A stretch of DNA of 39,982 bases from a virus. The stretch lies in IMG/VR virus record IMGVR_UViG_3300047409_000485, positions 1 through 39,982 of that record; one strand, 5' to 3'. The position numbers and the translations under genes were made by a program. Positions 1 through 39,982 of the stretch are shown here, in pieces. Position 1 is the stretch's first letter; each line of letters opens with the position of its first letter. Under the pieces are notes generated by a model. The model was not told the DNA's origin. It searched no databases and worked only from the letters and a program-made list of their open reading frames with translations.

Positions 1-125
1 CGTCGTCGGGCTGCTCGGGCTCGGGCGGGTGGGGGTCTTCGCGTACCACGGTGATCCTCCTGTTTATGGCGTCGCGCCGTGCTCGATGCGGACCATGCGC
101 GCCTCGTCAATGCGCTTGGCCACGA
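1..125. repeat. Terminal direct repeat, left copy
   Basis: These 125 bases are identical to the last 125 bases of the window. They cover the final codons of the capsid gene and the first 16 codons of a small proline-rich gene. The match shows that the sequence is a closed circle or a terminally redundant molecule opened at an arbitrary point. The short, exact length is what an assembler overlap would leave, so it need not be a physical phage end. Confidence 0.95.
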
Positions 126-1029
126 ACGTGGCGATCCAGCCGTAGGTGCCGTACTGATTGAGCGGGTCGACCTTGGACGGCGTGTCCGCCGGCACCACAT
201 AGATCGACAGGCCCTTCTGGCTCTCGGGGTCGATGCGGCCGATGGTGCTGCCCGCCAGGTCGACCACGCCGAACGCGTCAGGCCCGTAGACCGTGGTCGT
301 GTACACGTCCGCGCCGGTCGCGCCCGCGCCAGCGAAGAACGTCGCGTCCGAGGAAAACTTGATCTTGACGCCGCCCACCTCGGTCAACTGACCCTGGCGC
401 AGGCTGGTCGTGTCGACGTACAGGTTCTGCTCGCGGTAGGTGCTCGAGTTGATCAGGTCGAACTTGGCCCGCGGATGGGCAAACGCGTGATAGAAGCCAT
501 CAGAAAACCGCGGCACGTTGTTGATCTCGAGCGTGCGCACCGCCTCGTTCAGCTCGCCCACGCTGAGCAGCATGCTGGCCGCCACGGTGACGCGGCTGGT
601 CGCGGCCGCGGCGTACTGAACGGTCGAGCCGCCGGTGACGACGGTCGCCAGCAGCGAGTGCAGCGAGCGGCCGCCCTGCTCGGCCAGCACCTGCTCGGCC
701 TGATCGGCGATCTGGTCGATGAACGTGTCGATCGCCAGCTTGCTGATCTTGACCCAGCCGCCGTACTGGGCCAGGACCGCCGTCACTTCGGCCGTGTCGA
801 GCGTCTGCGCGCTGGGCGGGTCGCCTTCGGTCAGCGCCGACGTCGCCAGCGCGAGGGAGTTGAACTTTCTCCAGGAGACCGTCTTGCCCTGGTTTTTCGG
901 GATCGTGGTTTTCTGCGCGTCCTCGAACAGCGGCAGGCGCGCCAGCAGGCGCTGGATCAGCCGCATCGAGTAGTACGTGCGGAGCTCTTCGCTCAGCCCC
1001 GCCGTGCCGGTCGTGTTTTCGACAGCCAC
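64..1029 (-). CDS. N4-gp56 family major capsid protein
   Basis: Major capsid protein, 321 aa, which builds the icosahedral head. The sequence has the hallmarks of the N4-gp56 capsid family. The N-terminal region has LRTYYSMRLIQRLLARLPLF followed by a KTVSWRKF segment, then a central TEGDPP stretch. The C-terminus, YGWIATFVAKRIDEARMVRIE, is the family's characteristic ending. The start is GTG at 1029, about 13 nt after a GAAGGG ribosome-binding site. The gene lies 22 bp downstream of the scaffold gene, the usual order in tailed phages. The last part of the gene is repeated at the other end of the window (39921-39982). Family recognition is by eye but the ends are distinctive. Confidence 0.9.
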   Translation of the reverse strand: MAVENTTGTAGLSEELRTYYSMRLIQRLLARLPLFEDAQKTTIPKNQGKTVSWRKFNSLALATSALTEGDPPSAQTLDTAEVTAVLAQYGGWVKISKLAIDTFIDQIADQAEQVLAEQGGRSLHSLLATVVTGGSTVQYAAAATSRVTVAASMLLSVGELNEAVRTLEINNVPRFSDGFYHAFAHPRAKFDLINSSTYREQNLYVDTTSLRQGQLTEVGGVKIKFSSDATFFAGAGATGADVYTTTVYGPDAFGVVDLAGSTIGRIDPESQKGLSIYVVPADTPSKVDPLNQYGTYGWIATFVAKRIDEARMVRIEHGATP

Positions 1030-1051
1030 TGGCTAGCCCTTCATAGTTGGT

Positions 1052-1981
1052 CTAGACGCGCCCGAAGCGGGCCCGGATCTCGGCCGGGCTCAGGTTCAGG
1101 GCTTCGTCCGTCAGCAAGCCGTTGCGGCCGACCAGCCCGCTCAGGCCAGGCGTGCCCGCGGCGGGCGCACCTCCACTGGCCGGCTGGGTGCCGTTGGCGG
1201 CTCGGGTGGTCTTGAGGGACTGGACTTCCGTCTCGAGTGCGCGGATGCGTTCGGTGTGCGCCTCGTCGCTCGCCTTTCTGGCCAGGTCGTAGATCAGCGC
1301 CAGGCGCTGCGGCGGTGGCGCCGCCTTGAGCTGGTCGAGCGTCTCGCGTTCCCAGGCGTGCCTGGTGCGCAGCTCGTCGAGCGTGGCGTCCATCTGCTGG
1401 GCGACCGCGTGATGCGCCAGGTCGGCGATCGGCGCGGCCATCCTGCGCCAGGTGCGCGCCGTGTCGAGGCGCTGCTTGGCTTCCCAGTCGCCGCCCTCGG
1501 CCTGCTGCCGCAGTTGCTCGAACTGGGCGTCGGGCAGCACCAGGTCGACGAACTGGCGCAGCGCGTCGGCTTCCTGGGCCTGACGTTGCTGGAGCAGCTC
1601 GCGCGCCGCGCGGGCGTCGTTTTCGGCCGCGGTGAGCTGCTGGGCGAGACGCTTGGTGCGACCAGGTCGGGCCTGGCCACTCTCGACGGTTGGTTCGGGT
1701 CCCTCGTCGGTGTCCTCGGGACCGCCGGGCTCCAGCACGCCTTCAGGGGGCGTGGGCTGCGTGGGCGGGGCGGCCGGCTCGCTCGGTGGTGGTGCGGGTG
1801 CCGCGGGGCTGGGGGCCTGGGGTGCGGTGCCGTTGCGCTGGAGTTGAGGTATCGAGGCCTCGAGTCGCGCAATTTCGGCACCGACCGCATCCTGCCCGGC
1901 CGGTGGTGCGGCGGGTGCATCAACCGTGGCGGTCGTCGGCTCGGCCAAAGGGAGGTGCTCCTCGACCCCTGGCCCGGACAC
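1052..1981 (-). CDS. Probable capsid scaffolding protein
   Basis: Protein of 309 aa immediately upstream of the capsid gene. The first third is low-complexity and rich in Pro, Ala, Glu and Gln. The middle (about residues 105-235) is predicted helical coiled coil with many Arg, Gln and Leu. The C-terminus (LSPAEIRARFGRV) is short and basic, as in scaffolding proteins that dock on capsid subunits. Composition and position together support the call; there is no catalytic motif. The start is GTG, with a GGGG stretch shortly upstream. No separate head maturation protease is visible in the genome, consistent with a scaffold that leaves the head without being cleaved. Confidence 0.7.
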   Translation of the reverse strand: MSGPGVEEHLPLAEPTTATVDAPAAPPAGQDAVGAEIARLEASIPQLQRNGTAPQAPSPAAPAPPPSEPAAPPTQPTPPEGVLEPGGPEDTDEGPEPTVESGQARPGRTKRLAQQLTAAENDARAARELLQQRQAQEADALRQFVDLVLPDAQFEQLRQQAEGGDWEAKQRLDTARTWRRMAAPIADLAHHAVAQQMDATLDELRTRHAWERETLDQLKAAPPPQRLALIYDLARKASDEAHTERIRALETEVQSLKTTRAANGTQPASGGAPAAGTPGLSGLVGRNGLLTDEALNLSPAEIRARFGRV

Positions 1982-2094
1982 ACCGAACGCCCCTGACGAG
2001 ACTCAGCATCCTGCACGACGGAACCCGTCCGGGGCTCCGCGGCCTGCTCGAGTCAGGGGCGCTTGAGTGCTGCCAAGCCTAGCATGGTGCTTGA

Positions 2095-2105
2095 GGTGGC
2101 GCTAC
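2095..2105 (+). repeat. GGTGGCGCTAC repeat upstream of the plus-strand cassette
   Basis: The 11-mer GGTGGCGCTAC occurs here, 45 bases before the ATG of the first plus-strand gene of the 2.15-3.28 kb cassette, and again at 2914-2924 just before the third gene. A near copy, AGGTGGCGGAC, lies at 2113-2123. In each case a TACxxT hexamer follows (TACACT at 2131, TACAGT at 2922), so the repeat may be part of a promoter or a regulator site. No clean -35 box is visible. Confidence 0.35.
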
Positions 2106-2150
2106 CCACCCGAGGTGGCGGACCCAGCCCTACACTACGACGCGACAGGC

Positions 2151-2600
2151 ATGGACGAGCCGCCTGGTGATCCAGCCGGGTCCACACCGTCGCCGCGTCA
2201 ACTCGACGTGTCCGGCCAGTGGGATGTGGTGCGCTGGGTTCGCGCGCAGTCGCCACTCGTGTTCTACGCTTTAGCGTTCATCGCCCTCAATACGTTCGCG
2301 GGCGTCGCGCTGTTTGCCATTGAGCCGGCGAGTCGTATCTGGTTTGCCAGCTTTGCCCTGCTCGTCGACCTGGCGCTGTTCGCCATCGTCGCGTGGTTGA
2401 ACGTGCATCACCACCAAAAGCTCGTCATGGGTGAGTGGTCGCAGTTCCGACTCCTGCTCGCGCTGTTTGGTACACGCGAGCACCCGGTCGATGCGAGCGA
2501 CGCACACCGTCTCCCGTCGGTGATCGCCCCGCCCCCGCCTGACCAGCAGCAGCTGTCAGCTCCTGAGCAGTCTGCCGAGCGACCGGATCGGCCGGCCTGA
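2151..2600 (+). CDS. Two-helix membrane protein, first gene of a moron cassette
   Basis: Protein of 149 aa, not recognised as a known family. After a polar proline-rich N-terminus, two hydrophobic segments (about residues 36-57 and 64-84) form a helical hairpin. A basic loop (HHHQK) follows, then a polar Pro/Gln-rich C-terminal tail of about 60 residues. Both ends are probably cytoplasmic. It is transcribed opposite to the surrounding late genes, with the SinR-like gene starting 3 bases after its stop. The ATG at 2151 is preferred over upstream codons because the earlier residues run through the putative promoter. A membrane role in superinfection exclusion or host modification is possible but only inferred. 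Confidence 0.65.
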   Translation: MDEPPGDPAGSTPSPRQLDVSGQWDVVRWVRAQSPLVFYALAFIALNTFAGVALFAIEPASRIWFASFALLVDLALFAIVAWLNVHHHQKLVMGEWSQFRLLLALFGTREHPVDASDAHRLPSVIAPPPPDQQQLSAPEQSAERPDRPA

Positions 2601-2603
2601 GCT

Positions 2604-2897
2604 ATGCCACTGCCCCTGCCGTACGCCTATCTCGTCATCCTCGAGGCCAACACGACGGGCGTCAATTACACCCAGTTCACGAGCGAGCTGCAGCGCTCGG
2701 AGGATTGGTGGCATTACATGGGTTCGACCTGGATCGTGCTTCGGCGCGAGACGCTGGTCGAACTGCAGGCCAAGCTGGTGCCAATGGTTGGCCAGTTCGA
2801 TCGGCTGCTCATCCTGCCGGCCAAAGGGCCGGGGGCAGGCTGGCTGCCCAAAGATGCGTGGGCCTGGCTGGAGCGAAACGTGCCGCGCGCGTGGTGA
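2604..2897 (+). CDS. SinR-like / Cas2-fold small protein
   Basis: Protein of 97 aa that resembles the small SinR family proteins, relatives of the Cas2/VapD ferredoxin fold. It has an N-terminal beta strand (YAYLVILEA), a helix with the family's WWHYMGSTWIV segment (about residues 35-45), and then ETLVELQAKLVPMV. A strand follows (FDRLLILPA), and a GWLPKDAWAWLERN ending. The pattern of strand, WxH...TWxV, D-rLLIL and terminal WL matches what I know of that family, whose function is not established. The gene lies between two membrane-protein genes on the strand opposite to the virion genes, so it is probably expressed in the lysogen. It has no CRISPR neighbour, and I do not infer adaptation activity. 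Confidence 0.6.
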   Translation: MPLPLPYAYLVILEANTTGVNYTQFTSELQRSEDWWHYMGSTWIVLRRETLVELQAKLVPMVGQFDRLLILPAKGPGAGWLPKDAWAWLERNVPRAW

Positions 2898-2937
2898 GTA
2901 GCGCGGCGACCAGGGTGGCGCTACAGTGTCGGGCGCA

Positions 2938-3279
2938 ATGGCCGTTGCGAATAGAGCGTGGTTGGTTCCGTTGTGCGGCCTTGCCGTGGTGGCGCTGGTG
3001 ATCACCGGAACACGAGACCCGCTCATCATCATCGCGGTCCTGGTGGTTGCCACGGCCATCCCACTCCTCCTCATTGCGACGATGGCCAGCCACCGTCCTA
3101 AACCGGAGGGCTATGTCGGGAAGTTCCGCCGTCCTGACGGGAGTGTGGTACACGTCGCGCGCCTTGGTGATGCTCGGCTCACCGTAGTCAGCGACACACA
3201 ACCGCCAGAGGACCTGGGCAACGTGGACGGCCGCGAGCTGACCCGCTGGCAGAAGTTGGCAACCGAGCCAGACGGCTAA
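2938..3279 (+). CDS. Small membrane protein, third gene of the moron cassette
   Basis: Protein of about 113 aa with two adjacent hydrophobic segments (about residues 8-24 and 28-49). A soluble C-terminal domain of about 60 residues follows, containing GKFRRPDGSVVHVARLGDARLTVVSD, a likely small beta domain. No family recognised. A GTG at 2926 would add four residues; neither start has a strong ribosome-binding site. The gene ends in a 4-base convergent overlap with the stop of the giant ejection-protein gene, so the cassette has been inserted very tightly. Two of the three cassette proteins have the same two-helix architecture. Confidence 0.6.
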   Translation: MAVANRAWLVPLCGLAVVALVITGTRDPLIIIAVLVVATAIPLLLIATMASHRPKPEGYVGKFRRPDGSVVHVARLGDARLTVVSDTQPPEDLGNVDGRELTRWQKLATEPDG

Positions 3280-6200
3280 CGCGGAAGAAGCGGTACCGGC
3301 TCTTTTGCCTTCCGACCTTCTTCCATACGCCGCTGCCGATCGGCGGGATCCATCCGGCGATAGACCTGCGTTTCGGCATAGTCACGCGCTGCTTGCACTG
3401 CGCGTTCGAGCGCCGCTTTTCGTCCCGCGATCGGCGTGGTTTGCCACTGTGGATCATTGGCGCGATCACCGATCAGTTGCTTGAGATGATCGCCCATGAT
3501 CTGTGTATATAGCGCCTTCTCGTCGTCGGTGAGTTTGATCGGCGGACTGGTACTGCCCGTCATCTGAGAACGGATGCTGATGGTGTCCGGCGCAGATGGC
3601 GCGCCCATGCCCGCCTCGACGAACGCATTGGCGACCTGGTCGGGCACTCCTGGCGCGCTGGTACGTACCGGTGACAGCACCGCAGCGATATCTTGCGGTT
3701 GCTGAATTGATCCACTGAAGGGACTGGGCTTGTCTGGTACGAGCTCGCTGAGTCCAGGGATGCGCGAGGCGATGTACTCGGGCAGGTTGCGTGGATTCTT
3801 CTGCTCCTGATCGGTGGACCGTTCAATCTGCGCAGCGAGCCCACTGAGCGGCACGAAGCGCGAGGCTGCGTTGCCGATCAGCGACCCACCAGCCTTGGTC
3901 ATATTGCCCTCGCCGATGGCCTTCATCACGTCGCCGAAGCTCTTGATGTACGTCGCATCGAGCATGGTTTCGCCAACGCGATTGAAAACATCGGCGACCT
4001 CGTTTGCACCTGGCTTCTGGCCGCTCTCGTTGTACGTCTCGACGGCATTGCTGATAGCGGCTAGCGGGATAGCGACCCGTCCCAGATTGGTGTAGTCGAA
4101 CCAGCGGTCCCCCACCCTGATGCTGTGCGCCTGCCAGACCTTGTTGCCGTTGGCATCCCGTGCGGCCTCGAGCGCCGCACGTTTCTGTGCGTCCTTTGGC
4201 CCCATCCCGGTGATGTTGCCGGCGACGACCTCACCGTAGGTCGCCGCCAGGATGGCATCGGTCAGCACATATCGAGCCGCCGCATCGCGCACCATGTGCT
4301 CGTCCCCCGATTGCAGCCCCTTGCGAATCTTCATGATGGTGCTCACTTCATTGACACCGGGCAACATGCGCGTCCCACCGATCAGGATCTGTTCAGGGAT
4401 ATTGACGAAAGGAAACAGCACATTCGCGGCGACCCCGGTTGCCCGCTCCGCGGGATCGCTGCTCTCGATCAGCCGCCGCATGCTGTTGATCTTGCGTGCG
4501 ACCGGCGATCCAGTCCCCTCGAGGACAGCTCGGTCGGCCACATCCTGGGCGTACTTGAGGACGTGATCCGGAGGTTCGGACAGCACGTCCTGAACGGTCC
4601 TACCCGAAGTTTTTGCTTCGCGGCGTGCTCCCACCGCTAGCCCCCCAGCGACGTTCAGCGTGCGAATGAACTCGTCGGTCGCGGCTGAAATCCGTAACGC
4701 CGGCGTCCAGAACAAGCCGGATTTCCCTTCGAATGCTTCGGGGCGAACAGCCTCGTACTTTGACGGATCGGCGAGCGCTGCAGCAGCACGACTCGGACGG
4801 ACCCCAGTCGTGAACGTCGTGCCTGCGTTCCCCCATGCCTGCCCAATCGCTCGCCCCATCGCCGCCACGTCCGTAAACGCATCGATCGGACGTCCGCCGA
4901 GCAACTCGATCAGCGGCCGGTTGATCGTCTCAGTGGCGCCGCCGAGCAGATTCGTCTCGAGCGTCTTATTCCCACTCAGCATGTTGCTGGTGGTGAAGGC
5001 GACGATCTTCTGCATCTTGGACGGCTGATGCAGCGCCTGGAGCAGCTTGTACTTGCCGACTGTGTCGCCCTCGGGCACGGCATCCCAGGCCTTCACCCAC
5101 GTGGCGTACTTGTCCTCGTCGGCGCCGATCGCCTTGAGCGCCGTACGGAACGCCTTGCTGGTGTCGCCATCCTTGGACCGCAGCGCCCCGTCGAGTGCCT
5201 GACGGAAGCTGCGCAGTGTACGACCTGCTTCGGCCGAGGCGCCGGAGCGCACGCCCTCGAGTAGCGCCAGCTCGAGCGCTTTGTCGGCCGTTGCCGCACG
5301 CATCAGGTCGGTCGCCGTGCCATCAGCCTCAGCGGCAGCTAGCGCCGCGCGCATCTCGCTGTACTCGTTGCCTGTTCTGACCAGTTGGTTGCCCAGCGCA
5401 AGCGCTTCCTCCTGGTTGAAGGCTTTGCCCGGCTTGGTCTTGATCCAGTCCTCAGGCGCCATTGTGAGCGCCTTTGCCGCGGCGTTCTGCTGGGCGTCGG
5501 CGTCGGTGATGACGCCCCGCCGCTGGCCCGCGAACTGGTTCTGCTGCTCCATGTTGCGCTGGAGCGCCACTTTCACGTCGTCGGGCGTGAGGGTCTTGTC
5601 CAGGTTGATGTTGCCGGCGAAGCCTTCTTCGGCGGGGCGCAGCGCCGCGGCCTGCTCGGGCGTGCCGCGCATGGCCTGCAAGCGGCGGTAATTGGGCGAG
5701 GACAGGATGGCGTTGGCCGCGGCGCCAGTTGGCGGGCTCGGCTGCGCGGCACGTGGGACCGTCGGCTCTGCAGGTGCGGATACTGGTATCGGGTCGGGAA
5801 TCGTCTCGGCCAGACCCTCGGCAGGCTTGACGTTTACTGGCAGCGCACCATGCTCGTCGATGTACTGGGCGGTGCGTAGCACGTCGTCCTGGTTCTTGCG
5901 GAGCACCGCGGCGCGGTTCTGCAGTTGCGCCCGCAGGCCTGGATTGAAGGCGGCAGCGGCGTCATCCTCGAGTCGGCGCGCCTGGTGCTCGAGCTCGTCC
6001 CACTGCTGGGCCAGGCTGTCCATCGTGGCCTGCAACTGCTGCTGCGTGACCGGCACGCCCGTCGGTCGTTCCACAGTCGGCTTACCCGCCGCATCTGGGA
6101 GGAGGTTGCCTAGCCCGCCGCTAGCGAAGTTGGCCTCGGCCATCGCCGGCTGACGCGATCGGAGCGCCGCGCCCGCCGCCTCTGCCACCTCCGGCGCGGC

Positions 6201-8189
6201 CTGCGAGACAGCCTCGGCGGCGCGCCCGACTCCGCGCGCCGCCGGCCCTTCAAACAGCAGCAGGTTGGTCGGATCGGTGGCCGCCTGACCAGCGAACGTC
6301 GTAGCGCCGCCGAGAACCGGCACGTCACGTACAGGGTTGTTCTGGGCAATGAATTCCTGGCGCGCGCGGTCGACCGCTTCGCCGGACGTCGGCGCGATGC
6401 CCTGGTTGAACGAACCGGCCAGGTCCAGCGGATTCGTCGGCATCGCCTGCGACACGAGTTGATTGAGCAACTCGGCCCGCGTCTTCCCAGTCGCAGGGTC
6501 GACCTGAGCCAAGAGTTGGCGGTTTCGCTCGCGCTCGTCGTCGATTGGCTGCAGCACTCCCGTCAGCGCATCGCTGGCCGCGGACCCGAGGCCACTGAAC
6601 GCCTGACCGACCGGTCCGCCAGGCTCGAACAGACCTGGTCCGGCCTGGACGCCGGCCACTTCAGGGCGGAGCTGGCCCCGGACCGACGCGATCTGCTGCA
6701 TCGCCTCGCCGAACGGTTGAGTAATCTGCTCGAGCCCGGTCGGGGTGCGCAGCCCCGCCTTCTGGTAGTCCTGACCCAGCTTCTGCAGCACCTGGTCGGG
6801 CGACTCAGGTTCCACGCCGTGGTCGGCCGCGGCGCGTTGCATCCATTCGCCGGCCTGGACCGCGTTACCCGGATCGCTGAACAGCGCCCCGTTGAGCGCG
6901 CCCATGCGCGATTCGATCTCGGCCGGCGTCATCCACGCCTTGCCACCCTTCAGGTCGAGCCCCGACTGGCCGACGTACAGCTCGGTCTGGCCGTCGCTGC
7001 GCGGCCGCGCGCCACTGGCGCTGAAGTAGTGGCCGGGTGTCGAGATCGTCACCAGCTTGCCCTGGTTGGCCGCGTCGGTGATGCGATTCCAGTTACCCGA
7101 CGTGTCCAGCTCGGACGGCAAGCCGAGCGAGTCGAACAGCTTCTTTTCGCTGACCACCCCAGCCATGCCGCCGCCCGGCGTCCAGCCGACCTGTTTGGCC
7201 GCCTGCAGCGCGACGCTGGCCGGGATGCTGTTGCCATAGGTCGCCGCCAGGCGGATGGCCGCGAACGGCCCGCACGCGGCCGCGGCTTCGTCGGCAGACA
7301 GCGTGCGATCGCCGAACTGCGACAGGCCGAGACTTGCCGTCGTCTGGCCGATGTCGCGGTTCGCGTCACCACCCGTGGAAACTGGGGAGCCGTAGCGCTG
7401 CAAGTGCGAGCGAAACCGGTCGACGTAGGTCGAGCCAGTCGTCCCTCTGACGTCGCTGGCATTGGTGATATTGCCGCGCGCGTCGATCGCCCCGAAGTAC
7501 GCCGCGGCAGCCTTGTCCCAGTCCCCATAGCGGCGGTAGTTATCGGCCAGGATCTCGGCGCCGCGGGTGATGTTCGTGGTCGGATCGAATGGGTCTTCCC
7601 CAGGCTTGAAGTGAAAGGGCATGACCTGCATGAAGCCACTCGCCCCGACCGGACTGAGCGACCGGGGTCCACCAGCCTCGGTGTCCATGATCGCGGCGAT
7701 GACCGAGGCGGGCACACCCGTGGTCGTACTCGCGCGGGTAATCACGTCTGACTGCCCGCGCACGCGGTCCGATGCGGTCTGATCCAACGGCAGCGAACCA
7801 GCCGATCCGCCAGGAACACGTGCTGGGCCAGCCGGCGCGGGCAGCGCCGAGCGCGGGGAGGGGGCGGCCGCCACCGGTGCCGGCCGGCTCAGGTCAAGCA
7901 GTGGCGAATTGGGATCAAACGTGTTCGGAGTGGGTGGAGCAGGGGCCGTCGTGGGCTCCGGCGCTGGTACGGGTTCGGTAGGTGGTTCGGGTGCCTGCTC
8001 GAAGCCCGTGCCCAGACGGCTCAGGGAATCCTCGATCGTCGGGGCCGGCGGCGCGGGCTGTGGCGGTGCCAACGTGGCCGTCGCCTGCGCTGCCCACTGG
8101 TCAGCCAGTTGCTGATTCTGCTGCGATTCCCAGACCTGGGCGTCGTACTCGTTCAGGTCGTCCGGCGACAGGAAGAACCTGGGCGGCAT
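3276..8189 (-). CDS. Giant ejection/internal virion protein with lytic transglycosylase and C39-like domains
   Basis: Protein of 1637 aa, the largest in the genome. Residues about 148-265 form a lytic transglycosylase domain: the catalytic Glu is E171 in IMDTEAGG, followed by GASGFMQVMP and the NITRGAEILADNYRRYGDWDKAAAAYFG helix region. Residues about 295-430 look like a C39/papain-type peptidase: AACGPFAAIRLA (Cys306) and TPGHYFSASGA (His387). The rest is long, mainly helical, with Pro/Ala linkers. Such proteins are ejected with the DNA and cut the cell wall at the entry point. Its position after two other internal proteins agrees. ATG at 8189 lies 6 bases after the previous stop, so translation is probably coupled. 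The transglycosylase call is firm; the peptidase is a motif-level inference. Confidence 0.85.
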   Translation of the reverse strand: MPPRFFLSPDDLNEYDAQVWESQQNQQLADQWAAQATATLAPPQPAPPAPTIEDSLSRLGTGFEQAPEPPTEPVPAPEPTTAPAPPTPNTFDPNSPLLDLSRPAPVAAAPSPRSALPAPAGPARVPGGSAGSLPLDQTASDRVRGQSDVITRASTTTGVPASVIAAIMDTEAGGPRSLSPVGASGFMQVMPFHFKPGEDPFDPTTNITRGAEILADNYRRYGDWDKAAAAYFGAIDARGNITNASDVRGTTGSTYVDRFRSHLQRYGSPVSTGGDANRDIGQTTASLGLSQFGDRTLSADEAAAACGPFAAIRLAATYGNSIPASVALQAAKQVGWTPGGGMAGVVSEKKLFDSLGLPSELDTSGNWNRITDAANQGKLVTISTPGHYFSASGARPRSDGQTELYVGQSGLDLKGGKAWMTPAEIESRMGALNGALFSDPGNAVQAGEWMQRAAADHGVEPESPDQVLQKLGQDYQKAGLRTPTGLEQITQPFGEAMQQIASVRGQLRPEVAGVQAGPGLFEPGGPVGQAFSGLGSAASDALTGVLQPIDDERERNRQLLAQVDPATGKTRAELLNQLVSQAMPTNPLDLAGSFNQGIAPTSGEAVDRARQEFIAQNNPVRDVPVLGGATTFAGQAATDPTNLLLFEGPAARGVGRAAEAVSQAAPEVAEAAGAALRSRQPAMAEANFASGGLGNLLPDAAGKPTVERPTGVPVTQQQLQATMDSLAQQWDELEHQARRLEDDAAAAFNPGLRAQLQNRAAVLRKNQDDVLRTAQYIDEHGALPVNVKPAEGLAETIPDPIPVSAPAEPTVPRAAQPSPPTGAAANAILSSPNYRRLQAMRGTPEQAAALRPAEEGFAGNINLDKTLTPDDVKVALQRNMEQQNQFAGQRRGVITDADAQQNAAAKALTMAPEDWIKTKPGKAFNQEEALALGNQLVRTGNEYSEMRAALAAAEADGTATDLMRAATADKALELALLEGVRSGASAEAGRTLRSFRQALDGALRSKDGDTSKAFRTALKAIGADEDKYATWVKAWDAVPEGDTVGKYKLLQALHQPSKMQKIVAFTTSNMLSGNKTLETNLLGGATETINRPLIELLGGRPIDAFTDVAAMGRAIGQAWGNAGTTFTTGVRPSRAAAALADPSKYEAVRPEAFEGKSGLFWTPALRISAATDEFIRTLNVAGGLAVGARREAKTSGRTVQDVLSEPPDHVLKYAQDVADRAVLEGTGSPVARKINSMRRLIESSDPAERATGVAANVLFPFVNIPEQILIGGTRMLPGVNEVSTIMKIRKGLQSGDEHMVRDAAARYVLTDAILAATYGEVVAGNITGMGPKDAQKRAALEAARDANGNKVWQAHSIRVGDRWFDYTNLGRVAIPLAAISNAVETYNESGQKPGANEVADVFNRVGETMLDATYIKSFGDVMKAIGEGNMTKAGGSLIGNAASRFVPLSGLAAQIERSTDQEQKNPRNLPEYIASRIPGLSELVPDKPSPFSGSIQQPQDIAAVLSPVRTSAPGVPDQVANAFVEAGMGAPSAPDTISIRSQMTGSTSPPIKLTDDEKALYTQIMGDHLKQLIGDRANDPQWQTTPIAGRKAALERAVQAARDYAETQVYRRMDPADRQRRMEEGRKAKEPVPLLPR

Positions 8190-8195
8190 GCTGAC

Positions 8196-9440
8196 TTAGA
8201 CCGGGCCGCTGGCTTGCTGTCCGATGCCGGCCCGTTGATACGAGCGCAGCCACGCGTCGGGGTCGTAGCCCAGTTTCAGTCCGCCGGCCTTGAGCACCGC
8301 CAGCTCGTTCGGGTCGAGCCGCTCGAGCGAGCCTGGTGTGAGCCCGGTGGCGCCGCGCTGGAAGATGCTGCCGATCTGGGCCAGCGCCTGGTCGGGGTTG
8401 TAGCTGGTGATCGGCGCCGTGCCGCCGAGCTTGGCCGCCAGGCCGGCCGCGGTCATCGCTTCCTGGGGCGTGGTGCCCGCACCCGAGAAGCCAGGCAACT
8501 GGGTGTTGCTGGCCAGCGCGCCAAGGAATTGTGGGACGTCGCCGCGGGCGCGTGCGCCTCTGAGAAAGTCGATCTGGTTGAAGACGTCGGATGGGCCGCC
8601 CATCTGCGACGCCGTGGTCAGGTAGTTCAGACCGAGCGTGCCCTGCGCGATCGCATTCGCCTGCGCTTGTGTCTGGCGCGCCAGGTCGAGCTGTCCGGTG
8701 GCGATCTCATACTGCTGTTTCTGGGCGAGCTCGGCGAGCGTGGCCTGCCGCCGCTGCATCTCGGCCTCAAGCGTCGCCTGACCAGGCTGCGGTGCGCCTG
8801 AGCCACCATAGAGCTGCTGGAGGGCGAGCGTGGGTGTGCCCTGGATGCCACCCGGCGTGCCTGCCGCGCCTGCCGCGCCTGACGCACGCGCCACGGCGGC
8901 GCTCGCGTCGCGGGCCCAATCGGCCGCGGCATTGGCCCCGTGGTACTGGTTGTAGAGCGCCTGCGTCTGGGCGTCCTGCTGATAGAACGCGCTCGGGTCG
9001 ACGGCCGGCACCGACGGCAGCTGGGGCGTGGCACCGGGCGCGTTGTAGTAGCCCGTCACCTGGGCTTGCTGCAGCGCGATGTCCTGCTCGGCCTGCCAGC
9101 GCCGCAGCGCCTGCAGGTCCTGATCGATCTGCAGGCGCGGTTTGCCCTCGCGTTCCCACTGCCGTTCCGTTTGGGCGAGGGTCTCGTTGAACTGCCGTGC
9201 CTTTTCGGCAAGCTCTTCGCGACTGAAGCCCGCCGTCTGGCCGAAGAATTTCTGGAGTGAGGCCAGATCGGTGCCACCGGGAAGGACGCCACCTCCAGCC
9301 GTTCCGCCACTACTGCCGCCGCTATCTTCCTGGGAACGCGTGCCGAACGTGCCCATCGACGGCGTCCAGCCGCGGGCCTCGGCCTCGGCGCGATTGGCGA
9401 CGGTCATCTCGCCGCCGGAGGGACTCGGATAGACGGGCAT
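8196..9440 (-). CDS. Internal virion protein, Ala/Gln-rich
   Basis: Protein of 414 aa without a recognised domain. It has an N-terminal Gly/Ser-rich linker, a helical Gln/Arg-rich middle (about residues 65-125) and an Ala/Gln-rich helical region around residues 165-285. The C-terminus (LNPDQALAQIGSIFQRGA-like and DPDAWLRSYQRAG) is soluble. Composition resembles phage internal-core or ejection proteins. It is sandwiched between another coiled-coil protein and the transglycosylase protein. The order portal, small proteins, two helical proteins, giant transglycosylase is typical of podovirus ejection modules. Function is assigned from position and composition only. Confidence 0.6.
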   Translation of the reverse strand: MPVYPSPSGGEMTVANRAEAEARGWTPSMGTFGTRSQEDSGGSSGGTAGGGVLPGGTDLASLQKFFGQTAGFSREELAEKARQFNETLAQTERQWEREGKPRLQIDQDLQALRRWQAEQDIALQQAQVTGYYNAPGATPQLPSVPAVDPSAFYQQDAQTQALYNQYHGANAAADWARDASAAVARASGAAGAAGTPGGIQGTPTLALQQLYGGSGAPQPGQATLEAEMQRRQATLAELAQKQQYEIATGQLDLARQTQAQANAIAQGTLGLNYLTTASQMGGPSDVFNQIDFLRGARARGDVPQFLGALASNTQLPGFSGAGTTPQEAMTAAGLAAKLGGTAPITSYNPDQALAQIGSIFQRGATGLTPGSLERLDPNELAVLKAGGLKLGYDPDAWLRSYQRAGIGQQASGPV

Positions 9441-9445
9441 CTAGC

Positions 9446-11134
9446 TCACCCCCATTGCTGGCCGCCGACGCGGCGGTGTTGCGGCTCGACGCCGTAGGCA
9501 CTGTAGATGTCGTCAGGAGTCGCGGGCACGCGCGTTGCCGCGGCACTCGCGAGCCCGCCCATGTTGAGCGCCTCGGGCGCGAAGCTCGAGCCGAACGTCG
9601 GATCGCGCGCGGTGCCGGTCAGACCGGCTGCAGGCATGGCCGCCGGCGGTAGCGCCTGTGGCGGCTGCGGCGTGCTGGCCGCGCCGTTGCCGCCGATGTT
9701 GATGGTGATCGGCGCGTTGGTGTGGGGCTGGTCCGCGGGCGTGGTCGCGACCGGCTGAGTGGCGAGGTTCTGCTGCGCCAGACTCGCCAGGTTGCCGACC
9801 GGCGTGCCCGTGCCCAGGTAGTCCGTCTGCGGCGCCTCCGGCAGTTGGTACGCCTTGAGCCGCTCCTGGGCCATGTTCATCAGCCCCACGAACGCGTCGG
9901 CGCCGGCCGTGCTGCCGGGGGTGGCGTACTTGTTCATGTCGGCGAGCGTGTTGAAGCCGCTGGTCAGCGTGCTGCCGAACGTGCTCGCGAGCTGGTTCAG
10001 GTTGCTGCCCGTCGTGGCTCGTGCGCTCTGTCGGTCGGCCTGGGTCTGCTTGAGCGCGTCGAAGACGGTGGTGCCGCGGTTGAGCGCGCCGATCATCGCA
10101 TCGCCCTCGACGGGCTTGATGTCGCCGGAAGCGATCAGGTCGCGGATCTGCTGGATCTGCTGCGGCCGACCGTACAGGTCGCCGAGTTGCGCCTGCTGGG
10201 TCGTCTGCTTGGTGTGCTCGAGGGTGGCGCGCGCCTGCTGGACGGCGATGGGGTTCAGATTGCTGGACTGGTCGAGGGTCTGCTGGAGCTGCTGGTTGGC
10301 CAGGTCGGCCGCGCGCTGGGCCGAGGCGATCGCGGCCTGGGCCTGCTGGTCGGTCGGCGCCTGACGACTGGCGCGCTGGGCATTGGCCAGATCGATGGCC
10401 GCTTTGTCCGCATTGGCCTGGGCGGTCCGCAGCGCCGCCTCCGCAGTCGCGCTGGCGGTGCTGGCCTGTGCCTCAGCGGTAGTCGCTCCAGCCGCGGCGG
10501 TCCTGGCCGCGGCAGCATCTGCCGCAGCTTGCTCGGGTGTGCGATCAGCGCCGGGCTTGCGATAGGCCGGGTTAAGGGCCGGCTTGCCGTTCTCGTCCCA
10601 GACAAACTCGCTGGTGGGAACGGCGCCACCGGGCGCCGGCTTGGGTGCTTCGTAGGCCGGGTTCTCTTCGATCTTGCCGTCTTTGATGACGTACTTCGTC
10701 GTCGGCGCCGCCGTGACCGACGGCTTGGGTGACACGCCAGGGATATCGATCTTGCTCGGCGGATTCTCGGTGTCGAGCGTCCACCCGCCGCGCCCATCGG
10801 CCTTCTCGGTGACGACGACGAGCACGTTGCCAGCGCTCGTGTCGAGTCGTTTCCGTGGCGTCCCCGCGGCCGGATACTCCTTGGCCGTGGTCGCCGCGCG
10901 ATCGGCGAGCTGAATGGCGTCCTGATAGGCCTTCTCGGACTCGTTGAAGCGCTTGGCCGCCGCGTCGAGCTGGTTGGCCAGGTTCTTGTACTCGGCCTCG
11001 CGCGCGCCGCCCGCTGAGGCGTCGTTCGGGGGAATGGCGGCCATGAGGTCCGAAACGCGCTGCCAGTCCGCGTTCGCCGCGGTCAGCGTGCGTGCGGCCT
11101 GGTCGATGCTGCGCTCGTACGGCGACTCAGCCAT
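9446..11134 (-). CDS. Internal virion protein, long coiled coil
   Basis: Protein of 562 aa. Residues 1-85 are helical; about 95-190 form a more ordered segment with PAYEAPKP and NPAYRKPG repeats. About 195-330 is an extremely Ala/Gln-rich helix (AAADAAAARTAAAGATTAEA and similar) suggesting a long coiled coil. The C-terminal 150 residues are Pro/Gly/Thr-rich and probably disordered. No enzymatic motif was found. The start overlaps the preceding gene by 8 bases. Likely a minor virion or ejection protein, inferred from its place between the portal and the transglycosylase protein. Confidence 0.6.
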   Translation of the reverse strand: MAESPYERSIDQAARTLTAANADWQRVSDLMAAIPPNDASAGGAREAEYKNLANQLDAAAKRFNESEKAYQDAIQLADRAATTAKEYPAAGTPRKRLDTSAGNVLVVVTEKADGRGGWTLDTENPPSKIDIPGVSPKPSVTAAPTTKYVIKDGKIEENPAYEAPKPAPGGAVPTSEFVWDENGKPALNPAYRKPGADRTPEQAAADAAAARTAAAGATTAEAQASTASATAEAALRTAQANADKAAIDLANAQRASRQAPTDQQAQAAIASAQRAADLANQQLQQTLDQSSNLNPIAVQQARATLEHTKQTTQQAQLGDLYGRPQQIQQIRDLIASGDIKPVEGDAMIGALNRGTTVFDALKQTQADRQSARATTGSNLNQLASTFGSTLTSGFNTLADMNKYATPGSTAGADAFVGLMNMAQERLKAYQLPEAPQTDYLGTGTPVGNLASLAQQNLATQPVATTPADQPHTNAPITINIGGNGAASTPQPPQALPPAAMPAAGLTGTARDPTFGSSFAPEALNMGGLASAAATRVPATPDDIYSAYGVEPQHRRVGGQQWG

Positions 11135-11615
11135 AGGACGCCACCTCCGTTGGTTCAGGACGTGCTGCCGCGCGTGGCCGCTCGGCCAGGCGCTTCGCCC
11201 GCTCGGCCAGCTCGATGCTGCGCTGGATGGTCGTGCTGCCCATCTGGGCCAGCTTGGCGCGCTGCGGATAGACGCGCTGCAGCGTCTGCGACTCGGCCTG
11301 CTGGTGCGCCGCGCGGACCGCTTTCATCTTCTCGTCACCACTCATCTGCTGCTGGGACACCTGCTGCAGCAGCGACTGGAGCAGCAGGTCGTGCATGCCC
11401 CAGAAGGCGCGCTCGGGATTGGGATACGGGCTGAACGTCCACATCTCGCGCACCTGGTCGGGCTGCGGCACGACCGTGCCCGGTGGGGGCTGATCGTCGA
11501 GGGCGGCGACCATGCGCTCGGCCTGGTCCAGCAGCAGGTCCACACACAGGGCTGCCCGGCGCTCGATGACGTTGGGGATCTTCCAGGCGTCCCGCCGCGC
11601 CGGCTGCTCGGCCAT
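11127..11615 (-). CDS. Hypothetical head-associated protein
   Basis: Protein of 162 aa, family not recognised. It is largely helical, with a conserved-looking aromatic patch MWTFSPYPNPERAFWGMHD (about residues 58-76) followed by Gln-rich helices. The start is the ATG at 11615, which overlaps the stop of the upstream 39-aa gene as TGATG. The hydrophilic helical character and location just after the portal suggest a virion or assembly role. Confidence 0.6.
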   Translation of the reverse strand: MAEQPARRDAWKIPNVIERRAALCVDLLLDQAERMVAALDDQPPPGTVVPQPDQVREMWTFSPYPNPERAFWGMHDLLLQSLLQQVSQQQMSGDEKMKAVRAAHQQAESQTLQRVYPQRAKLAQMGSTTIQRSIELAERAKRLAERPRAAARPEPTEVASYG

Positions 11616-11734
11616 CAGCGCTGCTTCTTGCTCGGCCGGATCTTGCTGCCGTACTTGGAGGTCCACCGTTTGGCGATTTTCGGGTGACGCGCCCACATGA
11701 ACCGGCGCTGGCGCGCCGAACGAAACGGACTCAT
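11615..11734 (-). CDS. Small basic phage protein (SARQRRFMWARHP type)
   Basis: A 39-aa strongly basic protein that starts FRSARQRRFMWARHPKIAKR and continues with WTSKYGSK. Peptides of this pattern (SxxQrrfmfaxxPxiAkrWxxeyG) are common in tailed-phage structural regions, though their role is unknown to me. The ATG overlaps the portal stop as ATGA, and its own stop overlaps the next ATG as TGATG, so it is flanked by coupled genes on both sides. It is too short for routine gene callers but well supported. Confidence 0.7.
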   Translation of the reverse strand: MSPFRSARQRRFMWARHPKIAKRWTSKYGSKIRPSKKQR

Positions 11735-13785
11735 GGCGGCGCCATCTCCGGACCCTGGCCCGTGGCGCGCACGACGTTTGTAATCGCACCGGGGTTGACC
11801 GCCGCGGCGGTCATGCCGCCCAGCGCCGAGGCGGCCTGGTTCGGGTACGACGCCGTCGGCACCCCGTCCTGACCCACCCCGCTCTGGCTGGGCTGACCCG
11901 GACGCGGCGGCATCATGGCGCTCGGGGTACCACCAGGCGTCAGCTTGCCCTGGTCCTGCAGGCCGCGGATCTGTTGCGCGTCCAGGTCGCCCAGCATGCG
12001 CGACACGATCAGGCCCAGTTGCTGCTGCCCTTCGGGGCCGTTGATGTACTGCTCGGCAGCGATGCGGTCGAGCTCGTGCTCGGGCTGCGGGTCGCCCAGG
12101 AACTCCTCACGCCACTCGTAGCGCGAGACCAGCTGCTTGTCGACCCAGCTCACGCCGGCCTGCGCCTTGGGCAGGTTGGCGCCCTTGCGCGTGGGCTGCT
12201 CGACGTCGACGGTGAAGTCGCCCAGCAGGTCGTCCGCGGACAGCTCCACGTGCGTCTGCTCTTTGCCGTCCTTGTTCAGCGTGCAATAGACCGGGATCGG
12301 CGCGCCCATCTCATCGCTCAGCGCCGCGCACTGCTCGAGCAGGCATTCGGCGACCAGCTTCATGGCCTGCAGGCTGCCGGTGTTGATCTGGCCCAGGATG
12401 GTGTCCACGCTCGCCAGCGCCGTCGTCTGGGCGATGCTCGAGGCGTCCGGGCTCGAACGTGCCCGCTCGCCCTCGTTGAACCGTTCGACCAGGCCGAACA
12501 GGAACTCGAGCACGCGCCACGCGTCGGCGCCGGCGCCCTGGTGGACCAGGCTCGTCGGCCGACCCAGCAGGACGTGGATGCTGTCGTCGAGCAGGTCGAA
12601 CTGGGTCGGGCGGCCCATCTCGATCCACACCTGGTACAGGTCCTTGTCCATCTCGACGCCCCAGCCGCCGAAGCCGGTGCGGTACAGGTGCTCGACGATG
12701 CCCGTGATGCTGGTCTGGGCGCCGCCAATCACGCCCAGGAACGGCGCCAGCAGCGGGATGCCGCGTTTGTCGGGGTCCTTCTCCTGGGGCCGGTGCCAGC
12801 CGTAGAACACGCCCGCCGGCACCTGCTGCAGGCCGTACTGCTGGCCCAGGTCCAGGCCGAGCTGCGCGGGCTGGCCGTCCTTGGTCGCGTCGTACTGCAC
12901 GCCGTCCAGGCCGACGATCTGGTAGATGATCCGCCACGGGTTGCCCAGGTGCAGCTCGTACAACCAGTACGACTGGCCCGGCCCCTCGACGTTGGACGCC
13001 TGGGCGCCGCCGTCGGCATGCGGCCAGAACTGAAACCCCTGCGACTGCAGGTGGGTGGCCGAGCACACCGAGCGAATGAGTAGCGTGTCCAGGCGGCCGC
13101 TGAGCGGGTTGCGGCCGAGCGGCAGGTATTCCGCGGCCGACAGCACGCGCACCACGAACGGCCAGCGGCGCGCCTTGTAGTCGTGCAGGTAGCGCTGGTA
13201 GGCGTCGGACGACTTGCCCTCGCTGGTGCGGTAGCCGCGACTGGAACCCGTGTCCGTGGCGTATTCGTCGAGGTCCTGGCCAGCTCGATTGCGCCGCCAG
13301 GTCGCGCTGATCGTGCCGTCCTCGTCGCGGAAGTCGAGGAACCCCGAGTAGGCGCTGCTGGCCGGCTGGATCAGGACGGCGAACTCGCCGTCGTTGGCGG
13401 CAAACGAGGTGATGGCGTCCCAGAGCGGCTCGCCTTCGACGAACACCTTGGACGCGAACGCTTCCTGCAGCCACTGCTCGACCTTGGAGGCGGTGCGCTC
13501 GGCGCGCGTGCCCCCGCCCAGTGGCTTCCTGTGAAAACTGGGCTGGCGGCGGGCGACAAAGGCGGCCACGTCCTGGCCCATGGTCGTGCTATGCGGCAGG
13601 ACGACCGGGAAGCCTTGCTGGGCGACCTGGCCGTCGACCTTGCGCCGGCTGACCCGCGGTTTCACCTCCTGGCGCGCCCAGCGACCGCACTCGTCGATCA
13701 GCGCACGACTCCGGCGGAAGCGCGGAAAACTGTCGGACCAGTAGCTGGGCAGGTCGCGGGCCACGTTGTGGGACGACTCAGCCAC
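11731..13785 (-). CDS. Portal protein
   Basis: Protein of 684 aa directly downstream of the large terminase, overlapping it by 8 bases. Length and position fit a podovirus portal (head-tail connector), the ring through which DNA is packaged and ejected. Features consistent with this are the N-terminal segment VKPRVSRRKVDGQVAQQGFP, a region SITGIVEHLYRTGFGGWGVEMDKD, and a long helical segment near residues 440-520 (ALASVDTILGQINTGSLQAMKLVAECLLEQ region). The C-terminal Pro/Gly/Gln-rich tail follows. GTG start. I recognise it by context and general features, not by a single diagnostic motif. Confidence 0.75.
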   Translation of the reverse strand: MAESSHNVARDLPSYWSDSFPRFRRSRALIDECGRWARQEVKPRVSRRKVDGQVAQQGFPVVLPHSTTMGQDVAAFVARRQPSFHRKPLGGGTRAERTASKVEQWLQEAFASKVFVEGEPLWDAITSFAANDGEFAVLIQPASSAYSGFLDFRDEDGTISATWRRNRAGQDLDEYATDTGSSRGYRTSEGKSSDAYQRYLHDYKARRWPFVVRVLSAAEYLPLGRNPLSGRLDTLLIRSVCSATHLQSQGFQFWPHADGGAQASNVEGPGQSYWLYELHLGNPWRIIYQIVGLDGVQYDATKDGQPAQLGLDLGQQYGLQQVPAGVFYGWHRPQEKDPDKRGIPLLAPFLGVIGGAQTSITGIVEHLYRTGFGGWGVEMDKDLYQVWIEMGRPTQFDLLDDSIHVLLGRPTSLVHQGAGADAWRVLEFLFGLVERFNEGERARSSPDASSIAQTTALASVDTILGQINTGSLQAMKLVAECLLEQCAALSDEMGAPIPVYCTLNKDGKEQTHVELSADDLLGDFTVDVEQPTRKGANLPKAQAGVSWVDKQLVSRYEWREEFLGDPQPEHELDRIAAEQYINGPEGQQQLGLIVSRMLGDLDAQQIRGLQDQGKLTPGGTPSAMMPPRPGQPSQSGVGQDGVPTASYPNQAASALGGMTAAAVNPGAITNVVRATGQGPEMAPP

Positions 13786-15145
13786 GGCCGATCATCTCGC
13801 GGATATAGCGCGCCTGTGCCTGGTCCGGGTCGGGCGCCTGGGGCCGATTGATGGGCAGTGGCGTGCCGGCCAGTCCCGCCAGGTCGCGCGCCTGGTTGAT
13901 CGCTTCCTCAGCCATCAGCCCATAGCGGATCGCGTCGACCGCGTGGTCCTCGGTCTTGACGCGCTTCACCGCATCGGCCAGGTCCTCGGGGTCGAGAGGA
14001 TCCTGGACCATCATCGGCATCGTCCGGATCAGGTTCGGGCAACGGGTACGCATGACCTGCAGCCGCGGCCGCTCGCCGGCCAGCGCGCGGCGGAAGCACT
14101 GCCAGCCAGGAATGCGGCTGTTTACGCCGGGCTCGAGCAGAACGCCGTGCTGGCGATAGACGCTGGCAATGCTCGGCTTGTCCTGCTCGGTGCGCTTGTT
14201 GAACATCGACGGATCGCCGATGTGCCGTGCGATGCGCTCACCCGCAGAGCGCTCGACGATCAGCGCGGCTTGTTGCTGGTCGTGATAGCCCGTGGCGTAC
14301 AGCTCGCGATACACGTAAATGCGGCGGTCCGGCGCGCGGGCCAGCCAGTAGACGGCCCACGGCATCGCGAAGCCGTAGTCGATGCATGTCCAGCGCGTCC
14401 AGTCAACGGGCGGGTCAAAGGCGTCGACGACGTGCCTTTCAGTGTTCCATTCTTCGAAGAACATGCCTTCGGCTGCCACGCGCAGTCCGAGGCGCAAACG
14501 TTTGTGGAGATACCCAGTGAGCGTGTCGAGGGCCGCGATACGTGCGGGAGTGACGCTTGGGTTATCGGCATGCGTGGCCTGTAGGAAGACTGTGTAACCG
14601 AGCGTTTCACGTTCATAGAGCCAGAAGCCCGGATAGGTGGGGTTCATGTCGGCGATGAGTTGCTGGTACGGCATGACCGCGCCGCGGCCCGTGACGCGCG
14701 TGGACAGGATGAGCCAGTCCTCTTCCTCGAGCTCGCTGGCCTCCTGGACGTAGATCATGTCGCCCTCGAAGGACTTCACCTTCTCGGGATCGTCCATGCC
14801 GAACAGGTAAATTCGCGACCCGTTGGCGTAGCGGTACTCCTGGTCACCCCACAACCGCGCTGCGCCCTCGGGACTCACCCAGCGCTCGAAGGTGTCCATC
14901 GCCGTGCTGGTGAGCGACTTGCGCGTCTTGCGCACCAGCGCCGCTTTCGCGCCGGGGTACTTGGTCATGGCCGCGTTCAGCTTCTCGAGACACCCGCGGC
15001 TCTTGCCTGTGTCAGCCGGGCCCTCAACGACCAGCTCGCGGTCACGCCGTCCGAACAGTTCGAGGAACACACCGATCGGACGGTACGGCTTGGTCTCAGG
15101 AGGCCCAACGGTGCTCGATGGCTCAACGACCAGCGTGGTAGTCAC
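13778..15145 (-). CDS. Terminase large subunit
   Basis: DNA-packaging motor of 455 aa. The ATPase half has a Walker A motif EGPADTGKSRG (residues 41-51) and a Walker B region MIYVQEASELEEED. The C-terminal nuclease half shows the first acidic site in CIDYGFAMPWAVY and the last in EDHAVDAIRYGL, as in RNase H-like terminase nucleases. The start is a GTG that overlaps the stop of the small-subunit gene (GTGA). It heads the late operon and is followed by the portal. Length is normal for the family. Confidence 0.9.
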   Translation of the reverse strand: MTTTLVVEPSSTVGPPETKPYRPIGVFLELFGRRDRELVVEGPADTGKSRGCLEKLNAAMTKYPGAKAALVRKTRKSLTSTAMDTFERWVSPEGAARLWGDQEYRYANGSRIYLFGMDDPEKVKSFEGDMIYVQEASELEEEDWLILSTRVTGRGAVMPYQQLIADMNPTYPGFWLYERETLGYTVFLQATHADNPSVTPARIAALDTLTGYLHKRLRLGLRVAAEGMFFEEWNTERHVVDAFDPPVDWTRWTCIDYGFAMPWAVYWLARAPDRRIYVYRELYATGYHDQQQAALIVERSAGERIARHIGDPSMFNKRTEQDKPSIASVYRQHGVLLEPGVNSRIPGWQCFRRALAGERPRLQVMRTRCPNLIRTMPMMVQDPLDPEDLADAVKRVKTEDHAVDAIRYGLMAEEAINQARDLAGLAGTPLPINRPQAPDPDQAQARYIREMIGRG

Positions 15146-15489
15146 ACGCTTTCCCAGGCCTGTTGGTCGATGGTCTTGACCGTCTGGACCTTCACATCGA
15201 CCTGCTCGCGCGGTTTGTAGCCAGCCCGGTCGAGCGCGTCCTTGATGGCCGCCAGCCGGACCGCATCGCTGTCGCTGCCCTGCGCGATACGGAAGAGCTC
15301 CGTGAGTAGTGGGTCAACCATGGCCGCCAATCGCTCGTGGGCGGATCGGCGGACCTGGGGCGCGCGTCCACCATGCATGTGGCAGACCGTTGTGCCCCGC
15401 ATCGGCCAATGCCCGCAGGGCTGACCTGTTTGAGAGCTACGCGCGGTGCACTTGGGCTTTGCTGCAGTACCAAGGGTCTTCGCAACCAC
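15142..15489 (-). CDS. Terminase small subunit-like, HGG zinc-finger type
   Basis: About 115 aa. The N-terminal half contains CTARSSQTGQPCGHWPMRG followed by TTVCHMHGGRAPQVRRSA, a Cys/His cluster ending in HGG that is common in proteins encoded just before large terminases of GC-rich Gram-positive phages. The C-terminal half is helical (RLAAIKDALDRAGYKPREQV), as in DNA-binding small terminases. The GTG at 15489 is chosen because the reading frame further upstream runs through a transcription terminator. No clear ribosome-binding site is visible, so the start is uncertain. It overlaps the large subunit gene. Confidence 0.65.
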   Translation of the reverse strand: MVAKTLGTAAKPKCTARSSQTGQPCGHWPMRGTTVCHMHGGRAPQVRRSAHERLAAMVDPLLTELFRIAQGSDSDAVRLAAIKDALDRAGYKPREQVDVKVQTVKTIDQQAWESV

Positions 15490-15502
15490 GGGTAATAGGC
15501 AT

Positions 15503-15532
15503 AAAAAACCCCCGACTCTCAGTGAGACGGGG
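15503..15532 (-). terminator. Rho-independent terminator before the terminase genes
   Basis: On the minus strand CCCCG-TCTC-ACT-GAGA-GT-CGGGG forms a stem with a two-base bulge, followed by G and six Ts. It would end leftward transcription of the early operon just before the terminase genes. Late expression would therefore need antitermination or its own promoter in the 15490-15600 interval, where I see no obvious one. Confidence 0.7.
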
Positions 15533-15600
15533 CGGGGCGGGCCGATCAGGGACCGGCGGCGAACCGTGGTGGCAAGCGTAACACTCGGCCTGCCCACTGG

Positions 15601-15807
15601 CTACGCGCTCTCGTCGAGGTGCTTGCGACCGATCTCCTGGTAGGTCACGCGCGAGCGGTCGTCGCCATTCAGAAACTCGAAGTGCAGGCCACTGAGGGTG
15701 TCGCGCTCCCACTCGGGATGACGGCTGAGCGAGAACACGATGCGCATGGCGCGCGGGCCGAGTTTGAGACTCAGCAGGCAGTGCTCACAGCACGTCGTCT
15801 GTGTCAC
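15601..15807 (-). CDS. Hypothetical protein with N-terminal CCxxC
   Basis: A 68-aa protein, not recognised. It begins MTQTTCCEHCLLSLKLGPRA, where the CCEHC cluster may bind a metal. It then has a beta-like segment (MRIVFSLSRHP, GLHFEFLNGDD) and a helical end. It is the last gene before the terminator that separates early from late genes. Confidence 0.5.
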   Translation of the reverse strand: MTQTTCCEHCLLSLKLGPRAMRIVFSLSRHPEWERDTLSGLHFEFLNGDDRSRVTYQEIGRKHLDESA

Positions 15808-15819
15808 CGAACTCCGTGG

Positions 15820-16353
15820 TCACGACGCTTTTCTGCCACTCACGTACGGATGCTTGATCCTTCCTTCCCGCTGCTCGCGTTCCTGCTCCTTGCGCTCCTG
15901 CGCGTTGAGCTCGGCAACTACGGCGAGCAGGAGGTCCAGGACGCGCACCATGCTGGCACGTTCGGCCTCAGCGCGCAGTTCGTCGTTCTCGGCGGCCAGC
16001 ATCCGACCTGTCTCCAGATGAACGCGGGCTATCGCTCGTAGTTGCTCGGCCTCGGCGCGTTCGCGTTGGGCGCAAGCCTTCCATGATTCGCGTTCCTCCG
16101 CGACCATATCCAATGCCTGGTTCAGCCGTTCGACCTCGGCCGCAAGTCCGCATTGCACAGTGATGGTGTGCGCCAGGTCTGGTGAGGTTGACGCAACATT
16201 GAGCGTGTGTCGTCCACGCTTGAGCCGCTCGACTTCGGCGCGGAGGGCATCACGCTCGTTGGCAATGGTTCGAACCTCAGCGTCCAGATCGGTGCAGAAT
16301 CCCCCTTCGTCTTGCACGTGGTGACGCAAGTGTTCTACGAGCTTGTCAGACAT
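15820..16353 (-). CDS. Coiled-coil protein A (EVERL repeats)
   Basis: Protein of 177 aa, almost entirely helical with heptad-like repeats. AEVERL appears twice (DALRAEVERLKRG and LAAEVERLNQALD), and a related AENDELRAEAERA segment appears once. The start is the ATG at 16353 (MSDKLVEHLRHHV), which overlaps the upstream gene by 8 bases. The upstream neighbour has the same repeat unit, so the two probably arose by duplication and may pair. Function unknown. Confidence 0.6.
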   Translation of the reverse strand: MSDKLVEHLRHHVQDEGGFCTDLDAEVRTIANERDALRAEVERLKRGRHTLNVASTSPDLAHTITVQCGLAAEVERLNQALDMVAEERESWKACAQRERAEAEQLRAIARVHLETGRMLAAENDELRAEAERASMVRVLDLLLAVVAELNAQERKEQEREQREGRIKHPYVSGRKAS

Positions 16354-16978
16354 CCGACTTCCCCCCGCTACTTCCGCCCCTTGGGGCCTGGCCGTCGAGG
16401 GCGGCGAGGGCATGGCGAAGTGCGACCAATTCCTCAAAGCGAATGGCGTCCCGTGGATTAGCCACCGATCTGGTAACTCGCCGCGCTACCTCGACCACCT
16501 CACGCAGGGCCTGGTTCTCGGCGCGAAGTTGGTCTATTTCGACGCCAAGCTCTACGTACCGTCGGTCTCCGACCTCAATTCCAAACCGAAGCGTTTGAAT
16601 CGTCTCGTCTCGCTCGTCCCGTTCTGCTCGCGCCTGATCGCGTTCCTGGGTGAGTTGGTCGATGCCGGCCTTGGCGGCATCCCAGGCCTTGGCCACCAGA
16701 TCGTCCGTGTCCGCCCGAGCCTGCGCGAGTTGATCAACGCATTCCCACTGGCCCCGAGCCGTGTCCATGTGCGATTCGACCAGGCCGCGCAGTTCTGCGA
16801 CTGCCATGTGTGCCGATTCCCACTCGGCCATTTCTTCCTTGAGCCGCTCGACCTCGGCACTCATCAATTCGTACTGACCCAGGCACTCTCGGCTGAGGTT
16901 CTCATGCTGCATCACAAGCCGCTCGACCTCGGCGCGGTCAGGCATGGGCCAGCTCCGTCCGCGGTCCGGGGTACTCAT
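16346..16978 (-). CDS. Coiled-coil protein B (EVERL repeats)
   Basis: Protein of 210 aa rich in Glu, Arg, Ala and Leu, predicted to be a long coiled coil. The unit AEVERL occurs at DRAEVERLVMQHENL and SAEVERLKEEMAEW, with a similar EIDQLRAENQALREVV. The C-terminus is Gly/Ser-rich (PRGGSSGGKSDV). It resembles protein A downstream in composition and repeat unit. An internal ATG at 16945 is an alternative start. No enzymatic motif is seen. Confidence 0.6.
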   Translation of the reverse strand: MSTPDRGRSWPMPDRAEVERLVMQHENLSRECLGQYELMSAEVERLKEEMAEWESAHMAVAELRGLVESHMDTARGQWECVDQLAQARADTDDLVAKAWDAAKAGIDQLTQERDQARAERDERDETIQTLRFGIEVGDRRYVELGVEIDQLRAENQALREVVEVARRVTRSVANPRDAIRFEELVALRHALAALDGQAPRGGSSGGKSDV

Positions 16979-16994
16979 CCCAGGTGCGCGGCAC

Positions 16995-17216
16995 TCACAC
17001 CTCGCCGAGCCGTTCGCGAATCTTCGTCAGGTTCTCATCCAAGCGCTCACCAGTGTGGTGATTGAGGACCCAACAAAGCACGGTCAGGGTAATCTGGCCG
17101 CCCTCTTTTTCGGCATCTGTGAAAATGGCGGCCTTCCAAGCCTGGTCCAGTAGATCATGCGCTGCGCGTACCTCTTCCAACGACTTCGGCATCGGGTGGC
17201 CGTTTGTTCCAGTCAT
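16995..17216 (-). CDS. Hypothetical small helical protein
   Basis: A 73-aa protein, not recognised. Residues about 10-60 read as two to three helices (SLEEVRAAHDLLDQAWKAAI, and TLTVLCWVLNHHTGERLDEN). Its start overlaps the stop of the ParB-radical SAM gene as ATGA, so it belongs to that transcript and may be coupled to it. Confidence 0.6.
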   Translation of the reverse strand: MTGTNGHPMPKSLEEVRAAHDLLDQAWKAAIFTDAEKEGGQITLTVLCWVLNHHTGERLDENLTKIRERLGEV

Positions 17217-18751
17217 CGAGTCGCCGCCATCTCCTTGGCATAGGCACGCGGCTCCAGCACATCGCGCTGCAGGTAGCGCATGTGGAACGCGTCAGGCACG
17301 TTCAGCGGCGCCACCAACTCGCCGCCAGGGTATTCACGCGTGCGATCGTAGAGGTTGGATTTGTGATAGATGCGAGCGCCAGCTGCTCGTGCCTGGCGTT
17401 CCAGATCGGCTACCCAGCTCAACGGCGGATGCCATTCCGGCGTCTCCGTCGACCGTGACGCACCACCCATGACCAACCAATCGAAGCGGTCCAGGTGCTC
17501 GAAGTGCAACGGCTCGAGTAGTGGCTCCAGGCTGAGCCAACGGACCGTCGCGCGCACATTGGCAAACGCTGCCTCCGCATTCTTGACGCGAGCCTGCGCA
17601 TCGACCGTGGTGCCCACCCATGCGTTCGCAGGGAAGTCGATCTCAGCGAGACGCTGCGGGAACTTGGTGAGAAAAAGGAAGTTCCATTGCGGGTTGGCCG
17701 CGACGCGCGCGAGCACGGCGTCGATCCAGGCCCGCGGCACCCATCGACCGAACAAGTCGGCCATCGAGCACGTGAAAACGTTTCGGTAGCCGATGTCGCG
17801 GGCAGCAGTCGGTGGGACTCGTGTGTGCTCCGGTGCGCTCAGCCGTTCAGGAAGGAAGGTTGGGACGAACCCTTGAGGGAATGGCGACATGCGCGAGTGG
17901 CCAAGTGCGATATCGCGGGCGTAGCAGTACGAACAATCGTGCTTGCAGCCCGTGACTGGGTTCCACGACCAACGGGCCCATTCAATGCTGTCGCTCGTCT
18001 GATCGTTGAACGTCGCGTCGCGCGCGGCTGGCCGCTCGAGAGCTGCCCGTTGCTCGGCCGGCGAGAGTGTGTGCCAAGTCGGAAGTGTGAGCAGCAACGG
18101 GCCAGTTTTTGGCTCCGGCTCACGAGCGGTGTCGGTGAGCAGCCCGTTACGCCGCGCGTGCTGATAGGCGCGATCGACACTCTTGCCATTGAGCGTCGAT
18201 CGCAACTCGGTCGCGTGCTCGACGTCGCCTTGTGCCTGGAGATCGTCGATCGCGTGCACCACGGCCGCGGCCTTCTCCATCGTGCGCGCTTTACGACCAA
18301 GCTTCTGTGCGGCCAGGACTCGAGCTTCGCCATCAGGTTCCGGCAAGTTTGCCGGAACCTGAGACCGACGACCGGAACGAGCCAACGCGCGCTGACGCGC
18401 AAGTCCACGTTCATGCTCAATCTCGCGCAGCACCTCGAACTCGCGGGCGGCCTGCTCGTTGGTCTTGATGCGCTGGCGATTGCTCTCGACCAGCGCTTCG
18501 AGGATGTCGACTTCGTCGCGGCTGCCGAATTCAACGACGGGCACCTCGCCGAGGCCCGCACGCCGAGCCGCAGTCCAGCGGCGGTGGCCAGCGATGATGA
18601 GCCCGTCGTGGGTTACAAGCAGTGGGACCAGCACGCCGCGCTCGCGGACACTGGCGACTAGTTCCTCGTCGGCGTCATCGCCGTAGATTGCCTCGTTGCG
18701 CGGATGCGGCCGCAAGGCATGCACCGGGCGAGTCTGCGATGGGGCGAGCAT
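17213..18751 (-). CDS. ParB-type domain fused to a radical SAM-like Gp37/Gp68 (DUF5131) domain
   Basis: Protein of 512 aa with two clear halves. Residues 1-95 are a ParB/Spo0J-type N-terminal domain: LRPHPRNEAIYGDD, then LIIAGHRRWTAARRAGLGEV, the ParB GxRR-like box, and LVESNRQRI. Residues about 100-205 resemble the ParB helical region. Residues about 245-512 match the phage Gp37/Gp68 (DUF5131) family: EWARWSWNPVTGCKHDCSYC carries a CX3CX2C cluster (C269, C273, C276), as in radical SAM enzymes that bind an iron-sulfur cluster. FLFLTKFPQRL, WVGTTVD and WLSLEPLLEPL follow. The start is fixed by TGATG overlap with the TcmP-like gene. The biochemical target is unknown. Confidence 0.8.
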   Translation of the reverse strand: MLAPSQTRPVHALRPHPRNEAIYGDDADEELVASVRERGVLVPLLVTHDGLIIAGHRRWTAARRAGLGEVPVVEFGSRDEVDILEALVESNRQRIKTNEQAAREFEVLREIEHERGLARQRALARSGRRSQVPANLPEPDGEARVLAAQKLGRKARTMEKAAAVVHAIDDLQAQGDVEHATELRSTLNGKSVDRAYQHARRNGLLTDTAREPEPKTGPLLLTLPTWHTLSPAEQRAALERPAARDATFNDQTSDSIEWARWSWNPVTGCKHDCSYCYARDIALGHSRMSPFPQGFVPTFLPERLSAPEHTRVPPTAARDIGYRNVFTCSMADLFGRWVPRAWIDAVLARVAANPQWNFLFLTKFPQRLAEIDFPANAWVGTTVDAQARVKNAEAAFANVRATVRWLSLEPLLEPLHFEHLDRFDWLVMGGASRSTETPEWHPPLSWVADLERQARAAGARIYHKSNLYDRTREYPGGELVAPLNVPDAFHMRYLQRDVLEPRAYAKEMAATR

Positions 18752-19665
18752 CAGTCCAGGTCCTCGAGAAAGGACGGTTGGTCGCGCGCGAGTCGATCTT
18801 TGGCCGTCAGGCATAACGTGTCCCATCGTGCCTTGCCCTCCGGGCTGTCCTTCGGCACAAGACCGGCACGTTTCAGACTGTCCGCCCATGGCGCCCAGTC
18901 CGTGCCAACGAACCAGACCCATTGCCAGTTCGCGCGCGTTTGACCGATGAACCAGAACTTCTTGCCACACGCGACGAGCTGCTCCTCGAGCGGAATCGCG
19001 CCTTTGCCCCGCCGCCATTTCGGAACCGCGGCGGCGACATGTAACGCGTAGTCGACCATGTGCAATTCGCGCATCTTGCCCAGTGCGTGTAGCGCCTCGT
19101 AGCCAGGCTCCCCGTTCGTGTCCATCGTAATCAGGCCCCAGGTCGGTTCCTGCCGCGGTGGCGGGACGTGATCCCGCACCCAGGGCACGGCGAGCTTGGC
19201 GTGATCGCCTTCGAGCACATCAACCCGCCCGAGGTCGAGACGTGTATGTTTCACGCCTTCGTCGAGCCGCTGCCTGAGCAGCGTCACCAGCTTGGGGTTC
19301 TGTTCGATCAAGCCGACGTGGTAGTTGAGTCCGAATTCCCGTCGAACCTTCTCGCACACGGCCAACAAGAGCAGGGCGGTGCCGCGCAGGTGTGTCGCCG
19401 GCTCATTCTTGCCCTGCCACACGTAGGCACCGCAGGCGGCCGTGAGATCGAGACCGATGTATGAGCCATCCCACAATCCACGCTGCTGGCGCCCGGTCAG
19501 GATGTTTTTGACGGTGTAGACGTTTGACCGCGCGATGGCGCCGTACTCATTCAACTTCCAGCTGGTGAACGGACCCATTCCAACGCCGGGCGGATTGACT
19601 GGCCAGTTGCAGTCACCCTCGACGTGGCGGTGGGGATCGCCTGGTTCGCTAGTCTGAGGAGGCAT
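18751..19665 (-). CDS. TcmP-like three-Cys-motif partner protein (methyltransferase-like fold)
   Basis: Protein of 304 aa coupled by TGATG to the ParB-radical SAM gene. It contains a Rossmann-like segment GSYIGLDLTAACGAYVWQG (about residues 90-110), LNYHVGLIEQNPKLVTLLRQ (an acidic residue at a strand end, as in SAM-binding folds) and a later WGLITMDTNGEP. The arrangement resembles TcmP proteins, which are known mainly as obligate neighbours of three-Cys (DUF5131) proteins. The similarity is distant and the identification leans on the neighbour. An N-terminal GPFTSWKLNEY segment precedes. GGGAG lies about 10 bases upstream of the ATG. Confidence 0.55.
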   Translation of the reverse strand: MPPQTSEPGDPHRHVEGDCNWPVNPPGVGMGPFTSWKLNEYGAIARSNVYTVKNILTGRQQRGLWDGSYIGLDLTAACGAYVWQGKNEPATHLRGTALLLLAVCEKVRREFGLNYHVGLIEQNPKLVTLLRQRLDEGVKHTRLDLGRVDVLEGDHAKLAVPWVRDHVPPPRQEPTWGLITMDTNGEPGYEALHALGKMRELHMVDYALHVAAAVPKWRRGKGAIPLEEQLVACGKKFWFIGQTRANWQWVWFVGTDWAPWADSLKRAGLVPKDSPEGKARWDTLCLTAKDRLARDQPSFLEDLD

Positions 19666-19692
19666 TGCGGGTCCACTCCCGTGATGTCCGGG

Positions 19693-19714
19693 GAGCGCGG
19701 GCGTTCACGCGCTC
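19693..19714. other. Hairpin upstream of the TcmP-like gene
   Basis: GAGCGCG at 19693-19699 and CGCGCTC at 19708-19714 form a perfect 7-bp stem with an 8-nt loop in the 112-bp gap between two minus-strand genes. Outer GGGGAG/CTCCCC bases can extend it. It lacks an adjacent T-tract on the minus strand, so it may be an RNA-processing or regulatory structure instead of a terminator. Confidence 0.3.
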
Positions 19715-19777
19715 GCCTCCCCTCTTTTGGCGCCGGGAGTGTAGGAGGCCGGCGCGTCACGATGGCGTCATTTGGCG

Positions 19778-20224
19778 TCACAAGTTCGGTTGCTCAGTCG
19801 GCGTCTCATCGTGTGCCGACCTGCGCCGCGCGAGCTCGGCGTTGCGGCTGGCGATCCCGACGCGGGCGCGCACCTCGAGCTCGTAACAGCCGACGTGCGG
19901 ACACTCCGCCGCGTGCCCGTCGCGCTGCCACTCGCCCATGTCCCGCTCGCAGCCGGGGCAGCGAAAGCGGTGCGCCGGGCGGTCGTCGTTGACCCGTGCG
20001 GGCGGCTCGAAATCGGTCGCCTCCAGGCCCGCCAAACGCGCCCGAAATTTGAGCAATTCTTCGCCCAAAATTCGGCGCGCAAGTGCCAAAGAAATTGAAG
20101 TTTTCAGGCCAAAAACGGCGTCCCAGGCGGCCTCGAACGCCTCGGAGTTGCGGAACTGCAGCCGGTATTCGTGCGCCAACACGCTAGCCTCGAGCTCGCT
20201 CATCGGCCGATCACGAACCGCCAT
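19778..20224 (-). CDS. Hypothetical protein with C-terminal zinc ribbon
   Basis: Protein of about 148 aa, not recognised. The N-terminal two thirds are helical (SELEASVLAHEYRLQF, ILGEELLKFRARLAGLEA). Residues about 88-115 contain CPGCERDMGEW followed by HAAECPHVGC, a four-Cys plus His zinc-binding cluster, and the end is basic and helical. The ATG at 20224 lies about 9 bases after AGGTG and overlaps the stop of a questionable upstream frame as TGATG. A nucleic-acid-binding role is possible from the zinc ribbon alone. Confidence 0.55.
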   Translation of the reverse strand: MAVRDRPMSELEASVLAHEYRLQFRNSEAFEAAWDAVFGLKTSISLALARRILGEELLKFRARLAGLEATDFEPPARVNDDRPAHRFRCPGCERDMGEWQRDGHAAECPHVGCYELEVRARVGIASRNAELARRRSAHDETPTEQPNL

Positions 20225-20493
20225 CACCAGCACCTCGTCGAACTCGAAATGAACTCAAACCCGGCAGCAGCAGCAGCGTTCGAACTCGAGCCATGAATTG
20301 CAGCAGCGGCAGCAGCAGCCCCTCCCCCCAGACCCCCCACCCGGCTACTACTGCTGCCGGTTAAAGTCATTACTCCGGGAACGGGACCGGGTATTGCGGA
20401 ATCGTGCCGCGAACGTTCCGAAAAAAAAGAGGAACTGTGCCGTGCATGTCGTGCCGGAATGCGCAGCACAGTTCCGGAACTGTGCTGCGTCAT
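20224..20493 (-). CDS. Questionable 89-aa frame bridging two genes
   Basis: This frame starts with an ATG that overlaps the stop of the replication-type gene (ATGA) and ends with a TGA that overlaps the ATG of the zinc-ribbon gene (TGATG). Thus it exactly fills the gap in the way real genes here do. Against it, the product is low-complexity (runs of Ala, Gly and Ser), third-position base use is much less GC-rich than in neighbours, and the DNA carries a 28-bp palindrome and eight consecutive Ts. It may be a remnant or a spacer whose frame is open by chance. Confidence 0.25.
   Translation of the reverse strand: MTQHSSGTVLRIPARHARHSSSFFSERSRHDSAIPGPVPGVMTLTGSSSSRVGGLGGGAAAAAAAIHGSSSNAAAAAGFEFISSSTRCW
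20261..20360. other. GCAGCA-rich region with long-range inverted repeat
   Basis: CCGGCAGCAG (20261-20270) is the perfect complement of CTGCTGCCGG (20351-20360). Between them lie further GCAGCAGCAG tracts (around 20264-20276, 20300-20320) and a C-rich run. It is compositionally unlike any gene here and sits beside the palindrome region, so it is part of a candidate replication origin or regulatory element. Confidence 0.4.
20421..20489 (-). promoter_or_regulatory. Candidate attenuator: perfect palindrome plus alternative terminator hairpin
   Basis: On the minus strand, segment 1 (20489-20476) and segment 2 (20475-20462) are perfect complements, a 28-bp palindrome with half-site GGAACTGTGCTGCG. 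Segment 3 (20440-20431, GCACAGTTCC) is complementary to the start of segment 2 and is followed by TCTTTTTTTT. Pairing 2 with 3 gives a 10-bp stem with U-tract, a terminator; pairing 1 with 2 would prevent it. The elements lie right after the stop codon of the replication-type gene. Related copies GGAATCGTGCCGCG (20398) and GGAACTGTGCCGTG (20431) could also be iterons. Confidence 0.5.
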
Positions 20494-20807
20494 GACGACG
20501 CCCCGTTGCGATTCCGGCGCTCCGCCACGGCCGCCCGTTTGGCCAGCACCTGCTCACGGCTGCGGTTGTGCTTCAGGTAGTCGTGCAGCTGCCACCCGCC
20601 CGTCACCGGCACCCACATGCGGGCACCAACGAGCCGCTCGATTCCGATCCGGACGCCTTTCAGGTTGGGTAGCGCACCCGTAGGAATGAAGCCGTCGGTT
20701 AGCTCGTCGTCGCAGTAACTGATGCCCCAGGCATGCATGAACCCGCCCTCCACGCCCAGGCTGAGCACCTTCGGATTGCTGTGCCAATGCGTATCCAACA
20801 CCGCCAT
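20490..20807 (-). CDS. Short replication-initiator/primosome-type DNA-binding protein
   Basis: A 105-aa protein resembling the N-terminal domain of replication (replisome-organiser-like) proteins of GC-rich Gram-positive phages. It starts AVLDTHWHSNPKVLSLG, then has HAWGISYCDDELTDGFIPTG and MWVPVTGGWQLHDYLKHNRS. It ends in a basic helix REQVLAKRAAVAERRNRNG. Family members usually continue with a linker and another domain; here a TGA stops it. The same frame after that TGA reads on for about 39 codons with three [GS]T[VI]P repeats and a PVPFPE end, as if a tail had been cut off. Starts at an ATG sharing one base with the HNH stop (TGATG-like). Confidence 0.6.
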   Translation of the reverse strand: MAVLDTHWHSNPKVLSLGVEGGFMHAWGISYCDDELTDGFIPTGALPNLKGVRIGIERLVGARMWVPVTGGWQLHDYLKHNRSREQVLAKRAAVAERRNRNGASS

Positions 20808-21130
20808 TAGCCCACCTCCACCGCCAGCATTGCCCGCCAGAAACGGTCCGAAGCCGCCAGCCGCTCAGCAGCCACCTCGCGCCCAGTGCGCGCCTGCTCC
20901 TGTTGTTCCCGCAGCCACGCGAGCGCCTCGGTGCGCGTGCGGTGAATCGGCTTCAGCGATCGATTGCATCCCTGACACATGAGCACCAGGTTCGCCTCGG
21001 TGTCGTCGCCGCCGACGATGCGATCGATCAGGTGGCCGGCGTCCCACACCCTGCCGACGCGGCTCAGGCACACCTGGCAGCGGCCATGATCACGGCGGTA
21101 GACGCGGCGACGGAGGGTCAGCCAGCTCAT
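20807..21130 (-). CDS. HNH endonuclease
   Basis: A 107-aa protein with a compact HNH nuclease domain: RRRVYRRDHGRCQVCLSRVG (first CxxC), DAGHLIDRIVGGDDTEANLV (catalytic His and Asn) and LMCQGCNRSLKP (second CxxC). The C-terminal 40 residues are a helix rich in Arg, Glu and Ala. The start overlaps the methyltransferase stop. Small HNH proteins in phages are nickases or homing-type nucleases; placement in the replication block rather than beside the terminase makes a packaging role less likely. Confidence 0.8.
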   Translation of the reverse strand: MSWLTLRRRVYRRDHGRCQVCLSRVGRVWDAGHLIDRIVGGDDTEANLVLMCQGCNRSLKPIHRTRTEALAWLREQQEQARTGREVAAERLAASDRFWRAMLAVEVG

Positions 21131-21915
21131 CAGACCCGTGTCCTGACACTTAGCTTCTGCGCCACGCCTCGGCTATCTGTCAGGTTTTGGTGGTACCGCA
21201 GCCGCTCCCGACACGCTCCACCGCACGTTTTCGCATCTCCACGACGAGCTGGGAACCCCCGACCACAGGCCGCGCAGGACCTGAGCAGCGCCACCCCGAT
21301 CGACGTGCAGCGCGGACCGGGGTGCGCGCAGATCCAGTAGCTCCACGCCTTGCGTACGTGCATTTGCCGCCGCCAGCGCGGGTCCGTGGGCGTTGGCTGC
21401 CGCATCTTCGGCACCATCTCGCACACGGTCCAGCCGGCCTGGCGCGCCGCAACCACCAGGTCGACCGCCTGCAACTGCTGGACGCTCGCATGCACCATAT
21501 CGGCGATCTTCGCCAGCAGCACGCCGTCGGCCCGCAGCACCTGTCGCGCGGCCTCGAGGAAGCCCGCGTAGAGGTGGGTGATGTTGTGATGGCCGCGCAG
21601 CTCGCGCGCGGCCGTGCCGTAGGCCATCGACCACGTGCCCTTGCTGAACGCGCGCTCGCCACCATCGGTCTGGTGCGGTGGATCCCAGACCACCAGTTGG
21701 AACGCACCCGTCCCGAACAGTTGCGGCAGCTCCCGCCACTCGCCGACGACATCGACTCCGGGCATCGGCCGCAGGTCGAAGCGCGTCGTCGGCTGATACG
21801 CGCTGCCGCGCCAGATGACGCCGCGCCCCCACGTCGCGTCGAGCACGACCGGCGGCGCCGCGAAGTGCAGTCCGATCAACTGGTCCAGGATCGACGCATC
21901 GGACGAGGGCCGCAT
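21130..21915 (-). CDS. Phage DNA methyltransferase-like protein with C-terminal zinc finger
   Basis: Protein of about 261 aa. Motif I-like VVLDATWGRGVIW lies near residue 25 and a DPPHQTDGG motif (the catalytic DPPx of amino-methyltransferases) near residue 78. HNITHLYAGFLEAARQVLR and DGVLLAKIADMVH follow, in the order usual for class I SAM-dependent enzymes. The C-terminus adds CAACGRGFPARRGDAKTCGG, a four-Cys finger seen on nucleic-acid-binding proteins. No restriction endonuclease partner is adjacent, so it is probably an orphan enzyme protecting phage DNA. ATG at 21915 is chosen; a TTG at 21921 would overlap the preceding stop. Confidence 0.7.
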   Translation of the reverse strand: MRPSSDASILDQLIGLHFAAPPVVLDATWGRGVIWRGSAYQPTTRFDLRPMPGVDVVGEWRELPQLFGTGAFQLVVWDPPHQTDGGERAFSKGTWSMAYGTAARELRGHHNITHLYAGFLEAARQVLRADGVLLAKIADMVHASVQQLQAVDLVVAARQAGWTVCEMVPKMRQPTPTDPRWRRQMHVRKAWSYWICAHPGPRCTSIGVALLRSCAACGRGFPARRGDAKTCGGACRERLRYHQNLTDSRGVAQKLSVRTRV

Positions 21916-21917
21916 GC

Positions 21918-22754
21918 TCAACCCGCCGCGCGCAGCACAGAGAATCCATCACCGAGCAGTTGCTTGGCGGCGGCCACTCTGTCTGAGTAGACGTCCTCGA
22001 GCGCGCGCTCCGCGTTCGGGATGCCGAAGCGCAATTGGAGCCGCGCCTGGTCGTCGACCGAGGCGCGCAGGCGGACGTCGAGCCGATACAACACCCCCTT
22101 GCCGTCCGCACCCGTGTGCCCCTTCAGGATGGGGATGCCGATGGTGAAGTGCGACGGCAGGTCAGCGCTGCCATTCTGCGCGCGCGCGCCGGCCGAGCCC
22201 TCGAACGAGACGTGTGTGCTGCCGTCCTCGTTGAGCGTCGTCGAGGCCGCCTTGGTCACCGTGCCACGCAGGCTGCGCAAGAGCGACGTCAGATCGGCTG
22301 ACGCCGGCTCCACGACGTCCAGCGCGTGGTCCTCGAGGAACTCAATCGCCTCACGCTGCGAGTGCGCGCGTCCGTTGGCCAAGAAGGTCCAGGCCTGCCA
22401 CTCCGCCGAGCGCACGAACGGCATCGTGGCCTTCCACTGCTGGCGGCCGGCGAGGTTGCCGCTGTGATAGTCGAGCACCGCGTGCAGCCCGATCCCGTTC
22501 CACGTGATGAACGTCGCGCCGTCGGCGGTCGAGTACTCCTTGACGTATGACACCCACGACTCGACGTCGCCGAATGCCTCCACGGCGCGGATCGGGCCGA
22601 GGTGCTCCTCATCGGCATACGGGGCGATGACCTGGACCAGGTCCTTGTGGATCCACGTGGCGCCGGTCGCCGTGTCGTGGTGGTAGGCCGGCACCACGAC
22701 ACGCGGCGCGGTCGACTTGTCGGTGGGCTCAGACGGCAGCGTGGTGTCGGCCAT
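21918..22754 (-). CDS. DUF2303 family protein
   Basis: Protein of 278 aa with the features of the DUF2303 (YfdQ-like) family that is widespread in temperate phages near recombination genes. It begins with a polar segment, then RVVVPAYHHDTATGATWIHK and GDVESWVSYVKEY. A strand region TFITWNGIGLHAVLDYH and QAWTFLANGRAHSQREAIEFLEDH follow. The role of the family is not established; its constant place beside RecT/ssDNA-annealing modules suggests DNA metabolism. It overlaps the upstream 116-aa gene by one base. Confidence 0.75.
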   Translation of the reverse strand: MADTTLPSEPTDKSTAPRVVVPAYHHDTATGATWIHKDLVQVIAPYADEEHLGPIRAVEAFGDVESWVSYVKEYSTADGATFITWNGIGLHAVLDYHSGNLAGRQQWKATMPFVRSAEWQAWTFLANGRAHSQREAIEFLEDHALDVVEPASADLTSLLRSLRGTVTKAASTTLNEDGSTHVSFEGSAGARAQNGSADLPSHFTIGIPILKGHTGADGKGVLYRLDVRLRASVDDQARLQLRFGIPNAERALEDVYSDRVAAAKQLLGDGFSVLRAAG

Positions 22755-23104
22755 CAGGCGTCCCGCACCGAGGTCCCCGGATCCTCGGGCGTGCGCACCT
22801 CGGCCTCGCCGGCGACCGCGCGCAGGTCCAGCGTCGGCTGGCGCGGGTCGGTGCGGTGGAACTCGCCCTCGACGGCGAAGAAGACCGCGCCGAGCGGGTC
22901 GACGGTCGGCGGCTTACGGGTGACGGTTTCCGCGACGATCACCTGCGGCTCACTCCGGGTTGGCTGACTGACCTTGAGCTTGATCGTCACCTCGCCGGGT
23001 TTGCCGGTCGCCACGACGTCCTCAGCCACGACCAGCAGCGCGGCGTAGACCTGCTCGAGTAACGTGCCGCGCCCGATGCGCGCCACGGCCGTCAATGCGT
23101 CCAT
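22754..23104 (-). CDS. Hypothetical protein of the RecT-DUF2303 module
   Basis: A 116-aa protein, not assigned to a family. The N-terminal half is helical (TLLEQVYAALLVVAEDVVAT). Then comes a beta segment with alternating charged residues (GEVTIKLKVSQPTRSEPQVIV), and a short acidic C-terminus. AAAGGAG lies about 11 bases upstream of the ATG. It sits between RecT and DUF2303 and ends in the DUF2303 start codon, so the three are co-translated. Confidence 0.6.
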   Translation of the reverse strand: MDALTAVARIGRGTLLEQVYAALLVVAEDVVATGKPGEVTIKLKVSQPTRSEPQVIVAETVTRKPPTVDPLGAVFFAVEGEFHRTDPRQPTLDLRAVAGEAEVRTPEDPGTSVRDA

Positions 23105-23141
23105 TCAGGCCAAATCTCCTTTCATCGCGACGCTTCCTCGA

Positions 23142-24170
23142 TCAGTCCGGTAGCTCGGCTTGTCCGGCCAGGACCGCCGCCCGCTCGCTTTCGCCGTCGC
23201 GCGCGCGGATGCGCGCCAACAGCTCCTCGTTGGCCGCGCGGATGCGTTCGAGTGGCCAGTCCGCCCTGGCCGTCAAGCCACGCACGCCCTTGACCCCCAC
23301 GCTCTCCGCGCCGTCGAGCAAGCGGCGGTTGTCCTCGAGCGCCTCGGCCAGCTCCTCCGGGTCGAACGCGCTCGCCGGCGGCGCATGCGGCGGCTGACAG
23401 TCCTCGCCCACGTAGTGCGTCTGCTCCTCGTCGAGCACCTCGCCCGTCGACGTGTCGACCGTCATGCTTGGTCGGTGTGGACGCGCGGTCTCGCGCTCCA
23501 TGACCGCCTGCTCGCGGGCTTCGGTGCCGAAGATCAGGTCGTACTTGCGGGCGTTATTGGCAACCAGCGCCGGATCGTGCCGCGCCCTGTCGTCTGCCTC
23601 GGCTGCAGCCCGCCACTCGGTCGGCACCTCGGCCCGCGTCTCGAGCTTGCGTGTCTGGTACGGAAACGCCTTCCGCAACGCGTGGCTCTCAGCGCGAATT
23701 GCGAGCTGGTTGTGCGGGCGTTTGCGGTACTGCTCGCCGATCCTGCCGTCGCCCGGATAGAACTCCTCCCAGCGCGCGCTCGCGGAAAACGGGACGCGCA
23801 TGCCCTGGACGATCTTCCACACCGTGACCGTCGCCTTCGATGGCCGGCGTGGTTGGTCGACGTCCTCGTATTCGAAGAGCGCATCGTCGCTGCCGGCGTA
23901 GCAGCCCGAGCTCTCGGCCATGGCGCGATAGCCATTGATGCCGATGACGATCTCGCCGACCTGGTCGGCCTTGTATTTCACCAGGTAGATCTGGTCGAGC
24001 GTCGGCTCGAGCTCCAGGCGGCCCGCGTTATAGAGAAACCAGGCCAATTCCAGGCGTGAGGCGCCGGGCGCGACGGTCTGCGCAATGAGCGATATCTGCT
24101 GGTCGCTGAAGCCGGTCACCTGCGCCAGACGCGATGCCGCCGGCGCGGCGCGTTCCAGTGCCTGGGTCAT
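23142..24170 (-). CDS. recT: RecT/Bet-family single-strand annealing protein
   Basis: Protein of 342 aa that anneals complementary single strands in phage recombination. Diagnostic parts are QISLIAQTVAPGASRLELAW, FLYNAGRLELEPTLDQIYLV, then GINGYRAMAESSGCYAGSDD. KATVTVWKIVQGMRVPFSAS and NQLAIRAESHALRKAFPYQ follow (about residues 25-200). The C-terminal third is acidic and variable. Start at the ATG in TGATG overlap with the zinc-peptide gene; a frame further upstream would read through that gene. No exonuclease partner was recognised next to it, though one of the unassigned proteins could fill that role. Confidence 0.85.
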   Translation of the reverse strand: MTQALERAAPAASRLAQVTGFSDQQISLIAQTVAPGASRLELAWFLYNAGRLELEPTLDQIYLVKYKADQVGEIVIGINGYRAMAESSGCYAGSDDALFEYEDVDQPRRPSKATVTVWKIVQGMRVPFSASARWEEFYPGDGRIGEQYRKRPHNQLAIRAESHALRKAFPYQTRKLETRAEVPTEWRAAAEADDRARHDPALVANNARKYDLIFGTEAREQAVMERETARPHRPSMTVDTSTGEVLDEEQTHYVGEDCQPPHAPPASAFDPEELAEALEDNRRLLDGAESVGVKGVRGLTARADWPLERIRAANEELLARIRARDGESERAAVLAGQAELPD

Positions 24171-24304
24171 CAGTGCTTCTTTGCCTCCGCTTTGATAGTC
24201 GCGAGGATCTCTTGTTGTTTCGGCCCGCACGGCCACGTCGTCCCGCACTTACCGCACACCAGCTTGTGCCGCTCGAAGTCCTTGACCATGACGTGCTCGC
24301 TCAT
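24170..24304 (-). CDS. Small zinc-ribbon peptide
   Basis: A 44-aa protein containing LVCGKCGTTWPCGPKQQ, a three-Cys cluster that likely binds zinc, followed by a short basic helix EILATIKAEAKKH. It overlaps the HNH gene upstream (ATGA) and RecT downstream (TGATG). Such tiny zinc proteins are common between early phage genes. Function unknown. Confidence 0.65.
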   Translation of the reverse strand: MSEHVMVKDFERHKLVCGKCGTTWPCGPKQQEILATIKAEAKKH

Positions 24305-24908
24305 CGGGCAAGTCTCCGGGCCTTCCAGTAAGCGCGATTCTTCGCGTATTCCTCTTCACGGTGTGCTGCGAGATAGACCCGCCGTTTCGCCCTACTACAC
24401 GTCTTGCAGTAGCTAGATCCATCCTTGTGCTTGCCGTCACGTTCGTGGCCTTTTGGACACAACGGCGACCGTGGCCAATGACCAACAAGCGGAGAACGCT
24501 GAATATTCACTTGCCGAGTGACAGTCTCAAGATGGTCGGGCTTGACGCAGTGCCGCACGCGACAGAGATGGTCAATCTCCAACTCCTCAGGAATCACGCC
24601 TTTCGCCCAGACGTAAGCGAGTCGGTGAGCGTAAAACTGTCGTATACCGATATTGAATTTTCCGTAGCCGACGCCGTTCTGGTGGCTCGTCCAGAGCCAG
24701 CATGACGCGGTCTTGTCGACCTTCGTCCAGAACCGGCGCAGCACATCGAGCGAGGGGTCCGCCAATTCCGCCTCAACATTGCGAGCGCGAGCCTTGTTCT
24801 TGGCGGTGTTCGAACATGTGACCGAGCAATAACGGCTCGTGTTTTTGAGCGCTGGAAAGCCCTGACCGCAATACTCACAAGAGATCGTTGGAGGATGGCG
24901 GCGGGGCA

Positions 24909-24909
<1 letters not shown>
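24301..24909 (-). CDS. HNH homing-type endonuclease with N-terminal zinc finger
   Basis: Protein of 202 aa. Residues 8-35 hold CEYCGQGFPALKNTSRYC and SVTC, a four-Cys finger. The nuclease core is CWLWTSHQNGVGYGKFNIG, then FYAHRLAYVWAKGVIP and EELEIDHLCRVRHCVKPDHLE (the H-N-H signature), as in phage HNH proteins often found as mobile intruders. A further CPKGHERDGKHKDGSSYCKTC finger follows. The start overlaps the Rpf gene stop (TGATG). The DNA of this gene is visibly less GC-rich than its neighbours, consistent with recent arrival. Confidence 0.85.
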
Positions 24910-25554
<645 letters not shown>

Positions 25555-25558
<4 letters not shown>

Positions 25559-25638
25559 CGGCTGATCGGCGGCGAGGCCAGCCAGATCAGGACGAACACT
25601 ACGACCACGAGCAGGATCACGATCAGCAGCCATCTCAC
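25555..25638 (-). CDS. 27-aa single-span membrane peptide
   Basis: A 27-residue peptide: three residues, then a continuous hydrophobic stretch LLIVILLVVVVFVLIWLAS, and SPPISR. It begins with GTG overlapping the previous stop (GTGA) and ends ATGA-overlapped with the next gene. A single transmembrane helix with a tiny outer end fits a small phage membrane peptide. Its position just before the exported Rpf gene hints at a shared envelope function. Confidence 0.5.
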
Positions 25639-25856
25639 AACCCCAGCCGGCGCGCGAGATCGGCCACGATCACGGTGATCAGCCACAGCAGGCCGAGCGT
25701 GAGCGCGACGGCGAGCAGCAGCGACACGACCAGCCCACCCGCCATGATCAGCGCGACCAGCCGATCGGTGAGGTCCGGTGCTCGTCGGCGCGACATGGTC
25801 TGGCTGTAGATCACGCCATTCCGCGAGCGACGCTGTTCGTGCAGATCCAGGCTCAC
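25635..25856 (-). CDS. Small membrane protein
   Basis: A 73-aa protein with a basic N-terminus (MSRRRAPDLTDR internal) and a long hydrophobic region of about 40 residues that can span the membrane twice (LVALIMAGGLVVSLLLAVAL, then LGLLWLITVIVADLARRLG). The GTG at 25856 overlaps the preceding stop as GTGA; an internal ATG at 25796 would give 53 aa and cannot be excluded. Function unknown. Confidence 0.55.
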   Translation of the reverse strand: MSLDLHEQRRSRNGVIYSQTMSRRRAPDLTDRLVALIMAGGLVVSLLLAVALTLGLLWLITVIVADLARRLGL

Positions 25857-26308
25857 AGCGGCAGATCCTCGTCGTCGTCGTCGTCGTCGGCCGCGGCCGT
25901 CACGCCGACGAGCTCGCGCTCCTCGGCATTGGCGTTCGACTCGGCCCACGCGCGCTCTTGCTCCTCGCGCTGCCGCTTGAGCTCCTGGTGGCGCGCCTCG
26001 CGATCGGCGTCTTCAGCTTCCTTACACGCTGGGTGCAGGTAGCCGCGCTCGGCGTCGTCCAGGCGCTCGCCGCATCGATTGCAGGTGCGGTACTCGGTGA
26101 TCAGCGCGCGGCGCACCGCGAGACTGGGCGAGCGTTTCAGGTCGGACTCGACGGCCGCGCGCCCGAGGTCGAGCAGCATGCGCAGCGCCATCTCGACGTT
26201 CGTGCCATCGTCGAGCGCGGCGGTGAGCGTCACCTCGGATTTGTCCGAGCCGTAATCGCCGTTGGACCGCCGCATTTCCAGACCGACGGACAATGTGGTC
26301 ACGCGCAT
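25853..26308 (-). CDS. Hypothetical protein with CxxC pair and polyacidic tail
   Basis: A 151-aa protein. Residues 1-70 look like a folded alpha/beta domain (SEVTLTAALDDGTNVEMALR, MLLDLGRAAVESDLKR). TCNRCGERLDDAERGYLHPAC (about residues 76-96) is a Cys/His zinc-binding cluster. A charged helix follows and then a run of seven Asp or Glu residues at the C-terminus. No family recognised. Shares one base with the upstream gene's stop. Confidence 0.55.
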   Translation of the reverse strand: MRVTTLSVGLEMRRSNGDYGSDKSEVTLTAALDDGTNVEMALRMLLDLGRAAVESDLKRSPSLAVRRALITEYRTCNRCGERLDDAERGYLHPACKEAEDADREARHQELKRQREEQERAWAESNANAEERELVGVTAAADDDDDDEDLPL

Positions 26309-26574
26309 CAGGGCTGGGACCTCCCGGAAGAGACGGGCTGGTGCAGGTCGAGCCAGTGGACGAACTCGATCAGACTGGCCACGGCGGGGCTGAGCGCCGA
26401 CGTGCTCTCGACCGCCCAGCGCGCGCCGCGGATAAAGCCGGCGTCGAACGACCGCTGGTCAGGCGATTCGGGGTCCGCTTTGGCACACCACGCGTAGTAC
26501 TGGTGCTCGGCTGCCTGCGGGGCGTTCTCGCGCCAGTCGTAGGGCACGCTCGCGCCAGGGCTCGAATGGGACAC
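26308..26574 (-). CDS. Hypothetical 88-aa protein
   Basis: A small soluble protein with a Trp/Tyr-rich middle (AAEHQYYAWCAKADPESPDQ, FIRGARWAVESTSAL). Unknown family. The GTG start lies 3 bases after the stop of the ribbon-helix-helix gene. One-base overlap with the next gene. Confidence 0.5.
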   Translation of the reverse strand: MSHSSPGASVPYDWRENAPQAAEHQYYAWCAKADPESPDQRSFDAGFIRGARWAVESTSALSPAVASLIEFVHWLDLHQPVSSGRSQP

Positions 26575-26577
26575 GAG

Positions 26578-26751
26578 CTACGCCGCGACGGTTTCGCGCT
26601 GCTCGGTGGTCTGGTGCTCGAGGGCGTCGAGCGCGTCACGCAGCAGGATGGCCGCCTGGTCGCCCATGGTGCGGCGATCCTTGAGGCTTACCTTGCGCAG
26701 CCGCTCGAAGCTCTGGGGGTCAAGCTTGACGTACAGGCTCGTGCTGCTCAT
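26578..26751 (-). CDS. Small ribbon-helix-helix-like regulator
   Basis: A 57-aa protein starting MSSTSLYVKLDPQSFERLRK and continuing with DRRTMGDQAAILLRDAL. The short N-terminal strand (LYVKLD) followed by two helices is the ribbon-helix-helix (Arc/CopG) pattern, so it may bind DNA as a dimer. It is among the first genes of the leftward operon, and an inverted repeat lies about 50 bases upstream (26801-26821), a possible operator. No toxin partner was recognised. Confidence 0.55.
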   Translation of the reverse strand: MSSTSLYVKLDPQSFERLRKVSLKDRRTMGDQAAILLRDALDALEHQTTEQRETVAA

Positions 26752-26800
26752 AGGCAGGCACTATGCACCCCCCTGGCAGGCTTCGTAAACGCCTGTGTTC

Positions 26801-26844
26801 GGACAGACAGCCGATCTGTCCGACGTCTGTCACCTGACCTGACA
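26801..26844. promoter_or_regulatory. Inverted repeats of the TGTCA/TGACA type
   Basis: GGACAGA (26801-26807) and TCTGTCC (26815-26821) form an inverted repeat with a 7-base spacer; TGTCA (26828-26832) and TGACA (26840-26844) form another, also with a 7-base spacer. They sit between two regulator genes on the minus strand. Similar half-sites cluster near 27.3 and 27.85 kb, suggesting operators for one regulator. Confidence 0.4.
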
Positions 26845-26860
26845 AGTGGGCAGGTCGGTT

Positions 26861-27136
26861 CTACTCGCGCGAACCGTCCTGACCGTTTGGCTGGCGCATT
26901 TCGAGGGACCAGTGACGCAAGAATCCGTCCCAGCCGTCAATGCCGGCACGGTTGAGCCAGCGTCCAATGGTGCGCTCAGTCCGACCGAAATGGCGGGCGG
27001 CATCGGTCTCGCGTGGCGGCAATTGCTCGGCGGGCAGTTGGGCCGCCCAGTCGCACAGCTCCACCAGAAACGCCGACGTCGTTGACCAGGACCTGCTCGA
27101 GCTAGGGTGCCCCTGACCCTCGTCTGAAAGACCCAT
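26861..27136 (-). CDS. Helix-turn-helix regulator
   Basis: A protein of about 91 aa. The segment ETDAARHFGRTERTIGRWLN (mid-protein) is a helix-turn-helix with the turn at FGRTE, followed by RAGIDGWDGFLRHWSLEMRQ. It is the promoter-proximal gene of the leftward operon and lies opposite the plus-strand regulators, so it may be a Cro-like early regulator. Of several ATGs, 27136 has a GGGGG stretch about 5 bases upstream; 27148 is an alternative. The 248 bp upstream of this gene hold only regulatory motifs. Confidence 0.55.
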   Translation of the reverse strand: MGLSDEGQGHPSSSRSWSTTSAFLVELCDWAAQLPAEQLPPRETDAARHFGRTERTIGRWLNRAGIDGWDGFLRHWSLEMRQPNGQDGSRE

Positions 27137-27286
27137 ACCGGCCCCCATCCCCTTCCGTGTAGAACACACGTTCGAATACTACAGCCTTGTCGACCCTGCA
27201 TTCGAGGTGTGTCGCGTCCGGTGTACAGGGAGGTCAACCAGAATGCAACAGGCACACGTGTTCTACTCAGGGCCAATAGGCAGCTA

Positions 27287-27377
27287 CTCTGTCAGACACA
27301 CCCCTGACATGATGCTGACAACCACTGGCACGGCCACCTGACAGACCACGGATCCGCGGCGCGAGCGTAGCTATACT
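27287..27377 (+). promoter_or_regulatory. Promoter region with CTGACA motifs and a -10 box
   Basis: TCTGTCAGA (27287), CTGACA (27304), CTGACA (27315) and CTGACAGA (27339-27346) precede a TATACT -10 hexamer (27372-27377), 40 bases before the first plus-strand regulator gene. No good -35 box is present at the usual distance. The last CTGACAGA would lie near -40, a typical activator position. Confidence 0.4.
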
Positions 27378-27417
27378 GCGCGTCCAAGAGGAGGACGCGG
27401 CCAGCGCGGCTGCGGCA

Positions 27418-27798
27418 ATGGCTCGCCAGCGACGCACTGTTCCGTACCACACCCGAGAGCAACTCGCCGAAGCCATGCGCGCGGCCGTGCTGGCCGATCC
27501 GAATGCCAGCAAGCACGATGGCATGGCGAAGGCGCTCAACATCGCGCCACGCACGCTCTACCGCCTGCGCGAGAAGTTCCAGGTGCCATGGCCTCCATTC
27601 GACGATTGGGCCGAGCTGCTGCGGCTCGCCGGGGCGCTCGACCAGGCTGAGCCCGAAGCGCGCCCGCTTTCGTCCTGGCTGGTGACCTATACCGTGCGCG
27701 AGCGCTGGATCACGGCCGCGACCGTCGAGGAGGCGATCGCCAAACTGCGCGCCGAGATCCCGACGCGCGCCATCATCGTCAGCGTGCAGCAGGCCTGA
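27418..27798 (+). CDS. Helix-turn-helix DNA-binding protein
   Basis: A 126-aa protein. The segment DGMAKALNIAPRTLYRLREK (about residues 35-54) is a helix-turn-helix resembling the activator/terminase-type fold. It is preceded by a helix REQLAEAMRAAVLADPNASK and followed by FDDWAELLRLAGAL. The C-terminal half has beta character (SSWLVTYTVRERWITAATVE). An AGGAGG lies 22 bases before the ATG, too far for an ordinary ribosome-binding site, so the start or the mode of initiation is uncertain. Likely a lysogeny or early-gene regulator. Confidence 0.6.
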   Translation: MARQRRTVPYHTREQLAEAMRAAVLADPNASKHDGMAKALNIAPRTLYRLREKFQVPWPPFDDWAELLRLAGALDQAEPEARPLSSWLVTYTVRERWITAATVEEAIAKLRAEIPTRAIIVSVQQA

Positions 27799-27912
27799 AA
27801 CGCCGGCATTGGTCGGTCAGGTGTCTGGTCGGGCGACAGACACGCGACAGGCGCGCGCTCTGTCCTGACATCGGCGTCGACGGCAGTGACGGCAGTGTGC
27901 AGACTGACAGAC

Positions 27913-28281
27913 ATGACAGCCACGTCGCCGCGGCCCGCAGATGAGCTCGAGGTCCTGGTCGATCGATATGTCGGTCGCTTCGTTGATCATCTCGCCGAGC
28001 TGCTGGCCGATCGCATCGACGCCCGTCTCGAGGCGTTGCACCAGGCGCGGGGCGATGATCGTGCTGGCTACGATGTGACCGAAGTGGCCACCCGTCTCGG
28101 GGTCAGCGAACGCACCGTCTGGGACCTGATCAACACCGAGCAACTGCGCAGCGTGAAGGTCGGCCGCCGCCGAGTGATTCCCGCTTCGGCCCTGGCCAGA
28201 CTGCTGGCTGACGGGACTGATTTGGGGAGCAATTTGGGGAGCAATTCGCGCACTTCGGCGCACGCTCGACGGTCAGCATGA
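27913..28281 (+). CDS. Excisionase-like MerR-fold DNA-binding protein
   Basis: A 122-aa protein. Residues about 50-105 carry YDVTEVATRLGVSERTVWDL, then INTEQLRSVKVGRRRVIPAS and ALARLLADG, the classic excisionase/HTH_17 domain. The N-terminal 45 residues form a helix. Encoded just before attP and divergent in orientation from the integrase, it is the natural candidate for recombination directionality factor. Its last codons coincide with two copies of a GGGGAGCAATT repeat, possibly recombination-protein binding sites. ATG at 27913 is preferred; GTG at 27886 is possible. Confidence 0.65.
   Translation: MTATSPRPADELEVLVDRYVGRFVDHLAELLADRIDARLEALHQARGDDRAGYDVTEVATRLGVSERTVWDLINTEQLRSVKVGRRRVIPASALARLLADGTDLGSNLGSNSRTSAHARRSA
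28224..28246. repeat. GGGGAGCAATT direct repeats, left of attP
   Basis: Two copies of GGGGAGCAATT (28224-28234 and 28236-28246) lie about 95 bases left of the tRNA-like attP core. The same sequence occurs three times on the right side. They are candidate arm-type sites for integrase or excisionase. Confidence 0.55.
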
Positions 28282-28339
28282 AGCGAATTTGAGTTCAAAA
28301 TGGGTACTCGCCGCACGCCAGCGCACGCCTTGGGTCGTC

Positions 28340-28383
28340 CTCTGGATGTGGTTGTCTAGGTTCGAATCCTAGTCCGGCAGCCA
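28340..28383 (+). other. attP: attP core: 3' part of a tRNA gene, probably tRNA-Gln(CUG)
   Basis: The plus strand contains a complete T arm (CTAGG, loop TTCGAAT, CCTAG at 28356-28372), an acceptor 3' strand TCCGGCA, discriminator G and CCA (28373-28383). Upstream, CTCTGGA (28340-28346) can be an anticodon loop with CTG, but no matching 5' acceptor or D arm precedes it, so it is not a functional tRNA gene. G73 with an A72 partner is typical of tRNA-Gln. This is the usual signature of a phage attachment site that restores the host tRNA 3' end on integration. The integrase gene is adjacent. Confidence 0.75.
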
Positions 28384-28408
28384 ATCTCAAAACTAGAACA
28401 AAGGCCCT

Positions 28409-28438
28409 AAAAAACCACCCTCTCACGGGTGGTTTTTT
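28409..28438. terminator. Bidirectional rho-independent terminator
   Basis: AAAAAACCACCC and GGGTGGTTTTTT form a perfect 12-bp inverted repeat around TCTCAC. On the minus strand it lies 40 bases after the integrase stop; on the plus strand it follows the excisionase-like gene and attP. After integration it could also terminate the host tRNA transcript. Confidence 0.85.
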
Positions 28439-28445
28439 GATGTCC

Positions 28446-28477
28446 GGGAGCAATTGGGGAGCAATTGGGGAGCGATT
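28446..28477. repeat. GGGGAGCAATT direct repeats, right of attP
   Basis: Three head-to-tail copies with an 11-bp period: GGGAGCAATT (28446-28455), GGGGAGCAATT (28456-28466) and GGGGAGCGATT (28467-28477). They lie between the terminator and the integrase stop codon. Same unit as the two copies left of attP. Confidence 0.6.
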
Positions 28478-28478
28478 G

Positions 28479-29747
28479 TCACTGGGCCGATTCCAGTCGG
28501 GCGCCCTTGCGCCGCGAGTGCGGCCGGCCGGCGAACTTCGACCGCACGGGCAGTTTCAAGATGCCCGTGCCTGCCGCCGCGGGATAGTGCGCCACCATCA
28601 AGTCGACGTACTCGTCGAGGTGCTCGTCGGTGACGTGCTGGTAGCGGTCGAGCATGCTGCGGTCGCTCCAACCGCAGACCTCCATGACGATGCGGTCCGG
28701 CACGCCGGCGCTGAGCATCTTGGTCGCGGCCGTGTGCCGCCAGTCGTGGACGCGGTGGTGGTCGACGCCCGCGAGCTTCTCGAGCCTGGCCAGCTCGTGG
28801 TTGACGTTGGCCGGATGGATTGGCGTGCCGATCTCGCTGGGGAAGACCAGGTCGTGGTCGGTCCACAAGTCGGCCGCATGGTCGCGCAGTTCCGCGACGC
28901 GGGCACGCTGGTGCTCAAGTGCCTCGGCGACGATCGGCAGTAACGAGAAGCTACGGCGACCGGCGCGGGTCTTGGGCCGCGGCTTGAACGTCCAGGGTTG
29001 GCCGGACCGCCAGACGAGCGTTTGACGAATCTGGATCCGACCGCGTGGCAGGTCGACGTCTTGCCAGCGCAGACCGAGAAACTCGCCCTTGCGCAGGCCG
29101 GTCCAGACGCCAAAGGTGAGCAGGTGTTCCATGCCGCGGCCGACCGCGGCCGCGAGCAGGCGATCGCTTTCGTCGTCGGACAGGCCGTCGATGTTGATCG
29201 GGTCCTCGTCGGCCTTGATGCTGATGCGCTCAGCGGCGTTGGTACCGATCCAGCCCCAGTCGACGGCGGCGCGCAGGATCATCTGCAGGATCGTGATGTG
29301 CTTGCGGACGGTGCCATGGCGCAACGTCTTGCGCTGAGCGTTGGCGTAGCGCTGGACGTCGAGTCGGCTCAGGTCCTCGAGGCTGGTTCGTCCGAGCGCT
29401 TTCTTGAATGCGTTGGCCACGCGCACGTACTCGCCGCGCGTGCTGGCCTCCTTTTGCGAAGCGATCGTCTCGACCCAGGCATCGATGGCGTCGGCGAGCG
29501 TCCGTTGGTGGTTCTGGTCACGTGGTCGGAGCCCGTTGCGCTCCTCGTACTCGAGGTCGCGTGCAGCGAGCAGGGCGAGCTCCTCGCTGCCCTTGCCGCG
29601 AGTCTTGCCACGAGTACCGTCGGGGCGCGTCCACTGGCCATACCAGAGCCCCTTGGCTGTGTCGTAGAAGGCCGAACCCTCGCCATTGCCGCGGCGCCCG
29701 TGAGGTTGGCGCTCACGCGGGCGAATGCCGTCGCCGCGGCTAGCCAC
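28479..29747 (-). CDS. int: Tyrosine recombinase, phage integrase
   Basis: Protein of 422 aa that recombines attP with a host tRNA gene. An N-terminal AP2-like domain (GLWYGQWTRPDGTRGKTRGK) binds arm sites. A core-binding domain follows (DAIDAWVETIASQKEASTRG). The catalytic domain holds the first Arg in GVWTGLRKGEFLGLRWQDV, HDWRHTAATKML (His-x-x-Arg), then CGWSDRSMLDRYQHV with a His/Trp-position residue and the nucleophilic Tyr. GTG start; its first codons overlap an 8-codon leader frame. The gene ends beside five GGGGAGCAATT repeats and a strong terminator. Full-length and apparently intact. Confidence 0.93.
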   Translation of the reverse strand: MASRGDGIRPRERQPHGRRGNGEGSAFYDTAKGLWYGQWTRPDGTRGKTRGKGSEELALLAARDLEYEERNGLRPRDQNHQRTLADAIDAWVETIASQKEASTRGEYVRVANAFKKALGRTSLEDLSRLDVQRYANAQRKTLRHGTVRKHITILQMILRAAVDWGWIGTNAAERISIKADEDPINIDGLSDDESDRLLAAAVGRGMEHLLTFGVWTGLRKGEFLGLRWQDVDLPRGRIQIRQTLVWRSGQPWTFKPRPKTRAGRRSFSLLPIVAEALEHQRARVAELRDHAADLWTDHDLVFPSEIGTPIHPANVNHELARLEKLAGVDHHRVHDWRHTAATKMLSAGVPDRIVMEVCGWSDRSMLDRYQHVTDEHLDEYVDLMVAHYPAAAGTGILKLPVRSKFAGRPHSRRKGARLESAQ

Positions 29748-29766
29748 GGATTGCTACGCTGGTCAT
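29740..29766 (-). CDS. Possible 8-aa leader peptide of the integrase
   Basis: An ATG with GGAAAGGA about 10 bases upstream opens a frame of eight codons (MTSVAIRG) whose stop overlaps the integrase start region. It would place ribosomes next to the integrase GTG, which lacks its own good ribosome-binding site. Inferred from spacing only. Confidence 0.3.
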   Translation of the reverse strand: MTSVAIRG

Positions 29767-29804
29767 TGCAGGTCAGTCCTTTCCAAAGTCGTTGACTTGC
29801 CAAC

Positions 29805-29831
29805 GCCCCGGCTGTGTACGCAGCGCGGGGC
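29805..29831 (-). terminator. Hairpin between repressor and integrase genes
   Basis: GCCCCG-GCTG and CAGC-CGGGGC form a 10-bp stem with one bulged base and a 6-nt loop, 19 bases after the repressor stop. No T-tract follows on the minus strand. It may attenuate repressor transcription before the integrase or stabilise an mRNA end. Confidence 0.4.
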
Positions 29832-29849
29832 GGCCTGTTCGTTTCGATC

Positions 29850-30056
29850 CTACGCGGCGTCGTCCTGGTCGCCAATCAGCTCGGAGGGATGAACCTTGAG
29901 CACACGGGCGAGCCTGCGCAGAGTGCCTGGTTGGGCATTCCCACCGTTTTCGAGACGGCTGATGGTGTGCTGAGCGACGTTGGCGGCTCGGCCAAGGTCG
30001 GCCTGGGACATCGCATTGCGTTCGCGAACGATGCGCAGGCGAGTCAGCCTCGGCAT
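29850..30056 (-). CDS. XRE-family repressor (immunity)
   Basis: A 68-aa protein consisting of one helix-turn-helix domain: LRIVRERNAMSQADLGRAAN, VAQHTISRLENGG and TLRRLARVLKVHPSELIG, the standard XRE/Cro-C1 fold. The ATG at 30056 is chosen because an extended -10 (TGGTATAAA) ends only 7 bases upstream. The mRNA would thus begin at or near the start codon (leaderless). Upstream codons would lie in the promoter. It faces the Gp157 operon across a shared promoter region, the usual lysogeny switch arrangement. It lacks the C-terminal dimerisation or self-cleavage domain of larger C1 repressors. Confidence 0.85.
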   Translation of the reverse strand: MPRLTRLRIVRERNAMSQADLGRAANVAQHTISRLENGGNAQPGTLRRLARVLKVHPSELIGDQDDAA

Positions 30057-30060
30057 GAAC

Positions 30061-30096
30061 GTATTTATACCATTTACATGCCACGCTGTGTATAAT
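30061..30096. promoter_or_regulatory. Divergent lysogeny-switch promoters and operator
   Basis: Minus strand: extended -10 TGGTATAAA (30072-30064) for the repressor. Plus strand: a consensus -10 TATAAT (30091-30096) for the Gp157 operon, without a good -35. A short palindrome GTATTTATAC (30061-30070) overlaps the repressor -10 and is a candidate operator. The two -10 boxes are about 20 bases apart, so the promoters would interfere. Confidence 0.65.
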
Positions 30097-30106
30097 GCCA
30101 TCGTGG

Positions 30107-30181
30107 CTCGCCCGAGAGGCGGACCCGCCCGCAGCTACGAACTACGGGCGAGTCCTAGGAGCCAACACCTGAGAAGAGGTG
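30107..30181 (+). promoter_or_regulatory. Structured 5' leader with masked ribosome-binding site
   Basis: Between the TATAAT box and the ATG at 30183 lies a leader of about 80 nt. CTCGCCCG (30107-30114) pairs with CGGGCGAG (30145-30152), with a small inner GGCG/CGCC hairpin. Next to the start, CACCT (30166-30170) pairs with AGGTG (30177-30181), which contains the ribosome-binding site. Translation of the first early gene could therefore be controlled by opening this hairpin. Confidence 0.45.
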
Positions 30182-30182
30182 G

Positions 30183-30740
30183 ATGACCCCCGTGCACAGC
30201 GTAACAATGGAAGCCACTCGCGGCTTCATGGATCTCGCCCAGCGCAGCACCACGCTGTATGACCTGTCAGCCGAGTACCTGCGCGTGCTCGACCTGCTCG
30301 AGGACCCGGACGCCGACCAGGACCTGCTCGAGTCGGAGCTCGACCAGATCGCCGGCCAGATCACCCACAAGGCCGAGGCGATCGCCGGCCTGGTCGCTCA
30401 CCTGGACGGCCTGGCCTCGATCCGCAAGGCCGAAGCGCAGCGCCTGCGGGACCGCGCGACCTCGGACGAGCACAAGGCCCAGCGCCTGCGCCGCTACCTG
30501 CTCGAGCACATGCAGGCGCTCGGCAGCCAGCGCATCGAGACCGCCCGCTTCACCCTGTCGGTCCGCACCAATCCGCCCGCGGTGAGCGTCCTGGTCGAGC
30601 AGCTGGTGCCGGCCGAGTACGTGCGCACGGTTACCACGACCAGCGTCGATAAGCGCGCCATCCTGGACGCGTTCAAGCGCGACGGCGTGATTCCCGAGGG
30701 CGTCGGGATCAGCCGCTCCACCAGGCTGGAGATCCGCTGA
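30183..30740 (+). CDS. Gp157-family phage protein
   Basis: A 185-aa protein matching the siphovirus Gp157 family: LYDLSAEYLRVLDLLEDPD, LDQIAGQITHKAEAIAGLVA, HLDGLASIRKAEAQRLRDRA, HMQALGSQRIETARFTLSVR, and a final GVIPEGVGISRSTRLEIR. The family is found in early regions of many temperate phages; its activity is not settled, though a link to phage resistance has been described for one member. First gene of a five-gene plus-strand operon whose members overlap by 1-4 bases. ATG 30183 has AGAGGTGG just upstream. Confidence 0.85.
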   Translation: MTPVHSVTMEATRGFMDLAQRSTTLYDLSAEYLRVLDLLEDPDADQDLLESELDQIAGQITHKAEAIAGLVAHLDGLASIRKAEAQRLRDRATSDEHKAQRLRRYLLEHMQALGSQRIETARFTLSVRTNPPAVSVLVEQLVPAEYVRTVTTTSVDKRAILDAFKRDGVIPEGVGISRSTRLEIR

Positions 30741-31048
30741 TGGCCAGCTTCGTGCGGCTGAGCCGCCTCGACTACCAGGACCACACCAGCCCGGTGTGGC
30801 TGAACCCCGAGACGATCGCGCGCCTCGAGCTCGGCGGGGCGGGCCACACGCGTATCGTGTTTTCTGACCTGCAGACGGCGATGACCGTCAGCGAGTCGCC
30901 CGACCAGGTGCTCGCCTTCCTGACCGCCCAGCCCGTGCCCGGCGGCGACTGCGAGCTGTGCGGCCGACCGTCGTTCCACGGCGCGCTGCACCGCGCGTGC
31001 GTTGAGCATGAGCAGGTCCTAGCCGACGCGCCCAAGGAGCGCTGGTGA
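30740..31048 (+). CDS. Hypothetical protein with C-terminal CxxC-HxxxC finger
   Basis: A 102-aa protein. The first 70 residues look like a small beta barrel (FVRLSRLDYQDHTSPVWLNP, HTRIVFSDLQTAMTVSES), reminiscent of FlbD-like domains. The end has CELCGRPSFHGALHRACVEH, a compact zinc-binding motif. Starts in the last base of the Gp157 stop. Function unknown. Confidence 0.65.
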   Translation: MASFVRLSRLDYQDHTSPVWLNPETIARLELGGAGHTRIVFSDLQTAMTVSESPDQVLAFLTAQPVPGGDCELCGRPSFHGALHRACVEHEQVLADAPKERW

Positions 31049-31131
31049 TGATCGCGCCAGCCAATGGCCGCGTGCCGCTCGAGCAACTGCCCAATGGCGA
31101 GTTCGCCTGGCTGCGCGCGGAGGCATTCTAA
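31048..31131 (+). CDS. 27-aa peptide
   Basis: An ATG overlapping the previous stop (TGATG) opens a 27-codon frame (MIAPANGRVPLEQLPNGEFA and seven more residues) that ends TAATG-overlapped with the next gene. Unknown function. Supported only by the coupling pattern that joins all genes of this operon. Confidence 0.5.
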   Translation: MIAPANGRVPLEQLPNGEFAWLRAEAF

Positions 31132-31331
31132 TGACCACCACTATCGAATGGGCGCCGACCAGCATCGCCGCCATTCTGGCCATGCACGACAAATCCGTCG
31201 GACTGGCCTATGAGGTCGGCCGCGCGTTCGTGCTCGAGGGCCTGCCGACTGAGCCCAACCCCTTCACAAGCAACCCCAGCCTGGCAGCGGCCTATGAGCG
31301 CGGCGTGCGGGCCATGCCGGAGGAGGCATGA
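31131..31331 (+). CDS. Hypothetical 66-aa protein
   Basis: A small acidic protein with helices AAILAMHDKSVGLAYEVGRA and SLAAAYERGVRAMPEEA. Not recognised. Overlaps its neighbours on both sides (TAATG and ATGA), so it is part of the Gp157 transcript. Confidence 0.55.
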   Translation: MTTTIEWAPTSIAAILAMHDKSVGLAYEVGRAFVLEGLPTEPNPFTSNPSLAAAYERGVRAMPEEA

Positions 31332-31699
31332 CCGCCACCAACGGCATCGCCACCACCACCGTTGAGGGCCTCGTCGAAGCCACCAACGCCAACGGCATCA
31401 AAGTCCGCGGGGATTGGTTGAACCGCTCAGCCTTCGGCACCACGCTCGAGCTGCCGACGAAAGGCGCCTACGTGCGCGCCCAGGTCGACGGCCGCGGCTA
31501 TATCAAGAGCCTCGAGACCATCTCGGCGCCCGCCGCTGGCGCCCGCACCGAGCGCGACGAGACCATCAGCAGGTTGGCCGTCCTGAAGGCGGCGGCGAAC
31601 TTCCTGGGTCAGCTCAGCCAGACACGCGAGGACGTGAGGTCGGAGCACGTGATCGTGTTGGCAGATCGCTGGCTCGACTGGGTCGCGAAGGCAGACTGA
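31328..31699 (+). CDS. OB-fold-like protein, possible ssDNA binder
   Basis: A 123-aa protein. Residues about 10-65 read as a five-stranded barrel (TTVEGLVEATNANGIKVRGD, TTLELPTKGAYVRAQVDGRG, YIKSLETI). The C-terminal 50 residues are helical and end DRWLDWVAKAD. The layout resembles small OB-fold proteins of phage early operons. Single-strand binding would suit a phage with RecT but no recognised SSB; this is inference. Last gene of the operon; ATGA overlap with the previous gene. Confidence 0.5.
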   Translation: MTATNGIATTTVEGLVEATNANGIKVRGDWLNRSAFGTTLELPTKGAYVRAQVDGRGYIKSLETISAPAAGARTERDETISRLAVLKAAANFLGQLSQTREDVRSEHVIVLADRWLDWVAKAD

Positions 31700-31750
31700 A
31701 ACCACAACATGGAGTGGTCGAAGGGGTTTCAGGCCCCAACCGGCTGTGTT

Positions 31751-31787
31751 AAAAATGAGCGACCCGCTCTGCAAAAGCGAGTCGCTC
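31751..31787 (-). terminator. Rho-independent terminator of the small RNA
   Basis: On the minus strand GAGCGAC (31787-31781) pairs with GTCGCTC (31763-31757), with inner pairing CGCT/AGCG, and the stem is followed by ATTTTT. On the plus strand the stem lacks a T-tract. It also separates the small RNA from the Gp157 operon. Confidence 0.7.
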
Positions 31788-31941
31788 AAACAGTTCCCTC
31801 GGAAGCCGAAACGGGGCTTCGGGAAACCCTGGTCTGACTGTAACCCTACGGGGTTAGCCAAGGCATGAACAAGCCCCGCGGAGGTTGCTCCGGCGGGGCT
31901 TATCCATTCCTGCGAGGTTGACACCCGGACGCAGAGAACAC
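31751..31941 (-). ncRNA. Candidate structured small RNA, about 190 nt
   Basis: A minus-strand unit between a promoter (-35 TTGACA at 31975) and a terminator (31787-31751). It can form four hairpins in series: AAGCCCCGC-GGAG/CTCC-GCGGGGCTT (31901-31871), TAACCC/GGGTTA (31856-31841), GAAGCC/GGCTTC (31820-31802), and the terminator stem. The only frame inside is a 17-codon one with a poorly spaced start, so I favour a non-coding RNA. It is transcribed from the lysogeny region, antisense to nothing annotated. It could be a regulator of phage or host mRNAs. Confidence 0.5.
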
Positions 31942-31975
31942 TTCCGATTTATCGGAAGGCGACCGGACGTGTCAA
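31941..31975 (-). promoter_or_regulatory. Promoter of the small RNA with an overlapping palindrome
   Basis: A consensus -35 TTGACA (31975-31970) is followed after 16 bases by GATAAA (31953-31948). The inverted repeat CTTCCGAT-TT-ATCGGAAG (31941-31958) covers the -10 box, a likely operator. The start of transcription would fall near 31941. The -10 box is only a partial match. Confidence 0.5.
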
Positions 31976-32033
31976 GCCATGGCGTGGTCGATCGCTCCTC
32001 GCAGGACCCAACCCTCTTGGAAAGGTCCTGTTC

Positions 32034-32231
32034 ATGTCCCAACGAACGTACAAACCGGGCGAGCCGGCACCCGTCTCTTCGCAGGTGGGGATCGTCGGTC
32101 CGCGCGGCGGTCCCACGGGCCAGGAGCGCACGGTCATTCAAGGCAAGCCGTTGCCGCCGACGCCCAAGCCCGGCCAGGGCTACGTCGTGGTCGACCCCAC
32201 ACGTAACGGCGCCGGCAAGCCCAAGAAGTAA
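32034..32231 (+). CDS. YjzC-like small protein
   Basis: A 65-aa protein: SQRTYKPGEPAPVSSQVGIV, then GPRGGPTGQERTVIQGKPLP and TPKPGQGYVVVDPT. The YKPGExAPvSgqy...vkGepLPPTPKPGxxY pattern resembles the YjzC-like family of small bacterial proteins, whose function is unknown. GGAAAGG lies 11 bases upstream of the ATG. It is a single gene with its own hairpin terminator, on the strand opposite to the lysis genes, so it is likely a lysogen-expressed moron. Confidence 0.6.
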   Translation: MSQRTYKPGEPAPVSSQVGIVGPRGGPTGQERTVIQGKPLPPTPKPGQGYVVVDPTRNGAGKPKK

Positions 32232-32242
32232 CTAGCCAGGCC

Positions 32243-32269
32243 CGGCCCGCGGTCGGAGGACGCGGGCCG
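32243..32269 (+). terminator. Terminator-like hairpin after the YjzC-like gene
   Basis: CGGCCCGCG (32243-32251) and CGCGGGCCG (32261-32269) form a perfect 9-bp stem with a 9-nt loop, followed by TTCTC. It lies between convergent genes and may serve both strands. Confidence 0.55.
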
Positions 32270-32299
32270 TTCTCACTTCGCGCCTTAAGAAATAGGCGG

Positions 32300-32560
32300 T
32301 CACTCTGGCCCTCGACCACGCCGCCCGCCCAGGTACACCGCCAGCGCGCCGATGATCGCCGCGAACGACGTCGATAGCACCTGCGTTGCGTTCTCTGACA
32401 GGCCCGACCCGGCGCTGAAGATGGCGTCGTACAGCACGGCAAACGTGAACGTGCACATGGCCAGCACGATGCCCGCTGCCAGCACCACCGCCACCAGGTC
32501 GCGCCCGCGCTGAGTCGGATCGTCCTTATGCGGCGGTTCGGGTGGCTGCTCCTCGGTCAT
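32300..32560 (-). CDS. Small two-helix membrane protein (holin-like)
   Basis: An 86-aa protein. A polar Pro/Glu-rich N-terminus precedes two hydrophobic segments (about residues 22-46 and 62-79) and a charged end GGRRGRGPE. Size and topology fit a holin, the pore-former that times lysis. It is the last of four consecutive small membrane proteins after a putative cell-wall peptidase gene, so it is one candidate among four. ATGA overlap with the upstream gene. Confidence 0.6.
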   Translation of the reverse strand: MTEEQPPEPPHKDDPTQRGRDLVAVVLAAGIVLAMCTFTFAVLYDAIFSAGSGLSENATQVLSTSFAAIIGALAVYLGGRRGRGPE

Positions 32561-32772
32561 CGCGATTGGAGCAGGCCCTGGATGTTCTGGCCCTGGTTGA
32601 TGGTGACCAGCAGTAGGCCGCCGATGACGATCCAGATCAGCACGATCTGAATCCTGACCTCGCGCGGGACCTCGCTCTTGCCGCGCGAGGCGAGCAGGAC
32701 CACCGCCTGGGCGAGCACGCCGCCGATGAAGCCGGCGAACAACGGCGACGACTCGGCCACGAGCCAGGTCAT
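32557..32772 (-). CDS. Small two-helix membrane protein
   Basis: A 71-aa protein with hydrophobic segments at about residues 10-28 (LFAGFIGGVLAQAVVLLASR) and 41-58 (RIQIVLIWIVIGGLLLVTIN), a short basic loop SRGKSEVPREV between them. Holin-like topology. Part of the four-gene membrane-protein series. Confidence 0.6.
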   Translation of the reverse strand: MTWLVAESSPLFAGFIGGVLAQAVVLLASRGKSEVPREVRIQIVLIWIVIGGLLLVTINQGQNIQGLLQSR

Positions 32773-32792
32773 GAGTCCGAGCAGCGCGTTAC

Positions 32793-32972
32793 TCAGCTGC
32801 GCGTCTCCTTGCCGAAGATGAACCCGACCGTGGTGCCGATGATCACGAGCGCCGCCTTCGTCGACTCGTCACTGACGGGCGCGAGCACGATCCACGTCAT
32901 CGCCAGGATCAGCACCAGGGCCAGCATCGCCGCTACCAGGATCCTGACCAGGCGGATGTGTGTCTCGGTCAT
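32793..32972 (-). CDS. Small two-helix membrane protein, 59 aa
   Basis: Starts MTETHIRLVRILVAAMLALV, has a first membrane segment to about residue 31 and a second at about 40-54 (ALVIIGTTVGFIFGKET). The GKETRS ending resembles membrane proteins that share a helical hairpin with a charged tail. A Trp-Ile-Val-Leu loop lies between. Second of the four-gene membrane series. Confidence 0.6.
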   Translation of the reverse strand: MTETHIRLVRILVAAMLALVLILAMTWIVLAPVSDESTKAALVIIGTTVGFIFGKETRS

Positions 32973-32988
32973 CGCCGCCTAGGCGAGG

Positions 32989-33141
32989 TCAGAGGAGCCG
33001 TGCGATCGCGAGTGCGCCGATCAATCCAAAGACCACCGTCGCGCTCGACGGCAGGACGCCAACCACGCCCAGGATGCACAACAGAACAACGATTACGGCA
33101 ATCAGCCAGCCAATGGTGATGACGGGTGGTGAGAACTGCAC
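32989..33141 (-). CDS. Small two-helix membrane protein, 50 aa
   Basis: A 50-aa protein starting with GTG, preceded at a good distance by AAGGGGG. Two hydrophobic segments (about residues 8-28 and 32-49) with a short PSSA turn occupy nearly the entire protein. It follows the putative peptidase gene by 12 bases, so it is the peptidase-proximal holin candidate. Confidence 0.6.
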   Translation of the reverse strand: MQFSPPVITIGWLIAVIVVLLCILGVVGVLPSSATVVFGLIGALAIARLL

Positions 33142-33153
33142 AGATGTGCCCCC

Positions 33154-33819
33154 TTATCTGACCAGCGAGACGACGTTGAACGGGCCCAAGCGCTCGTAGT
33201 CCGAGCGCGCCAGCACGTCGTTGACACCCATCCAGCCTGGCCCCGAGTTGGCGATCCACAGGTCGGCGCCGACGCGGCCGCGCACGCCCACCCAGTGGTT
33301 CCAGACGCTGCCCGACATCAGGCTGACCGTCTCGGCGGCCAGGGCGTAGGTCTCGTTAAAGCTGAGCCACGCCTGCTCGGCCTCGACGCCGTACGTCGCG
33401 AACACGTCGATCAGCGCCTGGCCTGGACCATCGACGTTCGTCAGGCCCCAGGTCGGATTGATCTGCTCGGGCCGGCCGATCTTGTCCACCGCGCACCACT
33501 CGTCGCAGCGCGGGTCGAGCCCGGTCGCGCGCAGCACCCAACTGGTCGCGCACGCCGAGCACGTCCAGGACGTGGACTGCCGCGGCATGAGTGTGTTCGG
33601 ATCGAAACGGTCCCACCACTCGGGGCCGCCGGCCGGGCCAGCCTCGCTGGTGAGCAGGTAGTTGACCGACTCGAGCGGCGCGAGCGTGGGGTTGAGCGCG
33701 AGAATCTGCGCCTCGACCGAACCTTCCCCAGTCCAATGGCCCTCGAGCATCGCCTTGAGCGAGGCGGTCATGATCGACTGCTGCTGCGACAGGACGTCCA
33801 GGTCCTCGGCGACGGTCAC
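33154..33819 (-). CDS. Papain/C39-like cysteine peptidase, candidate endolysin
   Basis: A 221-aa protein. The N-terminal 50 residues form a helical domain (LSQQQSIMTASLKAMLEG, HWTGEGSVEAQILALNP) that is also found in the preceding 64-aa protein. The rest looks like a papain/C39-type peptidase: QSTSWTCSACATSWVLR with a Gln and the candidate nucleophile Cys, WNHWVGVRGRVG with the His, and LWIANSGPGWMGVND with the Asn/Asp position. Cell-wall cleavage or virion maturation are both possible. Neighbouring holin-like genes favour lysis. Starts with GTG overlapping the previous stop (GTGA). Confidence 0.6.
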   Translation of the reverse strand: MTVAEDLDVLSQQQSIMTASLKAMLEGHWTGEGSVEAQILALNPTLAPLESVNYLLTSEAGPAGGPEWWDRFDPNTLMPRQSTSWTCSACATSWVLRATGLDPRCDEWCAVDKIGRPEQINPTWGLTNVDGPGQALIDVFATYGVEAEQAWLSFNETYALAAETVSLMSGSVWNHWVGVRGRVGADLWIANSGPGWMGVNDVLARSDYERLGPFNVVSLVR

Positions 33820-34010
33820 AGCTCGCTCTGCACCACGGGCGCATCAACATCGAGCGTTCCCTGAAGTTGGGGGTCGAGGGCGTACAAAAACGCTTCGACA
33901 CTTGTCGGGCCGCCTGTCCAACGGCCGGCCAATGCGGCCACGAGCGCCTGGGTGAACAGGCTCTGCTGTTGCTGCAACGTGGTGATCTGGGCCTGCTCGT
34001 CGTCCGTCAC
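33816..34010 (-). CDS. 64-aa paralogue of the peptidase N-terminal domain
   Basis: The sequence LQQQQSLFTQALVAALAGRW, then TGGPTSVEAFLYALDPQL, aligns residue by residue with the N-terminal domain of the adjacent peptidase (LSQQQSIMTASLKAMLEGHW, then TGEGSVEAQILALNPTL). It lacks the catalytic part. It may be a stand-alone structural or targeting partner that arose by tandem duplication. GTG start overlapping the preceding stop. Confidence 0.65.
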   Translation of the reverse strand: MTDDEQAQITTLQQQQSLFTQALVAALAGRWTGGPTSVEAFLYALDPQLQGTLDVDAPVVQSEL

Positions 34011-34594
34011 TCGGGCACCCCCACGATATGGTCGCCGTCCGCGCTCAGGTAGGACGGCACATAGCGCATCAGGTTGTCGTACTCGCTCACGTCGAGGCTG
34101 GCGACCGCGTACGGGTCGGTCACGCCCCCGCTCGGCAGCATGCCCACGATCGCGCGGCTGGTCGGGTCATAGATCACCTCGAGTAGTGGCGAGGCCTCGG
34201 CGGCGGTGGGCGCGGCGAGCAGCTTCGTCTCCGCGTCATCCTGTTGCCAGCGGCCCATGCCGTCGGTGCGATTGCATTGCAGACGCACGTGCGCGGCCGG
34301 CGTAGCGTCCCTGCGGCGAGCTGGGACCGAACCACACGGACAGCCGTCGCGGGTGACCTTGTCCACGAACATCTGCTGGACGTGTTCAGGCGCCGCCCCG
34401 CCGCCGACCGGATGGGTCGACACGGCCCCGCAGCCATCCGGGCAGGCGAGCACGATGCCGTGATGGTTGTCGGTGCCGTCGATGTTCTTGGCCCACTGGA
34501 CCTCGGCGGCGGGGATGGTGCCGCTGTGGCCAAGCTCGTCGAACACGACTTCGATATCGCCGTTTGGCAAGAAGGTAACCGGGCGTACGCTCAT
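34007..34594 (-). CDS. Hypothetical virion-region protein with Cys/His cluster
   Basis: A 195-aa protein. An N-terminal beta segment (VTFLPNGDIEVVFDELGHSG) is followed by IVLACPDGCGAVSTHPVGGG and later DGCPCG, a possible zinc site, then RLQCNRTDGMGRWQQDD. The C-terminal 80 residues are mixed (LLEVIYDPTSRAIVGMLPSG). ATG at 34594 is chosen for its AGGAGG 8 bases upstream. Function unknown; its place between the fibre and the peptidase suggests a tail or fibre-associated role. Confidence 0.55.
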   Translation of the reverse strand: MSVRPVTFLPNGDIEVVFDELGHSGTIPAAEVQWAKNIDGTDNHHGIVLACPDGCGAVSTHPVGGGAAPEHVQQMFVDKVTRDGCPCGSVPARRRDATPAAHVRLQCNRTDGMGRWQQDDAETKLLAAPTAAEASPLLEVIYDPTSRAIVGMLPSGGVTDPYAVASLDVSEYDNLMRYVPSYLSADGDHIVGVPE

Positions 34595-34607
34595 CGCATC
34601 GCTCCTC

Positions 34608-35798
34608 CTAGTTCGCCTCGACGACGATGTTGCTGCCAGCACCCGAGTTCACCACGTGGAACGGCCCCGCCGCAGAGACGGAAGTCGCACCCCGGCACGC
34701 CTTGGCCCCGATAATGTCAATTGACCCGCCGGTGGAATTGACGTTCGCCCACGTCCCGACCCAGGTCACCGTCGGCGTGATCGGCTTGATCGCCTTGTAC
34801 GGGAACCCGACGCGCGCCACCCCAGCACCCCCCGCAACGCCGCTGATGATCAGATTGCCGCCCGCATCGCCGTCCAGGCGTTCGTAGTAGCGCAGACACC
34901 GCGCCAGGTCATCGGCCGGATGGAGCGGGGCGTAATCGGCCGCCACCGAGCCGACCACCAGCATGGCATTGTCGAGATACGCCGTGCAGGAGGCCTTGAG
35001 GGACACCGCGACCCCGATGATCGTCGCCCCGGCGACGACCGTGAAGGTCGTCGTGAGCGTCCGATACGTCCCGTCGCCAGGATGCGATGTGGTGGCCGTG
35101 TAGGTCCAGGCAGTCCCGTCGTAGTACGCGAGATTGACCGCGTTGGGCGTCGCCGTGCGCACGCGGACCGAAAAGGTCATCGTGCGCCCACGCATCTGGC
35201 GGGCCAGGTCGTCCGGGTAGGTCTGATTGATGATGGTCTGACCGGCCCCGCTGCCGAGCACAAACGTGGCGGCCATGCAGTACACGCTGCCGTCCGTGTT
35301 GGCCGAGTCGGCGGCGACGGACAACGTGTCCGTGCCGGCCAACAGCAAGGCCCATCGATCTGCCGATGGCAGCCCATTCGTGGTGAATGGGCCGTTGCCG
35401 CGCTGCCAGATCTCGAACCCGCCATTCGTCAGCAAATTCAGCCGCGCCGTATCGGTGCCGAGTTTGACGTTGGTGACCGAGCGATCGGCGAGCATCGCCG
35501 TCGTGATCGTGCCCGTGTCGCCAGTGGTCACGATGGGCGCAGCTGGACCACCCGCACGAGACGCCTTGACGCCCGTGCCGTCCACCTGGAGGAGCACCGT
35601 CGTGCCGTCGGCGGCGTACATGATGCAGTCCTTGCTGCCCACCCCCGCGTTCTTGATCGTCTGGGCGTAGGCCGCCGCGTCGTTGATCCCGGTCAGGCTG
35701 ATCGGGATATTGCGCAGCCCGCTCAGGTTTTCGGTGAGCTGCGCGACGTGCTCGGCGAGCGCGTCGTCACCGTTCTGCGGCGTGACAAAACTCGCCAT
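34608..35798 (-). CDS. Tail fibre / receptor-binding protein with CBM-like domain
   Basis: A 396-aa protein. The N-terminus includes a short helical segment (DALAEHVAQLTENLSGLRNI) and a fibre-like strand region (GTITTAMLADRSVTNVKLGT). Residues about 120-295 begin NLLTNGGFEIWQRGNGPFTT and show the jelly-roll pattern of carbohydrate-binding modules (CBM4/9-like): RTMTFSVRVRTATPNAVNLA, YRTLTTTFTVVAGATIIGVA. The C-terminus (SAAGPFHVVNSGAGSNIVVE) ends as a beta-rich tip. Phage fibres with such modules bind cell-surface sugars. Fibre assignment is by architecture and position. Confidence 0.7.
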   Translation of the reverse strand: MASFVTPQNGDDALAEHVAQLTENLSGLRNIPISLTGINDAAAYAQTIKNAGVGSKDCIMYAADGTTVLLQVDGTGVKASRAGGPAAPIVTTGDTGTITTAMLADRSVTNVKLGTDTARLNLLTNGGFEIWQRGNGPFTTNGLPSADRWALLLAGTDTLSVAADSANTDGSVYCMAATFVLGSGAGQTIINQTYPDDLARQMRGRTMTFSVRVRTATPNAVNLAYYDGTAWTYTATTSHPGDGTYRTLTTTFTVVAGATIIGVAVSLKASCTAYLDNAMLVVGSVAADYAPLHPADDLARCLRYYERLDGDAGGNLIISGVAGGAGVARVGFPYKAIKPITPTVTWVGTWANVNSTGGSIDIIGAKACRGATSVSAAGPFHVVNSGAGSNIVVEAN

Positions 35799-35812
35799 TC
35801 AGTGGACTCCTC

Positions 35813-37714
35813 TCAGGCCCATACCTTGTTGGCCTCGCCATACTCCGTCAGATCACCCCAGCGCCAGCGTGTGCCGCCGCTGGTGGCCAGCACCGCGGCC
35901 TGAAAATCGACCGTCAGCACGCGCCGACTCTGGGCGTCGCCGAGCGTCGCCTCAACCTCCGTGAACACCTCGCCGGCCGCGACGAACACCGACAGCGGCG
36001 TGCCCTCCTCGTCGAGCATGGGCACCGGGCCGATGCGCTGCAAGCGCGCCAAACGCCGCCGCGTCGTCTTGATCGAACGGCCCTCGACGGCGCCGTCACT
36101 CGCGCGCACGGCCGCGCCCACCACGAGCTGGTAGGCGCGCACCTCGAGCAGGTCGGGCCGCGGGATCACCCGCGTCGAGCGTTTTCGCACAATCGGCGGC
36201 GTGGCGGTCGTACCGCTCAGCGCGTGGCGCAGGATGTAGCGGCTGGCCAGGATCGTTTGCGGTGGGTGCAGCATCGACCGCGGGTTGCTCGTGAAGGTAC
36301 CGATCGGCGTGAACGTGGCCGCGCCATCGGTCGCCACGCTCAGCGCGTCCTGGGTGCTGCCGCTGGTGTTCTCCGTCTCGGCCACGATCTCGCGCACGAA
36401 CTTGGGCATCGAGTCGTCGCCGTGGTCCTCCTCCGGCTCGTCGTACTGCGCGCTCGTGGTGAAGCGGTACAGCCGTGCCTGGCGCAGGTCGCGGTACGCC
36501 GAATCGAGCGGCAGGTGGGCCCAGCGCAGCTCGCGCGTGCCGCCGCCCGTGGTGACGGCCAGCCACAACCGCGGATTCATGCTCACCAGGCCGCTGGTGT
36601 GCAGCGCCGTCACCTTCAGGCCCGGCAGATAGATCGGCGAGACGAACCACACCAGTGGGCCGAAGCGGTCGTTCGCGGTCGCCTCACGCGCCTTGCACAG
36701 CCAGGTGTTGGTGCCGTCGTAGATCGCCGCCCACAGCCACGGGCCGTGCTTGGCCAGCGCGGTCACGTAGCCGCTCATCGGGCACTGTCTGGGCAACTGG
36801 GCCGACCAGCCGCACTCCTGGACCAGGCCGTACGCGTCGCCGGCGGCGCCCACGGCGCGCACGCGGTAGAGCGTGTAGCCGCCGTTGAGGTACACCCAGC
36901 CGTCCATGGCCAGCGTGGCGCGGCCGTTGCTGTCCATGACCAGTTTTTCGATATCCGGCGTCAGGTTGGGCGCCGTGCCGTCCGAGCCGAAGTCGAACAG
37001 GCCGCCGGTGGTGCCCACGTAGGCGTGGTAGCGCGTGGCGACCATCGAGCGGATCGGGTAACTGCCGATGGTGATCGCGCTCTGCCAGTCCGTGTCCAGG
37101 CGTGCGTTGGCCGCCACGTAGGTCAGGCCCGTCGGGGTGGCCCCTTCGCCGACCAACCGCAACGAGTTGCCGGTACCGGTGTTCCACCAGACCGTGGTCA
37201 GCTTGCCGCGCTGCACGGCGCCGGCCGTCATCGCGTTCGTCCACGCCCCGCCGCTCGGTTTTTCCCAGATGTTGCCGCTGGTGCGGCCGCCCACGATCAG
37301 GCTGGACTTCCAGGGAACGATGCTCACGGCGGCGAAAGCTGCCCCCAGGTCCTGGTCCTGGACGGCCGGGTCGCTGCCGTTCGGGATGCGATAGGCGTAC
37401 CGCCCGCCGACCACGTACAGGTGGCCGTCCTGCTCGGCGAACTGCTCGAGGTCGGCGCCCGGCACGCTCGGCAGCGTCATCGCGGTGACCTGGGCGCCGG
37501 GCATGATCACGCCCTCGCTGGTGTCGGCATTCAGCCCCCAGCCGCGGCCGTCGCCCCAGTCGGCGGTATTGAGCGGGTCGAGCTGCACCTGGGCCTGCTG
37601 GCCACGGACCTGGGGCACAAAGGTGGCCGTGTACTGGCGCGTGCCGTCCAGGCGACGTGCGCGGTAGCTCAGGCCGTCGATGCGCAGCTCAAACGGAAAA
37701 CTGACCGGTGGCAC
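35813..37714 (-). CDS. Large beta-rich tail protein (tail-tube/hub candidate)
   Basis: A 633-aa protein, beta-rich throughout. Between about residues 75 and 400 repeated blade-like units occur (GADLEQFAEQDGHLYVVGGR, GPWLWAAIYDGTNTWLCKAR), suggesting a propeller. The last 200 residues are another beta domain with a basic patch (VRKRSTRVIPRPDLLEVRAY). Its size, location between connector and fibre, and the lack of a tape measure fit the long tail tubular protein (T7 gp12-like role) of podoviruses. The likeness is one of position and fold type, not of recognised sequence. Confidence 0.55.
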   Translation of the reverse strand: MPPVSFPFELRIDGLSYRARRLDGTRQYTATFVPQVRGQQAQVQLDPLNTADWGDGRGWGLNADTSEGVIMPGAQVTAMTLPSVPGADLEQFAEQDGHLYVVGGRYAYRIPNGSDPAVQDQDLGAAFAAVSIVPWKSSLIVGGRTSGNIWEKPSGGAWTNAMTAGAVQRGKLTTVWWNTGTGNSLRLVGEGATPTGLTYVAANARLDTDWQSAITIGSYPIRSMVATRYHAYVGTTGGLFDFGSDGTAPNLTPDIEKLVMDSNGRATLAMDGWVYLNGGYTLYRVRAVGAAGDAYGLVQECGWSAQLPRQCPMSGYVTALAKHGPWLWAAIYDGTNTWLCKAREATANDRFGPLVWFVSPIYLPGLKVTALHTSGLVSMNPRLWLAVTTGGGTRELRWAHLPLDSAYRDLRQARLYRFTTSAQYDEPEEDHGDDSMPKFVREIVAETENTSGSTQDALSVATDGAATFTPIGTFTSNPRSMLHPPQTILASRYILRHALSGTTATPPIVRKRSTRVIPRPDLLEVRAYQLVVGAAVRASDGAVEGRSIKTTRRRLARLQRIGPVPMLDEEGTPLSVFVAAGEVFTEVEATLGDAQSRRVLTVDFQAAVLATSGGTRWRWGDLTEYGEANKVWA

Positions 37715-37717
37715 GCG

Positions 37718-38581
37718 CTAGCCGTCGCCCATGACCGTGCCCCAGTAGCCCTCTTTCGGCCCCCACCCGGACGACCACCCGCCCCCGGTCGCCGGCTGGC
37801 GGTGGTCCAGGTGGTTCAACTTGAGCACGTTGGCCTTGAGTCGCTGGCGCTGTGCGAGCGCGTCGTAGCGGTTGCCGTCCGGTCCACTGGCCAGTGCGGC
37901 ATAGGCGTGCGCCAGGGCGACCGTCACGACCACCTCCGGATGGTGCAGGTGCTCGTCGGTGTCGTTGACCAGGCCGACCGAGGACGCGCCCCACACGCCG
38001 CCAACCTTGATGAACGTGTCCGACGGACGGAACACCTCGAGCAGCGCGGCGTCGCCGGTCGCGAGTGTCGGGTAGACCTGCAGGCTGAGCGTCCCGCCGG
38101 CGCGCACGGCGTCGTAGCCGCCGCGGGCGTACGGGTTGAGCGTGGCGTCGACGGCCGGCGCGTACAGCTCGCGCACCGCGTCAGGATCGAGCCAGTCCTC
38201 GTACGTGCTCAGGCTGTAGCTCGGCTGAGCGTCGACCCCCGTGATGTCCAGACGGTGCGGCGCCCACAGTTCACTCAACGCTCGGTTGAGGCACGCGCGC
38301 GCGCCTATCCAGCCGTCGTCGTCGTCAGGCGGCAACAGTCGGCTGATCTCGACCTGCACGCCCGCCGCGACCGGTGCCGAAAACCCCGGCACCACGGCCA
38401 GCTCGCCGCTCGTTAGATTGAGCGCGGATTCGGCCGTCACCCGACCCAGTTCACCCGCGCACGCGCCGTCGGCCGGCATGACCCAGGCGTGCAGGTAGCG
38501 GCTGTCGTTGAGCGCCGTCCGGAGCTGGCGCGAGACGATGCTCGTACCCGCCGCGTTGCCGACGCTGGTCGTGCTCACCAC
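37718..38581 (-). CDS. Head-tail connector / neck protein candidate
   Basis: A 287-aa protein, GTG start. The N-terminal 100 residues resemble phage neck-domain proteins (SVGNAAGTSIVSRQLRTALN, ESALNLTSGELAVVPGFSAP), followed by helices with a possible tail-adaptor shape (DDGWIGARACLNRALSELWA). The C-terminal end is Gly/Trp-rich (GGGWSSGWGPKEGYWGTVMG). Upstream, the same frame continues open without a standard start for about 20 codons of basic sequence (RRSLRHTRRLLLRSLHSLTV), so the annotated start may be too short. Confidence 0.6.
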   Translation of the reverse strand: MVSTTSVGNAAGTSIVSRQLRTALNDSRYLHAWVMPADGACAGELGRVTAESALNLTSGELAVVPGFSAPVAAGVQVEISRLLPPDDDDGWIGARACLNRALSELWAPHRLDITGVDAQPSYSLSTYEDWLDPDAVRELYAPAVDATLNPYARGGYDAVRAGGTLSLQVYPTLATGDAALLEVFRPSDTFIKVGGVWGASSVGLVNDTDEHLHHPEVVVTVALAHAYAALASGPDGNRYDALAQRQRLKANVLKLNHLDHRQPATGGGWSSGWGPKEGYWGTVMGDG

Positions 38582-38737
38582 GGTCAGGCTGTGCAGACTG
38601 CGCAGCAGCAGACGTCGCGTATGGCGCAGCGAGCGGCGCGCGCCATCGTCAACTACGATCGGACCCCCTGCCTTTCCGCGTTGCTCCCGACCGACCGGTG
38701 CAATGGCCTCTCGCGACCCGGCCGGTCAGGAACATCC
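38582..38737 (-). other. 156-bp gap with possible displaced start
   Basis: No complete gene is evident. An ATG at 38646 (ATGGCGCGC) lies one frame away from the connector gene; shifting frame in the following GC-dinucleotide run would give a start MARRSLRHTRRL. The rest shows no convincing promoter or terminator. Confidence 0.35.
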
Positions 38738-39370
38738 TCAGCCGATGCGCTCGAGGGTGTCGCCGTGGACGAGCGGCTTCGGCCACTGCTGGCTATTGGC
38801 GAAGATGCGATCCTCGTTGATCACCCAGCGGTCGATGACCTCGACCTTCTCGAGCGAGTCCAGGTCGATCAGCACGTAGTGGCCATTGAGCTCGTCGCCC
38901 AGGCCGACCAGGCCCCACTCGGTGATCGGCCGACCGACCAGCGCCGCGACCTTCTGCGTCCCGGCCGCTTTGGCCGCACGGACCATCAGCCGCTCGGCGC
39001 GCGTACTGTCGCGCTTGGCGTCCGAGGCGGGCTGGTTGACCTGCTCCTTGATGTTGCCGCCGACGACGTCGCGCTCGTCGATCGAACCGCCCGGCTGGGT
39101 GGTCGGCTCGAGCCGAGCGGCGGCGTTATCGGCGGTCGCCTGGGCCACCGCCGCGCCGTCTTCCCACGGGTCGGTTTTGTTCTTCTCGGCTGTGGCCTTG
39201 TCGGCCGCGACGGCCTGCTGGCGCGCCTCGGCGTAGGCGATCTGCTCGGGGTCCGGGCCGAGCACGGTCGGCACCGCGGCCGCGGCACTGGCCGGCGCGC
39301 TGGCCGGTGGCGCGTCGCTCGTGCTCGCGCTGGGTTTGGTCGTCGTGGTGGTGGTGGTGGATTCAGCCAT
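38738..39370 (-). CDS. Hypothetical structural protein
   Basis: A 210-aa protein with good ribosome-binding site (GGAAGGAA). The N-terminus is a run of Thr and an Ala/Ser/Pro region; residues about 45-85 are a helical coiled segment. The C-terminal 70 residues form a compact domain (LNGHYVLIDLDSLEKVEVID, RWVINEDRIFANSQQW). Not recognised. Its position in the head operon suggests a head-completion or decoration role. Confidence 0.5.
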   Translation of the reverse strand: MAESTTTTTTTKPSASTSDAPPASAPASAAAAVPTVLGPDPEQIAYAEARQQAVAADKATAEKNKTDPWEDGAAVAQATADNAAARLEPTTQPGGSIDERDVVGGNIKEQVNQPASDAKRDSTRAERLMVRAAKAAGTQKVAALVGRPITEWGLVGLGDELNGHYVLIDLDSLEKVEVIDRWVINEDRIFANSQQWPKPLVHGDTLERIG

Positions 39371-39391
39371 AACCGGCGTTCCTTCCTGGGC

Positions 39392-39778
39392 TTAGCGCAG
39401 CTCGGGCGTGTCCTCGCCGAGCGCGCGCTGAAAGACGCCCGGCACGTTCACGATCGGCAGCCGCTTGGTATGCGTGTAGGCGTCCCAGACCGACCTGGGG
39501 ACGGTGTTCGTCTCGCCGACCTGGATGTCGTAGCGCGTGCCGTCGAGAGTGACCGGCACTATCGGAAAGCGTGAGGCCTCGCCGGGCGGCGTGTGGTTCT
39601 GCGACCACGCCACGTCCTCGTCCGAGGGCATCACGAACACCGAGACGAGCGCCTCGCGCTCGCGCACCAGGCGCTTGCCTTCAGTCCGCCCGTACTGAGC
39701 AATGAGCTGCGCGGCATCGTCCTCGGGTGGCGTGGTCTCGAGCGGGACGACGGCCGCGCGGGGGCTGCGTTCGGTCAT
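39392..39778 (-). CDS. Hypothetical head-operon protein
   Basis: A 128-aa protein. Middle strands (REALVSVFVMPSDEDVAWSQ, FPIVPVTLDGTRYDIQVGET) give way to VWDAYTHTKRLPIVNV. Not recognised. Begins ATGA-overlapped with the proline-rich gene. It belongs to the segment between the capsid gene and the connector, which usually encodes head-completion proteins. Confidence 0.5.
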   Translation of the reverse strand: MTERSPRAAVVPLETTPPEDDAAQLIAQYGRTEGKRLVREREALVSVFVMPSDEDVAWSQNHTPPGEASRFPIVPVTLDGTRYDIQVGETNTVPRSVWDAYTHTKRLPIVNVPGVFQRALGEDTPELR

Positions 39779-39906
39779 GGGCGCGTCTCGGGCGGCGTCG
39801 GACCGGGCTCAGGTCGCGGCTCAGGTGCCGGCTTCGGCTGAGGCTCCTGGTCGTCGCCGTCGTCGGGCTGCTCGGGCTCGGGCGGGTGGGGGTCTTCGCG
39901 TACCAC
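39775..39906 (-). CDS. 43-aa proline/glutamate-rich protein
   Basis: GTG start directly after a perfect AGGAGG ribosome-binding site. The protein is almost entirely Pro, Glu, Asp, Gln and Arg (EDPHPPEPEQPDDGDDQEPQ region) and must be unfolded. It follows the capsid gene by about 14 bases and overlaps the next gene (ATGA). The start is duplicated at bases 1-49 by the terminal repeat. Possible role as a flexible linker or decoration; unknown. Confidence 0.55.
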   Translation of the reverse strand: MVREDPHPPEPEQPDDGDDQEPQPKPAPEPRPEPGPTPPETRP

Positions 39907-39982
39907 GGTGATCCTCCTGTTTATGGCGTCGCGCCGTGCTCGATGCGGACCATGCGCGCCTCGTCAATGCGCTTGGCCACGA
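39858..39982. repeat. Terminal direct repeat, right copy
   Basis: Exact copy of bases 1-125. It carries the first codons of the 43-aa gene and the C-terminal codons of the capsid gene (39921-39982). Confidence 0.95.

Follow-up and report, generated by a model that had tools for sequence, protein, structure and literature searches.

A ParB-DUF5131 fusion and a TcmP-like partner with an RlmJ fold in a temperate phage suggest a nucleic-acid-modifying cassette with exchangeable modules

A 39,982-base stretch of virus DNA (the window, considered here at its whole length) has nearly every gene on the minus strand and carries a gene joining a ParB-type domain to a DUF5131 (Gp37/Gp68) domain, coupled to a second gene which resembles TcmP. 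The question that this locus raises is what a phage does with such a pair. The features needed to introduce it are the following:

17213..18751, minus strand: ParB-DUF5131 fusion P0001, 512 aa (Pfam domain matches, relatives, predicted structure)
18751..19665, minus strand: TcmP-like partner P0002 with an RlmJ fold, 304 aa (family links, predicted structure)
16995..17216, minus strand: 73-aa ORF overlapping the fusion stop codon (ATGA)
28479-29747, minus strand: integrase (phrog_1, 6e-64)

Because of the integrase we considered the phage as temperate. The window also carries RecT, HNH, methyltransferase-like and terminase genes, and the cassette is placed in the early region, flanked by the methyltransferase and HNH genes and by the terminase, about 2 kb upstream of the gene for the terminase large subunit. 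This adjacency was rejected as a rule for the cassette: among the 17 records of relatives having a terminase match, only L014, L017 and L024 have the terminase no more than 5 kb downstream. Three further proteins of the window, all encoded on the minus strand, were recorded: a 263-aa DNA-methyltransferase-like protein (21130-21921; phrog_24333, 2e-18), whose C-terminal stretch matches phrog_6975; a 107-aa HNH protein (20807-21130) resembling the HNH part of IscB (NF040563, 1e-8, below the cut-off); and an HNH endonuclease-like protein (24301-25146; phrog_826, 4e-39).

The original prediction placed the start of the fusion inside the stop codon of the 304-aa gene, and this is what we found: at the junction, TGATG, the start codon ATG of the fusion shares its A with the stop codon of P0002, giving a one-base overlap. 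The mechanically called ORF of the fusion is 601 aa in length, and the 512-aa start was chosen because it fits this overlap. The three-gene unit that had also been proposed did not find support. Precisely, relatives of the 73-aa ORF were present in only two loci (L007 and L016), so this ORF does not belong constantly to the cassette and was rejected as a third component; where a third gene is present, an HNH ORF separates the members of the pair.

Scanning the viral contigs with P0001 yielded 35 loci, corresponding to 29 distinct ones (L018, L019 and L029 equal L017, L021 and L022 equal L020, and L034 is cut). Many relatives of the fusion were found, with 35-66% identity over the alignment, and a P0002-like gene is directly upstream and on the same strand in 27 of the 29 distinct viral loci; hence, the pair is not a chance association, and the partner does occur near homologues, as the original prediction demanded. 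For the fusions of L028 and L032 no partner was found either upstream or anywhere in their whole records. Among 50,697 phage records, none covers 80% of the fusion. ParB-fused copies occur also in bacterial and archaeal genome contigs. The small HNH gene separates the pair in L037, L041 and L053 as well as in 10 of the distinct viral loci, and is absent from the pair of the window; its motif, CxxC..E.HH..YP.WG.FD, was read in L005, L014, L016, L017, L020, L023, L024, L025, L030, L035, L037, L041 and L053.

As regards other phages, Gordonia phage Bakery and Dulem virus 34 have DNA methylase genes that adjoin DUF5131 or are one gene away from it, and Gordonia phage Easley and Synechococcus phage Ssp-JY39 each have a TcmP-like gene that adjoins DUF5131 and is read from the opposite strand. 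The TcmP-like gene of Easley is gp39, labelled 'methyltransferase' (L119:4265-5380, minus strand), and that of Ssp-JY39 is at L121:4190-5107 (minus strand). Beside bare DUF5131 genes we also noticed, by eye, ASCH-domain-like ORFs together with a PP-loop-like protein of L078 (L070:6969-7406, L078:6753-7070 and L078:4697-5698).

Within the fusion, all on the minus strand, we considered the following parts:

18485..18706: ParB_N / CTPase-type domain, residues 16-89 (Pfam 8e-11; ParB structures with Z 13.8 over 90 residues)
18149..18460: helical part following ParB_N, residues 98-201 (included in the alignments with KorB-, Noc- and ParB-type structures)
18011..18020: module boundary, about codon 246 (where DNA similarity starts with L002, L006-L008, L015, L017 and others)
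17357..17989: DUF5131 radical-SAM-like domain, residues 255-465 (Pfam, predicted fold, alignments)
17924..17947: CX3CX2C cluster, C269/C273/C276 (invariant in alignments)

Both domain assignments of the original prediction proved right. In Pfam, P0001 matches ParB_N (PF02195) with 42.2 bits against a gathering cut-off of 26.3, and DUF5131 (PF07505) with 137 bits against 28.9. The predicted front half matches the ParB structure 7bnk (Z 13.8), and on the predicted model the KorB and Noc structures span both the front domain and the helical part (8qa9, residues 4-203; 7nfu, residues 2-204). Like the ParB, Noc and KorB CTPases, therefore, P0001 has a CTPase-type domain followed by a helical part; unlike them, it is fused to an enzyme and its ParB box, IIAGHRRWTAAR (residues 52-63), reads GHRR (residues 55-58) in place of GERR, the relatives having mostly GHxR. 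The hydrolysis of CTP, which had been suggested on the basis of the ParB family, is doubtful here because the glutamate of GERR is a His in P0001. The ParB half also matches the ParB domains of phage DNA methyltransferases (phrog_498, 3.5e-12), and annotated methylases are found among its matches (H101, H103-H105, H107 and H109).

For the second half, the three cysteines (C269-X3-C273-X2-C276) are intact as predicted and invariant across 30 relatives. The predicted model of P0001 has quality values of pLDDT 87.4 and pTM 0.59, the latter making the mutual placement of the two halves unsure. The top structural matches of the DUF5131 half of this model are radical-SAM enzymes, the nearest fold being spore photoproduct lyase (SPL; Z 13.7 over 214-222 residues) and the second RlmN (10.9). 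We used the label radical-SAM-like because P0001 gives 15 bits with the Radical SAM family (PF04055), below the cut-off of 29.5.

The first place among the fold matches of spore photoproduct lyase, which also has the CX3CX2C cluster, could indicate a lyase acting on a photoproduct or another lesion of phage DNA, with the TcmP-like protein as an accessory. We consider DNA repair as very unlikely, since it leaves the exchange of partner and front end described below unexplained and since an hhalign comparison with two SPL proteins aligned 13 columns, covering the cysteine cluster only, with no significant match beyond it. The link to this enzyme rests thus on the predicted fold, and the gene context is different as well. 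A sequence search of solved structures returned no match for DUF5131 and none for TcmP.

P0002 by its own sequence had no match in Pfam, NCBIfam, PHROGs, PADLOC, the viral contigs or the 50,697 phage records, so its family was approached through the neighbours of P0001 relatives. The TcmP model of NCBIfam (TIGR04474) is not matched by P0002, and for this reason we call it TcmP-like. Two relatives, L013 (viral) and L065 (bacterial), do pass this model (57.3 bits against a cut-off of 53), a single iterated profile gathers both P0002 and canonical TcmPs, and P0002 adjoins a three-Cys protein, as the definition of TcmP expects. The resemblance to TcmP put forward originally is hence valid at the family level, through L013 and L065, and not at the level of library matches of P0002 itself.

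The AlphaFold model of P0002 (pLDDT 86.7) is closest to RlmJ, the 23S rRNA m6A2030 methyltransferase (DUF519), with Z 15.9, rmsd 3.3 and 212 residues aligned; Trm1 (Z 14.2) and general class I methyltransferases (about 13) come next. An hhalign comparison of the P0002 family with E. coli RlmJ gave an E-value of 4e-6 spanning motifs I-IV, and RlmJ was also matched, weakly and at motif I, in the sequence search of solved structures. RlmJ requires Y4, H6, K18 and D164 (PMC3814359), and two residues of P0002, both on the minus strand, are relevant in this respect:

19120..19122: Asp182 in motif IV (DTNG), invariant in 48/48 and counterpart of the catalytic Asp164 of RlmJ
19555..19557: Lys37, invariant in 48/48 TcmP-like proteins and opposite Lys18 of RlmJ in one of two alignments

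The 48-row alignment of TcmP-like proteins includes bacterial TcmPs. The invariant Lys falls on K18 of RlmJ in a 27-row alignment and opposite a gap in the 48-row one, so we regard Lys37, from these alignments, as the probable counterpart of the catalytic Lys18. Positions contacting SAM are kept (S100 is S/T in 46/48, E118 is D/E in 44/48). P0002 thus shares with RlmJ the fold, motif I, the GS/TP motif, the acid of motif II and the invariant Asp. Unlike RlmJ, it has no PPY in motif IV, where DPPY is replaced by DPNG in most relatives and by DTNG in P0002, and in the partner family nothing is aligned opposite W195. Adenine-N6 methylation by the exact chemistry of RlmJ is not implied, as motif IV is DPNG/DTNG and not DPPY, and we infer that the partner is a SAM-dependent transferase of the RlmJ type whose substrate pocket differs from that of RlmJ.

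Since RlmJ and RlmN act on RNA, an RNA target is possible: an RlmJ-like enzyme and an RlmN/SPL-like one could modify rRNA or tRNA, that is, the host ribosome or tRNA, during infection. RlmJ, Trm1 and TYW4 are among the closest folds of the partner, and RlmN is the second for the radical-SAM half. We judge this quite unlikely, given that ParB-type front ends are DNA-associated modules and that the best-matching radical-SAM fold belongs to a DNA enzyme.

The relatives differ in which modules surround the radical-SAM domain. On the tree of this domain the front ends (ParB, a helical class H, others, or none) need at least 15 class changes, while shuffles give 26.8. The radical-SAM domain of the window shares 75-80% identity with that of L006 (the range reflecting different columns), whereas the front ends are unrelated, that of L006 being of class H, and the partners are 19% identical. 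When L003 is compared with L004, identity is 94% for the radical-SAM domain, 73% for the front end and 20% for the partner; the DNA boundary is clean, as similarity is present on the upstream side of the partner gene, is absent across this gene and resumes at the start of the fusion, so that only the partner gene was replaced. L041 and L053 show the same pattern (78% vs 16% identical). As regards the H-class front ends, that of L015 had no match in phages, and the plasmid matches of that of L007 were hypothetical proteins only.

KorB and Noc, which align with the front end, are ParB-like regulators, and one could suppose that the main role of the ParB part is in transcription control or partition, and that the radical-SAM part is vestigial or has an unrelated metabolic role. 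This is hardly credible in our opinion: despite the swapping of front ends, the cysteines and most residues of the core do not vary, so the radical-SAM core is what selection keeps. A catalytic core that stays constant while partner and front end are exchanged points to these two as specificity parts, and such swapping suggests an undescribed nucleic-acid-modifying system. The proposal that the ParB module is a built-in tether remains plausible for the window, with the correction that the front end is exchangeable and ParB is not always present.

The original prediction stated that known biology gives no function for the pair. The literature consulted indeed gives none, containing only passing mentions of TcmP, DUF5131 and PDC-M41, and we found there no test of the function of the pair; the pair is already listed, in turn, among the PADLOC candidates, as TcmP (TIGR04474) with DUF5131 (PDC-M41 and PDC-M30). 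The bacterial pairs L080, L092, L104 and L107 have the same two families in the same order with tight coupling, and L080, L104 and L107 match both PDC components. Their DUF5131 proteins, unlike the fusion of the window, are short and have no front end, with a longer first cysteine spacing (e.g. C-X6-C-X2-C) than the CX3CX2C of the phage. Of the two components that PADLOC asks for, P0001 matches PDC-M41B (1e-36), whereas P0002 is too diverged to match the PDC-M41/M30 models and gives no match for component A. The ParB-fused form with an exchangeable partner is a variant of this already listed pair.

The cassette could accordingly be a superinfection defence of the PDC-M41/M30 type borne by the phage, in which the pair would recognise the DNA of a rival or the RNA of the host and chemically damage or modify it, with the ParB domain as the sensor. 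The PADLOC listing and matches just given and the temperate nature of the phage are in favour of it, and defence systems typically show fast exchange of partners and front ends. We consider a defence role as unlikely, though worth keeping in mind: the PDC systems are candidates for which no test was found in the literature, P0002 matches none of their models, and the copy of the window sits in the early region, between the methyltransferase/HNH genes and the terminase.

The reading that we favour is that the phage uses the cassette to modify nucleic acids, with DNA as the most likely target, and we infer this activity and this target with about an even chance of being right. DNA is suggested as the target because DNA methylase genes neighbour DUF5131 in Bakery and Dulem virus 34, and because a ParB domain also fronts phage DNA methyltransferases, such fusions preceding the terminase genes of Paracoccus phages. 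In these phages 36 methyltransferases have an N-terminal ParB domain, all of them upstream of terminase genes, and the same paper quotes a proposal in which modification enzymes are directed by ParB-like proteins when packaging takes place (PMC6536676). The phage ParB-methyltransferase fusions likewise have ParB before a SAM-using enzyme and share the genome region with the window; they differ in that the window has a radical-SAM-like enzyme instead, plus a separate methyltransferase-like partner. Against a DNA-directed reading there are the fusions having no partner (L028 and L032) and the H-class front ends, which have no known DNA-binding function.

If the favoured reading is correct, the ParB-type front end would load or hold the enzyme on DNA, the radical-SAM core would activate or rearrange a C-H of base or sugar, and the TcmP-like partner would either transfer a SAM-derived group to the same target or finish or recognise the site. 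Swapping the front end and the partner would change the site or the variant of the modification, like the specificity parts of restriction-modification systems, and the likely benefit would be that the phage's own genome is protected or marked. More specifically, and only tentatively, the cassette may represent a new class of site-directed DNA base modification, in which a tethered radical-SAM enzyme and then an RlmJ-type SAM transferase would act on one base, and cassettes with swappable tether and transferase would change the specificity or the final chemical group.

Both TcmP and DUF5131 are widespread, and for neither family was a tested function found in the literature consulted. An RlmJ fold for TcmP with an invariant Asp and Lys, and a DUF5131 near to spore photoproduct lyase, allow point mutants and a nucleoside assay to be defined for them and, if the target is DNA, the cassette is possibly a new modification of phage genomes.
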